This document shows, piece by piece, positions 1-64,000 of a stretch of 64,000 nucleotides of DNA (its first letter is position 1; the number at the start of each line of letters is the position of its first letter). Origin of the DNA: Christensenella timonensis (GTDB lineage Bacteria; Bacillota; Clostridia; Christensenellales; Christensenellaceae); contig NZ_FLKP01000002.1 in the NCBI RefSeq assembly GCF_900087015.1, forward strand, positions 1,426,001 through 1,490,000. The letters are read 5' to 3'. A model generated the notes under the pieces. It was not told the origin of the DNA. It worked only from the letters and a program-made list of their open reading frames with translations, and searched no databases. The translations under genes and the position numbers were made by a program.

Positions 1-1
1 A

Positions 2-2164
2 GCTTTTATCATCATGGGCGTGTTCGCACTGGGGCATGGGATGCATGAGCGCTATTTGTTCCCGGTGCCGATCCTGTTGCTTTTTGCTTATATCTTCATC
101 CGCGACAGGCGGCTGATCCTGTGCACGTCGCTGACGTTTATTGCGCTGCTGCTGAACCAAAGCCTGACGCTTTACTATTATCAGGTCGTCATTCCGCAGG
201 GATGGGTCGTGGCGGTTTCGGCACTCAATATGGCAATTTTCATTTTTACTGCATTTGTGATCACGCAAATCGCACTCGGACGTGTGAAATATAAGCAGCC
301 TGTACCCGAAGAAGCGGCTGGGGAAAAGCAAAAATGCCCGGAGCAGATGCGGCTGGACGGCTTTCGCGAAAAGAAGGTCGGTATGACAAGAAAAGATACG
401 TGGGTCATGCTGCTGATCACTGTTATTTATGCTGTCGTGGCTTTTACCAATCTGGGGACATTCCAAATACCGGAAACGGCCAATGTATTGACCGAGCCTG
501 TAACGATGGAATTCTCTCAGGTCGAGCAGATATCGCAAATCAAGTATTATGCGGGTTACGGCGAGGAAAAATTTGACATCCAATATTCGACAGACGGGGT
601 GACTTTTGCGCCTGTCGAGTTAAAAAAAGGGACGGAAACACAGAACTCGGTTGATCACCAGTTCAAGAACATGTATCGCTGGCAGGTATATAATACGGAC
701 ATCGCCGCAAAATATTTGAGGCTGGAGCCGATCGACGAGGGAGAGCTGCCTGTTTTGGAGCTCGCCGTCAAAGATGCGGCCGGGAAGTGGATCGTACCTG
801 AAAAGATCGTTTCCGATTCGCCGGACGCGCAGAACCTGTTTGATGAACAGGAGTTGATCCCGGAAGAATCTACCTACATGACGGATTTTTACTTTGATGA
901 AATCTATCATGTGCGCACGGCGTATGAAAACATCCATCAATTACAGCCCTACGAGATCACGCATCCGCCGCTTGGGAAGCTGATTTTGTCGCTGGGTATC
1001 CAATTGTTCGGCATGAATCCGTTCGGGTGGCGGTTTATGGGGACGCTCACGGGCGTTATCATGCTGCCTGTCATCTACCTGTTTGGGAAGATGCTGTTTA
1101 AAAAGACAAAATATGCGGCGTTTGCCACGATCCTGCTTGCGGCTGATTTTATGCATTTCGCCCAAACCAGGATCGGTACGATCGACAGCTATAGTATCCT
1201 GTGGATCATGTTGATGTATTTCTTCATGTTCCAGTTTACACAGGCGAATTTCAACAAGCAAAAGCTCTCAAAGAGTATTGTGCCGCTGTTTTTGAGCGGG
1301 CTGTTCTTCGGGATCGGCGCCGCTACGAAATGGCTGTGTATGTACGCGGGCGCAGGACTGCTTGTGATTTTCCTCATTACCATGTGGAAGCGAAGCAGGG
1401 AATACCGCTTCGCGAAGCAGAGCCGCGCCCCGGATTATGAAAGGATCGTCAAAACATATAAATACAATGTTGCAATTATCCTTGCGAGCTGCGTATTTTT
1501 CTTCATCCTGATCCCGGTCGGTATCTACCTGCTTTCGTATATCCCGTATACGCAGGTGACGACGGGCAAGGCCTATGAATGGATCAATACCGACGACCTG
1601 AAATACCATTATAGTGTGGTGGGCAACCAGTTCTATATGCTCAATTACCATTCCACGCTGGATCCGGCGACGGTGCATCCGTTCTCGTCGATGTGGTATT
1701 CCTGGCCGGCGGACGTGCGGCCCGTGTTGTTCTTTAATGGGCATAATGATGTAACGGGCACGGTATCGACGCTTTCCACCATGGGGAACCCGCTCATCTG
1801 GTGGACAGGCGTAGTGGCGTGCATCTGGCTGATCGTGGACAGCGCAAAAGGAAAGCACAAGCATTGGGGGATCACGTTCCTTGCGGTCGCGGCACTTTCG
1901 CAGTTCATGCCATGGTGGTTTATTTCACGCGAAGTATTTATCTACCACTATTTTGCAACCGTACCGTTCCTGATCCTGCTGATCGTGTACTGGCTGCAAA
2001 ACATGGAACAGGATTATAAATATGGGAAACAATTCGGATGGATCTTTGTCGCGGCGTGCGTGGGGATGTTCATCGCGTTTTATCCGGTGATCACGGGGAT
2101 CCCGGCCAACCCGGATTATCTGGCGGCCTTAAGGTGGCTGCCGACATGGCCGTTTTATGGCTGA
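2..2164 (+). CDS. Membrane glycosyltransferase with C-terminal protein-mannosyltransferase (PMT/GT39) domain, 5' partial
   Basis: The reading frame is open to the window edge, so the N-terminus lies outside. The visible part begins with hydrophobic segments after a GHGMHERYLFP motif, typical of the end of a lipid-linked-sugar glycosyltransferase. A soluble stretch follows (about residues 160-270 counted from the ATG at 14) that resembles an F5/8 type C (discoidin-like) fold. A second multi-spanning unit then carries the PMT hallmarks FDEIYH (about 294-299) and THPPLGK (about 317-322). PMT enzymes use polyprenyl-phosphate mannose to O-mannosylate exported proteins or envelope glycans. The layout suggests two transferase halves joined in one chain; substrate and acceptor cannot be told from sequence. 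Stop TGA at 2162-2164, followed 27 nt later by yifB. Confidence 0.8.
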   Translation, partial: AFIIMGVFALGHGMHERYLFPVPILLLFAYIFIRDRRLILCTSLTFIALLLNQSLTLYYYQVVIPQGWVVAVSALNMAIFIFTAFVITQIALGRVKYKQPVPEEAAGEKQKCPEQMRLDGFREKKVGMTRKDTWVMLLITVIYAVVAFTNLGTFQIPETANVLTEPVTMEFSQVEQISQIKYYAGYGEEKFDIQYSTDGVTFAPVELKKGTETQNSVDHQFKNMYRWQVYNTDIAAKYLRLEPIDEGELPVLELAVKDAAGKWIVPEKIVSDSPDAQNLFDEQELIPEESTYMTDFYFDEIYHVRTAYENIHQLQPYEITHPPLGKLILSLGIQLFGMNPFGWRFMGTLTGVIMLPVIYLFGKMLFKKTKYAAFATILLAADFMHFAQTRIGTIDSYSILWIMLMYFFMFQFTQANFNKQKLSKSIVPLFLSGLFFGIGAATKWLCMYAGAGLLVIFLITMWKRSREYRFAKQSRAPDYERIVKTYKYNVAIILASCVFFFILIPVGIYLLSYIPYTQVTTGKAYEWINTDDLKYHYSVVGNQFYMLNYHSTLDPATVHPFSSMWYSWPADVRPVLFFNGHNDVTGTVSTLSTMGNPLIWWTGVVACIWLIVDSAKGKHKHWGITFLAVAALSQFMPWWFISREVFIYHYFATVPFLILLIVYWLQNMEQDYKYGKQFGWIFVAACVGMFIAFYPVITGIPANPDYLAALRWLPTWPFYG

Positions 2165-2191
2165 TAGCGTCTTTTATAAGGGGGATGGGGG

Positions 2192-3736
2192 ATGCTGGCG
2201 AAGGTATTGAGCTTCGGGCTCAAGGGGATCGAAGGATATCCGGTGCTTGTTGAAACGGATGTCTATAACGGCCTGCCGGCCTATGAGCTGGTGGGGCTTG
2301 GCGATACGGCGATCAAGGAAAGTAAGGAACGGGTACGCAGCGCGATCAAAAATTCGGGTTTTGAATACCCGTCAAAGCGTATCACGGTAAACCTTGCCCC
2401 GGCGGATCTGAAAAAGGAAGGCCCGCTCTATGACCTTGCGATCGCTGTAGGGCTTCTTGCGGCCAGCGAGCAGGTTTTGCCTGAGCTGCTCAAGTATATG
2501 GTCGTATTTGGCGAACTCTCCTTAAACGGCGACATACGGCCTGTGAACGGCATCTTGCCAATGGTGATCGAGGCGCGCCGCCGCGGGTTCAATTTTATGG
2601 TCGTACCGGAGGGAAATGCGCAGGAAGCAAGCTATATCCAGGATGTAAAGATATTACCGGTCAAAAATTTATTGGAACTGACGGAAATCCTCAATAAAAC
2701 GCGGCAGCCGGAATTTTTTCCGCCGTCTGCCTGGAAAGCGCCGCAGGACAGCAAGGATGCGGATGTTGATTTCAAGGATATCAAGGGCCAGGAAAAGGCA
2801 AAGCGCGCGATGGAGATCGCGGCGGCTGGCATGCATAATATCCTGCTGATCGGCTCGCCGGGATCGGGAAAAAGCATGCTGGCAAAAGCGTTGCCGGGGA
2901 TATTGCCCGACCTGACGTTTGAGGAAGCGCTGGAAGTGACCAAAATGCATTCCATTGCGGGTGAACTGGAAGATGACAATGGCATCATCAGGACGCGCCC
3001 GTTCCGCAGCCCGCACCACATGAGCTCGGCAGTGGCGGTCACAGGCGGCGGCATCAAGAACCGCCCAGGTGAGATCAGCCTTGCGCATTGCGGCGTACTC
3101 TATTTTGATGAACTGCCGGAGTTCCGGCGCGATATTTTAGAAGCGCTGCGCCAGCCGCTGGAGGATGGAAAAATTACGGTTTCCCGCGCGAACAGTAAGG
3201 TGACGTATCCCGCGGACGTGATGTTTGTTGCATCCATGAACCCTTGCCCGTGCGGCAATTTTGGCTCGGAAGATGTGGAATGCCGGTGTACGCCCACGCA
3301 GATCAGCCGCTATCTGTCCAAGATATCCGGGCCTCTCCTTGACAGGATCGACCTGCATGTGGAAATGAGCAGGGTGAAATACGACGAATTGCGCAGTAAC
3401 GAAAAACAGGAGAGCAGCAGGGAAGTGCGCGGACGGGTCAATGCGGCGCGCAAGATGCAGGAAAAGCGGTATCGCAGCATTGGAAAGCATTGTAATGCCC
3501 AATTGAACACTGCGGAGGCCAAGGAATACTGCGCGATCGAAAAGCAGGCGCAGGAGCTGCTGCGCGTGGCATTTGAGAAGATGAAGCTGAGTGCGCGTTC
3601 TTATACGAGGATCCTGCTGGCGGCGCGAACCATTGCCGACCTTGATGAAAGCGAAACGGTGGGCACGGTGCACATTGCAGAGGCGGTGCAATACCGGTCG
3701 CTGGATAAAAAATATTGGGGATTTTCGTATGACTGA
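2192..3736 (+). CDS. YifB/ComM family Mg-chelatase-like AAA+ ATPase
   Basis: This 514-aa protein has the full YifB/ComM layout: an N-terminal ChlI-type domain (about residues 20-150), an AAA+ core with Walker A GSPGSGKS (about 225) and Walker B LYFDELPEF, and a C-terminal Mg_chelatase_C region. A cysteine group CPCGNFG...ECRC is typical of the family. In naturally competent bacteria ComM is a hexameric helicase that promotes branch migration during integration of transforming DNA. The next gene is dprA, another transformation protein, and their coding regions overlap by 8 nt, so a shared role in DNA uptake or recombination is likely. Start ATG at 2192 follows a G-rich ribosome site. Confidence 0.93.
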   Translation: MLAKVLSFGLKGIEGYPVLVETDVYNGLPAYELVGLGDTAIKESKERVRSAIKNSGFEYPSKRITVNLAPADLKKEGPLYDLAIAVGLLAASEQVLPELLKYMVVFGELSLNGDIRPVNGILPMVIEARRRGFNFMVVPEGNAQEASYIQDVKILPVKNLLELTEILNKTRQPEFFPPSAWKAPQDSKDADVDFKDIKGQEKAKRAMEIAAAGMHNILLIGSPGSGKSMLAKALPGILPDLTFEEALEVTKMHSIAGELEDDNGIIRTRPFRSPHHMSSAVAVTGGGIKNRPGEISLAHCGVLYFDELPEFRRDILEALRQPLEDGKITVSRANSKVTYPADVMFVASMNPCPCGNFGSEDVECRCTPTQISRYLSKISGPLLDRIDLHVEMSRVKYDELRSNEKQESSREVRGRVNAARKMQEKRYRSIGKHCNAQLNTAEAKEYCAIEKQAQELLRVAFEKMKLSARSYTRILLAARTIADLDESETVGTVHIAEAVQYRSLDKKYWGFSYD

Positions 3737-4835
3737 GATCACGCGCGAGGAAAAATACTGGGTGTGGCTGGCTTCCTCCGAGGGGATCGGCCCAGTGCGT
3801 TTTTACAGTATACTGAACGCTTTTACAGACCTGGAGAACGCATGGGACAATTGCGGCGACATTCGGCGGCTTGTTCCGGGGATCAACGCAAAGTTTGCGG
3901 ATATTCTTGCCCAGAATGCGAATGACGCTTATATCGAGCGGATATTGTCGCTGTGTGAGAAAAAAGGCATCCGCATTTTGACGCGGCTGAACCAGAATTA
4001 TCCGCATACGCTGGCAGAGATCGAAAATCCGCCGCCTGTCCTTTATTATAAGGGCAGGATGCCGGAATTTGACGAGATGTCTTGCGGCATCGTAGGCTCC
4101 CGCCGTCCGACGCGTAATGGTTTTGATATGGCAAGGGAGCTTTCCGGCGGGCTGGCTGCGCAGGGCGTAGTGATCGTATCCGGTATGGCGCTCGGCATCG
4201 ATACAGCCGCACATTTGGGCGCGCTCGATGCCAAAGGCAAAACGGTGGCCGTCCTTGGGTGCGGGGCGGACGTCGTATACCCGAAGGAAAACCGCAAGCT
4301 TTATGATATGATCGTCGAAAACGGGGCGATCCTCTCTGAGTTTCTGCCGGGGACAGAACCAAAGGCGCAGTTTTTTCCGCAGAGGAACCGGATCGTATCG
4401 GGGCTGTCGCGCGTACTGATCGCGGGGGAAGGCGGGGAAAGGAGCGGCGCGCGCATTACGGTGGACGACGCGCTTTTGCAGGGGCGCGAGGTATATACGG
4501 TGGCCTGTGATTTGAAATCGCCGATGGCCAAGCTACCGCTTTACCTGATGGACTCCGGGGCCATGGCCGTGCATAGCGCAACGGACGTAATGAACGACCA
4601 GGGATGGGAGATGTCCTTTGGGTTGGGGGCCGGAAAAGAACAAAAAGAGACAAATAAGCTTGATTTATTACAGGCGCAGATATACAATTTACTTTTAAAG
4701 GAAGTTTTGAGCGCGGAGCAGATCGCGCAGGAGCTCGATATAAAGCTGCGGGAGGCCAATACCGTCCTGACAGTGATGGAGCTTAACGGACTGGTGGACG
4801 GAATTCCGGGCGATAAGTTCAGAATTAACAGTTAA
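3729..4835 (+). CDS. dprA: DNA-processing protein DprA
   Basis: DprA binds incoming single-stranded DNA and loads RecA during transformation. The chosen ATG at 3729 overlaps the yifB stop (ATG before TGA at 3734) and gives 368 aa, a normal family length; upstream in-frame ATGs lie inside yifB. The N-terminal helical region precedes a Rossmann-like DprA fold with GSRRPT, SGMALGID and PQRNRIVSG motifs, and a C-terminal winged-helix (DprA_WH) region ends the protein. The gene is translationally coupled to yifB. Whether the organism is competent cannot be judged from this pair alone, as both genes are widespread. Confidence 0.95.
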   Translation: MTEITREEKYWVWLASSEGIGPVRFYSILNAFTDLENAWDNCGDIRRLVPGINAKFADILAQNANDAYIERILSLCEKKGIRILTRLNQNYPHTLAEIENPPPVLYYKGRMPEFDEMSCGIVGSRRPTRNGFDMARELSGGLAAQGVVIVSGMALGIDTAAHLGALDAKGKTVAVLGCGADVVYPKENRKLYDMIVENGAILSEFLPGTEPKAQFFPQRNRIVSGLSRVLIAGEGGERSGARITVDDALLQGREVYTVACDLKSPMAKLPLYLMDSGAMAVHSATDVMNDQGWEMSFGLGAGKEQKETNKLDLLQAQIYNLLLKEVLSAEQIAQELDIKLREANTVLTVMELNGLVDGIPGDKFRINS

Positions 4836-4862
4836 TTTACAGCTTACACATGGGATGTGGGT

Positions 4863-4868
4863 TATAAT
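4863..4868 (+). promoter_or_regulatory. -10 element upstream of topA
   Basis: A perfect TATAAT lies 27 nt before the topA ATG, just after the dprA stop. No well-spaced -35 is visible (candidate TTTACA at 4836 is 21 nt away), so this is a likely but incomplete sigma-A promoter giving topA its own transcription start. Confidence 0.55.
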
Positions 4869-4894
4869 AGATAGAAGGATTTTGGAGGAAGAGA

Positions 4895-7087
4895 ATGGCA
4901 AACGAAACGGCTGCCGCGAAAAAGAAGGCAGCAACAAAAAAAACTGTGGCTAAGAAAAAGACGGCCGCCAAAAGGACAACGAAGAGTGCGGCATCAAATA
5001 AAAACCTGGTGATCGTGGAATCGCCGGCAAAAGCGAAGACAATCGAGAAGTTTTTAGGGAAGAATTACATTGTCAGGGCATCGAACGGACATTTGCGCGA
5101 CCTGCCGAAAAGCACGTTCGGTGTAGACGTGGAAAATAATTTTGAACCGCAATATACGACGATCCGCGGAAAAGCACAGCTGATCAAGGGGCTGAAGGAT
5201 GAAGCAAAGAAGTCGAAAATGGTATATCTGGCGACTGACCCGGATCGCGAAGGGGAAGCGATCTCCTGGCACATTGCGAATATGCTGGGGATCGACGTCG
5301 GGGACGAGTGCAGGATCGAGTTCAATGAGATCACGAAGGACGCGGTCACCAGCGCGATCAAAAAGCCGCGCAAGATCGATATGGACCGCGTGGACGCGCA
5401 GCAGGCGCGCCGCGTGCTCGACAGGCTGGTGGGATATAAGTTAAGCCCGCTTCTGTGGAAAAAGGTCAAAAAAGGACTTTCCGCCGGGCGCGTACAGAGC
5501 GTGGCGGTAAAGGTGATCGTTGACCGTGAAAACGAGATACGTGGTTTTAAACCGGAGGAATTCTGGACTATTTCAGCCAACCTGAAAAAAGATGACCAGG
5601 AATTTGAGGCGAAGTATTACGGGCCGAACGGCAAAAAAACAAAGCTGGAAAAAGAAGCGGACGCGCAGGCAGTTTTGGACGCTGTGAAGGGCGCGGATTT
5701 TGTCGTTCAGAAGGTGAACAGCGGGACGAGAAAGAAAAATGCTCTGCCGCCGTTTACGACAAGCTTTTTGCAGCAGGCTGCTGCGGGAAAGCTTGGTTTT
5801 ACCGCAAAGAAGACGATGATGCTTGCGCAGATGCTGTATGAAGGCGTGCCGCTTGCCGATGGGAACACGACGGGCCTCATCACGTATATGAGGACGGATT
5901 CCACGCGCGTATCGGGCGAAGCGCAGGTTGCCGCACGCGAATATGTAGAGAAAAAATACGGGCCGGATTTTGTGCCTGGAAAGCCGAATACGTACCGTGG
6001 ACGCAAAAATGCGCAGGACGCGCATGAGGCGATCCGGCCGACGTATGTTACAAATACGCCGGACGAGATCAAGAAATTTTTGACGAACGACCAGTATAAG
6101 CTTTATAAGCTGATTTATACGCGCTTTCTGGCGAGCCAGATGACGCCCGCCCTGTTCGAGACATTGAGCTATGACATCGATGCGAACGGACAGACGTTCA
6201 AGGCAAGCGGCTCGCGCATCCTCTTTAAGGGGCATCTTGCCGTATATGATTCCAAAACAGATGACGACGAGCAGAGGATGCTGCCCAAAGCGGAAGTCAA
6301 GGACGTATTGGAGCTCATCTCCATCAACCCGAAGCAGAATTTTACGCAGCCGCCCGCGCGTTATACGGAAGCGGCGCTGATCAAGTTTTTGGAAGAACGC
6401 GGGATCGGGCGCCCGAGCACATACGCTCCTATCATTTCGACGATACAGGACAGGGGATATGTACGCAAGGAAGCGAAGTCCTTTGTACCGACGGAGCTGG
6501 GCGAGATCGTGACAGACCTGATGGCAAAGAACTTTGCGGATATCGTGGATATCACGTTTACGGCGGATATGGAAGAAAAGCTCGACAATGTGGAGCAGGA
6601 CGGCGCGGACTGGAAAGACGTGATCCGCAACTTCTATGGCCCGTTTGAAAAGGATTTGGAGCTGGGCGAGAAAAATATCGAACGTGTAAAGCTGCCGGAG
6701 AAGGTTTCGGACGTGATCTGCGAAAAATGCGGCGCGAACATGGTATATAAAACGGGACGGTTTGGTGAATTCCTCGCGTGTCCCAATTACCCGGACTGCA
6801 AAAACACGAAGCCGATCGTCAAAAAGCTGGACGTTCCCTGCCCAAAATGCGGAGGGAATGTTGTTATCAAACGCGCCGGAAAGTCCGGCAAGAGCTTTTA
6901 CGGCTGTGAAAATTATCCGAACTGTGATTTTGTTTCCTGGGATAAACCGCTCGACGAGAAGTGTGAAAAGTGCGGTTCTTACATGGTAGAGGCAAAATAC
7001 AAGTACGGGAAAGCGTACAAAAAGTGTTCAAATCCAGAATGTGAAACGAACCAGAAAAAGAAGACCGATGCAAAACAAGACAGTTAA
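4895..7087 (+). CDS. topA: DNA topoisomerase I (type IA)
   Basis: Relaxes negatively supercoiled DNA by single-strand passage. Of 730 aa, residues 1-36 form a Lys/Ala/Thr-rich tail like a histone H1 tail, which is unusual and probably helps DNA binding. The Toprim domain (about 38-150, VESPAKAKTIEKFLG, DPDREGEA) and the type IA core follow, with the catalytic tyrosine in TYMRTDSTRVS (about residue 331). The C-terminus carries three zinc-ribbon modules (CEKCG, CPKCG and CEKCG with matching CPNYPDC-type halves). Ribosome site GGAGGAAGAG precedes ATG 4895. The 3' end overlaps trmFO by 20 nt, the usual topA-trmFO gene pair of Firmicutes. Confidence 0.97.
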   Translation: MANETAAAKKKAATKKTVAKKKTAAKRTTKSAASNKNLVIVESPAKAKTIEKFLGKNYIVRASNGHLRDLPKSTFGVDVENNFEPQYTTIRGKAQLIKGLKDEAKKSKMVYLATDPDREGEAISWHIANMLGIDVGDECRIEFNEITKDAVTSAIKKPRKIDMDRVDAQQARRVLDRLVGYKLSPLLWKKVKKGLSAGRVQSVAVKVIVDRENEIRGFKPEEFWTISANLKKDDQEFEAKYYGPNGKKTKLEKEADAQAVLDAVKGADFVVQKVNSGTRKKNALPPFTTSFLQQAAAGKLGFTAKKTMMLAQMLYEGVPLADGNTTGLITYMRTDSTRVSGEAQVAAREYVEKKYGPDFVPGKPNTYRGRKNAQDAHEAIRPTYVTNTPDEIKKFLTNDQYKLYKLIYTRFLASQMTPALFETLSYDIDANGQTFKASGSRILFKGHLAVYDSKTDDDEQRMLPKAEVKDVLELISINPKQNFTQPPARYTEAALIKFLEERGIGRPSTYAPIISTIQDRGYVRKEAKSFVPTELGEIVTDLMAKNFADIVDITFTADMEEKLDNVEQDGADWKDVIRNFYGPFEKDLELGEKNIERVKLPEKVSDVICEKCGANMVYKTGRFGEFLACPNYPDCKNTKPIVKKLDVPCPKCGGNVVIKRAGKSGKSFYGCENYPNCDFVSWDKPLDEKCEKCGSYMVEAKYKYGKAYKKCSNPECETNQKKKTDAKQDS

Positions 7088-8393
7088 TGTAATCGGTGCG
7101 GGGCTGGCGGGCTGCGAGTGTGCGTACCAATTGGCAAAGCGCGGGATCGGCGTGCGGCTTTACGAAATGAAACCGCATAAAAAAACGCCGGCGCACAGCA
7201 GCGATGGGTTTGCGGAGCTTGTATGCAGCAATTCCCTGCGTTCGGACAGGATCCACAATGCGGCGGGATTGCTAAAGCAGGAAATGCGGCTCTTAGGCAG
7301 CCTGATTATGCGCGCGGCAGACAAAAACAGCGTTGCGGCGGGAGGTGCCCTTGCGGTAAACAGGGAGGCTTTTTCCAAGGCGGTGACGCGAGAGATTTCC
7401 GGCCATCCCCATATTGAAGTGCTTTCAGAAGAAGTTACGGATCTAAAACGTTTTGGGGATGAAATCGTCGTGGTCGCGAGCGGGCCGCTGACTTCGGCGG
7501 GCCTGGAAGAAGAAATACGGTCGATGAGCGGGGAAGAGTACCTGCACTTTTTCGATGCGGCGGCGCCTATCGTTTCGGCGGCCAGCATCGATATGGAACA
7601 TGCGTTCTTCGCTTCACGCTATGAGCATGGCGGGGACGACTATGTCAATTGCCCGATGACGCGCGAAGAATATGAGGTTTTTTACCGTGAACTGGTGGCG
7701 GCGCAGTGCGCACAGATGCACGGATTTGAAAAGGACGGTGTGTTCGAGGGCTGTATGCCTATCGAAACGATGGCCGGCCGCGGACACGATACGATGCTGT
7801 TTGGGCCGTTGAAGCCCAAAGGGCTCCCGGATCCCAGGACAGGGCGGGAACCTTTTGCCGTGGTACAATTGCGGCGCGAGGACGAGAGCGGAAGCATGTA
7901 TAACCTGGTGGGGTTCCAGACGCACCTTAAGTTTTCGGAACAAGCGCGTGTGTTTGGGCTGATCCCGGCGCTAAAGCATGCGGAGTTTTTACGTTATGGC
8001 GTGATGCACCGCAACACGTTTTTAAATGCGCCTAAAATGCTGGACAGATATTATCGGTTTAAAAAGCAGCCGAACATCCGTTTTGCGGGACAGATCACGG
8101 GCGTGGAAGGATATGTGGAAAGCGCGTCAAGCGGCCTGATGGCAGGGATCTTTACAGCTTATGAGATGCTGGGAAAGCCGCTGCCTGAATTTTCTGACGA
8201 TACGGCGAGCGGCGCCTTGTGCAACCATGTTTCGGGGGCGGTGACCCCTGATTTCCAGCCGATGAACATCAACTTCGGGATCATACGGCCGCTTTCGGAA
8301 AAGGTTCGGAAAAAGGAAGAGAAGAATACGCGCATCGCACAGCGGGCGCTGGATCGGGTAAGGCAAACGATCGAGGAATTTTCAATCATTTAA
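7068..8393 (+). CDS. trmFO: Methylenetetrahydrofolate-tRNA-(uracil-54-C5)-methyltransferase TrmFO
   Basis: FAD- and folate-dependent enzyme that makes ribothymidine at position 54 of the tRNA T-loop. Starting at ATG 7068 inside the 3' end of topA gives 441 aa, the normal size; the earlier in-frame ATG at 7041 would add a basic tail encoded wholly inside topA. The FAD Rossmann motif [12 protein letters not shown] is at residues 7-18, with the family motifs [14 protein letters not shown] and [13 protein letters not shown] further on. In Firmicutes this gene often lies between topA and hslV/codY, as here. Ends 10 nt before hslV. Confidence 0.96.
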
Positions 8394-8403
8394 GCGGAGG
8401 ACA

Positions 8404-8937
8404 ATGATGTTAAAAGCAACGACAATATTGGCAGTAAAAAAAGGGGACAGCTGCGCGATCGCCGGTGACGGGCAAGTCACGATGGGCGAGAGCGTTATCA
8501 TGAAAAAGAGCGCGACCAAGGTGCGCCGGATTTTTGGCGAGAAGGTCGTGATCGGTTTTGCGGGCAGTGTGGCGGACGCCTTCGCCCTGTCCGAGAAATT
8601 TGAAGCAAAACTGGAAGAATACGGCGGGAGCCTGCAGCGCGCGGCCGTAGAGCTTGCGCAGGAATGGCGCAGCGACAAGGCGATGCGGCAGTTAGAGGCG
8701 ATGCTCATCGCGGCAGACAAGGAAAACCTGCTGATCATTTCCGGTACGGGCGAAGTGATCGAACCGGACGACGGCGTCTGCGCGATCGGCTCCGGCGGGA
8801 ATTACGCGCTGGCGGCGGCGCGTGCGCTGATGCAGAATACGGAGCTTTCTGCAAAGGAGATCGCATATAAGGGCTTAAAAATCGCCAGCGAGATATGCGT
8901 ATATACCAATGACAATATCAAAGTGGAAGAAGTGTAG
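8404..8937 (+). CDS. hslV: ATP-dependent protease subunit HslV (ClpQ)
   Basis: Proteolytic chamber of the HslUV complex, a two-ring threonine protease. The 177-aa product starts [11 protein letters not shown]; removal of a 5-residue propeptide would expose the catalytic threonine of the TT pair, as in the family. GDGQVTMG and [14 protein letters not shown] match the HslV core. It precedes its ATPase partner hslU by 8 nt, so the two subunits are made from one transcript. Ribosome site GGAGG ends at 8400. Confidence 0.96.
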
Positions 8938-8945
8938 GTGATCAT

Positions 8946-10325
8946 ATGTCATATTTAACGCCAAAAGAAATCGTAGCGGAGCTCGATAAGTATATCGTAG
9001 GACAGGACAAGGCCAAGCGTGCTGTAGCGATCGCCCTCCGCAACCGTTACAGGAGAAGTAAATTGGACGAGGAAATGCGTGAGGAGATCACGCCCAAGAA
9101 CATCATCATGATGGGGCCTACGGGCGTGGGCAAAACGGAGATCGCCCGCAGGCTTTCCAAATTGATGGATGCTCCGTTCGTGAAAGTGGAAGCGACGAAA
9201 TTCACAGAGGTCGGTTATGTGGGACGTGATGTGGAATCTATGATCCGCGACCTTGTGGAAGCTTCCATCCGCATGGTCAAGCAGAACCGTTTTGAGACGG
9301 TCAAGGATCGCGCCGCGCAAAATGCGGAAGACCGTTTGGTGGATATCCTGGTGCCCAATAAGCAGGCACGGCAGAACAGCAATCCGCTGGGGATGCTGTT
9401 TGGCGCGCCGCAGATCGAGGCGCCTCCGGCGGAATCGGATGAAGAAAAACAAAAAAGGATGTCGAGAAGGGACGAAGTGCGTGCAAACCTGCGCGCGGGT
9501 AAGCTTGATACCCTGATGATCGAGATAGAAGTCGAAGTCACGCAGAACATGGGCATGGAAATCCCCGGGATGGGCGGTGAAAGCATGGGAGACCTGCTTT
9601 CGGGTATCCTGCCGTCAAAAACGAAAAAGCGCAAGGTGAGCGTGCCGGAAGCGCGCAAGATACTGGAACAGGAAGAAGCGGAAAAACTGATCGATATGGA
9701 CGAGGTAACGCAGACGGCGATCGAGCGTGCGGAGCAGGACGGCATCATCTTTTTGGATGAGATCGACAAAGTTGCCGGAAAAGGAATGGGAAGCGGCCCC
9801 GATATATCGCGCGAGGGCGTACAGCGGGACATCCTGCCCATCGTAGAAGGCAGCACGGTCGTTACCAAATACGGCCCGGTCAAGACGGATTATATGCTGT
9901 TCATTGCGGCGGGCGCATTCCATGTGGCGAAGATATCCGACCTGATCCCGGAGCTGCAGGGACGTTTCCCGATCAAGGTGGAGCTGGAAAACCTGACGAA
10001 AAAAGAATTTGAAGAAATTTTGACACAGCCGAAAAACGCGATCACCAAACAATATGAAGCGCTTTTGTCGGCAGATGGCGTGAACCTTGTGTTTACACCG
10101 GACGCCCTGAAAAAAATCGCGGAATTTGCGCAGATCGTCAACGAAAGCACGGAGAATATCGGCGCCCGCAGGCTGCATACCATCATGGAGAATCTCCTGA
10201 ACGATATTTCTTTCAACGCAAACGGGATCGAACCGGCCGTTGAGGTCGTCATTGACGAAAACTATGTGGTGGAGCACCTGAAAAACGAAGAACAATACCA
10301 GAACCTGCAGAAGTTTATCCTGTAA
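8946..10325 (+). CDS. hslU: ATP-dependent protease ATPase subunit HslU (ClpY)
   Basis: AAA+ unfoldase that feeds substrates into HslV. The 459-aa protein has Walker A GPTGVGKT (about residues 57-64), the I domain (about 110-240), Walker [10 protein letters not shown] (about 265-273), sensor residues near [10 protein letters not shown], and a C-terminus ending QKFIL that resembles the HslU tail that inserts into HslV. Length and domain order are normal. A promoter for the next gene, rnj, begins about 50 nt after the stop. Confidence 0.96.
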
Positions 10326-10375
10326 ACGGCCGCTGGATTCTGGCAAACTAAAAAATGTGAATTGGGAAGTGTTTA

Positions 10376-10384
10376 TGCTATAAT
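10376..10384 (+). promoter_or_regulatory. Extended -10 promoter of rnj
   Basis: TGC-TATAAT at 10376-10384 is a consensus extended -10 element, with no strong -35 needed. Transcription would begin near 10391. The in-frame TTG at 10362 and ATG at 10383 lie upstream of or inside this box, so neither can be the translation start of the main transcript. Confidence 0.7.
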
Positions 10385-10415
10385 GAGCGAGAACAACAGA
10401 AAGAGAGAAAAATAT

Positions 10416-12134
10416 TTGGAACAAAAGAATAATAGGACTAGGAAACCGGAGCAGCAAAAGAAAAAGAACGAGCAGAAGACGGCTCCTTCCTTGAAAATCA
10501 TACCGCTCGGCGGGATCGGCGAGATCGGAAAAAACATGACGGTGATAGAGTACGGAAACGACATCATCGTTATCGACGCGGGCATGATGTTCCCGCGGGA
10601 AGAAATGTTGGGCGTCGATTATGTGATCGCGGATACGACATACCTGCAGAAGAACATCGATAAAATCAGGGGTATCTTTTTTACGCACGGCCACGAAGAC
10701 CATATCGGGGGCGTGCCTTACATCCTGCAAAAGATCAATGTGCCGATGTACGGGTCTACCCTGACCATGGCATTGATCGAAGCAAAGCTGACCGAGCATC
10801 CGGGCGTTGAGCCGGAGATCCATGTGGTAAGGAACGGCGATAAGATCAAGGCGGGCGTTTTCACGGTAGAATTTGTCAAGGTCAGCCATTCCATTGACGA
10901 CGCGATGGGCCTGGCGATCACGACGCCGCTTGGTACGCTCGTGCATACGGGCGATTTCAAAATCGACCTGACGCCGGCGTGCGGGGAAGTGATGGAATTG
11001 AGCCGCTTCGCTGAGCTGGGGAAAAAGGGCGTGCTGGCGTTGATGTCGGACAGCACCAATGCTGAAAGAAGCGGTTTTACCATGTCGGAAAGCCAGGTAG
11101 GCGAGACCTTTGTCAACTACTTCCGGCAGGCAAAGGGCAGGGTGATCGTGGCTTCGTTTGCATCCAACGTTCACCGGATACAGCAAGTCATCGATGTTGC
11201 GAAAATCTTCAATAAGAAGATTTGCCTTTCCGGACGGAGCATGCTGAAGATCGTCAATGTGACGCGCGAGCTTGGCTATTTAAACGTGGAAGACGACATG
11301 TTCGTTACCTTTGACGAACTGAAAAACTTACGCGACAACCAGATCGTCATCCTGACGACAGGAAGCCAGGGGGAAACGATGTCCGGGCTTGTGCGTATGG
11401 CGATGGGCCAGCATGCGAAGATCAACATCAAGGAAGGCGACCTTGTCATCATATCGGCATCCCCGATCCCCGGGAACGAACGGTATGTTTCAGACGTTAT
11501 CAACATGCTCTACCGCAAGGGGGCAAGTGTGATCAACGATGCGGTGGACATGGTGCATGTTTCGGGACATGCCTGCCAGGAAGAGCTGAAGCTGATGCTC
11601 TCGCTCGTGAAGCCGAAATATTTTATCCCGGTACACGGGGAATACAGGCACTTATATAAGCATGCGGCACTGGCGGAAAAGATGGGTATCAAAAAGAAAA
11701 ATATCTTTATTCCGGAAATCGGTTCGGTGATCGAACTGAACCGCCGCATGGGAACGCAGAAGGACACGGTACAGTCGGGCAGCGTGCTGATCGACGGACT
11801 GGGAGTAGGCGATGTCGGAAACGTGGTACTGCGCGACAGGAAGCAGCTTTCGTCGGATGGCCTGTTCATTGTGGTAGTGACGATCTCGAATGAAACGGGA
11901 GAACTGATTTCTGCGCCGGATATCGTGTCGCGCGGATTCGTGTACATGAAAGAATCGGAAGACCTTCTGGAGCAATCGAAAAATATCGTGATAGATATTG
12001 TGGATATGTGTAAGGACAACGGGACAAGCGACTGGTCGACGCTCAAAAATTTCATCAAAAAGGATCTGTCAAATTACCTTTACGACATGACGCAGCGTAA
12101 TCCGATGATCCTGCCCATCATCATTGAAGTATAA
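10416..12134 (+). CDS. rnj: Ribonuclease J
   Basis: Dual endo/5'-3' exoribonuclease central to mRNA decay in Firmicutes. The metallo-beta-lactamase zinc motif HGHEDHIGG, the beta-CASP domain and the C-terminal RNase J domain are all present. The frame is open from 10362, but a promoter -10 box sits at 10379-10384. The TTG at 10416, 8 nt after AAGAGAG, is therefore preferred, giving 572 aa starting MEQKNNRTRK with a basic, disordered N-terminal tail before LKIIPLGG. YlbF follows directly; YlbF with YmcA and RicT is known to work with RNase Y, so the pair suggests an RNA-decay locus. Start choice is an inference. Confidence 0.92.
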   Translation: MEQKNNRTRKPEQQKKKNEQKTAPSLKIIPLGGIGEIGKNMTVIEYGNDIIVIDAGMMFPREEMLGVDYVIADTTYLQKNIDKIRGIFFTHGHEDHIGGVPYILQKINVPMYGSTLTMALIEAKLTEHPGVEPEIHVVRNGDKIKAGVFTVEFVKVSHSIDDAMGLAITTPLGTLVHTGDFKIDLTPACGEVMELSRFAELGKKGVLALMSDSTNAERSGFTMSESQVGETFVNYFRQAKGRVIVASFASNVHRIQQVIDVAKIFNKKICLSGRSMLKIVNVTRELGYLNVEDDMFVTFDELKNLRDNQIVILTTGSQGETMSGLVRMAMGQHAKINIKEGDLVIISASPIPGNERYVSDVINMLYRKGASVINDAVDMVHVSGHACQEELKLMLSLVKPKYFIPVHGEYRHLYKHAALAEKMGIKKKNIFIPEIGSVIELNRRMGTQKDTVQSGSVLIDGLGVGDVGNVVLRDRKQLSSDGLFIVVVTISNETGELISAPDIVSRGFVYMKESEDLLEQSKNIVIDIVDMCKDNGTSDWSTLKNFIKKDLSNYLYDMTQRNPMILPIIIEV

Positions 12135-12147
12135 AGGAGAAGTGGAA

Positions 12148-12501
12148 ATGGTAAACGTTTACGATAAGGCAAATGAGCTGGCGGCTATCATCAAGCAGAG
12201 CGAAGAATACAAGGAATACCTGAAAATTAAGGATGAAGTCTATGAAGATGAACAGAATAAGCGCATGATCAAAGACTATAAGAAGCTGCAGTTTGAAGCA
12301 CAGGCGGCCTATATGACGGGGCAGGAGCCGAAGCCGGAGCTGATGGAGAAGATACAGAAGATGGGAGAGGTGCTGCAGTTCAACCCGAAGATTACGGAGT
12401 TTTTCACAGCGGAATACCGTTTCAATTCTTTGGTATCTGATATTTACAAGATTATCGGCGAAGCGTGCGACGTGGGCGCGAATATGTTTGACGAGGACTA
12501 A
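12148..12501 (+). CDS. YlbF/YmcA family protein
   Basis: 117-aa, all-helical protein of the YlbF/YmcA (Com_YlbF) family, which in Bacillus forms a complex that modulates RNase Y-dependent mRNA processing, competence and sporulation. Start ATG 12148 follows AAAGGAGA by 7 nt; the earlier in-frame ATG at 12124 overlaps the rnj stop and lacks a ribosome site. Placement right after RNase J supports a role in RNA turnover. The protein has the heptad-rich DEQNKRMIKDYKKLQFEAQ helix seen in the family. No enzyme motif is present. Confidence 0.82.
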   Translation: MVNVYDKANELAAIIKQSEEYKEYLKIKDEVYEDEQNKRMIKDYKKLQFEAQAAYMTGQEPKPELMEKIQKMGEVLQFNPKITEFFTAEYRFNSLVSDIYKIIGEACDVGANMFDED

Positions 12502-12519
12502 CGACAGGAGAAGCGAAGT

Positions 12520-13773
12520 TTGGCAAAAAAACTGAACGACATTTACCTGAAAGAGAATAAGGAACTGGAGACGCATAAGATTTTAGTGGACAGCGAAAAG
12601 CCGCCCAAAAAGAAGAAAAAAGGGCCTTCTTCGGTGTGGAATAAGCTGCGCCCGGTCGTTGCGGTGGTGGTCAGCCTGGCGATCGTCGGGGGAATCGTTT
12701 ACGGCGTCGTGGATTATGTGAAAGGCCATTACTTCGACCCGGTCGATGTAAACGATACGACGCCGATATCGGTAACGATCCCCAAGGGTTCTTCTTTGAG
12801 CAAGATTTCAGAGATATTATACGACAATGACCTGATCCAGAACAAGCAAGTATTTAAGTTTTATGTGGATTTTTCAGACATGTCCTCCAAGCTGAAGGCA
12901 GGTACGTATGAGCTTTCCAAAAATATGGATTTTGACGATCTCATCTATGCTTTGCAGCAGGGAAAATCCTCCGCGGGAACATTGCGCATCCAGTTTATCG
13001 AGGGGTTGGGCGTAACGGATTATGCGAACGTCCTGGTCGCGAGCGGTATACTTAAAAACACGACGGAATACCTTGAAGCTGCCAAAACAGGGGAAGGATT
13101 TACGGATTATCCGTTTATCGCGGAGGCAGTCGCGAAAAACGAAGAAAACGGCAACGGCATGCTATATGTCCTGGAAGGGTATTTGTTCCCGGACACCTAT
13201 GATTTCTATACCAATGCCTCTGCTTCCGACGCGATCAAAAAGCAGCTCGACCGTTTTAACGAGATACTCGATATGAAAGCGGAGGGCAAGGAGCAGACCT
13301 ACCGTGAGCGCGCCGAAGAGATCGGAATGTCCATTCACGAGGTTGTGACACTTGCCTCCATCATCGAAAAGGAAGCCAAAACGCCCGACTTCAAGAAGGT
13401 ATCGATGGTGTTCCATAACCGCCTTGATCATGAAATGCGCCTGGATTCGGACGCGACGCTGGCATATGCTTTGGGCGTAAAGAAGCTGGCGCTTACGGAC
13501 GCAGAGCTTGATACTGATTCGCCTTATAACACGCGTAAGATCATGGGGCTGCCCATTGGGCCTATCTGTAACCCGAGTAAGGCGGCGATCGAGGCGGCGC
13601 TTTATCCAGATGAAGATTATGAAGAATACTTCTACTTCACCTTGAAAGACCCCAAAACAGGTGAAATGGTGTTTGCCAAGACGCTTGAAGAGCATGATGC
13701 CAATGTGGCGGAATACGGACACCTGTATGCGGAAGCGGATGCGGAAAACGCTGCGAAGGCGGGAACCGAATGA
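12520..13773 (+). CDS. mltG: Endolytic murein transglycosylase MltG (YceG-like)
   Basis: Cuts nascent peptidoglycan strands and so sets glycan length. The start is a TTG at 12520, chosen because AGGAGAAG sits 7 nt upstream and no ATG is suitable. Of 417 aa, residues 1-43 are a highly charged cytoplasmic tail, one transmembrane helix follows (about 46-66), then a LysM-like region and the YceG catalytic domain with the essential glutamate in ASIIEKEAK (about residue 285). LGLPIGPICNPSKAAIEAAL is the family signature near the C-terminus. The stop overlaps the next ATG (ATGA). Confidence 0.93.
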   Translation: MAKKLNDIYLKENKELETHKILVDSEKPPKKKKKGPSSVWNKLRPVVAVVVSLAIVGGIVYGVVDYVKGHYFDPVDVNDTTPISVTIPKGSSLSKISEILYDNDLIQNKQVFKFYVDFSDMSSKLKAGTYELSKNMDFDDLIYALQQGKSSAGTLRIQFIEGLGVTDYANVLVASGILKNTTEYLEAAKTGEGFTDYPFIAEAVAKNEENGNGMLYVLEGYLFPDTYDFYTNASASDAIKKQLDRFNEILDMKAEGKEQTYRERAEEIGMSIHEVVTLASIIEKEAKTPDFKKVSMVFHNRLDHEMRLDSDATLAYALGVKKLALTDAELDTDSPYNTRKIMGLPIGPICNPSKAAIEAALYPDEDYEEYFYFTLKDPKTGEMVFAKTLEEHDANVAEYGHLYAEADAENAAKAGTE

Positions 13774-14990
13774 GCAGGATAGAGCTGTTGGCACCTGCGG
13801 GAAACAGGGAGTGTATGGAGACCGCGTTTTATTTCGGCGCGGACGCTGTATATATGGCAGGCAAGGATTTTGGCTTGCGTGCTTTCGCGGACAACTTTAC
13901 GGAGGAAGAGCTGCGCATGAGCGTGGCGTATGCGCATGCGCTTGGTAAAAAGATATATATCACAGTGAACGCAGTGCTTTTCAACCACGAGCTGGCCGCG
14001 CTGCCGGGGTACATTTCCCTGCTTGCCGAAATCGGCGCGGATGGGATCATTGTTTCTGATCCGGCTGTGTTGCAGGTTGTCAGGCAAGATGAAATACCGA
14101 TCACAGTCCATCTGAGTACGCAGGCAAATACGACCAATTATTTGTCTGCTTCTTTTTGGCACGAGCAGGGTATAAAGCGTATCGTTTTGTCGCGCGAGGT
14201 GCCGCTTGAAGATATTAGGGCTATTCGTGAGAATACGCCGCAGTCGCTTGAGATCGAAGCCTTCGTGCATGGGGCGATGTGTGTTGCGCATTCGGGGCGA
14301 TGCCTTTTGAGCTCTGCGCTGACGGGGCGCAGCGGCAATAAGGGAGCCTGCGCGCAGCCGTGCCGCTGGGAATATTACCTGTATGAAAAAGGGTATGAAG
14401 GACAGTATTTCAACATCATGGAGGACGAGCGGGGAACGTATATCATGAATTCGCGCGACCTGATGATGATCCGCTATATTCCGCAGCTGGTCGAAGCGGG
14501 CGTGACTTCTTTTAAGATCGAGGGACGGATGAAATCCGCTTATTACGTCGCTTCCGTCGTCAGTGCTTACCGGCGCGCGATAGACGCCTATTATGAGCAG
14601 GGAGCAAACTATGCCTTTGACGACAGGCTGGAAGAGGAACTGGTCAAATCCGCGACGCGTGGGTTTACGACCGGCTTCTTTTTTGGTAATCCGCGGCAGG
14701 CAGGACAGGATACGCAGCGGGATGTCGATTTGCGCAAATATACCTTTGTTGCCAAAATAACAGGTGATATGGCAGGCGGTATGGTTCACGTAGAGCAGAG
14801 GAACAAATTCAGCACGGGAGAAATGCTGGAGGTATTGTCGCCGGAGATACAGGGGGCGACTTTTAAGGTGGAGCGTATCGAAACGCTTACGGGAGAAATG
14901 CAGGAAAGCGCGCCGCACCCGCAGCAGGCCTTGCGGATCAACTGCCCCTATCCATTGAAACCGGGCGATCTGTTGCGTAGGCACGACTGA
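13770..14990 (+). CDS. U32 family protein (collagenase-like peptidase / RNA hydroxylase family)
   Basis: 406-aa TIM-barrel protein of the U32 family. Characterised bacterial members include TrhP and RlhA, which are prephenate-dependent RNA hydroxylases; others were named collagenases. Seen here are MELLAPAGN-like start residues, AVYMAGKDFGLRAFADNF, the core FVHGAMCVAHSGRCLLSS, the cysteine cluster CVAHSGRC...CAQPCRW, and SFKIEGRMKS. ATGA overlap with mltG indicates coupling. The mltG-U32 pairing is common in Clostridia. The exact substrate (tRNA or rRNA) cannot be assigned. Confidence 0.88.
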   Translation: MSRIELLAPAGNRECMETAFYFGADAVYMAGKDFGLRAFADNFTEEELRMSVAYAHALGKKIYITVNAVLFNHELAALPGYISLLAEIGADGIIVSDPAVLQVVRQDEIPITVHLSTQANTTNYLSASFWHEQGIKRIVLSREVPLEDIRAIRENTPQSLEIEAFVHGAMCVAHSGRCLLSSALTGRSGNKGACAQPCRWEYYLYEKGYEGQYFNIMEDERGTYIMNSRDLMMIRYIPQLVEAGVTSFKIEGRMKSAYYVASVVSAYRRAIDAYYEQGANYAFDDRLEEELVKSATRGFTTGFFFGNPRQAGQDTQRDVDLRKYTFVAKITGDMAGGMVHVEQRNKFSTGEMLEVLSPEIQGATFKVERIETLTGEMQESAPHPQQALRINCPYPLKPGDLLRRHD

Positions 14991-15008
14991 CAGAGGAGAA
15001 ACAGGAGC

Positions 15009-15860
15009 ATGATACGATTTGGCCCGGCGGGGAATTCAGACGCGTTTTATGAGGAAGGATACAAGCATACGGTCGATGCGCCAAAGTGGATCCATGATAT
15101 GGGCCTCAACGCATTTGAGTATTCGTTTGGCCGGGGTGTGAAGCTTAAGGAAGAGACCGGCGCGGCGATCCGGGAAAAGGCAGGGGAATTCGGCGTTGCC
15201 ATGAGCGTGCACGCGCCGTATTATATCAATCTGGCCAACGATACAGAGGAAAAATTTGAAAAGAACCTGACCTATTTCCGCGAATCGACGGTCGCGGCAG
15301 GCTACCTGGGGGCGCAGAGGATCGTCTTTCATCCGGGATCGTGTGCGAAATGCGATAGGTCGGTCGCTTTTGAAAACGTAAAAAAGAATTTGAAGCGTAT
15401 CATCGGGGCTTTAAAAGACGAGGGCTTCCAAAACTATATTTATTGTGCGGAAACGATGGGGAAATTGAACCAGATCGCTGATCTGGATGAAGTGGGCGAG
15501 CTGTCGCAGGTCGACGACTGTATTTATCCGGCAATCGATTTTGGACACCTGAACGCGCGTACCCTGGGCGGGATCAGGACGGGAAACGATTACCGGGCGA
15601 TCATCGAGAAACTGAAAAACAGTGCGGGCGAAGAAAAAACGAATCATATGCATGTGCACTTTTCCCATATCCAATATACGGACAAGGGCGAGAAGATGCA
15701 CCTGACCTTTGAAGATAAGCAGTGGGGGCCGTTCTTTGAACCGCTGGCGGAAATATTGGCGGAAAGAAATATGGAGCCGGTTATCATTTGTGAGTCCAAA
15801 GGGACACAGGCCAGGGATGCCCTTGCGATGAAAGAAATGTACGAGGCGGCAAAAAAATGA
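15009..15860 (+). CDS. Endonuclease IV-like TIM-barrel protein
   Basis: 283-aa AP endonuclease family 2 (Nfo-like) protein. Zinc-ligand positions of the family are visible as SVHAPYYINL, IVFHPGSC, ICAETMG-like YCAETMGK, IDFGHLNAR and HVHFSHIQY. Nfo repairs abasic sites by 5' incision. The Clostridial branch is shorter in motif match than E. coli Nfo, and related folds are sugar-phosphate isomerases, so the repair role is likely but not certain. Ribosome site AGAGGAGAAACAGGAG precedes ATG 15009. The stop overlaps the next gene start (ATGA). Confidence 0.82.
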   Translation: MIRFGPAGNSDAFYEEGYKHTVDAPKWIHDMGLNAFEYSFGRGVKLKEETGAAIREKAGEFGVAMSVHAPYYINLANDTEEKFEKNLTYFRESTVAAGYLGAQRIVFHPGSCAKCDRSVAFENVKKNLKRIIGALKDEGFQNYIYCAETMGKLNQIADLDEVGELSQVDDCIYPAIDFGHLNARTLGGIRTGNDYRAIIEKLKNSAGEEKTNHMHVHFSHIQYTDKGEKMHLTFEDKQWGPFFEPLAEILAERNMEPVIICESKGTQARDALAMKEMYEAAKK

Positions 15861-16900
15861 CGATGATACAAAAAATCAGGCAACTGGACAGCGCGGAAGC
15901 GTACCTGCTTACCTCTGTGGAAAACGTGGCTTATGCCACAGGGTTTTCCGGGGACAGCTCGCAGGTGTTGGTGACGCCGGGAGGCGCTTTCTTTTTTACG
16001 GATTCACGTTTTGTGGAAATGGCGCGCGAAGAGATCGGCAGCCGTGCCGAAGTGATCTGCACCGGAGGACAGGAGAGGCTGCCGTCTATCGCGAAGCGCC
16101 TAAGCGGGATCGCGAGGCTGGGGATCGAGCAGGGGAATGTGACGGTCAGGGAGTTTGGTGAATTCAAGAAAGCGTTTCCCACCAAAGAGTATACTGATAT
16201 TTCAGACGATATGCTCCTGATGCGTATGGTCAAAACGGAAGAAGAACTGGAGAAAATTGGTACTGCGGCCAGGGCAAATGAGGTCGCGCTTAACGAGCTG
16301 CTGCCATATATCAAACCGGGAGTCTGCGAGCTGGATATCCGGGCGGAGCTGGAGTACCGCATGAAAAAACAGGGGATGGACCTTGCTTTTCCCACGATCG
16401 CGGCAGGAGGGCTGAATTCTGCTGTCCCGCATGCGACGCCGTCAGGGTACCGGATACGAAGCGGGGATTTCTTAACGCTCGATTTTGGATGCCGGTACGA
16501 TGGATATTGCTCGGATATTACGCGGACTTTTGGCATTGGAAATATTGACGGAGAGTCAAAAAAAATATATGATATAGTTAATGAAGCGCAAAGGCGCGCC
16601 CAGCAGGAAGCGCAGATCGGGGCAGATACTTACCGTGTGGATGAGGCGGCGCGCAGTTATATCGCGGAAAATGGTTATGGCGCCTACTATGACCACGGTA
16701 CGGGGCATGGCGTAGGGCGGCAGATCCACGAGCTGCCGGTATTGAATCCGCGTTCCAGTTATATCCTGCAAAAGAATATGGTGTTCACCGTGGAACCGGG
16801 AATCTACGTGCCGGGCCTGGGTGGAGTGCGCATAGAAGATACGTTGGTCGCAGGACGCGGCAGCGTGTATGAATTCAGTAAAGAATTAATTTTGTTATAA
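15857..16900 (+). CDS. Xaa-Pro aminopeptidase, M24 family
   Basis: 347-aa 'pita-bread' metallopeptidase that removes N-terminal residues before proline. The N-terminal creatinase-like domain (about 1-125) precedes the catalytic domain with all five metal ligands: the two aspartates in LDFGCRYDGYCSDITRTF, the histidine in DHGTGHGVGRQIHE, and glutamates in FTVEPGIYVPG and GVRIEDT. The gene directly precedes efp, a conserved Firmicute arrangement; EF-P helps ribosomes through polyproline, so this is a proline-related neighbourhood. ATGA overlap with the upstream gene. Confidence 0.93.
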   Translation: MTMIQKIRQLDSAEAYLLTSVENVAYATGFSGDSSQVLVTPGGAFFFTDSRFVEMAREEIGSRAEVICTGGQERLPSIAKRLSGIARLGIEQGNVTVREFGEFKKAFPTKEYTDISDDMLLMRMVKTEEELEKIGTAARANEVALNELLPYIKPGVCELDIRAELEYRMKKQGMDLAFPTIAAGGLNSAVPHATPSGYRIRSGDFLTLDFGCRYDGYCSDITRTFGIGNIDGESKKIYDIVNEAQRRAQQEAQIGADTYRVDEAARSYIAENGYGAYYDHGTGHGVGRQIHELPVLNPRSSYILQKNMVFTVEPGIYVPGLGGVRIEDTLVAGRGSVYEFSKELILL

Positions 16901-16921
16901 GAAACAGGAGGTACGGTATTC

Positions 16922-17479
16922 ATGGTTTCAGCCGGAGAATTCAGAAAAGGCATGACGATCGAGATCGATGAACAAGTTTGGGTGGTTGTTGATTTTCAGC
17001 ATGTAAAGCCCGGAAAGGGAGCGGCATTCGTCCGCACGAAGATCAAAAACGTCGTGACGGGAAGCGTGCTGGAAAAAACGTTCAACCCCACGGAAAAATT
17101 TCCGCCGGCGCGTGTGGACAGGAAAGAGATGCAGTATTTATACAATGACGGTGAGCTTTATCATTTCATGGATACGGAAACATACGAACAGCTGCCGCTC
17201 AACTTTGACAAGGTGGAAGGTGCGCTTCCGTATATTACAGAAAATATGAATGTGACGATCAAGTTTTTCAAGGGAGAGGCTTTTTCCGTGGAACCGCCGA
17301 ACTTTGTAGAGCTCGAAGTAACGGAAACAGAACCCGGATTCAAGGGGGATACGGCAACCGCAGGCAATAAACCGGCAATCATGGAAACCGGTGCCAAGAT
17401 CATGGTCCCGCTGTTTATCAATGCGGGGGACAAAATCAGGATCGATACGCGCACCGGGGATTATATGGAAAGAGTGTAA
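16922..17479 (+). CDS. efp: Elongation factor P
   Basis: Relieves ribosome stalling at consecutive prolines. The 185-aa length is standard, with a KOW-like domain I containing the loop [12 protein letters not shown] (modifiable lysine at about residue 32) and two OB domains, ending in GDYMERV. Ribosome site AGGAGGT lies 10-16 nt upstream of ATG 16922. It is probably co-transcribed with the upstream peptidase gene. A separate promoter-like site for the next gene begins 18 nt after the stop. Confidence 0.97.
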
Positions 17480-17496
17480 GGCATTCGTAAATTAGT

Positions 17497-17521
17497 GTTT
17501 TTCCTTGAAAATACTGGGTAT
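17497..17521 (+). promoter_or_regulatory. Possible general-stress-type promoter of the asp23 operon
   Basis: GTTTTT (17497-17502), 13 nt, then GGGTAT (17516-17521) resembles the Gram-positive sigma-B consensus GTTTAA-N12-15-GGGTAT. The downstream gene encodes Asp23, a classic sigma-B target in Staphylococcus. A sigma-A reading (TATAAA at 17519) is also possible but lacks a good -35. Confidence 0.35.
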
Positions 17522-17559
17522 AAATGTTTTATTAAAAAAGAATCGGAGGCGATTTAAAA

Positions 17560-18021
17560 ATGGCAGATACAAATTTATCCACACAGGATACGACGGCAAT
17601 CAAGAAAGAAAGTAATGGTACGATTACGTTTGCAAACGAAGTGATCGCGACCATCGCAGGCCTTGCGGCAGTTGATATTCCCGGTGTTGCGGGAATGAGC
17701 GGCGGTTTTGTGGATGGTATCACGGAACTGGTCGGCAGAAAAAATCTTTCCAAGGGGATCAAGGTCGAAGTAGGTACGGAAGAAGTTGCGGTGGATATCG
17801 CCATTGTCGTGGAATACGGTATGCCGGTTCCTGAAATTGCTCAAAATATCCAGATGAGCGTGATGAAGGCCGTGGAAACGATGACGGGCCTTAAAGTCGT
17901 CGAAGTAAACGTCAACGTGCAGGGAATCAAGTTCAAAGAACAATCAACACGTACGGCGGAGCCGAAAGACAAGGACAAAGAAAAAGAAGCGAAGCCGGTC
18001 AAGGCGCCCAGAGTAAAATGA
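17560..18021 (+). CDS. Asp23/Gls24 family envelope stress protein
   Basis: 153-aa protein with the DUF322 core (about residues 18-125): ITFANEVIATIAGLAAVDIPGV and the later GLKVVEVNVNVQGI. The C-terminus is a Lys/Glu/Pro-rich tail. Asp23 proteins sit on the inner face of the membrane through AmaP and respond to cell-wall or alkaline stress. AmaP and DUF2273 genes follow directly, giving the standard three-gene unit. Ribosome site GGAGG is 8 nt upstream of ATG 17560. The gene starts after a gap of 80 nt with a promoter candidate, so it heads its own operon. Confidence 0.92.
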   Translation: MADTNLSTQDTTAIKKESNGTITFANEVIATIAGLAAVDIPGVAGMSGGFVDGITELVGRKNLSKGIKVEVGTEEVAVDIAIVVEYGMPVPEIAQNIQMSVMKAVETMTGLKVVEVNVNVQGIKFKEQSTRTAEPKDKDKEKEAKPVKAPRVK

Positions 18022-18043
18022 CAGAAGAATAAAGTTTTTACAG

Positions 18044-18073
18044 TACCCGGCCTTTCAAACAGGAGGCCGGGTA
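18044..18073 (+). terminator. GC-rich hairpin between asp23 and amaP
   Basis: TACCCGGCCT (18044-18053) pairs perfectly with AGGCCGGGTA (18064-18073) around a 10-nt loop. The tail TCTTCAATC is not a good T-run, so this is more likely a partial terminator or mRNA stabiliser, which would raise Asp23 over AmaP output. Confidence 0.5.
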
Positions 18074-18137
18074 TCTTCAATCATCGCGTGAACTTACTGA
18101 CTGGGTGGGGGTGCGCGCTTACGAGGAGGAAGCTTCC

Positions 18138-18689
18138 ATGAAAATGAAGACAGGGACCCGCATTGTTTTTACGGTTTATTTGTTTGCAGTCATTGCATTA
18201 TGCGTATTTCTCCTGGGAATCCTTGCGGGGATATTCCGGCCGGATTCGCTATCGGATTTTATCTACACCATGCAGAACGGAATGATCTGGTATAAGGTAC
18301 TGTACGCGGTCATCGGTATCGTCGTCATTATCGTCAGCTTTATGCTAATGTTCTTCGGGACGGGAAAAGTGACGCCCAAGACGGCTAAGGTAGCTGTGTT
18401 TGACAGTGGCAGTATCCTGATCACGGTGAAAGCGATCGAAGAGCTGGTGGAACGTTTTGTACACGAGAAAAAGGAGATCAAGGGACTGAAAACCAATGTG
18501 ATTTCCTACGATGACGCGATCGACATCAATATCGATGTTTCCGTATTGCCGGATGTCGATATTCCGGAAGTCACAAAGGATCTGCAGGCAGGACTTGCGG
18601 ACTATATCCAGAAGCATACAGGCATCACGGTAAAGCAGACGAAAATCATGGTTACCGGCCTGAAGGAAAATTCGATCAAAGCGTCCTGA
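18138..18689 (+). CDS. amaP: Alkaline shock response membrane anchor protein AmaP
   Basis: 183-aa protein with two N-terminal transmembrane helices (about residues 10-32 and 52-75) and a cytoplasmic Asp23-like half. AmaP anchors Asp23 to the membrane. ATG 18138 is chosen because GAGGAGG lies 8 nt upstream; the frame extends back to 18105 without a ribosome site. Lies between asp23 and the DUF2273 gene. Confidence 0.87.
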   Translation: MKMKTGTRIVFTVYLFAVIALCVFLLGILAGIFRPDSLSDFIYTMQNGMIWYKVLYAVIGIVVIIVSFMLMFFGTGKVTPKTAKVAVFDSGSILITVKAIEELVERFVHEKKEIKGLKTNVISYDDAIDINIDVSVLPDVDIPEVTKDLQAGLADYIQKHTGITVKQTKIMVTGLKENSIKAS

Positions 18690-18707
18690 CGATCGGGAGG
18701 CATAGGG

Positions 18708-18926
18708 ATGAAAGAGAAGTTTTTAGAATGGCTGGGCGAAAACAAAGGACTGTTCTGGGGTATTGTGATCGGCCTTTTGGTTGCGATCCTGTTCCTCACG
18801 ATCGGATTCTGGGCAACGCTTTTGATCGCGATTTGCGTAGGAGTCGGCGCGTTTTTGGGATCGAGGCCGGATATCCGGGCCTTGATCGGCGAATGGTTTG
18901 TTAATTTGTTCAGCAAGAAGAATTAA
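18708..18926 (+). CDS. DUF2273 small membrane protein
   Basis: 72 aa with two closely spaced hydrophobic helices (FWGIVIGLLVAILFLTIGFW and the following ATLLIAICVGVGAFLG) and a short cytoplasmic end. DUF2273 proteins accompany asp23 and amaP in Firmicutes and are thought to be part of the same membrane assembly. No other motif is seen. Ribosome site GGGAGG is upstream. Confidence 0.82.
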   Translation: MKEKFLEWLGENKGLFWGIVIGLLVAILFLTIGFWATLLIAICVGVGAFLGSRPDIRALIGEWFVNLFSKKN

Positions 18927-18951
18927 ATGGTGCTAGTGTAAGGGGTATGGA

Positions 18952-19362
18952 ATGAGCAGAAGAAGCGCACGCGAAGCAGCGATGAAGCTTTTATATGAGT
19001 ACAGCATTACGGATATTTTGAGCAAGGATACGATCAAGGAAGCGCCGGATGTGCTGGAAGCGGATACGCTGGATGAAGACAATATGCGCTATATTGACAG
19101 CATTGTAGAGCAGTTCCCGGAAAAGCGGGAGGAAATCGATACGATTATTTCAGAAAATTCACATTCGTGGAAGATCGACAGGATCGCAAAGGTCGACCTG
19201 GCGATCCTGCGGCTGGCGCTTTTTGAGATATTGTATATGGGTATCCCGGATAAGGTGACCATCAATGAAGCGGTGGAGCTTGCAAAGAAGTATTCGGCAG
19301 ATAAGTCCTATAAATACATCAACGGGCTGTTGGGCGGATATTTGAAAAAAGGGGAAGCCTGA
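18952..19362 (+). CDS. nusB: Transcription antitermination factor NusB
   Basis: All-helical RNA-binding protein of the rRNA antitermination complex. The 136-aa protein begins with the family's Arg-rich MSRRSAREAAMKLLYEYS and ends with YINGLLGGYLKK, matching the NusB signature NA..YINGVL. Its stop overlaps the next ATG (TGATG at 19360). It stands at the head of a long overlapping gene run through to ispH. Confidence 0.94.
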   Translation: MSRRSAREAAMKLLYEYSITDILSKDTIKEAPDVLEADTLDEDNMRYIDSIVEQFPEKREEIDTIISENSHSWKIDRIAKVDLAILRLALFEILYMGIPDKVTINEAVELAKKYSADKSYKYINGLLGGYLKKGEA

Positions 19363-20291
19363 TGAAGGTTTTTCTGGGTATCGATACAAGCTGCTACACG
19401 ACGTCGGCTGCTTTGGCGGACGAGGACAAAAACATAGTATGTAATTTGAAAATACCGCTTGAGGTTGCGCAGGGAAAAAAAGGCCTGCAGCAGTCTCAGG
19501 CTGTATTTCTTCATATCAGGAATTTGCGGACGATGTTTGAGCGAAATATCCTGGCAAGCTATGGGGATATTGCGGCGGTCTGTGTCAGTGCCGCGCCCCG
19601 TCCGCAGGAAGGTTCTTACATGCCGGTGTTCACAGTGAGCGCTATGGCGGGGGCGTTGGCGTCCAGCGTGACGGGAGCAGGGCTTTTTTATGCGACGCAC
19701 CAGCACGGGCACATTGCGGCGGCGTTGATCGGGAACCGGAAACCGGAACAGTTTTTGGCGGTGCATGTATCCGGCGGAACGACGGAGATATTGAAAGTAG
19801 CCGCGCAGAAAACGGGCTTTGATATCGAGGTAGCAGGCGCAACAAAGGATATCGCGGCGGGACAGGTCATAGACCGTTTGGGGCAGATGTTGGCAATGCC
19901 GTTCCCGGCGGGAAGGTATGTCGAGGAGTGTGCGCAGGGAAGTACGGGGGAGCTGGGATTCAAGGTCAGTACAAATGGTACGGAGATGAATTTTTCGGGC
20001 GTTGAAGCACAGATGGGCCGCGCCCTTAAAACGCATAGTGCGGAGACGGTGTGTGCTTCGGTACTGACGGCGGTCGCCAAGACGCTGGAACGCTCCGTGA
20101 AAGAGGCTGTAAAGCAAAGCGGGCTTTGTGATGTTTTGTTTTTCGGCGGGGTGATGAGCAACCGTAAGATACGGGCCTACCTTGCGGAACGCATACCGGA
20201 AGCGCAATTTGCTAAAATAGAATATTCCGCCGACAATGCGGCAGGACTCGCAGTGTTGGCGTCAGATTTTGAAAGGGGTAGTGAAGTATGA
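19362..20291 (+). CDS. TsaD/Kae1-like paralogue (O-sialoglycoprotein endopeptidase family)
   Basis: 309-aa ASKHA-fold protein. The start [15 protein letters not shown] is the TsaD-like phosphate loop, [10 protein letters not shown] keeps the two metal-binding histidines of the HxxxH motif, and [10 protein letters not shown] matches the end of the fold. It is shorter and more divergent than bona fide TsaD, which makes the t6A tRNA base with TsaB and TsaE. Clostridia often have this second copy; none of tsaB or tsaE is nearby. The t6A role is therefore uncertain and it may be a paralogue of unknown task. Overlaps nusB by 1 nt and folD by 4 nt. Confidence 0.78.
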
Positions 20292-21136
20292 GTGCACAAA
20301 TCATCAGCGGGAAGGAACTTTCGGCAGAGATCAGGGAACAGCTTAAGGAACGAGTGAGGGAGCTCAAGGAAGAACGTGGGATCACGCCGGGGTTGGCGGT
20401 CATCCAGGTGGGCGACGACGGCGGATCGACCATTTATGTGAACAATAAGGAAAAGGCGTGCGCGGAGGTCGGGATTTACTCTGAAGTGAACCGCCTGCCT
20501 GAGGAAACGACCCAGGAAGAGCTGCTTGCAATGGTGGAGCAGTATAACGATAATCCAAAGATACACGGCTTGCTCGTGCAGCTTCCGCTTCCGGAGCATA
20601 TCGATGAGGACGAGGTGTTAAAACGCATCAATCCGAAGAAGGACGTGGACGGCTTCCATGTGCAAAATGCAGGCAGTCTGTTTACGGGATTGCCGGGTTT
20701 GGTGGCCTGTACGCCCAAGGGCATCATCAAGCTGATCAAGAAAACGGGGATCGATATCACAGGGAAAAATGCTGTGGTGATCGGCCGGAGCAACATCGTT
20801 GGAAAACCTGTAGCGATCTTGCTGCTCAACGAAAATGCCACGGTGACGATCTGCCATTCAAAGACGAAGGACTTGCCCGGCGTGTGCTCTGAGGCAGATA
20901 TTCTGGTGGCGGCGATCGGCAGGCCTGAATTTGTGACAAAGGAGTTCGTCAAGCCGGGGGCAGTGGTCATCGATGTGGGCACTTCGCGCGTGGACGGAAA
21001 GCTCAAAGGCGATGTGAAGTTTGACGAAGTGAGCGAAGTGGCGGGATACATCACGCCGGTACCGGGCGGCGTTGGGCCGATGACGATCACGATGCTCATG
21101 GAAAATACGGTGGACGCAGGCGAAATGTATGGATGA
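20288..21136 (+). CDS. folD: Bifunctional methylenetetrahydrofolate dehydrogenase/cyclohydrolase
   Basis: Interconverts 5,10-methylene-, methenyl- and 10-formyl-tetrahydrofolate. The 282-aa length is normal. Seen are the catalytic region [25 protein letters not shown], the NADP-binding [11 protein letters not shown] and the C-terminal [14 protein letters not shown]. The product also makes the folate substrate used by TrmFO upstream. Overlaps the TsaD-like gene by 4 nt and xseA by 8 nt. Confidence 0.97.
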
Positions 21137-22331
21137 ACTTGTATTGAGCGTAGGGGAACTGAATACCTACGTGGCCGATAGGCTCTCCGGCGATCCTTTC
21201 CTGGAAGAAATTTGGGTCAAAGGGGAAGTGACGGACTTTAGTATGCGCATGAGTACGATTTATTTTGTGCTGCGCGACGAGCAGGCTGCCATCGATTGTA
21301 TGCTTTTTGACTGCGAGGATGCCCAGCGTTATGCGGAAATCTTAGCGGAAGGGCAGACGGTCTTGGTGCGCGGCGATATTTCCATTTACCGAAAAAACGG
21401 AAAATACCGCTTGATCGTACGCGAGCTGCAGATGGCGGGCATGGGGGAGCTTTACATGCAATTCCTCCTGTTAAAAGAAAAGCTGCAGGAAAAAGGCGTA
21501 TTTGACGAGGCACGGAAAAGGCCGATCCCCAAATATCCAAAGAAGATCGGGATCGTGACCTCTGCACAAGGAGCGGCAATACAGGACATCAAAAATATTG
21601 CCCAGCGGAGAAACCCGGCAATCAGGCTGGTACTGTACCCGGTCAGGGTGCAGGGACTGGACGCACCTTCGGAAATCGTGCGGGGGATCGAATACTTCAA
21701 TGAGTATTCGGACGCGGATGTACTCATTGTCGGACGCGGCGGCGGCAGCGCGGAAGACCTGGCGGCTTTTAACGACGAAGGGGTCGTGATGGCCGTGTAC
21801 CGTTCACATATACCGGTCGTGAGCGCAGTCGGGCATGAAACGGATTATTCGCTGTCGGATATGGCGGCTGATTTGAGGGCGCCGACGCCGTCTGCGGCGG
21901 CAGAACTGGTAATCCCGCTGGGAGATGAGATCGAAAATAACCTGCTGCTGTTAAAAGAGGATATCCAGCGGCGTTTTTTGGAATTGATCTGCGAAAAGGA
22001 GGACCAGGTTGAGGATTTTAAGCGCAGGCTAAATCGGGAAGTGTTGATGGCGCGTGTAAGCGGGATGAACGATAAGCTGCTGAATTATGATGCGCAAATA
22101 AAAACCGGAATAAAGCATCTTTATCATCGCTCGCTTTTGCAGTATAATAATTATAAAGCGGCAATTGATAATTTGAGCCCGATGAGCGCTTTTGACCGCG
22201 GCTATTCCGTGGCTATGCATGGAGAAAACGAAATCCGCAGCATAAACGACGTATCGGCCGGGGATGAGGTCAGGATACTTTTAAGGGACGGCAGCATACT
22301 CGCTGCAGTAAAGGATAAAGAGGTACAGTAA
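21129..22331 (+). CDS. xseA: Exodeoxyribonuclease VII large subunit
   Basis: Single-strand exonuclease subunit for repair. The 400-aa protein has an N-terminal OB-fold (about 1-100), the catalytic domain with [18 protein letters not shown] and [36 protein letters not shown], then a long coiled-coil region and a C-terminal segment RGYSVAM. Overlaps folD by 8 nt, and its stop overlaps the xseB start by one base (TAATG), so the two subunits are translationally coupled. Confidence 0.96.
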
Positions 22332-22525
22332 TGCCGGAAAAAGATTTGGAAGCCTATATTGAAGAACTGAAAGAAATTTCGGAAAAGATTTCGCAGGAAG
22401 ACATCAAACTGGCGGAGGCGGTAGCGCTTTATAAAAAAGGGGTGACGGCGGCGGACAAGGCGTCTAAGCTGCTGAAAAAGTACGAGAGTGAACTGGAAAT
22501 CATTGAGGAAAGCGAGAGGGATTGA
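22331..22525 (+). CDS. xseB: Exodeoxyribonuclease VII small subunit
   Basis: 64-aa two-helix protein, typical size for XseB, with LEAYIEELKEISEKI and LAEAVALYKKG family features. It binds the coiled-coil stalk of XseA. The stop lies 2 nt before the ispA start. Confidence 0.93.
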   Translation: MPEKDLEAYIEELKEISEKISQEDIKLAEAVALYKKGVTAADKASKLLKKYESELEIIEESERD

Positions 22526-22527
22526 AA

Positions 22528-23409
22528 ATGTCTGATGTTGTAACGAAGTACACAAAGGAAATCGACTTGAGGCTTACTGAATTATTGGATGCGGCAGATA
22601 CCAATGCTACGATCAAGGAAGCGATGAACTACAGCGTGTCCGCAGGGGGCAAGCGCCTGCGCCCTACACTGAATATCATGTCGAACGCGCTCCTTGGCGG
22701 CAATATGAAAGAAACGCTGGACATCGCCTGCGCGATCGAGATGATCCATACCTATTCGTTGATCCACGACGATCTTCCGGCGATGGACAATGACGAATTG
22801 CGCCGTGGTAAACCGACAAACCACATGGTCTATGGAGAAGGCATGGCGATCCTCGCGGGTGACGGCCTTTTAAACTATGCATATGAAGTCATGTTGAAAA
22901 ATGCCATGCGCTATGAAAACAACATTGACGCACATTTGAAGGCAATGCTGGAGGTGGCCCTGAGTGCCGGGATCTATGGGATGATCTCCGGACAGGCGGG
23001 AGACCTGGAAAACGAAGGGAAAAAACTGGATGCAAAGGACGTTTACTATGTGCACAGGCGCAAGACGGCGGCGCTTATGAAAGCTGCGCTTACTTCCGGC
23101 ATGATGCTTTGCCATCCGGATGAAAAATATCTGGAGGCGATCGATACCTATGGTGAAGATATCGGCCTGACGTTCCAGATCATTGACGATATCCTCGATG
23201 TAACGGGCGATGCGGAGAAGATCGGCAAGACGTTAGGGAAGGATGCCCAAGAAGAGAAATTTACCTTTGTTACGCTGTACGGTGTGGAAAAATCGATGCA
23301 AATCGCGGAACGCAAGACCCAGGAAGCAATCGATGCGCTGCAGATATTCGGCGATAAAGGCAAAGACCTGGCGGAACTTGCGGAAGTGATCTTGAGGCGG
23401 CAGAAATAA
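22528..23409 (+). CDS. ispA: Polyprenyl (farnesyl) diphosphate synthase
   Basis: Condenses isopentenyl diphosphate with allylic diphosphates to give C15 (or C10-C20) products for quinone, cell-wall lipid carrier and related pathways. The 293-aa protein has both aspartate motifs, [10 protein letters not shown] (first, about residue 78) and QIIDDILD (second, about 217), and GGKRLRP at the pyrophosphate site. ATG 22528 is preferred to the TTG at 22522, which overlaps the xseB stop. xseA-xseB-ispA is the usual order, and ispH lies further along the same operon. Confidence 0.95.
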
Positions 23410-24071
23410 TGAAGATCGCAATCGATGGGCCTGCAGGCGCTGGGAAAAGCACTGTTGCGAAAGCAATCGCGGCAAAGCTGCATATGAATTATCTGGATAC
23501 GGGAGCCATGTACCGCGCGACAGCTTACGCTATGATCGAAGAAGGGATCGAGCCTGCTGACGCGGCAAAGGTGGTTCCTGCGCTTAGCAAACTCGATATG
23601 GCGATCTGTTATGAAAACGGGTTGCAAAAGGTACTGGTGAACGGTGTTGACGTAACGCCTTACATCCGTACTTCGCGTATTTCCAAAGGCGCGAGCGATA
23701 TTGCGGTGATTCCGGAGGTGCGTTTGAAGCTGGTCGATATCCAGCGCGAAGTCGCCAACCAATATGACATCGTCATGGACGGCAGGGATATCGGCACGTA
23801 TGTCCTGCCGGATGCGGACAAGAAATATTTTATTACCGCTTCGGCGCATGAGCGTGCGCGCAGGCGCTGCGAAGAGATCCGCCAAAGCGGACAGGAAGCG
23901 GACATCGATGTGATCGAACGCGAGATCGTCGCGCGGGACAAAACAGATTCCAACAGGGAATTCGCACCGCTCAAGCAGGCGGAGGACGCAATTTTGGTAG
24001 ATACGACCGATATGGATAAAGAACGGGTGATCGATTGGATCATTGGGGATATAACAGGAGTGGAAAGCTAA
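23409..24071 (+). CDS. cmk: Cytidylate kinase
   Basis: Phosphorylates CMP and dCMP. The 220-aa protein has the P-loop IDGPAGAGKST at residues 4-14, LDTGAMYRA, VMDGRDIGTYVLP and the LID-region REIVARDKTDSNRE. In Clostridia cmk typically precedes plsC and ispH-S1, exactly as here. One-base overlap with ispA (TAATG). Confidence 0.96.
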   Translation: MKIAIDGPAGAGKSTVAKAIAAKLHMNYLDTGAMYRATAYAMIEEGIEPADAAKVVPALSKLDMAICYENGLQKVLVNGVDVTPYIRTSRISKGASDIAVIPEVRLKLVDIQREVANQYDIVMDGRDIGTYVLPDADKKYFITASAHERARRRCEEIRQSGQEADIDVIEREIVARDKTDSNREFAPLKQAEDAILVDTTDMDKERVIDWIIGDITGVES

Positions 24072-24668
24072 ATGGTATATTTTTTAGCGCGTGTACTTGC
24101 TTATATCGTTTTGATTCCCTGTTTTTTTGTCAGGCGTATCCACAAAGAAAATCTGAAGATCAGGAATGGGTGTGTGGTGATATGCAACCACAAATCAAAC
24201 TGGGATCCCATCGTTTTGGGCCACAGCATCATGAGCCAGCCTATCTGTTATATGGCCAAGGAGGAATTGTTCCAGAATAAAGTTGCGAATTTCTTTTTGC
24301 GCCGCTTGCACGCGATCCCGGTGGCGCGTGGGAAAAGCGATATGAAAGCGGTAAAGACGGGAATGGCCGCGTTAAAGGACGGAAAGATATTGGGGATTTT
24401 CCCGGAGGGGACGCGCAGCGAGGATGGAAAGCTGCTGCCTTTTGAACCTGGAGCCGCGTTGATGGCGCTGCGCGCGAATGTGCCGGTCGTGCCCGTCTAT
24501 ATCAGCGGGAATTATAAGCTGTTCCATCCGGTCAGGGTGTATGCACATCCGGCGATCGATCTGAAGGAGGTCGTCGGCGGTAAAACAAACAGTAAAACCA
24601 TTGCGCAGGCAACGGAATATCTGCAAAACGTGATGCAGGAAATGAGCGTAAAAGCATGTCAAAAATAA
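24072..24668 (+). CDS. plsC: 1-acyl-sn-glycerol-3-phosphate acyltransferase
   Basis: Adds the second acyl chain in phosphatidic acid synthesis. The 198-aa protein has one N-terminal hydrophobic anchor, the acyltransferase box NHKSNWDPI (HX4D, about residue 39) and the glycerophosphate-binding FPEGTRSEDG (about 116). It begins directly after the cmk stop and its 3' end overlaps ispH by 13 nt. Confidence 0.94.
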   Translation: MVYFLARVLAYIVLIPCFFVRRIHKENLKIRNGCVVICNHKSNWDPIVLGHSIMSQPICYMAKEELFQNKVANFFLRRLHAIPVARGKSDMKAVKTGMAALKDGKILGIFPEGTRSEDGKLLPFEPGAALMALRANVPVVPVYISGNYKLFHPVRVYAHPAIDLKEVVGGKTNSKTIAQATEYLQNVMQEMSVKACQK

Positions 24669-26749
24669 TCGTCGCAAAGCACGCTGGTTTTTGTTTTGGA
24701 GTTGCGCGTGCGGTGGACACAGTCAACGGCATCATCGGCACATACGACCATATATACACATATGGGGAGCTGATCCATAATAAGGACGTGGTGGAGTCCT
24801 TGAGCGGGAAAGGCGTTCTCGTCACGGAAGATATAGACAGTGTGCCGCAGCTTGCAAGCACATTGATCATTATACGCTCCCATGGGGTTTCGCGCGATGT
24901 GTATGAAAAGATCAAGGAGCGGGGATTTGAAACGCTGGATCTTACATGCCCGTTTGTTACGCGTATCCATAAACGCGTGATCGAGGCGGGCGATATGCCT
25001 GTGATCATCATCGGTGCAAGCGACCATCCGGAAGTGATCGGCATCAAAGGCTGGGCGCAGGGAACGGTGTATGTGGTCAACAATGCACAGGACGCTGCCA
25101 AAGTGCCAAAGATGGAGCGTGCGCTGGTGGTGGCACAGACAACGATCACACACGCGCTGTGGGATGAGGCGGTCAATCAACTAAAGGAACGGGTCGCAAT
25201 ACTTGACCTGTTCAATTCGATTTGCGATACGACGCAAAAACGGCAAAAGGAAGCCGTGGAGCTGGCGCGACAATCGGATATCGTTCTGGTCGTGGGGGGA
25301 CGACATTCTTCCAATACGGAAAAATTGTATAACCTATGTAAAAATAATTGCGAAAAAACCTATTATATCGACAATATCGAGCAACTTCCACTTGAAAATG
25401 TGTCGATTCATGATATAATAAGTATTGTCGCCGGTGCATCGACACCGGATTGGTTAATTAGGGAGGTAAAGACACTTATGAGCGATGTCGAAAAAGTAAT
25501 GGATACTGAAACTGCGGAGGAGAAGGACGTATCCATGGAAGAACAATCACAGGCAAACGAGGATTTCATGGCTGAAATCGAGAAATCGTTTGTATATATT
25601 AAGAGAGGGCAGATTGTGACCGGAACGGTTGTTCAGATTTCCGACAGCGAGATATGTGTCAATATTGGTTATAAATCTGACGGTATCATCAAAAAAGAAA
25701 ATCTTACCGCCGGTGGTGATGTCAATCCGCAGGATATGTTCTCAGTAGGGGACGAGATCGAGGCGGAGGTCGTTGCCTTAAACGATGGCGAAGGAAACGT
25801 AGTCCTTTCCAGAAAATCCATTGAATCCAAACTGAAATGGAAAGAACTGGTGGAATCCCTCGACGAAACGGCTGTTTATACGGTTAAGGTAGATAAGGTA
25901 GTCAAAGGCGGCGTACTTGCAAAGCTGGAGGGCTATGACGCATTTATTCCGGCTTCGCAGCTTTCGCTGAAATATGTGGAAGATTTAAGCGAATTTGTCG
26001 GCCAGGAGCTCCAGGTGAATATTATCGAGGCGGACAAGCGCCAGAGACGTTTCGTGCTTTCGCACAAGAACATCCTGAAGGCTGCTGCCGAAGAGGAAGA
26101 AAAGAAGCTGTACGAGACGTTCAAAAAGGGCGATAAAGTAACGGGCAAGATCAAACGCCTCACGGATTTCGGCGCATTTGTCGATATTGGCGGCGTAGAC
26201 GGCCTGCTTCATATTACGGATATTTCCTGGGTCAAGGTAAAACATCCTTCCGACGTCTTGAACGTTGGAGACGATATCGAAGTGCTGATCATGAATGTCG
26301 ACCCGGAAAAGAAGAGGATTTCTTTGGGGCTCAAGCAGTTAGAGCCCAAGCCGTGGGACAAGGCGCCCGAGAAGTATATCGTAGGCGATACGGTGGAGGG
26401 CACTGTCGTACGCATCATGCCGTTTGGCGCGTTCGTGTCCTTAGAGCCGACGATCGACGGTCTGATCCATATTTCCCAAGTCACAAACAGAAGGCTTGAG
26501 AAAGTGGAAGAGGAGCTTAGGATCGGCGATAAGGTAACCGCTAAGATCATGGAAGTGAATCCTGCCAAGAAGCGGATCAGCCTTAGTATCAGGGCGTTGA
26601 TGGACGAGCCTGAAAAGGCTGCCAAGAAGGAAGCCGATGGAAAAGAGAGGGAAGAAAAGTTCCATTATGAAATCCCGCCGGTAGAGGGCGCGACATCTTC
26701 TCTTGCAGACTTCTTTCCCAAGATGGACGACAGCGAAGACGACAAATAA
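24656..26749 (+). CDS. ispH: Fused 4-hydroxy-3-methylbut-2-enyl diphosphate reductase and S1 RNA-binding protein
   Basis: 697-aa fusion. Residues 1-280 are IspH, the last MEP-pathway enzyme that makes IPP and DMAPP, with the three [4Fe-4S] ligand cysteines in HAGFCFGVARAV (Cys13), DLTCPFVTRIH (about 97) and NSICDTTQKR (about 190). After a Glu-rich linker, four S1 domains run from about 318 to 650 (starting near GQIVTGTVVQI, YTVKVDKVVKGG, GDKVTGKIKRL and GDTVEGTVVRI), as in ribosomal protein S1. This fusion is known across Clostridia. A ribosome-site-like GGGAGGTAAAG with ATG (25478) lies near the junction, so internal translation of the S1 part alone is conceivable. A strong terminator follows. 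Confidence 0.96.
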   Translation: MSKIIVAKHAGFCFGVARAVDTVNGIIGTYDHIYTYGELIHNKDVVESLSGKGVLVTEDIDSVPQLASTLIIIRSHGVSRDVYEKIKERGFETLDLTCPFVTRIHKRVIEAGDMPVIIIGASDHPEVIGIKGWAQGTVYVVNNAQDAAKVPKMERALVVAQTTITHALWDEAVNQLKERVAILDLFNSICDTTQKRQKEAVELARQSDIVLVVGGRHSSNTEKLYNLCKNNCEKTYYIDNIEQLPLENVSIHDIISIVAGASTPDWLIREVKTLMSDVEKVMDTETAEEKDVSMEEQSQANEDFMAEIEKSFVYIKRGQIVTGTVVQISDSEICVNIGYKSDGIIKKENLTAGGDVNPQDMFSVGDEIEAEVVALNDGEGNVVLSRKSIESKLKWKELVESLDETAVYTVKVDKVVKGGVLAKLEGYDAFIPASQLSLKYVEDLSEFVGQELQVNIIEADKRQRRFVLSHKNILKAAAEEEEKKLYETFKKGDKVTGKIKRLTDFGAFVDIGGVDGLLHITDISWVKVKHPSDVLNVGDDIEVLIMNVDPEKKRISLGLKQLEPKPWDKAPEKYIVGDTVEGTVVRIMPFGAFVSLEPTIDGLIHISQVTNRRLEKVEEELRIGDKVTAKIMEVNPAKKRISLSIRALMDEPEKAAKKEADGKEREEKFHYEIPPVEGATSSLADFFPKMDDSEDDK

Positions 26750-26760
26750 TAACAGCGATA

Positions 26761-26788
26761 AAAAGCCGTTTTTAACGGCTTTTTTTTG
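26761..26788 (+). terminator. Rho-independent terminator after ispH-S1
   Basis: AGCCGTT - TTTT - AACGGCT stem followed by eight T residues, 12 nt after the stop codon; it ends the long nusB-to-ispH gene run. Confidence 0.9.
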
Positions 26789-26856
26789 TTATCTATAGTG
26801 GAGGAAGGTTTTTCATAAAAAAGCGAAAAAATGGAGGACGAATTTGTGAAAAATCA

Positions 26857-26885
26857 TTGACTTTTCATCCCAAATACAGTATATT
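26857..26885 (+). promoter_or_regulatory. Promoter of the six-tRNA operon
   Basis: -35 TTGACT (26857-26862), 17-nt spacer, -10 TATATT (26880-26885), 31 nt before the first tRNA. Confidence 0.75.
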
Positions 26886-26916
26886 ATAAAGCGTCGCAAA
26901 TAAAAAGAGTATGCTT

Positions 26917-26993
26917 CGGGGTGTAGCGCAGTTTGGTAGCGCACGTGCTTTGGGAGCATGGGGCCGGGGGTTCAAGTCCCTCCACCCCGACCA
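26917..26993 (+). tRNA. tRNA-Pro (TGG)
   Basis: 77 nt with encoded CCA. Acceptor arms CGGGGTG/CACCCCG pair fully; anticodon loop TTTGGGA gives UGG. First of six tRNAs read as one transcript. Confidence 0.97.
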
Positions 26994-27020
26994 AGTAACA
27001 CATACCCGATATTTGCAGAT

Positions 27021-27095
27021 GGCCCCATGGTCAAGCGGTCAAGACATCGCCCTTTCACGGCGGTAACCCGGGTTCGATTCCCGGTGGGGTCACCA
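27021..27095 (+). tRNA. tRNA-Glu (TTC)
   Basis: 75 nt with encoded CCA. Acceptor GGCCCCA/TGGGGTC; anticodon loop CTTTCAC gives UUC. Confidence 0.97.
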
Positions 27096-27132
27096 TTATT
27101 TCTTTGAGCAGGGTTTACTCTTATTTGCTTGC

Positions 27133-27209
27133 GGGCCCTTAGCTCAGTTGGTCAGAGCGGTCGGCTCATAACCGATTGGTCCGGGGTTCGAGTCCCTGAG
27201 GGCCCACCA
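27133..27209 (+). tRNA. tRNA-Met elongator or tRNA-Ile2 (CAT)
   Basis: 77 nt with encoded CCA. Acceptor GGGCCCT/AGGGCCC; loop CTCATAA gives CAU. It is not the initiator, as base 1 pairs with base 72 and the anticodon stem lacks the three G-C pairs. Elongator Met and lysidine-modified Ile2 cannot be separated with certainty by eye; the GGGCCC acceptor resembles Ile2 of other bacteria. Confidence 0.9.
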
Positions 27210-27271
27210 CAGAGCAACAAGGTTCGAAGAATAGGGTAAAACAAGCAATGTGTTGGTTCAAGAGCAGGTAT

Positions 27272-27348
27272 GGCCTGGTAGTTCAGTTGGTTAGAACGCT
27301 AGCCTGTCACGCTAGAGGTCGAGAGTTCGAGTCTCTTCCAGGTCGCCA
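27272..27348 (+). tRNA. tRNA-Asp (GTC)
   Basis: 77 nt with encoded CCA. Acceptor GGCCTGG/CCAGGTC; anticodon loop CTGTCAC gives GUC. Confidence 0.97.
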
Positions 27349-27351
27349 TTT

Positions 27352-27427
27352 GCCTCTGTAGCTCAGTCGGTAGAGCAGGGGACTGAAAATCCCCGTGTCG
27401 GTGGTTCGATTCCGCCCGGAGGCACCA
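27352..27427 (+). tRNA. tRNA-Phe (GAA)
   Basis: 76 nt with encoded CCA, only 3 nt after tRNA-Asp. Acceptor GCCTCTG/CGGAGGC; anticodon loop CTGAAAA gives GAA. Confidence 0.97.
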
Positions 27428-27435
27428 TTATTCCT

Positions 27436-27511
27436 GCTGGTGTAGCTCAATTGGCAGAGCAGCTGATTTGTAATCAGCAGGTTGCGGGTTCAAGTCCCAT
27501 CACCAGCTCCA
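27436..27511 (+). tRNA. tRNA-Thr (TGT)
   Basis: 76 nt with encoded CCA. Acceptor GCTGGTG/CACCAGC; anticodon loop TTTGTAA gives UGU. Last of the tRNA operon. Confidence 0.97.
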
Positions 27512-27520
27512 CGTCAGAAG

Positions 27521-27545
27521 CCGCATGGTTATGCGGTTTTTTGTT
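27521..27545 (+). terminator. Terminator of the tRNA operon
   Basis: CCGCAT - GGTT - ATGCGG stem then TTTTTTGTTTT, 9 nt after the tRNA-Thr CCA end. Confidence 0.9.
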
Positions 27546-27798
27546 TTATTCATATGTAATCTTATGCCATGCTTTGGCATTCTTAGCATGATTTCTACAC
27601 ACGCAGGCGGTTGGATAAACGGAAAAAACATTAAATTTTCTAATTCCACGATTTTGGTTTAGGCAAGGTATGTGCTGTTTATTTTTCAGAACGTGAAAGT
27701 CAATGATATATTTATTATCAAAACTTAAATGAAAGGTGGCGAGCGGACACTGAACGTATCGTAGTCCGAAACGCATGGCAAATCCGGATTGAATACAC

Positions 27799-27833
27799 GG
27801 GGGGTATGAAAACAATTTGTTTTCATACCCCCC
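27799..27833. repeat. Perfect 35-bp palindrome ahead of the SRAP-like gene
   Basis: Two 17-nt perfect arms (27799-27815 and 27817-27833) beginning G6-TATG and ending CATA-C6 around a single central T, followed by TTTATATTATA. The stretch 27546-27798 has no gene that I trust. The palindrome could end transcription in either direction or be the operator for the gene that starts 31 nt downstream. Confidence 0.85.
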
Positions 27834-27863
27834 TTTATATTATAAAGAATGGAGGAAGACATA

Positions 27864-28475
27864 ATGTGCGAAAAATACAACATAGACAAAAATATGCCGG
27901 CAATTCATTCTGTCTTGAAAATCATTAATAAGAGAGAGGATTTTGTACAGCCGGGAGACAAACAACCCAGGCAGACAGTACCTGCATTGACAATGCAAAG
28001 GAAAAAGATTCTATGCCTGCCAATGATTTGGGGCCTCAACAGCGATCGTCAGGTGGAATATGACAAATTGATATATAATGTTTGCCAGGAACATGTATTG
28101 TACGAGCGATTTTATCGCAGGGAGCTATTGGAACATCCTGTAGTGTTGCCGGCATCCAGCTTTTATGAGAGCAAGGTCGTAAAAAAGGATGTAGTAAACC
28201 AGTATAAATGCTATAAAAGTAAAAAAGCGCCGATATACCTTGCGGGTTTTTATAAGGAATACAGGGAAAAAGACGGCAGTGTGGTCAAGAGGGCAGCGGT
28301 GCTCACAACATTAGCCAATAAGTATATGCTTCCATACCAATGCCGGATGCCCATACTATTGAATCAACATGAGATCCTGGCATGGCTGAACGGCAGCTGC
28401 CTGGAATATTTTTTGCATAGGGTGCCGTACCACGTCAAAATCGAGCAGGTATCCTGCCGAGCGGGGGAAAGCTGA
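27864..28475 (+). CDS. SRAP-like (SOS response-associated peptidase, YedK/HMCES) protein
   Basis: 203-aa product. SRAP proteins shield abasic sites in single-stranded DNA by a covalent bond through Cys2. Here the start MCEKYNI provides Cys2, IYNVCQEHVL fits the catalytic-Asn segment, VLPASSFYES fits the (I/L)PA..FYEW segment with its catalytic Glu, and CRMPILLNQHEILAWLNG fits HDRMPVIL....WL. The usual His of HDRMP is replaced (YQCRMP), so crosslink chemistry or reversal may differ. ATG 27864 is chosen over 27849 because GGAGGA lies 7 nt upstream and it places Cys at position 2. Identification rests on motif order only; overall similarity is low. Confidence 0.66.
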   Translation: MCEKYNIDKNMPAIHSVLKIINKREDFVQPGDKQPRQTVPALTMQRKKILCLPMIWGLNSDRQVEYDKLIYNVCQEHVLYERFYRRELLEHPVVLPASSFYESKVVKKDVVNQYKCYKSKKAPIYLAGFYKEYREKDGSVVKRAAVLTTLANKYMLPYQCRMPILLNQHEILAWLNGSCLEYFLHRVPYHVKIEQVSCRAGES

Positions 28476-28640
28476 CAATCATTTAGGATATGGTTCAGGA
28501 TGCGGCGCCACTATCCACGATTTAATGTTTAAGAAGTCTCGATAACGGAAATAATAATGACATCCGGAAAAACGAGCATGCTTACCATGAGACTTGTATA
28601 CAATATTGAGTCTCCAGAAAGTGAAAGGAAGAATTGTGAC

Positions 28641-29930
28641 ATGAAAAACAATAATAAAACCGAAGAAGTGAAAAAAGAAAGAGCAACATTTAAGCCTTTT
28701 GAACAAAAACCAAAGAAAATGGAAGATTTAATGATCGACTGGAAAACGCTTTATCCGAAGCCGTATGACAAAAAAAAGGTCGATCCATGGACAAAATGCC
28801 GTGTCATCCTAATGAATGGGATCGAAGTAGAAGCAGTAATGTTTATGCATAACTTCCACCGCCAGTGCAAAGACCAGGAATTACGCAGGCAGCTTGCTAT
28901 GACGCGGCGTATGGAGCAGGAACAGCAAAAAATGATTAACTGGCTGAGCCCGGCAGACGAGTCCCAGCTGGAGTTGACGATTGGCTATGAACACGTCGCA
29001 GTAGACTTAACGGCATGGCTGGCCCAGCATGAACCGGATCAGTATGTAAAGCAGTGCCTGGATTTTGCCTTGCTTGAAGATTTCGATCATCTTTATCGCT
29101 ACGCAGACCTGCTGAAGTTTGACAAAGATATCGCGGCGCATGAATTGGTAAAGAAGTACGTTGAAATCACGCCCGGACGGCCTACGATATCCCATTACAG
29201 GCATCCGTTTGAATCAGTAAAGAAACCTTGCGATTTCAAAAAGGCATCGGACAGGACAAAGCTGAATACATTGATCATTACGGCCGGCGAACAGCAGACG
29301 ATGAACTATTATATGAATATCGGCCCAACCTATGAAAACGATCCGGGTCGTAAGCTGTATCAGCAGATTGGCATGGTAGAGGAACAGCATGTCACGCATT
29401 ATGGAGCGTTGCTGGATCCCAACTGCACATGGCTTGAAAACATGTTGCTGCATGATTACACGGAATGTTATTTGTACTATTCCTTCTACGAGACGGAAGT
29501 CGATAAAGAAATCAAGCAGATTTGGGAACTGTTCCTAGAACAGGAAATCGCCCATTTGCATGCGGCTGCACAGCTTTTGGAAAAATATGAAGGAACAAGC
29601 TGGCAAGAGGTCGTTACGGGAGAATTCCCGGAAATACTGGAATTTCAGGATACCAAGGATTATGTGCGGGACGTGTTGAAAAACCAGGCAGAACTGACGG
29701 CCGATAAAGAGGATTTCAAAAATATTGCAGATATTCCTAAAAACCATGAGTTTTTCAAATATCAGAAGTTGGTAGGAAACGACGACTTAAATCAGGTGGA
29801 AGGCCATATGGTGATCGAGCGCTACCAGAAGGAAAATAGCGAAGATTACCGTTATGAGGACGAGGAAAACCCAAGGAAAGAATTGCGCGACAGGACAAAA
29901 GATAACACGACATTGGGCCGCGTTCAATAA
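28641..29930 (+). CDS. Tandem ferritin-like di-iron protein, uncharacterised
   Basis: 429 aa from ATG 28641 (AAAGGAAG is 9 nt upstream; the in-frame ATG at 28557 lacks a ribosome site). Charged, helix-rich and without signal peptide. Two ferritin/rubrerythrin-type metal-binding halves are visible: IGYEHVAVDL with LLEDFDHLYRY (about residues 110-160), and VEEQHVTHYG, YTECYLYY and FLEQEIAHLHAAAQ (about 250-320). Each has Glu and ExxH-type ligands. A role in iron, peroxide or oxygen handling is inferred. The next gene encodes a zinc-ribbon protein in the same direction, 16 nt away, a likely functional partner. No exact family name is recognised. Confidence 0.7.
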   Translation: MKNNNKTEEVKKERATFKPFEQKPKKMEDLMIDWKTLYPKPYDKKKVDPWTKCRVILMNGIEVEAVMFMHNFHRQCKDQELRRQLAMTRRMEQEQQKMINWLSPADESQLELTIGYEHVAVDLTAWLAQHEPDQYVKQCLDFALLEDFDHLYRYADLLKFDKDIAAHELVKKYVEITPGRPTISHYRHPFESVKKPCDFKKASDRTKLNTLIITAGEQQTMNYYMNIGPTYENDPGRKLYQQIGMVEEQHVTHYGALLDPNCTWLENMLLHDYTECYLYYSFYETEVDKEIKQIWELFLEQEIAHLHAAAQLLEKYEGTSWQEVVTGEFPEILEFQDTKDYVRDVLKNQAELTADKEDFKNIADIPKNHEFFKYQKLVGNDDLNQVEGHMVIERYQKENSEDYRYEDEENPRKELRDRTKDNTTLGRVQ

Positions 29931-29946
29931 ATAAGGAGGAAACCAA

Positions 29947-30144
29947 ATGAACGACAAGAAAAAATTAATTGAGAATGCACAGGAAGAGACCGAAGGCAGG
30001 AAGTGCCCGATATGCGGTAATGACGAATGGGACATTGGTGAAGAGACGTATATCCTGGAAGAATCAGAAGGCGGGGGAAACGTAATGGTTGCCTGCGCAA
30101 AGTGTACAAATTGTGGTTTTGTAGCATTGTTTGCTGAACCATAA
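29947..30144 (+). CDS. Small zinc-ribbon protein
   Basis: 65 aa. CPICG (residues 21-25) and CAKCTNCG (about 50-57) form a four- or five-cysteine metal site; the rest is acidic. AAGGAGG precedes ATG 29947. Placement right after a ferritin-like protein suggests a rubredoxin-like or zinc-ribbon accessory, but spacing is not that of true rubredoxin (CxxCG...CPxCG). Confidence 0.75.
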   Translation: MNDKKKLIENAQEETEGRKCPICGNDEWDIGEETYILEESEGGGNVMVACAKCTNCGFVALFAEP

Positions 30145-30151
30145 GCAGATA

Positions 30152-30222
30152 AAGGCACCTACATAGGATAAACACCGAATAGACAACGGCGTTTATCCTA
30201 TGGAAAAGGTGCTTATTTTATT
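30152..30222 (+). terminator. Long hairpin terminator
   Basis: AAGGCACCT pairs with AGGTGCTT outside, and CATAGGATAAAC (30162-30173) with GTTTATCCTATG (30191-30202) inside; followed by ATTTTATTAAAA. Ends the ferritin-like/zinc-ribbon transcript. The following 130 nt hold only the tRNA promoter. Confidence 0.75.
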
Positions 30223-30253
30223 AAAAATCTTTTATGGATTATAAGAATTTTTA

Positions 30254-30282
30254 TTGACCTCAAGAAATCGCTATGCTATAAT
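30254..30282 (+). promoter_or_regulatory. Promoter of tRNA-Tyr/tRNA-Leu
   Basis: -35 TTGACC (30254-30259), 17-nt spacer ending TGC, -10 TATAAT (30277-30282); a near-consensus sigma-A promoter with extended -10, about 70 nt before tRNA-Tyr. Confidence 0.85.
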
Positions 30283-30350
30283 AAATATCGCTGACTGGAA
30301 GAAATAGTGTACTGTAAAGGCGCATAATATCTACCGGCAGTTGTACATAT

Positions 30351-30435
30351 GGAGAGATTCCCGAGTGGCTAAAGGGAGCAGACTGTAAATCTGCCGGCGA
30401 CGCCTTCGATGGTTCGAATCCATCTCTCTCCACCA
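30351..30435 (+). tRNA. tRNA-Tyr (GTA)
   Basis: 85 nt class II tRNA with encoded CCA. Acceptor GGAGAGA/TCTCTCC; anticodon loop CTGTAAA gives GUA; long variable arm. Confidence 0.96.
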
Positions 30436-30438
30436 AAT

Positions 30439-30461
30439 AAAAAGCGCAAACGCGCTTTTTT
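30439..30461 (+). terminator. Hairpin between tRNA-Tyr and tRNA-Leu
   Basis: AAAAAGCGC - AAA - CGCGCTTTTTT type stem with T-run, directly after tRNA-Tyr; may act as partial terminator or processing site, since tRNA-Leu follows within 10 nt. Confidence 0.65.
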
Positions 30462-30467
30462 ATCATC

Positions 30468-30554
30468 GCGGATATGGCGGAATTGGCAGACGCGCACGGT
30501 TCAGGTCCGTGTGAAGGCAACTTCATGCAGGTTCAACTCCTGTTATCCGCACCA
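30468..30554 (+). tRNA. tRNA-Leu (CAG)
   Basis: 87 nt class II tRNA with encoded CCA. Acceptor GCGGATA/TATCCGC; anticodon loop TTCAGGT gives CAG. It is the last core gene before foreign DNA begins. Confidence 0.96.
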
Positions 30555-30563
30555 AACCAATAT

Positions 30564-30611
30564 AATCCGAACCTATTCCCAATTGGGGACGGGTTCGGAT
30601 TTATTGTTTTC
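30564..30611 (+). terminator. Terminator after tRNA-Leu
   Basis: AATCCGAAC (30564-30572) pairs with GTTCGGATT (30593-30601), followed by TATTGTTTTC. Confidence 0.75.
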
Positions 30612-30707
30612 TTTGACCGCTACGAAGCGACCCATTTCCGCAACGGATTGGAGCGCAAGCCCACCTCCAAGCCGAGAGGCCCACGCAAGAAGAAGCAGAC
30701 CCCGTAA
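30612..30707 (+). pseudogene. 3' coding remnant at the chromosome-island junction
   Basis: A reading frame continuing through the tRNA-Leu terminator ends FDRYEATHFRNGLERKP...PRKKKQTP and TAA at 30707. Composition is basic and gene-like, and base use changes here to that of the mobile module. No start or ribosome site is present, so it is probably the tail of a gene truncated during insertion. The gene cannot be named from this fragment. Confidence 0.4.
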
Positions 30708-30712
30708 ACGCA

Positions 30713-30755
30713 AAAAGGGCGGGCGCTACCGTTTTCACGGTGCGCCCGCCCTTTT
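30713..30755. terminator. Bidirectional terminator left of the MobV module
   Basis: AAAGGGCGGGCGC (30714-30726) pairs with GCGCCCGCCCTTT (30742-30754) with an inner CCG/CGG pair; T-runs are found in both directions. It closes the minus-strand module. Confidence 0.85.
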
Positions 30756-30760
30756 CGTCC

Positions 30761-30940
30761 TTACTCTTGTTTGGCCTCCTGCTTCTCCGCCTCCCGTTGC
30801 TTTTTCCATTCGGCAAACTCCCGCTGGCCCTCCTCGCTCTCGTAGAAAGCGAGAATGTCCGGCAAAAGACAGCGGGCAATTGCTTCAATCTTGTGCTGTG
30901 GAATGTCGGTGTTGTTGATTAGTTTTTTCCTTCTGCCCAA
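30761..30940 (-). CDS. Small charged protein of the MobV module
   Basis: 59 aa, starting with TTG (complement of 30938-30940) behind a GGGAGG ribosome site 4 nt upstream. The product MGRRKKLINN... ends KKQREAEKQEAKQE and is rich in Lys and Glu, with a central hydrophobic patch RCLLPDILAFYE. It follows the relaxase gene by 47 nt in the same direction and is probably translated from the same mRNA. Function unknown; small partner proteins of this kind often sit beside MobV relaxases. Confidence 0.65.
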   Translation of the reverse strand: MGRRKKLINNTDIPQHKIEAIARCLLPDILAFYESEEGQREFAEWKKQREAEKQEAKQE

Positions 30941-30987
30941 GTGCTACCTCCCGTTAGCATATTCAATTTTCAAGGTGCAAAGCCGTG

Positions 30988-31944
30988 TCACCGCTGCTGG
31001 TCTTTTGAATGGCCGTCCCTCCCTTGTTCCCGCAAATTGTGAAGCAGCTCCGGCGGAATGCTCTCCACAAACCGCCGAAGCTGCTCGTTTTCCTGTTTTA
31101 GCCTCGCGGCCTCCAACTGTTTCTTGATGCTGCTGCCATCCTTGACCTTTTCTTTCAATCCTTCATTCTCCTGCGTCAGAAAGTCGATTGTGGCTTGATA
31201 CTTTTTCATCTGCCCCAAATGGCTTTCCAGCCGGGGGAAAAAGCGTTTCAGCAGTGCCGCCGCTTCATCCCGTTTTTTACCGGCGTTCAGCGGCGTAATC
31301 TCTGCCAACACCTTTTGAACTGCCGCCGCCTGTTTCGTTAAGTCAACCGACTGCTTGAACAGCCATGTGGGGATATGTTTTCTTCTGGTGACAAGGGCGC
31401 TCTCGCCCCGCTTGAGGACGGGGAACGCCTTTTGCATATGGGCGTGAAACTCGTCCTGCCATTGGGAAAGCTGCGCCCGGTTGCCCAAAATCTCCTTTGC
31501 TGACAGCCGCCCGTCCTCGGTGATGGGGGTGAAGCACAGGTGGAGGTGGGGCGTTTTCTCGTCCATATGTACCATAGCGGAGAAGATGTTGCCCCGGCCT
31601 ATCTTCTTCTCCATGAAGGTCACAGCCTCGGTGAAGTAGGCTTGCACCTCTTTCTTGCTCCTACCCGTGAAAAACTCTGGGCTGGCGGTTATCAGCGTGT
31701 CCACGAATATGGTGCTGTCCTTCCGTGTGCGGCACCCCGCCGCCTTGATCCGGCTGTCGATCTCCCGCCGGTACTTTTGGGCGGGCTGGATAATGTGAAA
31801 GTTGTCCCTGCTCCTGCTGGTGTCAATGTCGGGATTGCTGGCATACTGCTCTTTGGTGCGCTCGTGGTGGGCTTCCAGCGCCCCGGCTGGCCCCGCCTTG
31901 TGTTTGGCGAAGCGTAGGATTGCGTGTTGTGCCTTTTGCGCCAT
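30988..31944 (-). CDS. MobV-family relaxase (plasmid recombination/Mob protein)
   Basis: 318-aa mobilisation protein. The N-terminus MAQKAQHAILRFAKHKAG and the metal-binding motif HMDEKTPHLHLCF (about residues 126-138) identify the MobV/Pre family, whose prototype MobM of pMV158 nicks TAGTGTG/TTATAC. A C-terminal coiled coil (about 245-300) is typical. At 318 aa it is on the short side. No oriT is visible next to it, but a perfect MobV-type site occurs at 40735-40771. GGAGG precedes the ATG. Neighbours are a Cys-rich protein and a sigma-like regulator on the same strand. Confidence 0.9.
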   Translation of the reverse strand: MAQKAQHAILRFAKHKAGPAGALEAHHERTKEQYASNPDIDTSRSRDNFHIIQPAQKYRREIDSRIKAAGCRTRKDSTIFVDTLITASPEFFTGRSKKEVQAYFTEAVTFMEKKIGRGNIFSAMVHMDEKTPHLHLCFTPITEDGRLSAKEILGNRAQLSQWQDEFHAHMQKAFPVLKRGESALVTRRKHIPTWLFKQSVDLTKQAAAVQKVLAEITPLNAGKKRDEAAALLKRFFPRLESHLGQMKKYQATIDFLTQENEGLKEKVKDGSSIKKQLEAARLKQENEQLRRFVESIPPELLHNLREQGRDGHSKDQQR

Positions 31945-32038
31945 TGTACCTCCTTGTAGAAAGATAGAACCCCGTTTCCGGGGTCTTAAAGGGATTTATA
32001 CTGCCCTGCTTGTTTTTCGCTGGAAAAGTCTTGATATA

Positions 32039-32470
32039 TCAGCCTTTTTCGGGTTCCATTTTTCTACTCTCCGCCCGCTTCTTCCTCGCGTGTTCGGCCT
32101 TCTGCCGCCGCTGTACTTCCGCTTTGCAGCTCTCGCAGTATTTGGCCCGGTTAGAGGACGAAGAAAACGCCTTGCCGCACCGTTTACAGTGCTTCAAGGC
32201 GTCGTGCTGGAAAACCGCCGCTTCCAATCCTTTCCCTTCCTTGTCCTTCAACAGCACATGGCGGAAAAACTTGCAGCAGACGGAATAGGAAATGCTCTGG
32301 GGGCAGGTCACTTCCTCGCCTCTGTCCAGATAGAGGCAATTCCCGCTGTCGTAGTAACTGCACAGGCCCTTGATGAGCCGCAGCGCCTCCCGCCGCTGTT
32401 TGGCATCCATGCGGTATAGGGAGCCGTCTGGCCTGCGTTCAATGGGCGGAAAATCTTTGATGTTGAACAT
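32039..32470 (-). CDS. Cysteine-rich VLP-type protein of mobile elements
   Basis: 143 aa from the ATG at 32470 (MFNIKDFPP; an in-frame ATG two codons upstream at 32476 is also possible). Contains C..YY..GNCLYLDRGEEVTCPQ and CKFFRHVLL in its first 80 residues, then a zinc-ribbon CKRCG...CESC and a basic tail. The pattern of the VLP-type cysteine-rich domain found in Clostridial integrative elements is clear; the function is not known. Lies between the MobV relaxase and the sigma-like gene. Confidence 0.72.
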   Translation of the reverse strand: MFNIKDFPPIERRPDGSLYRMDAKQRREALRLIKGLCSYYDSGNCLYLDRGEEVTCPQSISYSVCCKFFRHVLLKDKEGKGLEAAVFQHDALKHCKRCGKAFSSSSNRAKYCESCKAEVQRRQKAEHARKKRAESRKMEPEKG

Positions 32471-32536
32471 TCGCACCTTCTTTCCTCTTATTTGGGGCGC
32501 AGAAAAGCCACGCTTGCCATCTCGGCTTGCGTGGCT

Positions 32537-33391
32537 TTAGCACCCTGCTTCTTTCTCGTATTGGATAAACCGCTTTTTGATGGCCTCCATCCGCTTCACG
32601 ACCCCGCTGTGATTTTTGTATCCCAGCTTGTCCGCGATTTCCTCGTAGGTATGGCCCTCCACCCGCAGTTCCAAAATCGCCATGTCCTTTTCGGATAAGG
32701 TGGCCTTGAACCGTTGGCAGAAGTCCTCCGCCTCTACCTGTTCCGTAAAATCGCCGGAAGCCTCTGCGATCTCATGGATGCCGCTGTTCTCGTCCTCTAT
32801 GCAGGCTTCCAGCGAAACCGTCTGCACCCTCTTGGAACGGGTGTGATACCATTTCCGCAAGAAGTCCTTGCGAACATTGGTGTCCCACGATTCAAAGTCC
32901 TCGTCGCAAGGTATCTCCCGCACCACGTCTAAAACAGGCTGCCAACCTTGTTCCTCGACAACACGTTTGACCGCCAGCGAGAAAACCTCCGAAACATATT
33001 CCGGCTGGAAGAAAGGGATGGGCGTATGGGGCGGCAAACGAAACAAGGCTTGCACTCCCCAGCCGGTGATCTGCTCCACGCCCTTGACCCACAGCGGCAG
33101 GGCGTAGGACAGACGCCAAATGGGACACCAGCCGGTATAATGCTCCTTCCAGCCGCCGAAACCGAAGTGGGGAAACGCAAGGGAAGCGGCGGCGTCCATG
33201 ATTTCCTTAAGAAATTGATCGCTGTCGATCAGCGAGATCAGTTCCTCCGAAGCGGCTAAAGCAGCCAAATCACGCGGCAGCCTACGAAGGGTAGGGCATT
33301 GGGCGAATAAATCTTCCGGCAGGAAATAGGCCAAAGGCAGATAGCGGATGTTGCTGTCATAGGGAAACTGGACAAGCGAAGGGTCGTTCAT
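32537..33391 (-). CDS. Sigma-70-like / HTH regulator of an integrative element
   Basis: 284 aa. The last 60 residues (TLSEKDMAILELRVEGHTYEEIADKLG and onward) form a sigma-70 region 4 helix-turn-helix; the N-terminal 200 residues show no clear region 2 core, so it may be an anti-terminator or sigma-like activator and not a full sigma factor. Such genes sit at the head of mobile-element operons. A TTGCAA/TATACT promoter and two palindromes lie upstream. Followed by the Cys-rich and MobV genes. Confidence 0.72.
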   Translation of the reverse strand: MNDPSLVQFPYDSNIRYLPLAYFLPEDLFAQCPTLRRLPRDLAALAASEELISLIDSDQFLKEIMDAAASLAFPHFGFGGWKEHYTGWCPIWRLSYALPLWVKGVEQITGWGVQALFRLPPHTPIPFFQPEYVSEVFSLAVKRVVEEQGWQPVLDVVREIPCDEDFESWDTNVRKDFLRKWYHTRSKRVQTVSLEACIEDENSGIHEIAEASGDFTEQVEAEDFCQRFKATLSEKDMAILELRVEGHTYEEIADKLGYKNHSGVVKRMEAIKKRFIQYEKEAGC

Positions 33392-33418
33392 GGGGTGAAC
33401 CTCCTTTCCTTTGAAATC

Positions 33419-33433
33419 AGATGAAGTTCATCT
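33419..33433. promoter_or_regulatory. 15-bp palindrome upstream of the sigma-like gene
   Basis: AGATGAA-G-TTCATCT, perfect arms, between the promoter and the gene start on the minus strand; possible operator. Confidence 0.45.
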
Positions 33434-33449
33434 ATTAATTTACGACATA

Positions 33450-33478
33450 AGTATATACTTTTTGTTCCTGTATTGCAA
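33450..33478 (-). promoter_or_regulatory. Promoter of the sigma-like gene, with palindrome over the -10
   Basis: On the minus strand: TTGCAA (33473-33478), 17-nt spacer, TATACT (33450-33455). The -10 lies inside the perfect palindrome AAGTATATACTT (33449-33460), a possible operator. Confidence 0.65.
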
Positions 33479-33539
33479 AAATATTTTTTGGAGGTTGTGT
33501 AGCAGTGCTTCACTCTGATGTGTTCAGTGCAAAATTATG

Positions 33540-33568
33540 TTGGAAATTGCCATCACTTATGCTACAAT
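33540..33568 (+). promoter_or_regulatory. Promoter of hsdR
   Basis: -35 TTGGAA (33540-33545), 17-nt spacer, -10 TACAAT (33563-33568), 47 nt upstream of the hsdR ATG. Confidence 0.7.
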
Positions 33569-33615
33569 TATTTTGAGTTTTTGTGCCCATAACAGTATGG
33601 CAAAGGGGAATGTGC

Positions 33616-35976
33616 ATGGATAAGAAAAAATTGACAGAACAAGAAATCCGCACAAGATATATTACCCCTGCAATATCGAAGGCGGGTTGGTCTGCTTCTC
33701 AGATACGGGAAGAATATCCTATTACGAAAGGCCGCATCATTGCCAGAGGTGGTACATATAAGCGCGACAAAGCTAAATTTGCAGATTATGCTTTATTCAT
33801 CAAGCCGCATATTCCACTGGCTATTGTTGAGGCAAAGAACAACAATCATGCTGTTTCTGATGGAATGCAACAAGCCCTTGATTATGCGGAGCGGCTGTTG
33901 ATTCCGTTTGTATTCACATCCAATGGTGACGGGTTTACTTTTCATAACCGCATGAGCGGCGGAGGCGACAGAGAAACATTCTTGACCCTTGAACAATTTC
34001 CATCCCCTGAAACACTCTGGACGATGTATCGAGAGGGTACTGGGCTTACCGCGCAGCAGGAAGCAGTCATTACAGAACCCTACTATACGGCACGGGAAGA
34101 CCGAACGCCAAGGTACTACCAGTTAAATGCCATCAATTTAACTGTTGAGGCGATTGCGCGTGGGCAGAACCGTGTCTTGTTGGTGATGGCAACTGGCACA
34201 GGTAAAACGTTCACAGCATTTCAGATTATTTGGCGCTTGTGGAAATCTGGTGTGAAAAAGCGTATTTTGTATTTGGCTGATCGCAACGCTTTAATTGATC
34301 AAACCTATGTAAACGATTTTTCACCGTTTAAGGACAAAATGACGATTGTTCGCAATCGCAAGGTTGATAAATCTTATGAAATCTATCTGGCATTGTATCA
34401 AGGTTTAACCGGGGATGGCGACAAGGAAATTTTCAAGCAGTTCTCTCCGGGATTTTTTGATTTGATTATCATTGATGAGTGCCACCGCGGCAGTGCAAAG
34501 GAAGATAGCGAATGGCGCGCTGTATTAAACTACTTTACCGCAGCAACGCAAATCGGTTTGACCGCAACACCGAAAGAAACAAAGGACATTTCTAATGTTG
34601 ATTACTTCGGAGAGCCGATTTATACCTATTCTCTCAAGCAAGGTATAGAGGACGGCTTTTTAGCGCCGTATCGTGTCATTCGTGTTTTGCTAGATAAGGA
34701 TGCAGAAGGATTTCGCCCCTACAAAGGTCAAACTGACAAATATGGAAATGAAATCCTTGACCGGGAATATAACACGAAAGACTATGATCGCGAATTGGTG
34801 TTGGAACAACGAACCCGCATGGTTGCAAAAGTTGTGTCCAACTATCTTAAAAAGCATAATTTGCGCTATGACAAGACCATTTTCTTCTGTGTCGATACCG
34901 AACATGCTGACCGTATGCGTCAAGCGCTTGTCAACGAAAACGCCGATCTTGTAAAAGAAGACGAGCGCTATGTCATGCGCATCACCGGCGATGATGACAT
35001 CGGCAAAAAGCAGATTGATGCCTTCCGCGATGTTTCAAGCCGTTATCCTGTGTTGGTGACCACTTCTAAATTACTTACCACCGGCGTGGATGTGCAGATG
35101 GTAAAGTTTATTGTGCTTGATGCCAATATCAACAGTATGACGGAGTTCAAACAGATCATTGGTCGAGGAACCCGTGTGCGCGAAGACCTCGGCAAAATGT
35201 TTTTTACTATTTTCGATTTTAGAGATTCTACACGACTTTTTGCTGACCCGGACTTTGACGGCCCAGTTGAGCAGGACGATTCTTTCACGCCATCAGAGGA
35301 TGGACAAATCCCCGACCTGCCCGGCGATCCGCCAACGGACCCAGAAGAACCAGATTTTCCTGAGGACCCGGAATATCCTGGGGCAGGGGACGAGGAACAC
35401 AAGCACGAGCGCCGTATGAAATACTTTGTTGACAATGTAGAAGTGACCGTACTCAAACAAAGGGTTCAATACATTGACAAGGACGGCAAGCTGATTACAG
35501 AATCCCTCACTGATTACACCAAGCGCAATGTCCTCGACCAGTATGCGACCTTAGAGGATTTCCTCACCGCATGGCACAGTGCGGAGCGCAAACAGGTAAT
35601 CCTTGATGAGTTTGCAAGCCAAGGCGTGCTTTTGGAAGAATTGCAGGAGCAAATCGGCCGAGAGTTTGACCCCTTTGATTTGGTGTGTCATATTGCCTAC
35701 GACCAACCGCCGCTTACCAGAAAAGAACGCGCTAACAACGTGAAAAAACGCAACTATTTTACTAAGTATGGCGAACAGGCGCAAGCAGTCTTAAATGCTC
35801 TATTGGAAAAGTATGCGGACTCTGGCGTTGTTAATTTGGAAAGCATGGATGTGTTGAAGGTAAATCCCATTAGGGAATTTGGCACGCCGCAATTCATCGT
35901 GAACAAGATTTTTAAGGGAAAGGCTGATTTTACCGCCGCCCTACGCGAATTAGAAAGCGAACTGTACGTCGCTTGA
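33616..35976 (+). CDS. hsdR: Type I restriction enzyme, R subunit (EcoEI-type)
   Basis: 786 aa from ATG 33616 (AAAGGGGAA is 6 nt upstream; the ATG at 33583 is before the ribosome site). Domains in order: PD-(D/E)XK nuclease with FADYALFIKPH and IVEAKNNN (about 60-90); superfamily 2 helicase with Walker A ATGTGKTF (about 195), DECHRG (about 295) and motif VI QIIGRGTRVRED (about 520); an acidic Pro/Glu/Asp linker (about 560-600); and the C-terminal HsdM-contacting part. Full length and apparently intact, but restriction needs HsdM and HsdS: the following hsdM is truncated and no hsdS exists in the window. GC content is lower than that of the chromosome. Confidence 0.94.
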   Translation: MDKKKLTEQEIRTRYITPAISKAGWSASQIREEYPITKGRIIARGGTYKRDKAKFADYALFIKPHIPLAIVEAKNNNHAVSDGMQQALDYAERLLIPFVFTSNGDGFTFHNRMSGGGDRETFLTLEQFPSPETLWTMYREGTGLTAQQEAVITEPYYTAREDRTPRYYQLNAINLTVEAIARGQNRVLLVMATGTGKTFTAFQIIWRLWKSGVKKRILYLADRNALIDQTYVNDFSPFKDKMTIVRNRKVDKSYEIYLALYQGLTGDGDKEIFKQFSPGFFDLIIIDECHRGSAKEDSEWRAVLNYFTAATQIGLTATPKETKDISNVDYFGEPIYTYSLKQGIEDGFLAPYRVIRVLLDKDAEGFRPYKGQTDKYGNEILDREYNTKDYDRELVLEQRTRMVAKVVSNYLKKHNLRYDKTIFFCVDTEHADRMRQALVNENADLVKEDERYVMRITGDDDIGKKQIDAFRDVSSRYPVLVTTSKLLTTGVDVQMVKFIVLDANINSMTEFKQIIGRGTRVREDLGKMFFTIFDFRDSTRLFADPDFDGPVEQDDSFTPSEDGQIPDLPGDPPTDPEEPDFPEDPEYPGAGDEEHKHERRMKYFVDNVEVTVLKQRVQYIDKDGKLITESLTDYTKRNVLDQYATLEDFLTAWHSAERKQVILDEFASQGVLLEELQEQIGREFDPFDLVCHIAYDQPPLTRKERANNVKKRNYFTKYGEQAQAVLNALLEKYADSGVVNLESMDVLKVNPIREFGTPQFIVNKIFKGKADFTAALRELESELYVA

Positions 35977-35993
35977 CATAGGAGGAAACCACG

Positions 35994-36608
35994 ATGGCCG
36001 TTTCAGGCACTACAAAAGCGCTCAAGGATATCATGCGCATAGACGCTGGTATCAATGGCGATGCACAGTATATTGAGCAGATAACATGGATGCTGTTTCT
36101 AAAGGCTTTTGACTATAAAGAACAGGAATGGGAACTGACAGAGGATGACTACTATCCCATTGTTCCAACGGAATATCGTTGGGGCACTTGGGCTACCGAC
36201 GCCGAAGGGACAACCGGCGACGCTTTGCTTGCGCACATTGACGCTATGTTCTCCGCTTTGCGTGGCCTTGATATCAGCGACGACCCAAAGCACCGCAAAT
36301 GGCTTATTAGAAGCATTATGGAAGGCGTCAACAACTTTATGAAGTCCGGTACCCTGCTGCGCCAAGTCATCAATAAAATCAATGCTGATATTGATTTCGA
36401 CGCAATGCCTTCCGGCCACCTGTTTAACGGTCTGTACGAAACCATGCTGAAAGACTTGCAAAGCGCGGGCAAATCCGGCGAATTTTATACGCCGCGCCCT
36501 GTTACCCGCTTTATTGTGGAGCAGGTCAATCCAAAGCTGGGCGAAACAGTCCTCGAAAACATCCGACCGAAAATGATACAATTTAACGCTTCCAAAATGT
36601 GCGCGTAA
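35994..36608 (+). pseudogene. hsdM: Truncated type I methyltransferase subunit (hsdM 5' part)
   Basis: 204-aa open frame. Residues 1-185 match the N-terminal helical domain and the start of the methylase domain (GEFYTPRPVTRFIVEQVNPKLGETV), but the sequence breaks off exactly where the SAM-binding motif DPACGTGGF should come and instead ends LENIRPKMIQFNASKMCA. The normal length is about 480-500 aa. The SAM site, NPPF catalytic motif and specificity subunit are all lost. AGGGTGCAA occurs twice just past the stop (36613 and 36633), marking a rearranged junction. As it stands no modification activity is expected. Confidence 0.9.
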
Positions 36609-36650
36609 AAAAAGGGTGCAAGGTCAAAAATTAGGGTGCAACAGGATCAA

Positions 36651-36679
36651 CTGGCCATGTAGATGACCAGCTTTTTTTT
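36651..36679 (+). terminator. Terminator after the hsdM fragment
   Basis: CTGGcCAT (36651-36658) pairs with ATGaCCAG (36663-36670) and is followed by eight T. Confidence 0.8.
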
Positions 36680-36710
36680 GTGCCTTGAGGAAATATTTGT
36701 CAATTTTAAT

Positions 36711-36739
36711 ACTACAAATGATATCGTTGTAAATGTAGT
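36711..36739. promoter_or_regulatory. Interrupted palindrome upstream of the HTH-membrane gene
   Basis: ACTACA (36711-36716) and TGTAGT (36734-36739) flank a centre around GATATC, about 40 nt before the GTG start. A weak TTGTCA -35 lies just upstream. Suits an operator for the HTH protein of the following gene. Confidence 0.45.
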
Positions 36740-36777
36740 AATAAAGTGATAACATAAGGATATAAGGAGGCAGTCAA

Positions 36778-37293
36778 GTGAAGACATATACTGTGAAGGA
36801 AGTTGCAGAAATGCTTGATACCAACCCCGAAACAGTCCGGAGATGGATCCGCTCCGGAAAACTGAAAGCAGAGAAAAGTTCGCGTAAAGATGGAAATGTA
36901 ATCCAGGAGGATGACCTTTACAAATATTTGCGGGGCACATCTAAATATGCCGGAGTTGCTGCCGGTATGGTATTGGGTAGCCCTTTGCTCGCCGTTACAT
37001 CGCTAATTGCAACTGCGGGCGTTGGAGTGGTGGCCGCCTTGGCTTCGGCAGGATTAAAGAAAAATAATGAGAATATTGAGATATTTTCAGACGATGTCAA
37101 AAAGACCCTCGAGGATAATATTTCCGAAAGCAAGAAAATAATAGAGAGTAAGAAGTCGGCGATATCTGAATTACAGGCCGAAATCAATAGAGAGCAGCAA
37201 AAAATTGAGGACTGTAATCTTGCTCTTGAACATCTGTCAGATGCAGTTAATACGGTTGAGCGTAATCCGAACGGAAAAAGGGAGTCAGACTAA
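36778..37293 (+). CDS. HTH-transmembrane-coiled-coil protein, first gene of an uncharacterised operon
   Basis: 171 aa, GTG start at 36778 behind AAGGAGG. Residues 1-53 are a MerR/excisionase-type winged helix (YTVKEVAEMLDTNPETVRRWIRSG), residues about 58-98 form one or two hydrophobic helices rich in Gly, Ala and Val, and residues 105-160 are a coiled coil. A DNA-binding head on a membrane segment with a cytoplasmic coil is an unusual layout. It could tether DNA or sense membrane state while regulating its own operon through the palindrome upstream. The stop is shared by one base with the next ATG (TAATG). Base composition is AT-rich compared with the chromosome. Confidence 0.7.
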   Translation: MKTYTVKEVAEMLDTNPETVRRWIRSGKLKAEKSSRKDGNVIQEDDLYKYLRGTSKYAGVAAGMVLGSPLLAVTSLIATAGVGVVAALASAGLKKNNENIEIFSDDVKKTLEDNISESKKIIESKKSAISELQAEINREQQKIEDCNLALEHLSDAVNTVERNPNGKRESD

Positions 37294-38369
37294 TGGCGGA
37301 AAAGAATGTTGTTGTAAAAAAGGACAGTGACCTTGTGCCGGGTGAAACATTACATGCAAAAGTGTTACATATTACCGCTGAAACGGAAGGCGTGGATTTC
37401 AATGGGCTCCTTGCTAGGCTTACGCAATATGTGAATATCGGCGATGCTCTGGCTCACGTTGAACGGCAGATGAAGTATGTGGTACAGATCCCTCTCAAGG
37501 ATCAGGAAGCATTTAATGCCGGTGAGCTTTTCCTTAATCAGAACACGAAAACTGGTGTTTTGTGGCCGACATTATACAAAACTGCTGAAAACGGAAAAAG
37601 ACAGTTTGTAGATAATCTTCCTATCAAAGAGGAGGCGCTTGTAAAGGGTAATCCGTTTGATGCGATTGCAATGGGTTACCACAATATCTACATGCAGGAA
37701 CAGATGAATGAGCTGTCTGAAATGATCAATCGTACTTATAAGGCGGTAGAACGAATTGAGCGTGGTCAGATGGATGATCGTATCGGTGAATTAAAGGCAG
37801 GCAGGGATCAGATCCTGTTGGCTTTGAAACTTGATCCCGAACGTCGCAGCATGGAAATTGCTGAAGGGAGAAGTCACATCTTATCTGCTCAGAAAAAGTT
37901 ACTTCAGACTTTCAAGAGCCAAGTGGAAGGATTTACACCGATACCGAAAGATGAATGGGATCGATTCTGGCTTGAATTCAGGCATGGAGGAATTTTGCAA
38001 GAAAAGGATAAAGAATTCTCGGATATCCAGGAATACTATGGATTTTATCTGGAGGCAACTCAGCTCCTAGCTGCATCCTATGCAATTTCCGGCGATATGG
38101 ATGAGGCGGAAAAGGTCTTTGAAATAGCAAAAACTGAAATGAGTGAAATCAGATTCGATTCCATAAAGACCATTGATTATATTCACAAGCAGACTCAGGA
38201 ACTTTTCTATAATTGTCCGGAAGAATATATCGAGGCTGAAAAAGATGTATGTATGGCTGATGCAAAAGATTACGATGTCATTGATGTGGAAGTGACAGGT
38301 CAGAAATTATTGGAGGTATTTGGAAATGTCCGAAAAGAAGAGATTCCAGAATCAGACACTGAACAGTGA
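37293..38369 (+). CDS. Uncharacterised 358-aa protein, second gene of the operon
   Basis: No family recognised. Soluble, no signal peptide. The N-terminal part (about 10-120) looks alpha/beta with VLHITAETEGVDFNGLLARL; the middle (about 140-330) is helix-rich with heptads and a TPR-like pair around ATQLLAASYAISGDMDEAEKVFEIAKTE. The acidic tail ends EEIPESDTEQ. Translationally coupled to the HTH-membrane gene (TAATG), and the next small gene overlaps its 3' end by 44 nt. The coupling suggests that the products form one complex. Confidence 0.65.
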   Translation: MAEKNVVVKKDSDLVPGETLHAKVLHITAETEGVDFNGLLARLTQYVNIGDALAHVERQMKYVVQIPLKDQEAFNAGELFLNQNTKTGVLWPTLYKTAENGKRQFVDNLPIKEEALVKGNPFDAIAMGYHNIYMQEQMNELSEMINRTYKAVERIERGQMDDRIGELKAGRDQILLALKLDPERRSMEIAEGRSHILSAQKKLLQTFKSQVEGFTPIPKDEWDRFWLEFRHGGILQEKDKEFSDIQEYYGFYLEATQLLAASYAISGDMDEAEKVFEIAKTEMSEIRFDSIKTIDYIHKQTQELFYNCPEEYIEAEKDVCMADAKDYDVIDVEVTGQKLLEVFGNVRKEEIPESDTEQ

Positions 38370-38511
38370 CGATTACAAAGAAACAGAGGACGGAGCGGAA
38401 ACACTCAAAAACGGTATGAAATTAGCGGCATTCCTTGTTCCGGCTGGTCTAGCGTTAAAGAAATATGGCCCAAAGTTATTAAAGGGGGTTAAGTCAATTT
38501 TAAAAGCTTGA
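38326..38511 (+). CDS. 61-aa amphipathic membrane-active-type peptide, third gene of the operon
   Basis: Start ATG 38326 follows GGAGGT by 8 nt inside the end of the previous gene. The first half is polar; the second half (about 28-61) is KLAAFLVPAGLALKKYGPKL then LKGVKSILKA, one hydrophobic helix flanked by Lys, resembling small toxins or membrane-bound effectors. No homologue is recognised. Its tight overlap with the 358-aa gene suggests a balanced production of both, for example effector and neutraliser, but that is inference. Confidence 0.6.
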   Translation: MSEKKRFQNQTLNSDDYKETEDGAETLKNGMKLAAFLVPAGLALKKYGPKLLKGVKSILKA

Positions 38512-38530
38512 TGCGGGGAGGACTCATAAT

Positions 38531-38629
38531 ATGTTGCTTTATTCAACCACTTTAAAGATCAATGATAGTCTGACCGGGGACAACCACCATCCAGGCATTT
38601 TGTTTAGTAATAGAAAAAGGTGCAGTTGA
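38531..38629 (+). pseudogene. 5' fragment of the fourth operon gene, cut by the mef insert
   Basis: GGGGAGGA sits 8 nt before ATG 38531, a well-made start 19 nt after the previous stop. The frame reads MLLYSTTLKINDSLT and then enters foreign sequence at about 38578, stopping at 38629. The shared hexamer CTGACC (38572-38577) recurs at 40896-40901 where the rest of the gene appears to resume. The intact product would be at least about 310 aa. Confidence 0.6.
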
Positions 38630-39850
38630 TTATTGCGTATTGTCAATCTCTCTCAAACCGGGTAGTAAAAATACGGCAAGCGCAACGATGATAATGCCAA
38701 TTCCGCAAATGACAAACCATTTCTCAACTCCCAGCCGCTCCGCCAGAGGCCCGGAAATGACAAGGCCAAACGGCATGGCGAGGGAAGCGGCGCTTGTCAG
38801 TAGAGAAAAAACTCTCCCCAGATATTCTGGTTTGACCGTTTCTTGAAAAATCGCATCTTGCACACCGTAAAATGGAGCGGAAATTCCCATAACAGTACAG
38901 CACACAACAAAGACAAGAAATGCGTCTGGCGGCAAAAGCCCGGAGAGCATATTGCTAACGCCCATCAGGAGAACGGAAAGACCGATGGTGTACCGCCGTT
39001 TCTTAAAACCGCCCCAAATGCTCAGAATGACTCCGCCAAGCAGCATACCAACCGCAAAAGCAATTTCAGCGGCAGAGGCATGGGCCGGTGTTCCTTTGAA
39101 GTATGACATACAGATGAGAGGAAAAAGCGTACTGATTGGCATATAAAAGAACATATAAATTACACCAATCCAGAGCAGAGCAAAGAGGCCCCTGTTTTGC
39201 TTTAATACCACATACCCCTCTTTCATATCCTGTAAAAACTGTTGTCTTTTCGTTTCTGGACATAGTTCAGGCGTTGGTATGGACGAAATCGCAACAGTCA
39301 CACAGGCAAGGATTGCGCCCACAATATCTAACAATATAATTGCATTAAGAGGCCAAACAGCATATAAAAACGCTGCGGCAGCTGGACTGATAATCGCACT
39401 TACTGCTTGCATGGTCTGCGTGTAACCAGCGCATTTTGTAAGTTCCTCTTTTGGCACAATCATAGGTGTTGCTGCGCTGAATGCTGGAGAATGAAAAGCA
39501 GTTCCCGCACTTCGGATTAACAGGACAACCATAATAGACCATACGGGCAATTCCATGTAAAACGCCACCAGCGCCAGAATACCGCCAGCGGCGGCAATTA
39601 TCAAATCCGCACCAATCATTACGCTTTTACGGCTGTGCCGGTCAACAAAAGCACCTGCAAACGGGCCTAAACAGGCTTGCGGCAAAAATCCAATCAGTGT
39701 TGCCGCCGTCAATATGATTGCAGAATTAGTTTTCGCAACCAAATAAAAGATAATGGCCATTTGCAAAATACCGCTGCTAATAAAGGATATTGCTTGTCCG
39801 GCAAGAAGTGTAAAATAAGTTTTTCTCCATGAATTGTTGTTTTGGGTCAT
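38630..39850 (-). CDS. Mef(A)-like macrolide efflux MFS transporter
   Basis: 406-aa major facilitator with 12 predicted helices. Signature stretches LLAGQAISFISSGILQMAII, VDRHSRKSVMIGADLIIAAA, FYMELPVW and LTKCAGY match the Mef family of proton-driven 14/15-membered macrolide pumps; Mef(A) itself is 405 aa. The ATG (complement of 39848-39850) follows AGGAGG by 7 nt; the frame extends further upstream through the leader but without a ribosome site. No msr(D)-type ABC-F gene accompanies it, unlike classic mef elements. Substrate is inferred. Expression is probably controlled by the three hairpins in the leader. Confidence 0.82.
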   Translation of the reverse strand: MTQNNNSWRKTYFTLLAGQAISFISSGILQMAIIFYLVAKTNSAIILTAATLIGFLPQACLGPFAGAFVDRHSRKSVMIGADLIIAAAGGILALVAFYMELPVWSIMVVLLIRSAGTAFHSPAFSAATPMIVPKEELTKCAGYTQTMQAVSAIISPAAAAFLYAVWPLNAIILLDIVGAILACVTVAISSIPTPELCPETKRQQFLQDMKEGYVVLKQNRGLFALLWIGVIYMFFYMPISTLFPLICMSYFKGTPAHASAAEIAFAVGMLLGGVILSIWGGFKKRRYTIGLSVLLMGVSNMLSGLLPPDAFLVFVVCCTVMGISAPFYGVQDAIFQETVKPEYLGRVFSLLTSAASLAMPFGLVISGPLAERLGVEKWFVICGIGIIIVALAVFLLPGLREIDNTQ

Positions 39851-39896
39851 AATGCGAACCTCCTTTTTTATTGCATTGTTCCTTTGTTTCTGCAAT

Positions 39897-39936
39897 AAAA
39901 AGCAGGCGTTGTCCCACAGAGAGGGCAGACGCCTGC
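39897..39936 (-). terminator. Attenuator directly upstream of the mef-like gene
   Basis: On the minus strand, GCAGGCGT (39929-39936) pairs with ACGCCTGC (39902-39909), followed by TTTTTATT. Perfect 8-bp stem, 47 nt before the start codon, so it would stop transcription unless an antiterminator forms. Confidence 0.75.
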
Positions 39937-39952
39937 ATAACAACAAAGCACG

Positions 39953-39988
39953 AAAAAACACCACGATACAGTTCAAAGACTGCTCGTG
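39953..39988 (-). terminator. Second leader hairpin
   Basis: On the minus strand CACGA-CAGT pairs with ACTG-TCGTG, then GTGTTTTTTC. Confidence 0.6.
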
Positions 39989-40021
39989 TCAAACCTACGT
40001 GTTCCTTTGCATACGCACGCA

Positions 40022-40043
40022 AAAAAAGCCCACCATCATGTGG
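40022..40043 (-). terminator. Third leader hairpin
   Basis: On the minus strand CCAC pairs with GTGG around ATGATG, then GCTTTTTTT; a short stem, weaker than the other two. Confidence 0.45.
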
Positions 40044-40125
40044 AAAGGTACTTCTACTTTTTATTGCTTATTAGCGTACACAAATTAACACACGTAAGCC
40101 TCCTTCCAATCTCAAACTGTCGCAC

Positions 40126-40155
40126 AGTATAACACACATCCGATAGACTTGTCAA
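40126..40155 (-). promoter_or_regulatory. Promoter of the mef-like transcript
   Basis: On the minus strand: TTGACA (40150-40155), 18-nt spacer, TATACT (40126-40131). Start near 40119 gives a leader of about 270 nt. A strong ribosome site GGAAGGAGG (40099-40107) shortly after it points to a short leader peptide; several two-to-nine-codon frames are possible and none can be chosen by eye. Confidence 0.75.
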
Positions 40156-40204
40156 CCATTTTTAACCTTGTTTTCCATCTTGTTTTTCCATCTCTTACGG
40201 GCAG

Positions 40205-40287
40205 TAGCAAAGCCAGGCGAGCCAGTCAACGGTCAAGATGAACGGCGCTTTCAGCGCCGCCGTTGACAGTCTCGCCCGTCTTTGCTA
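40205..40287. repeat. 83-nt nested imperfect inverted repeat
   Basis: TAGCAAAG (40205-40212) pairs with CTTTGCTA (40280-40287), GTCAACGG (40225-40232) with CCGTTGAC (40260-40267) and GGCGCT with AGCGCC at the tip. No gene spans it. Confidence 0.8.
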
Positions 40288-40299
40288 ATGGGTAATCAA

Positions 40300-40330
40300 G
40301 GCGGGAAAGCCATTTTAGGGCTTTCCCGCC
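40300..40330. repeat. Perfect 12-bp hairpin
   Basis: GGCGGGAAAGCC (40300-40311) and GGCTTTCCCGCC (40319-40330) around a 7-nt loop; no clear T-run, though CATTTCAATTTT follows. Confidence 0.8.
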
Positions 40331-40734
40331 CATTTCAATTTTGGGAGAAGAAAGGCCCCAAAATGAACGAGTGCGGCCAAACACTTTTAGGGATTGGCCA
40401 CCTTGTCCACCCATCCAGCGGGGCGGCGGGGAACGGTCAAGGCCGGGCGTCAGCCCATTCATTTCAGCCTTGACGGTTTCCTGCCGTCCTGCTACTTTTC
40501 CCGGAGTGTGGCCACACATCTGGTCACGGTGTCCAGAGCTTTGGGACTTTTTGTCCCATAGGCCGGGGGCGGAGGACGAGGGACGGGGGCTTTCATAATA
40601 CGCCCTGTCTGCTGCTGAAATCAGCCCTTTGTTTCCGGCTTACCAGCCCCAAACAAAGCCCTGCTTTCCTGCCGCGTCAAATGCCCTTGCCCTCCCCGGC
40701 GGCAACGGTATTTTCAGGGCAACGCCGACAGAGC

Positions 40735-40771
40735 GTATAACACACTACACTTTGCTCCGCAAAGTCGTGTG
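40735..40771 (-). other. oriT: oriT of the MobV (pMV158) type
   Basis: On the minus strand TAGTGTG/TTATAC is present exactly (complement of 40735-40747), the nic core of the MobV/MobM family, with cleavage expected between 40741 and 40740. Immediately 5' of it is an inverted repeat (CTTTGC at 40760-40755 region pairing with GCAAAG, outer CACAC and GTGTG), the same architecture as pMV158 oriT. The nearest relaxase of the matching family is at 30988-31944. Confidence 0.82.
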
Positions 40772-40805
40772 CCAAATGGGGCGCTGCCCCCTTTGGAAAC
40801 CCCCG

Positions 40806-40854
40806 CAACAAACAGGTGCTATGCACCCAGCCGGGAGCATAGCGCCGTTTGTTG
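40806..40854. repeat. 49-nt imperfect inverted repeat beside the oriT
   Basis: CAACAAAC (40806-40813) pairs with GTTTGTTG (40847-40854) and GCTATGC (40818-40824) with GCATAGC (40837-40843). Confidence 0.75.
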
Positions 40855-40899
40855 TCAGCAGCCCGTTTCACGGTCTGCGTGTAGTTCCTTGTAAACTGA

Positions 40900-41790
40900 C
40901 CTAAACTGAAGGGTGCTGCGCATGTCCTGCTTCAACAGGACAAATCGGATAATTATGCGATCCGTACACGTTGCAATGACAGTAATGAATATTTCGGTGG
41001 GATTGGCATTTATTTCCCGAATGGCAACCACAGACGGTATATATACCGGGAATATGCCAACGAAGCCAGCATATTGATGAATAAAGTCGCTAATGCTGTA
41101 TTCCGCTATATGAACGTGCAGACCATTCCACCACTTTATACGTGGGCTGGAGTAAATAACTCTTTGCTTCGAGACAAATGGAGCAGTAACCGAGCAGAAA
41201 AGATGGCTGCCGAAACCGCACGGCAACACGCTGAAGCAGAGTTCCAGGAATATCAGGAAACATTTGATCAAGAAAACGTTAAACTTCAAAGCGAGAACGA
41301 TGATCTGCATAACAGGATTGAAGAACTGACTAGGGACATTTATTCGCTTCAGCAGGAAAACCAGGGACTAAGAGCAAAATTAAGCGATACTGAGGATGTT
41401 CCTATTATTTTTCTCGGTGACGAAGAGGAATTCTATCAAGGCGAAATTCGCGAGATGGTGTTGGATGCCGTTGATGAAAAACTGAAAAATACAAAAGAAA
41501 AGACGCGCAGATACGATGTGTATAGGGATATCCTTAAAAAGAATCATTACCAAGGATTGACTGCTGAGCGGATTGAAACGATTAAAAACCTGTTGAAAGA
41601 CTATAAAACAATGAGTGGAACTTTACGGCAGCAGCTGATGGATCTTGGCTTTGTGATTACAGAAGAAGGAAAGCATTATAGGCTTACATATTATGGGGAC
41701 GGAAGGTACAAGACCACATTTGCCAAGACAGGCTCTGATCATCGCGAAGGCAGAAACAATGCGGCTGTAATTGCCAAGAATATGTTTTGA
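40900..41790 (+). pseudogene. 3' part of the fourth operon gene
   Basis: The frame is open from 40900 with no start codon or ribosome site at its beginning, and reads gene-like from KLKGAAHVLLQQDKSDNYAI onward; the first ATG in frame is at 41074. About 296 aa: an alpha/beta part with GIYFPNGNHRRYIYREYANE, a long coiled coil (QHAEAEFQEYQETFDQENVK and onward), then DVPIIFLGDEEEFYQGEI and a C-terminal unit LMDLGFVITEEGKHYRLTYY...GDGRYKTTFAKTGSDHREG. That last unit resembles the small HicA-type fold (GxH..DGR pattern), a low-confidence idea. Together with 38531-38577 it makes one interrupted gene. Confidence 0.65.
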
Positions 41791-41844
41791 TGAACAGCTA
41801 TGAGCGTATTTCCAGAAACTACGGATGGCGTATAGGAAAACAAA

Positions 41845-42078
41845 ATGCAGAAGATTACAAACAAACAGTACGAAGAATACCGCAGGCTTATCTATGACCG
41901 TGAGCATGGCCGTATACTGACTCCGGACGGACTGCGGCTGATCTGCTCTGCCTGCGACTATGATCCCACGGAGATCGGTAAGATCATGCTGGAGAATCTC
42001 GCAAAGTTTCAGGCGTCCGGCGCGGTGTATACGTACGACCGCGAAAGCGATCCTGAAGCGGAAGAGGATAAGAACTGA
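41845..42078 (+). CDS. 77-aa hypothetical protein
   Basis: Starts ATG 41845 with a poor ribosome site. MQKITNKQYEEYRRLIYDRE then LTPDGLRLICSACDYDPTEI and an acidic end EAEEDKN. Helical and soluble. It follows the split gene on the same strand and may be the tail of the same operon. No family recognised. Confidence 0.55.
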   Translation: MQKITNKQYEEYRRLIYDREHGRILTPDGLRLICSACDYDPTEIGKIMLENLAKFQASGAVYTYDRESDPEAEEDKN

Positions 42079-42248
42079 GAAAAAACACTTGCTCCGGCGC
42101 TGTTACAGCATTATTCTGTAATTAACAAATCGTATCGGCATCATGATTTTCTTCTCGATGCCAGTCGTGTCCTTCGGACATGATGATTCCTCCCCCCGGA
42201 ATAATTATATTGTGACAGCGCTTTTTCTATGCGCGGATAGGAGAGTTT

Positions 42249-42446
42249 ATGGAGCAGAACAACGTACGGAAACTGACTGTATGCGAGAGCGGCGGCTATC
42301 ATTATAAGCCGACCTCGACAATTATTCTGAAGGGACAATGGCTTGAGAAGTATGGCTTCCCTGCCGGTACGAAGGTGGATGTGCAGTGCCAGAACGGCAG
42401 GCTGGTTATCGTGCCGAGAGAAGAACAAGGACAATTTTCAGAATAA
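42249..42446 (+). CDS. SymE-like toxin family protein
   Basis: 65 aa. PTSTIILKGQWLEKYGFPAG followed by TKVDVQCQNGRLVIVP matches the SymE toxin pattern (L.G.WL...GF..G..V.V....G.L.I). E. coli SymE is an SOS-induced type I toxin controlled by an antisense RNA. GGAGAG precedes ATG 42249. A minus-strand TATAAT (about 42203) with its own ribosome site runs away from this gene. A minus-strand RNA over the symE 5' end was not identified. Such genes are common next to mobile elements. Confidence 0.75.
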   Translation: MEQNNVRKLTVCESGGYHYKPTSTIILKGQWLEKYGFPAGTKVDVQCQNGRLVIVPREEQGQFSE

Positions 42447-42448
42447 GA

Positions 42449-42490
42449 AAAACGCCGCCTTCGACTCATATCGAATCGAAGACGGCGTAT
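42449..42490. terminator. Bidirectional terminator between symE-like gene and recombinase
   Basis: AACGCCG-CTTCGA pairs with TCGAAG-CGGCGT, with T or A runs at both ends; placed between convergent genes. Confidence 0.8.
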
Positions 42491-42499
42491 TTTGTATGG

Positions 42500-44086
42500 T
42501 TATGCTTTGATTTCCATCCCGTTCCGGAATGTAACTCGGATGTCGTTTTTGCTGTAGACGGTGATGAAATCGACAAGGCTCTGAAACTGCGCCGCATCGA
42601 ATTCCGTTACAAGATCGGTCTGTTTCCGCAGGGTATCGAGGAACTGCCTGATTGACGAGCGTGTGAGTTCCTTTCTGGAGATCTCGTTTTCAACTTCCGC
42701 GAGATTCTTCTTCGCTGTGTTGAATCGTTCGGTAAGGGAATCGTATCGTTTCTGGTATGCTTCCTGATTCTGCGGGGCAACGGCGTTCTGCCGGATCTCT
42801 TTCTGGACAAGGTCGGCGGCAACGTTCATCTCGTCTTCGTACTCGCGTTCCTTTTCCTTTAGGGCATCGGTGCTGTAGAGCGGTCCGGCGAGAATCTCCT
42901 CGAAGTCGGAAAGGATGGAATCCTTGTCCTTGAACAGCGTGTTCACTGCCGAGATGTATTTTCCCTTGATCTCATCATCCGTGAGAACCGGAGTCGTGCA
43001 TTTCTCACCGCCGTCGTACTTGTGATTGCACCGCCAGATCATCCTGCGGTATTTGTCATTGGAATGCCAGACCTTGGAGCCGTACCAGCTTCCGCACTGT
43101 CCGCATTTGATCTTGCTTGAAAAAACATGAACACCGCTGTGCCGGTTTTTGCCGGGGAAGCGGCGTTTCAGCTCGTCCTGAACCTGGTCGAAGATCTCCG
43201 GCTCGATGATTGCCGCATGATCCTGTTCGACGTAGTACTGAGGGATCTCTCCTTCGTTAACCTTTGTTTTCTTGGTAAGAAAGTCGACAGTGAAGGACTT
43301 CTGCAGAAGGGCGTCTCCTTTGTACTTTTCGTTGGATAACATGGCTTTTACAGTTCCTTCCCACCATCTCTCCTTACCGCCAGGTGATGGTATGCCTTCC
43401 TTCGTGAGCTTTGATGCAATTCCGTGCGGTGTCATGCCTTCCATGAACATCCGGTAGATCCGTTTCACAAGTTTGGCCTGTTCTTCATTTACGATCAGCT
43501 CGCCGTTCGGTCCCCGGTCGTAGCCGAGGAACCGTTTGAACGGAACCGTCACCTTGCCGTCGGCGAACCGTTTTCTCTGACCCCAGGTGCAGTTCTCGGA
43601 GATGCTGCGGGATTCTTCCTGAGCAAGGGACGACATGATTGTGATCAGCAGTTCTCCCTTGCCGTCGAAGGTCCAGATGTTCTCCTTTTCAAAATAGCAC
43701 TCGACGCCTTTTTCCTTGAGTTCCCGGATCGTAGTAAGGCTGTCGACCGTGTTCCGGGCAAACCGGCTGACGGATTTTGTGACAATGAGATCGATCTTTC
43801 CGTCCAGCGCGTCCGCGACCATCTGCTTGAAACCTTCACGGTGCTTGGTACTCGTTCCAGTGATGCCCTCGTCGGTATAAACCTTGACGAATTCCCAGTC
43901 ATCGCGGCCTTTGATATATTTTGTGTAGTAGTCGATCTGCGCCTCGTAACTCGTGAACTGTTCGTCGTGGTCGGTGGAAACCCGGGCGTAGGCAGCGACA
44001 CGGCGCTTTTTCGTCTCACCGATGGGTGCCGAGGTGAACTGCTTCAGCGTGGCCGGTATGGTTTTTACTTTCCGCTGCTGTTCCAA
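42500..44086 (-). CDS. Large serine recombinase 1
   Basis: 528 aa. N-terminal resolvase domain with the nucleophile serine in AAYARVSTDHD (about residue 37) and the arginines of KSVSRFARNT; recombinase domain (about 190-290, GYDRGPNGELIVNEEQAKLVKRIY); zinc ribbon CGQCG...CNHKYDGGEKC (about 335-365); and a C-terminal coiled coil. Enzymes of this type integrate and excise phages and conjugative elements. Its start overlaps the end of a second recombinase gene by 22 nt, so both are made together. It is the last gene of the leftward phage-like element; the attachment site probably lies near 42450. Confidence 0.93.
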   Translation of the reverse strand: MEQQRKVKTIPATLKQFTSAPIGETKKRRVAAYARVSTDHDEQFTSYEAQIDYYTKYIKGRDDWEFVKVYTDEGITGTSTKHREGFKQMVADALDGKIDLIVTKSVSRFARNTVDSLTTIRELKEKGVECYFEKENIWTFDGKGELLITIMSSLAQEESRSISENCTWGQRKRFADGKVTVPFKRFLGYDRGPNGELIVNEEQAKLVKRIYRMFMEGMTPHGIASKLTKEGIPSPGGKERWWEGTVKAMLSNEKYKGDALLQKSFTVDFLTKKTKVNEGEIPQYYVEQDHAAIIEPEIFDQVQDELKRRFPGKNRHSGVHVFSSKIKCGQCGSWYGSKVWHSNDKYRRMIWRCNHKYDGGEKCTTPVLTDDEIKGKYISAVNTLFKDKDSILSDFEEILAGPLYSTDALKEKEREYEDEMNVAADLVQKEIRQNAVAPQNQEAYQKRYDSLTERFNTAKKNLAEVENEISRKELTRSSIRQFLDTLRKQTDLVTEFDAAQFQSLVDFITVYSKNDIRVTFRNGMEIKA

Positions 44087-45852
44087 AATTTCTCACTCCT
44101 TATCTGTTTCATCTTCTCTGACATTTCCGCTTTGGCTTCCGGCGTCCAACGTTCCTGCATGAGCTTCCTCATATGATCCCTGGCTTCTTCGCTCCGGGGT
44201 TTGAAGGTCTTTTCCGGTGGGATATAATGCATCGTCTGAATCCGGCCATCCCTGAAATGAAATTCAAGAAGATCCTTGTCTTTCACATAGATGACCTCGA
44301 TCCGCTGTTTGAAAAGTTCCGCATCATATTTAGGAATTCCCATCACCTCGGCGATCTGCGTCTTCAGGACGTCCTCGCGTAATCCAACAGTTATGCAACC
44401 TTTACCATGAGCTGAGCAGCGCCAATAGTGCATTTTCGGCTTTTTCGGATTGGAAGCAGGCTGCGTGCAGCGACGGAAATTACAGCCGCATGCAGCGCAT
44501 TTGATTCTTCCGGAAAGCTCTGTTGTGCCTTTGGCGTAGGGATGCTCGCGGCGTTTCTTTGAAGTCTCAGCCCGGTATTCCGCTGTCCAGCAGTCCTGAT
44601 GGCCGGTATTCGGAGCAGGACGGGTGATCTCCGTTCCATCTTTTAAGAAGAATTGGAGCGTGTATTTCTCCGGCACTTCGATATGGTCAACCTTTTCAAG
44701 AAATACAGCCTCGTCAAATTCGGGGATTTCGAGCACTTCGCAGCAGGCTTTCTCGAGAGCCTTTTCACTGATTGTACCGCCGACCGGGCAATTATTATCG
44801 GGCGTTCTCTTTTTCTTTTTACTGCCACAAACCCAGAATTCTTGCTCATGACCATTCTTTTTTCGACGATTGTGCATATAGCTGAGTCCACAGTAGGGGC
44901 ATTTGATTTTGCCGGTGAAGCAGCAGATATTCAGGCTCTTGTTGGCAAGAGCCCCAAGCTTTCTGCGCCGTTCCATTTCATCCTGCACGTATTGCCAGGT
45001 TTTCATATCGATGATAGCTTCATGCGTATTCTCGATGTAGTACTGAGGCAACTGCCCCCTGTTCTTACGCCTTTTCTTCGTGATCGGATCCTCGACGAAT
45101 TCCTTTTGCAGGAGCGTATTGCCCGTATAAGTGATGTTGTTGAGAATGTGCTTGAGCTGTGAGTCTCGCATGACGTTTCCGTTCACGGAGCGAATGCCTT
45201 CCGCTTCAAGCTCACGTTCTGTCTCCAGCCGGGACTTTCCGTCCAGGAAGTTCTGAAAGATGCGCTTTACGACAGCGGCTTCTTCCGGTACTACCTCGAG
45301 GTGATTGCCGACCCATTTGTATCCGAGAATCGGGGGCTTCGCTGTCGGGATGCCCTGTTCCATGCGCTTCTTCACGCTCCATTTTTCATTCTCGGATATG
45401 GAACGCGATTCTTCCTGAGCGAAGGAAGCGAGGAGAGTGAGCATCAGTTCCCCGTCATCGCTGAGGGATCGGATGTTTTCCTTCTCAAACCGCACCTCAA
45501 CGCCGATGTCTTTCAGGTGGCGGACGGTTTCCAGAAGGTCGACAGTGTTTCTGGCGAAACGGCTGATGCTTTTCGTCAGGACGATGTCAATTTTTCCGGA
45601 TTCACAGTCGGCGACCATCCGCATAAACTCAGGTCGTGATCCGGCTTTCGTTCCGCTGATGCCCTCGTCGGCGTAGATCCCGGCGAACTCCCACTGTGGA
45701 TTGCTCTGGATCAGTTCGCTGTAACGGGATACCTGCGCCGAGAGGGAATGGTGCAGCCGTTCTGTTTCCATGGATACACGGCAGTAGGCAGCGACCTTTT
45801 TCCGCTCCGGCAGGACCGGTTTCATCTTTTTGATTTCTGTAATTTTCTTCAT
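44065..45852 (-). CDS. Large serine recombinase 2
   Basis: 595 aa. Catalytic serine in AAYCRVSMETE (about residue 26), KSISRFARNTVDLLE, recombinase domain (GYKWVGNHLEVVPEEAAVVK), and two zinc ribbons (IKCPYCGLSYMHNR... and IKCAACGCNFRRC...CSAHGKGC) instead of the usual one. It is clearly related to, but different from, recombinase 1. The pair may act as a heteromer, or one may serve as directionality partner. Starts 48 nt downstream of a small 56-aa gene. Confidence 0.93.
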   Translation of the reverse strand: MKKITEIKKMKPVLPERKKVAAYCRVSMETERLHHSLSAQVSRYSELIQSNPQWEFAGIYADEGISGTKAGSRPEFMRMVADCESGKIDIVLTKSISRFARNTVDLLETVRHLKDIGVEVRFEKENIRSLSDDGELMLTLLASFAQEESRSISENEKWSVKKRMEQGIPTAKPPILGYKWVGNHLEVVPEEAAVVKRIFQNFLDGKSRLETERELEAEGIRSVNGNVMRDSQLKHILNNITYTGNTLLQKEFVEDPITKKRRKNRGQLPQYYIENTHEAIIDMKTWQYVQDEMERRRKLGALANKSLNICCFTGKIKCPYCGLSYMHNRRKKNGHEQEFWVCGSKKKKRTPDNNCPVGGTISEKALEKACCEVLEIPEFDEAVFLEKVDHIEVPEKYTLQFFLKDGTEITRPAPNTGHQDCWTAEYRAETSKKRREHPYAKGTTELSGRIKCAACGCNFRRCTQPASNPKKPKMHYWRCSAHGKGCITVGLREDVLKTQIAEVMGIPKYDAELFKQRIEVIYVKDKDLLEFHFRDGRIQTMHYIPPEKTFKPRSEEARDHMRKLMQERWTPEAKAEMSEKMKQIRSEKFWNSSGK

Positions 45853-45902
45853 GAAATCAGCTCCTTTCCGTGTCTATTCATCACTCAGACCCGCCGATGG
45901 TA

Positions 45903-46073
45903 TCAAGCGTTATCTGAGAATAAAGTGCCGAAAACAGGGCGGTATTTGCGGAGCAGGATTGTATCAATTTCATCGTATTCCTTCCGGGTGATGATGCCGG
46001 ATTTCAGCATGGATTTTGCTGCCGACAGGCTCGCCTGGTAGTGGCGCTCGGCTTCGCATTTTTCTTTATTCAC
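45903..46073 (-). CDS. 56-aa SHOCT-like protein
   Basis: GTG start (complement of 46071-46073) behind GGAGGCGCTGAGCA. The product MNKEKCEAERHYQASLSAAK ends RKYRPVFGTLFSDNA, with KSMLKSGIITRKEYDEIDTI matching the SHOCT short C-terminal-type motif. Small genes of this sort regularly precede serine recombinases in Clostridial elements. The start overlaps the stop of the upstream HTH/zinc gene by 4 nt (GTGA). Confidence 0.7.
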   Translation of the reverse strand: MNKEKCEAERHYQASLSAAKSMLKSGIITRKEYDEIDTILLRKYRPVFGTLFSDNA

Positions 46074-46489
46074 TGCTCAGCGCCTCCTTTGAATCTCGCT
46101 TTGATGTAGCATGCGTGAGAGCAGTATTTCCGGTGTGCGTTGCCATAGGCGGAAAAGGGTCTGCCGCAGCATGCGCAGGTGAAGTCATATACCGCTTTCC
46201 GATGCACCTGGTCCAGATGGCTGTTCCACCATTCCTGACGGCAGGCACTGCTGCAGAACCGGATATGTTTTCTTCCCGGAATCTGCCGGACAGGCTTTCC
46301 GCAGTTCGGGCAGAACTCAGCGGGTTCTTCAGCGGTTTTCTGCGCCGGGACACGCTTTCCGGCGAAGCCGTTTCTGCGGCAGTAAGACTTGACGGTATTC
46401 TTGGAAAGGGAGAGGGCTTCGGCAATCGCGTCATAGCTCATTCCCTGTTCTCTCATACGGAAGATACGGGTTTTCTGTTCATCGGTCAT
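46070..46489 (-). CDS. HTH and zinc-binding regulator-like protein
   Basis: 139 aa from MTDEQKTRIF (AGGAGG 10 nt upstream); an alternative in-frame start at 46507 (MKEVLI...) lies inside the repeated leader element. An N-terminal HTH (MREQGMSYDAIAEALSLSKN) is followed by two treble-clef-like zinc sites: FCPNCGKPV...RFCSSACRQEW and FTCACCGRPF...KYCSHACY. Probably a regulator of the recombinases that follow in the same operon. Confidence 0.72.
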   Translation of the reverse strand: MTDEQKTRIFRMREQGMSYDAIAEALSLSKNTVKSYCRRNGFAGKRVPAQKTAEEPAEFCPNCGKPVRQIPGRKHIRFCSSACRQEWWNSHLDQVHRKAVYDFTCACCGRPFSAYGNAHRKYCSHACYIKARFKGGAEQ

Positions 46490-46501
46490 GATGAGCACCT
46501 C

Positions 46502-46544
46502 CTTCATGTCTTCCGTCCTCAAAAAGACGGGCAAAACGCACCCC
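46502..46544 (-). promoter_or_regulatory. 43-nt repeated leader element, copy 1
   Basis: A 19-nt block (46502-46520) and an 11-nt block (46534-46544) are identical to a second copy at 51151-51193 with the same 13-nt gap. On the minus strand it reads GGGGTGCGTTT, 13 nt, GAGGACGGAAGACATGAAG. It ends just upstream of the 139-aa gene and overlaps the terminator of the polymerase gene. Confidence 0.75.
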
Positions 46545-46573
46545 TTCGGATTAAAAAGTGCGTCTGCCCGTCA
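46520..46573 (-). terminator. Terminator after the DNA polymerase gene
   Basis: On the minus strand GACGGGCAGACGCAC pairs with GTGCGTTTTGCCCGTC and is followed by TTTTTG. The right arm is also part of the repeated leader element. Confidence 0.8.
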
Positions 46574-46579
46574 GAAACG

Positions 46580-48562
46580 TCAGTCTTTCTTATAAAATTC
46601 GCATTCGTAGCCGTCCGCACGGAGCAGAAGGCCGGGTGCCCACGGAGGAGTTCTGCCCATCTGCTCGCAGACCGCGTCGACGGATACGTCCATGCCGCAT
46701 TCGATGATCAGCTCATCATGCACATGAGCGCAGATAAAGCAGTGGGAGAGCGTCCGCATGGCGTAGCAGAGAATGTCGCGGCTGATCGCCTGGGTAATGT
46801 TCTCCACGATCTTCGGACCGTATGATTCGATGCGTTCCCACTTCTTCGTGGATCCAATGCCCATGTATGTGATGGATTCGCCGCCATACTGATTCGGCTG
46901 GATCATCGGCTTCACGTAGGCCAGATCTCTGCCGGAAGGAAGATGGATAAAGAGCAGCTGGCTTTTGTAGAAGAACCGGATTCCTCTGACTTCCCGGGTT
47001 CCCTTTGTCCGGATAACCTCCTTCACAGCACGGTCGACGTCCCACCAGAACTTTGTAATATGCGGATTGGCGGCACGCCATGCGTCCACAATCGGCTGAA
47101 GTTCCTCTTCCTGCAGTCCCATGTCGAGCGCTCCCATCGCCTTCAGAGCGCCGACGGAGCCGCCATAGCCGCAGGCGAGAACCGCGATCTTACCTTTCTG
47201 CCGGAGCTCACCGTTGATGCCGTGTTTGACGACCGGCTTATGGAACATCGCTGATGCCGTAGCACAATAGATATCTTCTCCTCTGGCAAAGGAGTCCATC
47301 GTATGCTGTTCACCAGAGAGATAAGCCAGGACTCTTGCCTCGATGGAAGAGAAGTCGCTGACGATGAATTTCATGCCAGGACGGGGGATAAAAGCAGTCC
47401 GGATCAGCTCGGACAGAACGTTCGGAACGGAATCATAGAGAAGATCAAGAGAGTCATAGTCACCGTTTTTTACGAGGGCTCTTGCCTCCGCCAGATCCGG
47501 CATGTGATTCTGAGGAAGGTTCTGTAACTGAATCAGCCGCCCGGAAAATCGTCCGCTGCGGTTTGCCCCATAGAACTGGAACATTCCTCTTGCTCTGTGG
47601 TCCCGGCAGGCAGCGTTCTGCATGGCCTGATACTTCTTTACAGAGGATTTGGCAATCTGCTGACGGAGCTTTAACACTTCCTTCAGATCATCCGGAGCAG
47701 TTTCCAGAAGGGATGCCACAGCCTTCTTGCCAAGGGTATCTGTCTTAAGGCCGTGGGCACTCAGCCAGTCCTTCATCTGCACGACAGAGTTCGGATTGGA
47801 AAGACCGGTCAGCTTCTTGAGCTTCTCGGTAAGAGAGGCTCTTGACCGGCTGTCAATTGCAATGGCCTGTTCTGCCATCTCAAGGTCTACAAGAATGCCC
47901 CTGTCGTTGATCTCCTGATCGATGTGGTATTCCTCCCAGACCGATTCCGGGACAGGGAAGTTACGCAGGTGATTTTTGATGGACATTTCCACCTCGACAT
48001 CGCGGCGGTTGTATTTCTTAAAGACCTCCCATTTATCCGGTGCGTCAGAGGGGAGATTCCGTGTCCTGCCGCCGTTTGATTTCGTCGGCTTGCATGGCAT
48101 GCAGAAATAGCGAATGAGATCACGGCCTTCAGTCATTTTCTGCTCCTCAAGGGCGAGGGCTTCGCCGACACCTTTCAGGGAGAGCGGAAGCCCCAGATAG
48201 GCGGACCAGATCATGGAACAGCGCCAGGACGCAGGATTCAGGTAATTCCCGACAGCGTCTTCCGGGATGCTGTAGGAAACGAAGCGCTCCGGATAATATT
48301 TCCGGAGATATGCTGACAGGCAGATGCGTTCAAAGCTTGCATTAAATGCCCACTTTGTCACTGTTTCGTCTGTTAGTGCATCCAGAACATCTTCAGGAAC
48401 AGTATCGCCGGCAGTCAGATCCAGGACGGTTACCGGATCATCATCTCTGGCAAATCCGAAGAGAAGAATCTCAAAGGCCGGACTTTCCGTGTACCGGTAC
48501 ACACCAGACTTGTTCAGATCGACATCTGAGAATGTTTCGAGATCGATACTAAGTGATTTCAT
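46580..48562 (-). CDS. Phage DNA polymerase, family A with 3'-5' exonuclease
   Basis: 660-aa replication polymerase of the type found in Clostridial phages and integrative elements. DLETFSDVDL at residues 6-15 is the exonuclease I motif. Polymerase motif A SDFSSIEARVLAY, motif B RQKGKIAVLACGYGG and motif C HVHDEL are all present. No 5' nuclease domain. GGAGA precedes the ATG. A terminator separates it from the upstream genes, so it may have partly independent expression. Confidence 0.92.
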   Translation of the reverse strand: MKSLSIDLETFSDVDLNKSGVYRYTESPAFEILLFGFARDDDPVTVLDLTAGDTVPEDVLDALTDETVTKWAFNASFERICLSAYLRKYYPERFVSYSIPEDAVGNYLNPASWRCSMIWSAYLGLPLSLKGVGEALALEEQKMTEGRDLIRYFCMPCKPTKSNGGRTRNLPSDAPDKWEVFKKYNRRDVEVEMSIKNHLRNFPVPESVWEEYHIDQEINDRGILVDLEMAEQAIAIDSRSRASLTEKLKKLTGLSNPNSVVQMKDWLSAHGLKTDTLGKKAVASLLETAPDDLKEVLKLRQQIAKSSVKKYQAMQNAACRDHRARGMFQFYGANRSGRFSGRLIQLQNLPQNHMPDLAEARALVKNGDYDSLDLLYDSVPNVLSELIRTAFIPRPGMKFIVSDFSSIEARVLAYLSGEQHTMDSFARGEDIYCATASAMFHKPVVKHGINGELRQKGKIAVLACGYGGSVGALKAMGALDMGLQEEELQPIVDAWRAANPHITKFWWDVDRAVKEVIRTKGTREVRGIRFFYKSQLLFIHLPSGRDLAYVKPMIQPNQYGGESITYMGIGSTKKWERIESYGPKIVENITQAISRDILCYAMRTLSHCFICAHVHDELIIECGMDVSVDAVCEQMGRTPPWAPGLLLRADGYECEFYKKD

Positions 48563-48575
48563 AATGTGTCTCCAT

Positions 48576-48612
48576 AAAAAATGAGCGGCGGGAATTCTGC
48601 CTCCCGCCGCCG
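48576..48612 (-). terminator. Terminator upstream of the polymerase gene
   Basis: GCGGCGGGA (48585-48593) pairs with TCCCGCCGC (48602-48610); on the minus strand the stem is followed by TCATTTTTTATGG, which also includes the polymerase ribosome site. Confidence 0.8.
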
Positions 48613-48636
48613 TTACATGTTGCCGTTATTCAGTTG

Positions 48637-48900
48637 TCAGTGCTTCAGATCTTCGAGAGCAGCCATGCGTCTTTCGTGGTATTCTTTATCCCACTGCTGC
48701 TTTTGCACTGCGAATTCCTTGTCACGCTCTGCGGCGGCTGCCTGATTTTTCATCTTCTGATCGTGCAGTTCCTTCTCATACGCATCATCGCGCTTGGTAT
48801 TCCGGATGGAGATCACGACCATGGAGATCGTGAGGCCCAGTCCGCCGAGCCCGAAGAGGGCGTAGATGATGTAGAGAACTGTATTAAGAATGTCTTTCAT
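48637..48900 (-). CDS. Small phage membrane protein
   Basis: 87 aa: one N-terminal transmembrane helix (about 8-30, LYIIYALFGLGGLGLTISMV) then a long charged helix rich in Lys, Glu and Gln. It lies between the DUF2815 and polymerase genes. Function unknown; superinfection exclusion or membrane anchoring of replication are possible. Confidence 0.6.
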   Translation of the reverse strand: MKDILNTVLYIIYALFGLGGLGLTISMVVISIRNTKRDDAYEKELHDQKMKNQAAAAERDKEFAVQKQQWDKEYHERRMAALEDLKH

Positions 48901-48918
48901 ATCGTTGCCTTTCTGCTA

Positions 48919-49479
48919 TCAGCCAAGAAAATCATCATCGCCGGTGTTATCGGAGAAGTCGGAGAAATCATCAGCAGCACTGCTATGACCGCCGAGAGGC
49001 TCTCCGTCCCTGATCTTCTGAATGTTACCAAGGCCGCAGGCCACGCCCTTGTTTCCGTTGGAGTTGAAAGCGTAGAAAGTGACAGATACCCTTGCATAGC
49101 AGCCGCTGTAAACTTCGCTGCGATCAAGAATCGGCTGAACATGAGCATCAACGATCTGGGGCGGAGTGGTGCTGTTGGCATTGACGAAGAAGCTGTCCTT
49201 GTAGGCCTCGTCATCACGCTCAATATCACCGTCGCGGAGAGGGAGCTTGATCGCAGCCTTGTTCGGCTTCTTGCCGCCGAACTTGCTGATGCCGTCCTCG
49301 ATAGCGGCATCGACTGCCTTGTTGATGGCGTCAATCGTCTTCTTGTCGGACTTCGGGATGATCAGCGAAACGCTGTACTTTTCCTTGCCGCCGTTGATGG
49401 ACTTCGGTTCCCATACATTTGCATAAGAGAGTCTTACGATACCGGTTACGACTTTTGTAGAATGATTGTTAGTAGGCAT
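48919..49479 (-). CDS. DUF2815 protein (phage single-strand-DNA-binding-like)
   Basis: 186 aa with KVVTGIVRLSYANVWEPKSI and KYSVSLIIPKSDK typical of DUF2815, and an acidic end DDFSDFSDNTGDDDFLG like the protein-contact tail of SSB. Members lie beside DUF2800 and phage polymerases, so a ssDNA-binding replication role is widely assumed. AGGAGG precedes the ATG; 2 nt from the DUF2800 stop. Confidence 0.85.
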   Translation of the reverse strand: MPTNNHSTKVVTGIVRLSYANVWEPKSINGGKEKYSVSLIIPKSDKKTIDAINKAVDAAIEDGISKFGGKKPNKAAIKLPLRDGDIERDDEAYKDSFFVNANSTTPPQIVDAHVQPILDRSEVYSGCYARVSVTFYAFNSNGNKGVACGLGNIQKIRDGEPLGGHSSAADDFSDFSDNTGDDDFLG

Positions 49480-49481
49480 AA

Positions 49482-50615
49482 TTAAATTTCCTCCTTGAAT
49501 TCGTTATGAACATCATTTGCCATTATTTCCGGTCGCCCGTCCGATCTCGGTACGAGCGTTGGTTTACCCGGCGGCTTCATCACAAGTCCGCCAAGGACTT
49601 CATGGAACGTTTTCTTACCCATCAGGCGTTCCATTTCCGTGATGGGGATGAGGCTTCTCCTGTAAATGTCGGTATAGCCGGCATTCTTCGCGGCCTCTGA
49701 TACAGCCTGCTCATCTGTGTACTTTCTCTTTGAGCGTCCCTCGACAAGTTTGTAGGTTTTCCACTTCTTCCCATGTTCGGCAGCTTCATCTGTGGCATAC
49801 TGCATCAGATCTTCAGCCCATTTCATCAGTGGATCGAGATCGGGAAGGATCTCATCAATCTCTTCATCCGAGAGGAGGGGTGGCTTCTGGAATTCGTACT
49901 TTGCGAGAGCGAGCTGCTTTTCGGCTCTTGCACGGCACTTGACTGCTGCTTTGCAAAAGCGGCACCAGTCGCCGGAGCAGTAATCGCCGAGTCCTTCATT
50001 GGCCAGAGCAACTTTAGGTTTTAAGACTTCATCTGCCCATTCCCTGAGGTGTGATACCGTGGTGTTCCAGGTCGAAATATTGTCTCGTCTCGGCTGGAAG
50101 ATGGTCAGCGATACTTCCTCGAAGTTATACAGATCTCCGAAGAGATCCAGTGCGCCGAGTGCATAGAGCATCATCTGCGGGTTTTCTTCTGACTCCACGA
50201 GCACTCCCTGACCGTACTTCAGATCAATGACATGCATCTTGTTATCGGAAACAATGATGCAGTCGCTGGTCCCAAAGCCATGCGGAATGTAAGCTGAAAG
50301 GTCAAGTTCGATCTCCGTGTAAGCCTGAGCATCACTGCAGGTCTGTCTTTCCTTGCCAAGCTGCTCCATGACAAAGTCGCGGTAATCGTCAGTGCATTCC
50401 TCCATCTCGTCTGTGTTGTAATCAGACACCGGACGTTTGCTGCGACGCTTGAGAGCTCGCTTTACTTTGTGGTCAGCAAGGGCATGAGCGGCAGTTCCTT
50501 CCGCTGAAGCAGGAGAGCTGGTATCACTGAAGGACTTCTCGAGCAGTGCGGAAGGCGTACAGTGAAGCCACCTGTGTGCACTGGAAGGAGAGAGCATTGC
50601 GTGATTAACCGGCAT
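49482..50615 (-). CDS. DUF2800 protein (RecB/Cas4-like PD-(D/E)XK nuclease)
   Basis: 377 aa. GFGTSDCIIVSDNKMHVIDLKYGQG holds the D...(D/E)xK nuclease core (broken as GTSDCII and VIDLKYG), QMMLYALGAL follows, and a C-terminal CSGDWCRFCKAAVKC suggests a bound iron-sulfur or zinc site as in Cas4/AddB. Start SPSSAHRWLHCTPSALLE is the family start. Probably acts with the DUF2815 protein in phage replication or recombination. Overlaps the upstream 105-aa gene by 11 nt. Confidence 0.87.
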   Translation of the reverse strand: MPVNHAMLSPSSAHRWLHCTPSALLEKSFSDTSSPASAEGTAAHALADHKVKRALKRRSKRPVSDYNTDEMEECTDDYRDFVMEQLGKERQTCSDAQAYTEIELDLSAYIPHGFGTSDCIIVSDNKMHVIDLKYGQGVLVESEENPQMMLYALGALDLFGDLYNFEEVSLTIFQPRRDNISTWNTTVSHLREWADEVLKPKVALANEGLGDYCSGDWCRFCKAAVKCRARAEKQLALAKYEFQKPPLLSDEEIDEILPDLDPLMKWAEDLMQYATDEAAEHGKKWKTYKLVEGRSKRKYTDEQAVSEAAKNAGYTDIYRRSLIPITEMERLMGKKTFHEVLGGLVMKPPGKPTLVPRSDGRPEIMANDVHNEFKEEI

Positions 50616-50922
50616 TCCCGATCACCTCAGCTTTCTTCAGCATTTCCCTGTAGTGCGAGGGATCGACCGCGCTGAGCTTCTCTGCACCGAATGAGTGGAT
50701 GAGATCGCGGACCTGGCTTCCATAGCCTTCGCTGCTCTTTGCAGAGAGAACCGTGCGAACTTCCTCGAGTGTCACCGGCTTTTCATCCGGTACGTTTTCT
50801 GCAGACGGGGCCGTTTCCGCTTTAGGATCGGCGGGGCTTTCTATACCTGTGAGCTTTTCAATGTGGTCGGCTGTTCTGCGGAAATCTTCTGCGATTGCCT
50901 TAAGCAGTTCTTCCTGAGTCAT
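50605..50922 (-). CDS. 105-aa phage replication-module protein
   Basis: Acidic, with a Pro/Ala/Glu-rich middle (ADPKAETAPSAENVPDEKPV) and a C-terminal helical region VRTVLSAKSSEGYGSQVRDL. The C-terminal layout resembles small proteins placed before DUF2800 in many Clostridial prophages. Function unknown. Overlaps both neighbours, so it is translationally coupled. Confidence 0.65.
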   Translation of the reverse strand: MTQEELLKAIAEDFRRTADHIEKLTGIESPADPKAETAPSAENVPDEKPVTLEEVRTVLSAKSSEGYGSQVRDLIHSFGAEKLSAVDPSHYREMLKKAEVIGNAG

Positions 50923-51121
50923 TTGTTTCGCCTCCTTTCATTTCATGGATTTCTACTGACTGGACGCTCTGACCAGGAGAGAGGATTAGTACTTCCGTGT
51001 TTTCCCCGAAGAGAGCTGTGAGGAGTTTCATCGGAAGGTGGCGGACACCGCCGCTTACTACCTTTGTCCTGCGTCCGGAGCTGTCCGTGACGTTGATGCG
51101 GATTCTGTGTCTGAGTTTCAT
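50900..51121 (-). CDS. 73-aa protein, first gene of the phage replication operon
   Basis: Starts MKLRHRIRINVTDSSGRRTK; basic N-terminus with a beta-rich pattern and an acidic-neutral end. The ATG overlaps the stop of a 12-codon leader frame (ATGA), so translation is probably coupled to it. GAGGTGATGAC also serves as ribosome site. Function unknown. Confidence 0.6.
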   Translation of the reverse strand: MKLRHRIRINVTDSSGRRTKVVSGGVRHLPMKLLTALFGENTEVLILSPGQSVQSVEIHEMKGGETNDSGRTA

Positions 51122-51156
51122 GTCATCACCTCGATTCTTTGTTGTTCTCCCTTCAT
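51118..51156 (-). CDS. Possible 12-aa leader peptide
   Basis: MKGEQQRIEVMT, starting at the ATG of the repeated leader element (GAGGACGGAAGACATG) and stopping at TGA that overlaps the next gene's ATG. May couple or regulate translation of the operon. Confidence 0.45.
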   Translation of the reverse strand: MKGEQQRIEVMT

Positions 51157-51193
51157 GTCTTCCGTCCTCGAAAGGAGGGGAGAAACGCACCCC
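51151..51193 (-). promoter_or_regulatory. 43-nt repeated leader element, copy 2
   Basis: Second copy of the element at 46502-46544, with identical outer blocks and an equal 13-nt gap. In both copies bases of the gap can pair with the GAGGACGG block although the gap sequence differs (CCGTC with GACGG in copy 1, CCTC with GAGG here). Confidence 0.75.
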
Positions 51194-51201
51194 TGAATGA
51201 G

Positions 51202-51249
51202 AAAAAATAAAAAAAAGCCTGCGGGCATTCGAAGAGGATACCTTCAGGC
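51202..51249 (-). terminator. Leader terminator/attenuator before the phage replication operon
   Basis: On the minus strand GCCTG pairs with CAGGC across an A/T-rich loop and is followed by TTTTTTTTATTTTTTC. It lies upstream of the first gene, so it either attenuates the operon or ends an earlier transcript. Confidence 0.6.
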
Positions 51250-51361
51250 AAGGAACAGATATTTATTGAACGGTATAGATCAGAGTGGTATAGAATCAGA
51301 TTAGAGAACAACAAATCGGAGTTTGTATTTAGTAAAATGCAGACAACACCACGGATCGGCT

Positions 51362-51385
51362 TTTGGTTGGACAATTCCAACCAAA
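51362..51385. promoter_or_regulatory. 24-bp palindrome, operator candidate
   Basis: TTTGGTTGGA - CAAT - TCCAACCAAA, perfect 10-bp arms, between the replication operon and the tet island. Confidence 0.6.
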
Positions 51386-51474
51386 CACCACAGCAGACAG
51401 CAGAAAACATTCTGAACGCTAGGAAGCCGGTATGATTGTTACATATAAGGGGAAGAAAAATTTCTTTTAGGTAC

Positions 51475-51503
51475 TTGCTTTCCTAAAACTGATGTGATAC
51501 AAT
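51475..51503 (+). promoter_or_regulatory. Promoter of tet(W)
   Basis: -35 TTGCTT (51475-51480), 17-nt spacer ending TGA, -10 TACAAT (51498-51503). The region downstream matches the known tet(M)/tet(W) leader layout. Confidence 0.8.
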
Positions 51504-51531
51504 GATTTAATCCAGAAAAGGAGTAAAAAAT

Positions 51532-51555
51532 ATGCGGCAAGGTATTCTTAAATAA
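51532..51555 (+). CDS. 7-aa upstream leader frame
   Basis: MRQGILK, with AAAGGAG 8 nt upstream. Its AAGGTATTCTTAAA can pair with TTTAAGAATAC at 51629-51640, so its translation may affect leader folding. Confidence 0.5.
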   Translation: MRQGILK

Positions 51556-51692
51556 AACTATAATCAAATAGTGGGAACAAAGGATTATGATAGCTCCTTT
51601 TGTAGGGGCTTAGTTTTTTGTACCCAATTTAAGAATACTTTTGCCTTATCAATTTTGACATATCCCCAAAAACAGCAATCACAAACAGGTGT

Positions 51693-51737
51693 ATGCTGTA
51701 TATGTGTATGTCCGCAACTTATAATCCCCAGTGGTAA
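51693..51737 (+). CDS. 14-aa leader peptide of tet(W)
   Basis: MLYMCMSATYNPQW, the known type of leader peptide for ribosome-protection tet genes. Its last codons overlap the left arm of the attenuator hairpin, so ribosome position controls readthrough. Confidence 0.75.
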   Translation: MLYMCMSATYNPQW

Positions 51738-51766
51738 AAGTATTTTACTGCTGGGGATTTTTATGC
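51723..51766 (+). terminator. Attenuator of tet(W)
   Basis: AATCCCCAG (51723-51731) pairs with CTGGGGATT (51753-51761) and is followed by TTTA; tetracycline-slowed ribosomes on the leader would favour readthrough. Confidence 0.8.
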
Positions 51767-51796
51767 CCTTTGGGGCTGTAAAGGGAGGACAATCAC

Positions 51797-53716
51797 ATGA
51801 AAATAATCAATATTGGAATTCTTGCCCATGTAGACGCTGGAAAGACGACCTTGACGGAGAGCCTGCTATATGCCAGCGGAGCCATTTCAGAACCGGGGAG
51901 CGTCGAAAAAGGGACAACGAGGACGGACACCATGTTTTTGGAGCGGCAGCGTGGGATTACCATTCAAGCGGCAGTCACTTCCTTCCAGTGGCACAGATGT
52001 AAAGTTAACATTGTGGATACGCCCGGCCACATGGATTTTTTGGCGGAGGTGTACCGCTCTTTGGCTGTTTTAGATGGGGCCATCTTGGTGATCTCCGCTA
52101 AAGATGGCGTGCAGGCCCAGACCCGTATTCTGTTCCATGCCCTGCGGAAAATGAACATTCCCACCGTTATCTTTATCAACAAGATCGACCAGGCTGGCGT
52201 TGATTTGCAGAGCGTGGTTCAGTCTGTTCGGGATAAGCTCTCCGCCGATATTATCATCAAGCAGACGGTGTCGCTGTCCCCGGAAATAGTCCTGGAGGAA
52301 AATACCGACATAGAAGCATGGGATGCGGTCATCGAAAATAACGATAAATTATTGGAAAAGTATATCGCAGGAGAACCAATCAGCCGGGAAAAACTTGTGC
52401 GGGAGGAACAGCGGCGGGTTCAAGACGCCTCCCTGTTCCCGGTCTATTATGGCAGCGCCAAAAAGGGCCTTGGCATTCAACCGTTGATGGATGCGGTGAC
52501 AGGGCTGTTCCAACCGATTGGGGAACAGGGGAGCGCCGCCCTATGCGGCAGCGTTTTCAAGGTGGAGTATACAGATTGCGGCCAGCGGCGTGTCTATCTA
52601 CGGCTATACAGCGGAACGCTGCGCCTGCGGGATACGGTGGCCCTGGCCGGGAGAGAAAAGCTGAAAATCACAGAGATGCGTATTCCATCCAAAGGGGAAA
52701 TTGTTCGGACAGACACCGCTTATCCGGGTGAAATTGTTATCCTTCCCAGCGACAGCGTGAGGTTAAACGATGTATTAGGGGACCCAACCCGGCTCCCTCG
52801 TAAAAGGTGGCGTGAGGACCCCCTCCCCATGCTGCGGACGTCGATTGCGCCGAAAACGGCAGCGCAAAGAGAACGGCTGCTGGACGCTCTTACGCAACTT
52901 GCGGATACTGACCCGCTTTTGCGTTGCGAAGTGGATTCCATCACCCATGAGATCATTCTTTCTTTTTTGGGCCGGGTGCAGTTGGAGGTTGTTTCCGCTT
53001 TGCTGTCGGAAAAATACAAGCTTGAAACAGTGGTAAAGGAACCCACCGTCATTTATATGGAGCGGCCGCTCAAAGCAGCCAGCCACACCATCCATATCGA
53101 GGTGCCGCCCAACCCGTTTTGGGCATCCATCGGACTGTCTGTTACACCACTCCCGCTTGGCTCCGGTGTACAATACGAGAGCCGGGTTTCGCTGGGATAC
53201 TTGAACCAGAGTTTTCAAAACGCTGTCAGGGATGGTATCCGTTACGGGCTGGAGCAGGGCTTGTTCGGCTGGAACGTAACGGACTGTAAGATTTGCTTTG
53301 AATACGGGCTTTATTACAGTCCGGTCAGCACGCCGGCGGACTTCCGCTCATTGGCCCCGATTGTATTGGAACAGGCATTGAAGGAATCGGGGACGCAGCT
53401 GCTGGAACCTTATCTCTCCTTCATCCTCTATGCGCCCCAGGAATACCTTTCCAGGGCTTATCATGATGCACCGAAATACTGTGCCACCATCGAAACGGTC
53501 CAGGAAAAAAAGGATGAAGTTGTCTTTACTGGCGAGATTCCCGCCCGCTGTATACAGGCATACCGTACTGATCTGGCCTTTTACACCAACGGGCAGAGCG
53601 TATGCCTTACAGAACTGAAAGGGTATCAGGCCGCTGTCGGCAAGCCAGTCATCCAGCCCCGCCGTCCAAACAGCCGCCTGGACAAGGTGCGCCATATGTT
53701 TCAGAAGGTAATGTAA
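51797..53716 (+). CDS. tet(W): Tetracycline resistance ribosomal protection protein Tet(W)
   Basis: 639-aa translational GTPase related to EF-G that releases tetracycline from the ribosome. G1 [10 protein letters not shown]2 RGITIQ, G3 DTPGHMDF and G4 NKIDQ are present, as are the C-terminal domains including the loop IV region that reaches the decoding site. Sequence throughout fits Tet(W) (for example [20 protein letters not shown]). AGGGAGGAC precedes ATG 51797. Preceded by the intact promoter, leader peptide and attenuator, so inducible expression is expected. Allele-level naming is from memory of the family, not from a search. Confidence 0.95.
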
Positions 53717-53766
53717 AGATACATAATCGTCAAGACGGCAACAATCAGAAGTTATGGAGGGTAACA

Positions 53767-54534
53767 ATGGAATATAGTAAGGAAGATTTAATGGAAGCAA
53801 AAAAGCAAATTTGGGGAGTGGGAGAGAACATGGGAACAGAGGAAAGTAAAAAAATCTGGGAGGAGAACGCACAATTTTGGGATAATGCAATGGGTGACGA
53901 ATCTAATGAATTTCACAGAGAGGTAGTGCGTCCCAAAGTAACGGAACTTCTATCTCCTAATCCTGCGGATTACATTTTGGATATTGCGTGTGGCAATGGA
54001 AATTATTCTTCGTATCTTGCACAAAGAGGCGCTTCGGTTGTCGCTTTTGATTACAGCAAAAAAATGATAGAATTGGCTAAAAGACGGCAATCACAATATG
54101 CAAAACAAATTGAATTTTGTGTGGCGGATGCGACCGATAGAAAAAGTATATTAGAATTAAAAAGAAATCGAGCCTTTACGAAAGCAGTTTCTAATATGGC
54201 AATTATGGATATTACGGACATTGAACCACTTCTTATGGCTGTTTATGAACTGTTGCAGGAAAGCGGAATTTTTGTCTTTGCAACGCAACACCCTTGTTTT
54301 GTCACGTTGACTGAAAAATATATGACACCGCACAGTTACTATGATATAGCGATTGAAGGGCAACCGAAAGAGCAGATTTATTATCATCGTTCCATACAAG
54401 ATATTTTTAACCTTTGTTTTAGAGCTGGATTTGTCATTGATGGATTTTATGAAGAATGTTTTAAAACCAACAAAGAAATTCCTATGGTAATGATAGTAAG
54501 GCTTAAGAAGGTAAAACGTGATAGCTTAAAATAA
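53767..54534 (+). CDS. Class I SAM-dependent methyltransferase
   Basis: 255 aa from ATG 53767 (GGAGGG 5 nt upstream). Motif I LDIACGNGNYSSYLA (about residue 72) and a later AFDYSKKMIELAK mark the SAM site. A small-molecule or rRNA substrate is not shown. It lies between tet(W) and tet(40) in the same direction, an arrangement seen in Clostridial tet islands, and probably is a passenger or helper of the island. AT-rich compared with both tet genes, so separately acquired. Confidence 0.85.
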   Translation: MEYSKEDLMEAKKQIWGVGENMGTEESKKIWEENAQFWDNAMGDESNEFHREVVRPKVTELLSPNPADYILDIACGNGNYSSYLAQRGASVVAFDYSKKMIELAKRRQSQYAKQIEFCVADATDRKSILELKRNRAFTKAVSNMAIMDITDIEPLLMAVYELLQESGIFVFATQHPCFVTLTEKYMTPHSYYDIAIEGQPKEQIYYHRSIQDIFNLCFRAGFVIDGFYEECFKTNKEIPMVMIVRLKKVKRDSLK

Positions 54535-54539
54535 ATTCA

Positions 54540-54656
54540 GAAATAGGCCCACTTGCAGATAATTCCGTCCCAGGCGTGAGAGGTCTTTCGTCACGACCGT
54601 CTTGACCGCGCCGCTCTCCACAGCGTCCATCATCTCGGTGAAGCCGGGCCGCTGGA
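54540..54656 (-). pseudogene. Serine recombinase fragment
   Basis: Minus-strand frame reads RPGFTEMMDAVESGAVKTVV then TKDLSRLGRNYLQVG, which is the catalytic-domain helix region of TnpX/TndX-type serine recombinases. Only about 40 codons remain; no start or catalytic serine part is present. It marks an old recombination joint between the methyltransferase and tet(40). Confidence 0.75.
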
Positions 54657-54701
54657 GTTTCACAAAACAACCCACTGATTCGTAAAGGAGAATGTAACTT
54701 C

Positions 54702-55922
54702 ATGTTTGCTAAAAATTCAAAGGCATATTCTGTCTACCTGCTGTTCCGATTTGTCTTTTCCCTGGCGGTTTCTATGTCCACAGTGCTTTCCATCGTGTAC
54801 CAACTGGAGGTGGTGCAGCTGGATGCTTTCCAGCTTGTCCTGGTAGGGACGGTTCTGGAGACCTCCTGCTTTCTGTTCGAGATACCCACCGGTGTGGTGG
54901 CGGATTTGTATAGCCGTCGGCGCTCGGTGCTGATTGGAATGTTCCTCTACGGCCTGGGCTTTCTGATGGAGGGTGCGCTACCGTGGTTCGCGCCGGTTCT
55001 GCTGGCCCAGGTTGTCTGGGGTTGCGGTGATACCTTCATCACCGGCGCTCTGGAGGCGTGGATTGCCTCGGAGGAAGAGGACAAACCCATAGACAAGGTG
55101 TTCCTGCGGGGCAGTCAAATGGGGCAAATCGGCGGCGTTCTGGGCGTGGTGCTGGGCACACTGCTGGGAAACATAAACCTGCAAATGCCTGTCATCTTGG
55201 GGGGCAGTTTGTGCTTGTTGTTGGGGCTGGTGTTGGTTCGCATCATGCCAGAAACCAACTTCTCCCCTGCTATTGAGGAACGGCAGGGCTTGCTTAAAGA
55301 CTTTGTCTGCCTGTTCAAGCTCAACCTGGGCTTTGTGAAAGGCTCACCTGTGTTGCTGGCGCTCTTAGCAATCACACTATGCGGGGGACTTGCCAGTGAA
55401 GGCTTTGACCGGCTCTCCACCGCTCATTTTCTGGATGACACGGTAATACCCGTTATCGGGCCGCTGAACAGCGTCACTTGGTTCGGTGTTATCAGTCTTA
55501 TCGGCAGCGGCTTAGGTATTCTGGCTTCTCAGTTGCTCATCGCCCGCATGGAGAAAAAAGGGACTGTCAGCCGAACCAGTGTGGTCATGTCCACCAGCGC
55601 CGGGTATATCCTGTGCCTGGTTCTCTTCGCGGTGGGGCGGAGCTTTTGGTTCATGTTGTTGATGTTCCTGCTGGCGGGGCTTATGCGCACCATCAAGGAG
55701 CCTGTGCTGGCCGCCTGGATGAACGACCATGTGGATGAGAAAATGCGCGCCACAGTCTTTTCCACCAGCGGACAGCTGGACTCTTTCGGGCAGATCATCG
55801 GCGGGCCTATTGTGGGGCTGGTAGCCCAGCAGGTGTCCATACCCTGGGGGCTGGTCTGTACCGCTTTCCTGCTGTTGCCCGCGCTGTTCTTAGTGCCGGT
55901 GGCGGGAAAGAAGCGGGATTGA
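54702..55922 (+). CDS. tet(40): Tetracycline efflux MFS transporter Tet(40)
   Basis: 406-aa, 12-helix major facilitator that exports tetracycline. FEIPTGVVADLYSRRRSVLIG is the MFS motif A region; length and start MFAKNSKAYSVYLLFRFVFS fit Tet(40), a pump found downstream of ribosome-protection genes in Clostridia. AAAGGAG lies 10 nt upstream of ATG 54702. Together with tet(W) it gives two independent mechanisms against one drug. Followed by a good hairpin terminator. Confidence 0.92.
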   Translation: MFAKNSKAYSVYLLFRFVFSLAVSMSTVLSIVYQLEVVQLDAFQLVLVGTVLETSCFLFEIPTGVVADLYSRRRSVLIGMFLYGLGFLMEGALPWFAPVLLAQVVWGCGDTFITGALEAWIASEEEDKPIDKVFLRGSQMGQIGGVLGVVLGTLLGNINLQMPVILGGSLCLLLGLVLVRIMPETNFSPAIEERQGLLKDFVCLFKLNLGFVKGSPVLLALLAITLCGGLASEGFDRLSTAHFLDDTVIPVIGPLNSVTWFGVISLIGSGLGILASQLLIARMEKKGTVSRTSVVMSTSAGYILCLVLFAVGRSFWFMLLMFLLAGLMRTIKEPVLAAWMNDHVDEKMRATVFSTSGQLDSFGQIIGGPIVGLVAQQVSIPWGLVCTAFLLLPALFLVPVAGKKRD

Positions 55923-55942
55923 TATGGCATAGTTAAGTTTAC

Positions 55943-55976
55943 TGACGAGCGGGAGATTACTTCCGCTCGTCTTCAT
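55943..55976 (+). terminator. Terminator of the tet(40) transcript
   Basis: GACGAGCGG (55942-55950) pairs with CCGCTCGTC (55962-55970), followed by TTCATTT. Confidence 0.75.
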
Positions 55977-56077
55977 TTAGTAGCGCAAAATTTGAGGACT
56001 CTTTATTTCCTTATTCGGTATAGCGGAGGCGGCTGTCAATTCGACATAATTTTCTTGTGATACTTTACCGTACATGA

Positions 56078-56191
56078 GCATTAGGAATAGGAATGTATCT
56101 TTGTGTGGTAGTTGTTACTTGCACAGGTATTATTGTTTCAAAAATCAGTTCCAAGCCAAATGAAGATACTCCTGAAGAAAAAGAAGAATGA
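56078..56191 (+). pseudogene. C-terminal remnant of a small membrane protein
   Basis: A short frame (ATG possible at 56093) reads MYLCVVVVTCTGIIVSKISS and ends PEEKEE: one hydrophobic helix and an acidic tail, with a stop just upstream and no ribosome site. The rest of 55977-56218 holds no other gene I can support. Confidence 0.3.
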
Positions 56192-56218
56192 CCAATTCCA
56201 GTTTGTAGAGAAAAAAAT

Positions 56219-56259
56219 AAGGCCAGAGGATAGCTCATAAGAGTCGTCTTCTGGCCATT
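56219..56259 (-). terminator. Terminator after the endolysin gene
   Basis: On the minus strand GGCCAGAA pairs with TCTGGCC and is followed by TTATTTTTTTC; it ends the phage tail-lysis operon. Confidence 0.85.
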
Positions 56260-56261
56260 TC

Positions 56262-57227
56262 TTACTTTACGCGGATTTTCCATCCAACCTGGATCAGGTT
56301 CACATTTCGGATCAGCGTAGGATTGAGCTTCTGGATTGTGCCGACAGATGTGCCGTACTTCCTTGCAATGGCAGAGAGCGTATCACCGGAACGCACGGTG
56401 TAATAGATCACCTGCGGCTGGCTATGGGCCCCCATCAGCTCATTTACTCTGGTCTGAACAGCGTCATAGCTGTATCCAGCGGCAGCAAGACGGTTCTTCC
56501 TGTCGTCTCCGTTTCCCCATGAACCGCTCAGAACTTCATGCGCGATTTCATCCACGCTCTTTCTTGCCGGCGCTGGTGCCGGAGTGGGAGCAGGAGCCTG
56601 CTGCTTTGCAAACCCGTTGAATCCACCGGTCTTAATAGTGGACGGATAGTCGATGTAGGAAATATCCATATCGACGTTTCCGCTGATGCCGTTTACTGAG
56701 CCGGTGGAAGAATACTGCCAGATCCCGTAAGCCCCGCAATAGGTACATTTGGAAGCATACTGAGCGACCCAATGTGTGAATGGCGTGAGCTTGGAATCAT
56801 CCAGTCTCTCACGGAAGCCGGAATCGGTGGAGCTGTAAATCCCTGCAAAATATCCAGCCGCTTCCAGTGCTCGGCAGAATGCAATCGTAGCTTCCGTAGC
56901 GCCTGCCTTGGCAGAAGGAGCAGTGGCTTCCAGATCAATAAAGACAGGATATTCGAGCTGCTTTCCCTTGAGCTGTGCAAGGAAGCGTTCTGCATCTGCC
57001 TTTCCGTCTGCTGCGGAAGTGCAGCCAGGCCCGACAAAATAATATGCTCCGACAGCGATTCCATTTGCCTTGGCGTTTCTATAGTTTTCTTCCCATCTGG
57101 GATCTGTATAGAATCCAGCATCGGATCCACCAGACTTGATAATCGCAAACTGAATACCGGACGCTTTTACTTTTGCCCAGTCAATGGCTCCCTGCCAGTG
57201 ACTGACGTCAATTCCTCTGACTTCCAT
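56262..57227 (-). CDS. Endolysin: GH25 muramidase with CW_7 and LysM wall-binding domains
   Basis: 321-aa phage lysozyme. GH25 catalytic domain (about 1-190): [25 protein letters not shown] with the catalytic acid, and [10 protein letters not shown] Pro/Ala-rich linker ([14 protein letters not shown]), a CW_7-type repeat ([20 protein letters not shown] and on to [10 protein letters not shown]) and a C-terminal LysM ([20 protein letters not shown]) follow. CW_7 plus LysM on one lysin is an uncommon pairing. No signal peptide, so release depends on the holin encoded upstream. Confidence 0.93.
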
Positions 57228-57336
57228 AATGTTATTCCTCCTTCATAAAGAAAGCCCTCCGGTAATGAGCCGGAGAGCTTCAAAGCGTTTGTCCCATTTA
57301 CGGAAGGGACAGCCGGGATGTGAGGATCACCTCCTC

Positions 57337-57606
57337 TCACTGATTGGTCTTTGTCAGCTGCTTGTAGATCTGGTTCACACCAGTCGCTGCAAGACCAGAC
57401 ACGATGCCGACTGCGAGGGCGTTGATGATATCCTTGGCTGGGAAGTCCGGCATGAGATACAGCCCGGCGATTCCGAGCACGGCACCGACGCAACCGCAGA
57501 TCACCGGGATCAGCTCATCCTTCACGGAGCCAGCCGCCTTGCAGCCGATACCGACGAGATAGGCGATCACCGTGATTGCTGCCACACTAGCGATTCCAAA
57601 GTCCAT
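57337..57606 (-). CDS. Phage holin
   Basis: 89 aa from MDFGIASVAAITVIAYLVG (GGAGG upstream; the frame runs back further without one). Two or three hydrophobic helices (about 4-25, 35-55 and 60-78) and a Lys-rich end. Position just before the endolysin fits a class II/III holin. Confidence 0.8.
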   Translation of the reverse strand: MDFGIASVAAITVIAYLVGIGCKAAGSVKDELIPVICGCVGAVLGIAGLYLMPDFPAKDIINALAVGIVSGLAATGVNQIYKQLTKTNQ

Positions 57607-57610
57607 AGCT

Positions 57611-57946
57611 TCATTCCTCCTTTTCTTTACTGTCTGCCGAGAGGGGCAGTTCCTGACACTTTTTGTACAGGGTTTCTCCGGTTCCGTTGCCGCCAAGTGC
57701 CTTGTATGGTTTGTACAGGTACTCAAGATTGCTCCGATCTTCCGGAGTGCAGTATCCCCGAGCAATAAAAAAGCTGCAGGCCTGATAAATCCGGTCGTGC
57801 AGCAGTGCCATCATTCCTTCTTTAATTTCATCGTTCTCCTGTTTTCGCCGGAGCAGCGTCCGCCAAAGCCACGTGAGGACGGCAAGGATCAGGGCAAAGA
57901 GCTCCTGAATCCAGTATTTCAAGATAAAGTCGATCAATGGAATCAC
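57611..57946 (-). CDS. Small phage protein with N-terminal membrane helix
   Basis: 111 aa, N-terminal transmembrane helix (about 5-30, ILKYWIQELFALILAVLTWL) followed by a charged region ending SADSKEKEE. Lies 4 nt upstream of the holin gene; probably part of the lysis cassette (second holin-like or spanin-like protein), but no family is sure. Confidence 0.65.
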   Translation of the reverse strand: MIPLIDFILKYWIQELFALILAVLTWLWRTLLRRKQENDEIKEGMMALLHDRIYQACSFFIARGYCTPEDRSNLEYLYKPYKALGGNGTGETLYKKCQELPLSADSKEKEE

Positions 57947-57954
57947 CTCCTTCC

Positions 57955-58815
57955 TTAATCCTCCACATATACCATCAGGTACTTGTACTTAAGCGTTGCT
58001 TGGTTATAAGCCATCAGAGTTGTCTCATCGTTAGCAACACCATCGGCAAACTTGAAATGCCCGATCTGATCCGCATCTGGATAACTTCTTGTTCCGTTAT
58101 CTTCGCTATCTATGATGCACTTTCCTGTTGTGGCGTAGAACCGGAATCCGTTATAGGTATCCATGTCCGTTGATAGGGTTCCGTCCGAAAGCTGTACTTC
58201 CACGACTTTCAGGCGGATATCCGGATCACTCTTCGTGATTGAGGATCTCTTCAAATGCACAGCGCTGTTTGCGGGATAGGTAATGAAGCCCCTCCCGTCA
58301 TCCACGTCCAGCGCAAGCTTTGTCACCGCAGCGACGTTCTTGATGTGATCGAAGGAGGGCTTGCCTACTTCCGTGACCTCCCCGGAAGATCCTCCAGATC
58401 CGGATACCGGAAGAGTCAGCACCTGTTTGGTTCCTTCCGAGGAGCGGATGGTGAGCTTGCCGTCACTTAGTTCAAAGGTGTAGGTCGTATCCGTAAAGAC
58501 GGCTCCTTCCGGGACATCGGATTTTACGGTATGCCCGCCAAGAGCTTCTGTATTTTTCTGGATGGCATCGGTGTTTTCCTTCACGGCAGCTTTGATTTCC
58601 GTATCGTCATAAGCGGTATCCGTAAAGACCGCATTCTCAGGTACGTCGCAGGCCACCGTGTGTCCGTTCACCTTTGCAGCATTGTCCACAACTCCGTCTC
58701 CGTCGGCATCGAACTCCGCTACTTGTCTCACCTCATCGATCAGCTGGTTCACTGCCTCGCAGAGCCGCTTGATCACCTTGTGCGCTCCACCATACTGAAT
58801 CTTCTTAATCGACAT
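57955..58815 (-). CDS. Phage tail/baseplate fibre protein with repeat
   Basis: 286 aa from MSIKKIQYGG (GGAGG upstream). NGHTVACDVPENAVFTDTAY (about 50-69) and GGHTVKSDVPEGAVFTDTTY (about 93-112) are two copies of a repeat seen in receptor-binding or baseplate proteins of Firmicute phages. The C-terminal half is beta-rich with no named domain. Overlaps the next gene upstream by 11 nt. Confidence 0.75.
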   Translation of the reverse strand: MSIKKIQYGGAHKVIKRLCEAVNQLIDEVRQVAEFDADGDGVVDNAAKVNGHTVACDVPENAVFTDTAYDDTEIKAAVKENTDAIQKNTEALGGHTVKSDVPEGAVFTDTTYTFELSDGKLTIRSSEGTKQVLTLPVSGSGGSSGEVTEVGKPSFDHIKNVAAVTKLALDVDDGRGFITYPANSAVHLKRSSITKSDPDIRLKVVEVQLSDGTLSTDMDTYNGFRFYATTGKCIIDSEDNGTRSYPDADQIGHFKFADGVANDETTLMAYNQATLKYKYLMVYVED

Positions 58816-59599
58816 TGAAGTACGCCTCCTCCCGCTTCTGTGCACCGGTGTTCCGCGAGGCATACCGCTCGAGATCAGTGAGGATCTGGTCCGTAGTATT
58901 GAGGCGGTCCACCAGTTTGTAACTGTCGATATACGGATCAAAGTAAGAAAGATTCTCCGGCTCGATAAACGAAGTGTCCTGCATATCATGAACGCACTTC
59001 CGGCACAGGCTCGTGGCTGCCCTCTCTTCTTCCCGGCTTGTGGCAAACCAGTGTGCATCATGCCATTTGCAATTCCAGTAGCAGTCCGTGTTCGGAATCA
59101 GGATATAGCGGTACTTCTTTGGCAGATTCCTCAACGCATCGAGGTGGCGGGAGAACCAGTAGAACAGCACGATGTGGTCGTACATGGAGAGGTCCCGGCT
59201 CTGAATGTCTTCTTTTGTAAGAACACTTGTGATCGAAAGTGTGACCGAGATCTCCGGATGTCTGCTCTTTGCGGCAATCGCCAGCGCATCCTCGCTGATC
59301 GTGAAGATCCGAATACCAAGGTTGTAATACTTCTCCAGAGCGTCCAGTGTCGCATCTCTTTGCATCAGCACGCAGAGTGGAAGCCCCAACTGCTGCAGGC
59401 ATTTCAGGCGAAGAACATACTCCTCATAGGTTTTTGGATACTCCTCTCTGTTCTCAATGCCCTGTCGTGTGCTCACAGCATCCTCCTTCCATGCCGGAAG
59501 ATAAATGCAGCGGATGTACGAAAAAAGCTCCCGTTTTCGCGAGAGCTTCGGAATAAAGTCGTAGGAAAAGTTGTAAGGGAGTTCATACTGCTTCTTCAT
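58805..59599 (-). CDS. U32-like TIM-barrel protein in the phage tail cassette
   Basis: 264 aa from MKKQYELPYNFSYDF (GGAGGACG upstream). Not an ordinary tail protein: ALEKYYNLGIRIFTISEDAL and RSRHPEISVTLS-like segments, a cysteine cluster NTDCYWNCKWH...SLCRKCVHD, and FIEPENLSYFDPYIDSYKLVDR follow the order of U32 proteins (strand with S..E, cysteine cluster, then PRDL...SFKIEGR). It may bind an iron-sulfur centre and act on RNA or tail protein. Homology is inferred from motif order only. The chromosome has a normal U32 gene at 13770. Overlaps both neighbours, so it is fully part of the tail operon. Confidence 0.6.
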   Translation of the reverse strand: MKKQYELPYNFSYDFIPKLSRKRELFSYIRCIYLPAWKEDAVSTRQGIENREEYPKTYEEYVLRLKCLQQLGLPLCVLMQRDATLDALEKYYNLGIRIFTISEDALAIAAKSRHPEISVTLSITSVLTKEDIQSRDLSMYDHIVLFYWFSRHLDALRNLPKKYRYILIPNTDCYWNCKWHDAHWFATSREEERAATSLCRKCVHDMQDTSFIEPENLSYFDPYIDSYKLVDRLNTTDQILTDLERYASRNTGAQKREEAYFNVD

Positions 59600-60984
59600 G
59601 CGTCCTCCTTGTCTGTCAGCGTATACGTGATCTTCATGGTCTGCGAGGCGTTCTTTGTGATGGGAGACGACAAGTTGTTGATCGTGCCAAGATAGGCGCA
59701 TCGGAGTGCGGTGCGGATCCGGTCGTTGTCGTAATACCCATCGTAGTGATAGGTGGCGAGGAGTTTCCCATCAGAATGAAGGATCGGTGGAATCTCGATT
59801 GCAGCTCCGTCAACCGCCTCCTCGGAGTGAGACGCATCAGGATAAAGAAAGCCTGTCTTGTAGTAGCTGTTCCCGTCCTTCTCGTATCGATACTGGTACT
59901 GAATGCCTCCGTTATAGAGCATCGGCGTCATTCTATCGAAGGTCCCGCTGTTATCAAAGGTAAAAGTCTTGATGTCCACCGGATTGGACAGGTTCACGAT
60001 GTAGATACTGTGCTCGTCATAAGATTTGGCATAGAGATAGCCCTTGTTGACCACAATCGAATAGTCATTCCGTGAGGCCAGATGTACCCCGGCTAATGTG
60101 ATCACTTCCTCCGGCTGTTTCTCAAAAGAAAGATCGGACATCTTATACTTCGTGAGATAGAGCTTCGCATCGTCCTTCTCGTTCCCCTCATCGTAATAAT
60201 AGTTGTAGTAGGTGTTCCCGTAAGAGGTGTAGCTGCTGATCCGGTTGTTCTGCGTGATGAGGTAAAGGTAGCCGTCTGTGCCGGGCATCCAGTATTTTGC
60301 CGGGCCGATATTGCTAAAGTTCTGGTAATCCGGAAGCTTAAGCGTCGTCACCGTTTCATACGGGAGAGTAAAGGAACCATAGGTCTGGTCTGCGACCTTC
60401 ACTGCATAGGGATCAAATCTGCCGCGCTGCACCGTCACACCATCCGAATTCAGCCAGTAGACAAACTCATCCTGAACAAGGAATGGTCTTCCGTTATGCT
60501 CTTTGTTCTCGATGGTATCCATGTCACAGTAGAAATCCCCGCAAACCTGTCTCTGGAAAGGATTCACCCCGGCATAGGCACTCGTCAGGGCAACCGACTG
60601 GATGGTTCCGTTTGCCTGCGCAGTGCCGAAGTCCCAAACGGAAACATAGCCGGTATCCGTTTTATGTGTCTCAATCGCATTCAGGGATCCCCGCATCGCA
60701 TCATCCGTGTTGGTATCCCGGGAAGCGTAGCCCACCAGTTTTGCCTCCGTCGGGAAGTTCGTGTTGTTCACGTCCTCAGTGAGCTTTCCATCAAAAAGCA
60801 GGATGCCGCCGAGCGCATTCTTTGCGATGGGAAAGACATTGTTGTTCATTGATCTTCCGATCATGGTCTGGAAAGCAATCAGCTCCTGCACCGCATTGGT
60901 GACAAGGTTGTCTTTCTCATATTGAAATTCGCGCTCCCCGGTCTTGGCATTAAAGAGCTCGATTGTGGTATGTCCTTTGATCAT
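59596..60984 (-). CDS. Phage tail-tip/receptor-type structural protein
   Basis: 462 aa from MIKGHTTIELFNAKTG (the frame extends upstream without ribosome site). Starts with a baseplate-like module (ELFNAKTGEREFQYEKDNLV), then a long Tyr/Asn/Asp-rich region with beta-propeller-like repeats (KYWMPGTDGYLYLITQNNRI). Likely part of the adhesion device. ATGA overlap with the next upstream gene. Confidence 0.65.
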   Translation of the reverse strand: MIKGHTTIELFNAKTGEREFQYEKDNLVTNAVQELIAFQTMIGRSMNNNVFPIAKNALGGILLFDGKLTEDVNNTNFPTEAKLVGYASRDTNTDDAMRGSLNAIETHKTDTGYVSVWDFGTAQANGTIQSVALTSAYAGVNPFQRQVCGDFYCDMDTIENKEHNGRPFLVQDEFVYWLNSDGVTVQRGRFDPYAVKVADQTYGSFTLPYETVTTLKLPDYQNFSNIGPAKYWMPGTDGYLYLITQNNRISSYTSYGNTYYNYYYDEGNEKDDAKLYLTKYKMSDLSFEKQPEEVITLAGVHLASRNDYSIVVNKGYLYAKSYDEHSIYIVNLSNPVDIKTFTFDNSGTFDRMTPMLYNGGIQYQYRYEKDGNSYYKTGFLYPDASHSEEAVDGAAIEIPPILHSDGKLLATYHYDGYYDNDRIRTALRCAYLGTINNLSSPITKNASQTMKITYTLTDKEDA

Positions 60985-63110
60985 TCTTCCACCTCTTTCG
61001 TAAAGATCTGGATGTCCGTAAGTGTTCCTTTCTCGTGGATGATTGCCTTCAGCTGAATGGAGCCATTGAGCTTTTCTTCCCACTGCTTTTTGGTGATCTC
61101 CTTCATTGCCGGAGCAAACATGCCATAGGACTCCTTCGTGGTATCCGGCGTGATCCAGCCATTTGCATATTCCCACCAGGTACTGCCGTGATCGAAGGAG
61201 GCGAGGAAGTTCACGTTATTGCTGTCGCAGTTCGAAGTAACGGAGAGGATCTGATCTGCAGTACAGTCAGATGTCACAAGTTCCGCGATCGTCACACCAT
61301 CCTTTAACTTCCATGTGCCATCCTTCATCTCAATCTCATCGCTGCTGTAGGTGACGGTATCGAGATGCTCCGTATCAAACCGGTGCAGGAACTTCACCGT
61401 ACCGATGGTCCCAGCGATCGGCTGCAGCACACTGGATAACTGCATGGATGGAACGATATCGGAATAGCCTGTAGTTTCAGGCGAGAGCAGGCCAACGGTT
61501 ACTGAGGCATCAAAACTGCGATACACTGGAAACAGGTTCATCTCCGGAACCGTATCGTAAACGGAAATGGTTCCGTCCCAAGCGCCGCTTCCGGCAAGAC
61601 CCTGTCCTGCCATGTAGGCTCTTGCATCTCCACGTGCGATGTGGCAGCTGCCACCGGCCATTGAGAGCCAAACTTCAAAGTTCCCCGTAAGGTTTGCCGT
61701 GCTGTTCCAGGTGAAGAGAAGATGCAGAAGGTGCGTCCCATCCGGCAGCATTTCCACCGGAACATAATCCTTGACCTCCTCCCCGTTCAGGTAGTACGTA
61801 ACGACCATCACCGCGTCGGTATCCGATATTATTTCTTCCGCTTCTGTCTCTGTCGTGTCGAGCGTCAGCTTGATCTCCGCATGGAAGTCGATGTGGGTAT
61901 CCTTCACCGTGACATAGCGGATATCAATGATCTTGGCTTTTGCTGTATCCGCGATGTCGTAATCAGCGGCGTTCTGGTAATCGTAGTAGCGAATATAGTC
62001 CTGATTCTCATTGGAGGACAGGATGCCCTGCAGGTTCTTGTCCGTCTTAGACTTTGCCGATGCCAGAGCCGGATCCTGCCCCACGCCCTGCATCGTGAAG
62101 GACTTGTTGTACTGGAACGTGAACTTTGTCATGCAGAAGAGCTTGTCTTTATCGGCAAGCCCATCGGTAAAGCGGAACACGTCCATGAGATCATAGGCGG
62201 GATTCCCGATCAGCTCCGCCTTAAACGGCACGTAGTCAACCTTCGAAAGTGCGGTGAGGATTGCCCTTCTCTGTGCGTCCTTTTTCTCCTCCACACCATA
62301 CTGGAGGAAGGGATCCGAGCCGATGTTGTAGGTAAGGCCGTCATCCGTATCGAGGGCATAGTAGGATGTGCTCTTCGCATCGATATTCACAACGGAGAGG
62401 CCGGTGTATCTGGTTGAGAAATCGGAGAACTCACATCCGGTAAAACGATGTTCGGTGTCGATCTCATCAATCACAGTCTGACCATAAGATTTGACATAGA
62501 TCTTCCCATCCCGTCCGGCATAAACATTCGCAGCTATCGATGCAGCAACCCACGAAACAAAGTCCCGCCAGGTTTCGATATCGGATTCGCTGTAAAGGGA
62601 AAGCTCATCAGAGCCGTTTGCCATTGCTGCAAACGCTTCACTGGTAGTTCCAAGAGAAAGACCACAGGCTGTACAGGCTGTCAGCATCAGGTTGTAGGCG
62701 GTACCGTTGATGGACGTGACGGAGCAGTTCTTATCGAACTTTGCCATGTGATCGTAGGCTTTGATCACCACACCGGAAGCAGTATGTTTCGCAGAGTCTA
62801 TGGTGAACACGCCAAGCGGCACATCCTCGAAGCTTCCGTCTGCAAGCCGCATTCCGAAAACCGGTGCGATCTCCTGGTCCTTCCAGCTATACCGAGGAAT
62901 CTGCAGGTTCATGAGCGTCACATCTAGTTCCCCGATGTAGACCTGTCCGATCTGAACGGAAGAATCATCCGAGCACTGGTTCGTGATGGAGAAGGATCCG
63001 GATAGGATGTTGTCATCCGTAAAGGACACCCTCCCGACTTTTCCAGTCATCCGGAATCTCTGAACGGGCTGCTTCATGGCAGTCTTGTATTGTTCACTTA
63101 CAGCGTACAT
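60981..63110 (-). CDS. Phage tail-tip/baseplate hub-like protein
   Basis: 709 aa. The N-terminal 350 residues (GKVGRVSFTDDNILSGSFSI, VYIGELDVTLMNLQIPRYSW, VPLGVFTIDSAKH) match the tail hub/endopeptidase-like family downstream of the distal tail protein in siphophages; the C-terminal half is beta-rich and may bind carbohydrate. No peptidase residues are evident. Precedes the fibre genes in normal siphophage order. Confidence 0.8.
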   Translation of the reverse strand: MYAVSEQYKTAMKQPVQRFRMTGKVGRVSFTDDNILSGSFSITNQCSDDSSVQIGQVYIGELDVTLMNLQIPRYSWKDQEIAPVFGMRLADGSFEDVPLGVFTIDSAKHTASGVVIKAYDHMAKFDKNCSVTSINGTAYNLMLTACTACGLSLGTTSEAFAAMANGSDELSLYSESDIETWRDFVSWVAASIAANVYAGRDGKIYVKSYGQTVIDEIDTEHRFTGCEFSDFSTRYTGLSVVNIDAKSTSYYALDTDDGLTYNIGSDPFLQYGVEEKKDAQRRAILTALSKVDYVPFKAELIGNPAYDLMDVFRFTDGLADKDKLFCMTKFTFQYNKSFTMQGVGQDPALASAKSKTDKNLQGILSSNENQDYIRYYDYQNAADYDIADTAKAKIIDIRYVTVKDTHIDFHAEIKLTLDTTETEAEEIISDTDAVMVVTYYLNGEEVKDYVPVEMLPDGTHLLHLLFTWNSTANLTGNFEVWLSMAGGSCHIARGDARAYMAGQGLAGSGAWDGTISVYDTVPEMNLFPVYRSFDASVTVGLLSPETTGYSDIVPSMQLSSVLQPIAGTIGTVKFLHRFDTEHLDTVTYSSDEIEMKDGTWKLKDGVTIAELVTSDCTADQILSVTSNCDSNNVNFLASFDHGSTWWEYANGWITPDTTKESYGMFAPAMKEITKKQWEEKLNGSIQLKAIIHEKGTLTDIQIFTKEVEE

Positions 63111-63125
63111 GAAGCGCCTCCTTTC

Positions 63126-63494
63126 TTAGAACTCTTCCAGATCGAAGCTTACGGTGTAGAGTCCATTCGTTCCTCTCGTCTTTTCCGAGTTCTTCTCAGG
63201 ACCGGTTTTGAAATTTCGCATCCGCATTGTCCGGGTCTTATAGTCCTGTGTTTTCAGGTCATATAGCTTCACCTGAATGGAATCCTTGTCCCGGAACTCA
63301 GCAAACTTTGCAGCCCAGCGGCTGGAACATTTAAAAGAAGCAGAAACGGAGAGCTTGTCATATCTTGTGACAATCACCTGATCCGTTCCTGCCTCGGTTT
63401 GATTGGTATTTTCGATAACAGCGTAGCTTTCTTCCCAGCTTTCCGGAGTGAAGAGCTTAACGTCATCGAAATAAATCGGATATTCGCTCAGCAT
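63126..63494 (-). CDS. Phage tail completion/distal tail-like protein
   Basis: 122 aa, starting MLSEYPIYFDDVKLFTPESW and ending YTVSFDLEEF. Size, composition and position between the tape-measure and hub genes suggest a distal-tail or tail-assembly protein; sequence family is not certain. Confidence 0.65.
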   Translation of the reverse strand: MLSEYPIYFDDVKLFTPESWEESYAVIENTNQTEAGTDQVIVTRYDKLSVSASFKCSSRWAAKFAEFRDKDSIQVKLYDLKTQDYKTRTMRMRNFKTGPEKNSEKTRGTNGLYTVSFDLEEF

Positions 63495-64000
63495 TTATCT
63501 CCCTCCTGACCGGTAGTTCACTCGCTGCTGTGCTTTTACGACCAGTTCCTCGATTCGTTCATTCCCGATATAAACCGGGATCACGATATCTCCCCCGCCA
63601 GCTCCGACAAGGGCTCCCTGCACAATCTCAGCCAGTTTGTCAGTACCGACGACCGCTTCCTGCCCGGCTTCACCACCACCGAGAAGTCTGCCACCTGCAG
63701 CGCCGAAGATGGTGGGGCTGTTTAAGATGTAGGCATCGTCCATGGCCTTCTTGTACCAGTCAACTGACAGATGCGGCACAGAAGGAGGATTCAAAGAGAG
63801 ACTGCCACTGATGGAGAAATGTGGAAGTTTGATATGCGGAAGCTGGAGATGGCATCCGGCGAAGAATCCTTTGATTCGGTCAAGACCGCCGCTTACGATG
63901 CCCTTGGCGTTTTCAATCATCGAGGAGAAGGCTCCCTTGATATCGCCAAGTTTGCCTCGGGCAGCAGATAAAGCATCACCGAGTTTGCCGCCAGTCAGAT
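63495..64000 (-). CDS. Phage tail tape-measure protein, C-terminal part
   Basis: The frame is open to the right edge, so the 5' part lies outside. The visible 168 residues include GKLGDALSAARGKLGDIKGA helical repeats, PHIKLPHFSISGSLSLNPPS, and the family end IFGAAGGRLLGGGEAGQEAV then GAGGGDIVIPVYIGNERIEE. The final segment is the standard C-terminus of Firmicute siphophage tape-measure proteins. It sets the tail length. Confidence 0.9.
   Translation of the reverse strand, partial: LTGGKLGDALSAARGKLGDIKGAFSSMIENAKGIVSGGLDRIKGFFAGCHLQLPHIKLPHFSISGSLSLNPPSVPHLSVDWYKKAMDDAYILNSPTIFGAAGGRLLGGGEAGQEAVVGTDKLAEIVQGALVGAGGGDIVIPVYIGNERIEELVVKAQQRVNYRSGGR

Follow-up and report, generated by a model that had tools for sequence, protein, structure and literature searches.

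A divergent U32-superfamily-like accessory gene in the tail cassette of a Christensenella timonensis prophage

The gene and its place in a late operon

What does a gene whose product resembles U32 enzymes do among the tail genes of a prophage? These enzymes represent a recently recognized route of O2-free hydroxylation, with RNA and quinones as the known substrates in the available part of a review (PMC11574389). The question is raised by an open reading frame at 58805-59599 of the window, i.e., the whole stretch of 64,000 nucleotides of the Christensenella timonensis genome that was analyzed. A first-pass annotation, made from the sequence alone, considered a U32-type enzyme in a tail cassette unexpected. 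Phage U32 genes as such are already present in 218 of 50,697 phage records, counting T4-like relatives with at least 60% identity to the one in Serratia phage 92A1; with any match at E ≤ 1 there are 226 records. The version found in tail cassettes forms a module of its own, which is optional. No paper dealing with U32-type genes of tail cassettes was found by title or beginning of the abstract, in a search with thin coverage of subscription papers and preprints.

The frame lies on the minus strand and consists of an ATG start, 264 codons for amino acids, and a TAA stop. The genes described earlier as overlapping it on both sides do so by 4 nt and 11 nt: the gene start shares ATGA with the upstream gene (59596-60984, minus strand, 462 aa, phrog_19291), named here tailA, and the gene end shares 11 nt with a downstream gene (57955-58815, minus strand, 286 aa). 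Both had been called tail genes. The position in a tail cassette is right, but tailA matches PHROG families of unknown function only, and the 3′ neighbor, which has no Pfam or PHROG family, was named fibre-like by eye. The tail role of tailA is suggested by its position, and that of the fibre-like gene by its position and by how its sequence reads. Among the neighbors, only the gene for a large tail protein (60981-63110, minus strand) matches a PHROG named “tail protein” (phrog_6616), next to phrog_23052 of unknown function. The same strand encodes a small tail-module protein (63126-63494, phrog_1194) and a small protein before the endolysin (57611-57946, phrog_4105), both matching families of unknown function, as well as an endolysin with a LysM-type C-terminus (56262-57227; NCBIfam matches, the glycosidase part named by eye). 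The major head protein and the large terminase subunit are encoded beyond the window, also on the strand of the U32-like gene. The “tail protein” PHROG, endolysin, head protein, and terminase, all on one strand, place the gene in a tailed prophage, within its late operon.

Homologues of the U32-like gene were found on 16 viral and 3 bacterial contigs, and 7 more viral contigs were reached via tailA. In all 16 siphophage-type loci (L001-L012 and L014-L017, several of them near-identical, e.g., L003/L010) the gene overlaps the frame upstream by 4 nt, and this frame is a tailA homologue. The dN/dS of the U32-like gene was 0.10 (L001), 0.07 (L003), 0.10 (L004), and 0.08 (L007), while dS was saturated in the comparisons with L008 and L015. 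Such a constant overlap, together with dN/dS of 0.07-0.10, is more than chance would give; the gene at 58805-59599 is real, and purifying selection acts on it. Between two subgroups of loci the identity is 47% for the U32-like gene versus 33-34% for tailA. A tblastn search with the window protein against the 50,697 phage records gave no match, and the L019 and L008 homologues used as queries likewise gave none. In one copy (L002, 8001-8837) there is a 15-codon insertion near residue 96, which by eye partly repeats the adjoining residues.

Fold, profiles, and the signature of a putative metal site

The first-pass annotation had set a tail structural fold against its own U32 reading. This fold did not occur: the AlphaFold2 model, built from 13 homologues, is a TIM barrel (pLDDT 79, pTM 0.80), and a Foldseek search placed the U32 protein 5d88 first in the PDB (E 3.1e-5, TM 0.52). 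The first viral match was the “Peptidase” of Escherichia phage OLB35 (E 8.1e-8). In VIA-align the superposition with 5d88 (Z 13.6, rmsd 3.9, 191 aligned) was tied with those of unrelated TIM barrels, many of which scored nearly equally among the 50 matches shown (Z 12.0-13.6). The pLDDT falls below 50 at residues 172-179, 181-188, and 203-210, the metal-site region being among the worst of the model. By itself, the predicted structure supports the barrel and not the family; with the barrel scores so nearly tied, it is the sequence profiles that decide the family. The structure model of tailA was poor (pLDDT 53).

Direct searches did not assign the window protein to U32. No family was matched at E ≤ 10 either in Pfam, PF01136 included, or in NCBIfam, with its TrhP, UbiU, and UbiV models. 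Nothing fell below E 0.01 among the PHROGs (best E 0.019), and phmmer against PDB sequences gave a single chance-level match (E 0.72). The L008 homologue matched UbiU alone in NCBIfam (E 0.088). The profile-profile comparison with U32 proposed earlier was performed with hhalign. The family profile (A2) aligned with the bacterial protein L021, which profile A1 had retrieved beforehand (E 4.7e-8), at a probability of 96.7% (E 3e-10) and with the T4-like protein P0003 at 82.6% (E 1e-5). The values were 35.9% for the cyanophage protein P0004 and 30.5% (E 5e-4), a weak direct similarity, for 30 canonical U32 proteins. Two other TIM-barrel families gave 0.5% and 0.2%, and the reversed profile at most 1.9%. 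Against a 19-row cyanophage profile the value was 88.6%, with 8.8% for the reversed control.

The homology to U32 can also be followed through intermediates. A profile made of siphophage copies only, with the database size set to 100,000, finds L274 (E 1e-14), which has no Pfam or PHROG match, and L273 (E 3.8e-9), which matches PF01136 with 49.5 bits (cut-off 22.4) and phrog_5757 with E 6e-26. The same profile found no ORF at E ≤ 1 in the TrpA and AP-endonuclease-2 control loci, and none at E ≤ 1 in the 30 canonical U32 loci (L022-L051); after inclusion of L018-L020, one of these 30 was reached at E ≤ 1 (L049, E 0.002). The wider profile A4 includes P0003, L021, and the cyanophage proteins and hence leans towards U32; it matched in 73 of 398 genomes at E ≤ 1e-4, with many weak matches in frames of about 725-890 codons, one of which coincides in position with a PF01136 match in G432. 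The U32-like character claimed earlier is therefore borne out as remote homology, by fold and by profiles via L273, but not as a direct Pfam or NCBIfam match. We regard it as nearly certain that the window protein is a divergent homologue of the U32 superfamily. A radical SAM assignment was also considered, but Pfam gave no match (PF04055), and the CX3C stands at residue 173 instead of forming an N-terminal CX3CX2C; a third cysteine two residues after CX3C was present in L018 only.

The canonical Fe-S motif of U32 proteins is CX6CX15CX3C according to the part of the review at hand (PMC11574389). By regular expression, all 30 canonical proteins have it, as against none of 25 copies of the U32-like gene (L018-L020 included, L005 and L010 excluded). 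Instead, NX2CX3CX3-5H occurs in 25/25 copies, in 19/19 cyanophage proteins (18 of 80 fetched loci, and P0004 of metaG-MbCM1), and in L021, versus 0/30 canonical proteins; this expression covers the N, the two C, and the H alone, the later cysteine being read by eye. P0003 lacks the motif and has a longer spacing. The counterpart of the U32 motif FKIEGR is KLVDR (codons 228-232, 58904-58918, minus strand), as alignments and motif search indicate, and the pattern KxxxR, located towards the C-terminal end of the barrel, is found in 25/25 copies, whereas the same expression finds 15/30 canonical proteins. Of the cysteine cluster noted at first, all four residues (C173, C177, C199, and C202) exist, but only C173 and C177 are present in every copy; C199 is kept in most, and C202 is lost in L003/L010 and in L202. 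In an enlarged alignment the C202 column (11/23) looks misaligned, and the direct motif search was relied on instead. In a 15-row alignment of groups that are 19-50% identical to the window protein, the residues R151, N170, C173, H183, P214, K228, and R232 are invariant (15/15), and C177 is nearly so. A putative metal site can be placed at codons 173-202 (58994-59083, minus strand), with N170 just upstream, and it would probably be built from C173, C177, H183, and C199. Judged by these signatures, the window protein is not a canonical U32 oxidase, and NX2CX3CX3-5H marks an apparently uncharacterised branch, with members among cyanophages and in bacterial genomes as well as in tail cassettes.

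The protein encoded at 13770-14990 (plus strand), named earlier as the chromosomal copy, is a true U32 protein (PF01136, E 3.9e-98) with CX6CX15CX3C, but no pairwise similarity links it to the tail gene (BLASTP E 15). Canonical TrhP, RlhA, and UbiU/UbiV (PF01136) share with the window protein the TIM barrel, predicted here, the KxxxR motif, and remote homology; they differ by their CX6CX15CX3C Fe-S motif and their RNA or quinone substrates.

Linkage to tailA and relatives in other settings

It had also been asked whether homologues sit in tail cassettes of other phages. Beyond the window, the U32-like gene adjoins tailA in 23 loci, i.e., in the 16 siphophage-type loci and in 7 further ones (L196-L200, L202, and L204). 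The latter come from a tailA family of 367 confirmed stretches, of which the best 80, most like the tailA of the window, were kept; this sample is centred on the window’s own tailA, and its counts express no frequency. Fourteen of these 80 loci carry the U32-like gene beside tailA (7 already seen and 7 new), and 66 are without it, among them four that end too early to show its presence or absence (L190, L205, L230, and L246). In 59 non-carriers tailA is followed by a gene for a small membrane protein, named by eye as holin type, while in L201 and L203 (the latter by eye) the fibre-like gene follows tailA directly. In a midpoint-rooted tailA tree of 81 tips, from which 7 duplicates, pieces below 400 aa, L190, L203, L230, and L246 were left out, the carriers fall into two groups (13/14 and 8/8), the second of which is sister to 59 non-carriers. 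Read from this tree, the U32-like gene was either gained twice or lost, and in both cases it is optional. It is no core part of the tail, as tails such as that of L201 are present without it. The existence of tailA-bearing relatives lacking the gene points to an accessory gene and not to a tail building block, and we consider it likely that its product is an accessory enzyme of the tail module. As a separate matter, 22 tailA positions distinguishing carriers from non-carriers were considered as target sites and rejected, since clade ancestry explains them equally well.

A different tail setting is provided by L018 (IMGVR_UViG_3300012662_000012), a phage contig of 108 kb in which the U32-like gene lies between a fibre-repeat gene (PF22337, E 2e-11) and a gene for a glycine-rich protein (PF12810). 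It contains four in-frame TAG codons and yields a full-length homologue when they are read as Gln; this phage probably recodes TAG, and it is apparently unrelated to the tailA phages. In two distant homologues, on contigs of 142-188 kb (L019 and L020), the U32-like gene is located among three radical-SAM genes, with no tail genes near. Such a cluster is possibly a peptide- or protein-modification island. Two of the three radical-SAM genes encode just 112-128 aa (L019, 2541-10472; Pfam on L019, the ORF list of L020 being the same).

The T4-like “peptidase” (phrog_5757; Serratia phage 92A1, Enterobacter phage Entb_45, and Mosigvirus GADS24) is likewise a phage-encoded member of the U32 superfamily (PF01136, E 1.8e-11) and can be aligned with the window family over 251 columns to the C-terminal FKVSGRTGTTEYI. 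However, it has 389 aa, its cysteines are spaced more widely, and a further cysteine cluster stands at its C-terminus; its gene is found outside tail cassettes, in an operon of nucleotide metabolism that includes thymidylate synthase. A chorismate mutase is encoded close to it in two of three loci inspected: in Entb_45 the U32 relative is followed directly by the chorismate mutase gene and thymidylate synthase, and in 92A1 a chorismate-mutase-like protein, 40% identical, is the product of the second gene after it, whereas the sole gene between the U32 relative and thymidylate synthase in GADS24 is not similar to chorismate mutase. Chorismate mutase makes prephenate, and its nearness renders a prephenate-using phage U32 enzyme plausible in these phages. 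In the T4-like loci L105 (3989-6092) and L052 (8914-11283) the gene of the U32 “peptidase” lies close to those for chorismate mutase and thymidylate synthase and to a sugar-phosphate isomerase gene. This cluster would fit a prephenate-dependent hydroxylation of cytosine in those phages for which arabinosyl-hydroxycytosine has been reported, as it has been for some phages according to the accessible part of one paper (PMC12923530). Glycosylated 5-hydroxycytosine reportedly occurs in viral DNA.

The cyanophage proteins of phrog_1458 (574 aa in metaG-MbCM1) share NX2CX3CX3-5H and KxxxR with the window protein (19/19) but are longer, with an additional C-terminal part. A tail-fibre-assembly gene begins 1.8 kb downstream in metaG-MbCM1; most of the other neighbors tested match families without a known function. 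In 28 of 80 cyanophage loci, many of them short contigs, the fetched flank includes a homologue of this assembly gene, which, with so loose a check, is no more than suggestive. The intermediate L273, from the same phylum, is a PF01136 member with NX2CX3CX5H, like the window gene; it differs in having 389 aa and in its location between a glycosyltransferase gene and a carrier-protein gene, a setting that suggests a natural-product pathway. In this stretch (292-2942) the glycosyltransferase is of the GT28 type, and the carrier protein is an acyl-carrier protein. L276, L278, and L280 each contain a U32-like gene (about 395-400 codons) behind a gene of 452-464 codons, and the next gene 3′ of the U32-like gene looks alike in L276 and L280.

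A possible modification of the tail

The reading that we tentatively prefer, with a probability of roughly 0.4, is that the gene encodes a compact, divergent U32 TIM-barrel enzyme, which by analogy would be an O2-independent oxidase or hydroxylase acting on the adjacent tail protein or fibre. Characterised U32 oxidases hydroxylate quinone precursors as well as RNA bases in an O2-independent manner, and the RNA modifications fail when prephenate is lost genetically, as stated in the part of the review that was available (PMC11574389). The late-operon position and the ATGA overlap favor a virion substrate. In the mechanism proposed, the overlap suggests translation coupled to that of tailA, and the U32-like protein would probably be made late, given its place in the operon. 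The enzyme would probably have a metal site of C173, C177, H183, and C199, and it would most likely catalyze an oxygen-independent oxidation in a presumably anaerobic setting. Hydroxylation would be the first choice, with prephenate, for instance, as the organic oxygen donor; the C. timonensis genome encodes a chorismate mutase. The target could be the product of tailA, the candidate substrate, or of the fibre-like gene that follows, and the effect a tuned adhesion or stability. Against an enzyme acting on the tail speak the missing canonical Fe-S motif, the position of L019 and L020 away from tail genes, and the nucleotide-metabolism operon of the T4-like relative. A tail-protein hydroxylase in the strict sense is a guess that we would put forward with more hesitation. 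Proteins are not among the known U32 substrates (tRNA, rRNA, and a quinone precursor) in the accessible part of the review (PMC11574389). An optional U32-type gene overlapping a gene of the tail cassette constitutes a natural enzyme-substrate pair for asking whether the superfamily modifies proteins, and the same pair bears on whether phages of anaerobes chemically modify their tails.

A broader proposal, which we find doubtful, is that such genes represent a new class of O2-independent protein hydroxylases with a 3Cys-1His, possibly Fe-S, site, which, in anaerobes, would hydroxylate tail or receptor-binding proteins after translation and would have been acquired in two or more phage lineages that are apparently unrelated. 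They would then be the anaerobic counterpart of the 2OG-Fe(II) oxygenases described in marine phages, as far as the portions at hand of two papers go (PMC3037559; PMC12774648). Bacteria and viruses are said to lack prolyl hydroxylases for collagen in the part of another paper that was accessible (PMC3368898).

The strongest of the alternatives, although an unlikely one, is a U32-like enzyme whose target, in the lysogen or late in infection, is host RNA or something else outside the virion, and whose gene occupies a permissive slot behind a tail gene. Accessory genes commonly sit in slots of this kind. The T4-like relative in its nucleotide-metabolism operon and the location of L019 and L020 outside tail cassettes agree with this explanation, and characterised U32 enzymes modify tRNA, rRNA, and quinone precursors. 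However, the slot is identical in the two tailA groups, with the ATGA overlap in 16/16 loci, and the apparently unrelated L018 keeps its U32-like gene beside a fibre-repeat gene.

It is also rather improbable that the barrel is catalytically dead or repurposed, helping the tail fibre as a chaperone or assembly factor. This would be consistent with the location of the gene between tailA and the fibre-like gene, with its occurrence alongside some tails only, and with the lack of conservation of the fourth cysteine, but in L201 tailA and the fibre-like gene are retained although the U32-like gene is absent, and seven residues are invariant in 15/15 rows across 19-50% identity. A protease processing a tail protein, in line with the old “collagenase” reading of U32, is very unlikely: the family name and the “peptidase” annotation of phage relatives would speak for it, whereas no protease residues were recognised in the protein, by eye there are no Gly-X-Y repeats in the two neighboring genes, and the characterised members are oxidases in the part of the review available (PMC11574389). 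A glycosidase or other TIM-barrel enzyme on the virion, digesting the host surface, is the least credible explanation. The near-equal structural scores of many barrels would speak for it, but the sequence profiles point to U32 rather than to either of the two further TIM-barrel families compared, and 5d88 ranks first in Foldseek.

A role in DNA hypermodification, as suspected for the T4-like relative, was also considered; reading through the ORFs listed around the tail module brought up no such gene, save a DNA-methyltransferase-like ORF (by eye). Farther downstream of the tail module, on the strand opposite to the late genes, 51797-55922 (plus strand) carries genes for Tet(M/W/O/S)-family ribosomal protection, for a methyltransferase, and for Tet(40) efflux. 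This cluster sits between the endolysin gene and the gene at 49482-50615, look-alikes of which come, by eye, after the lysis genes in L007 and L008.
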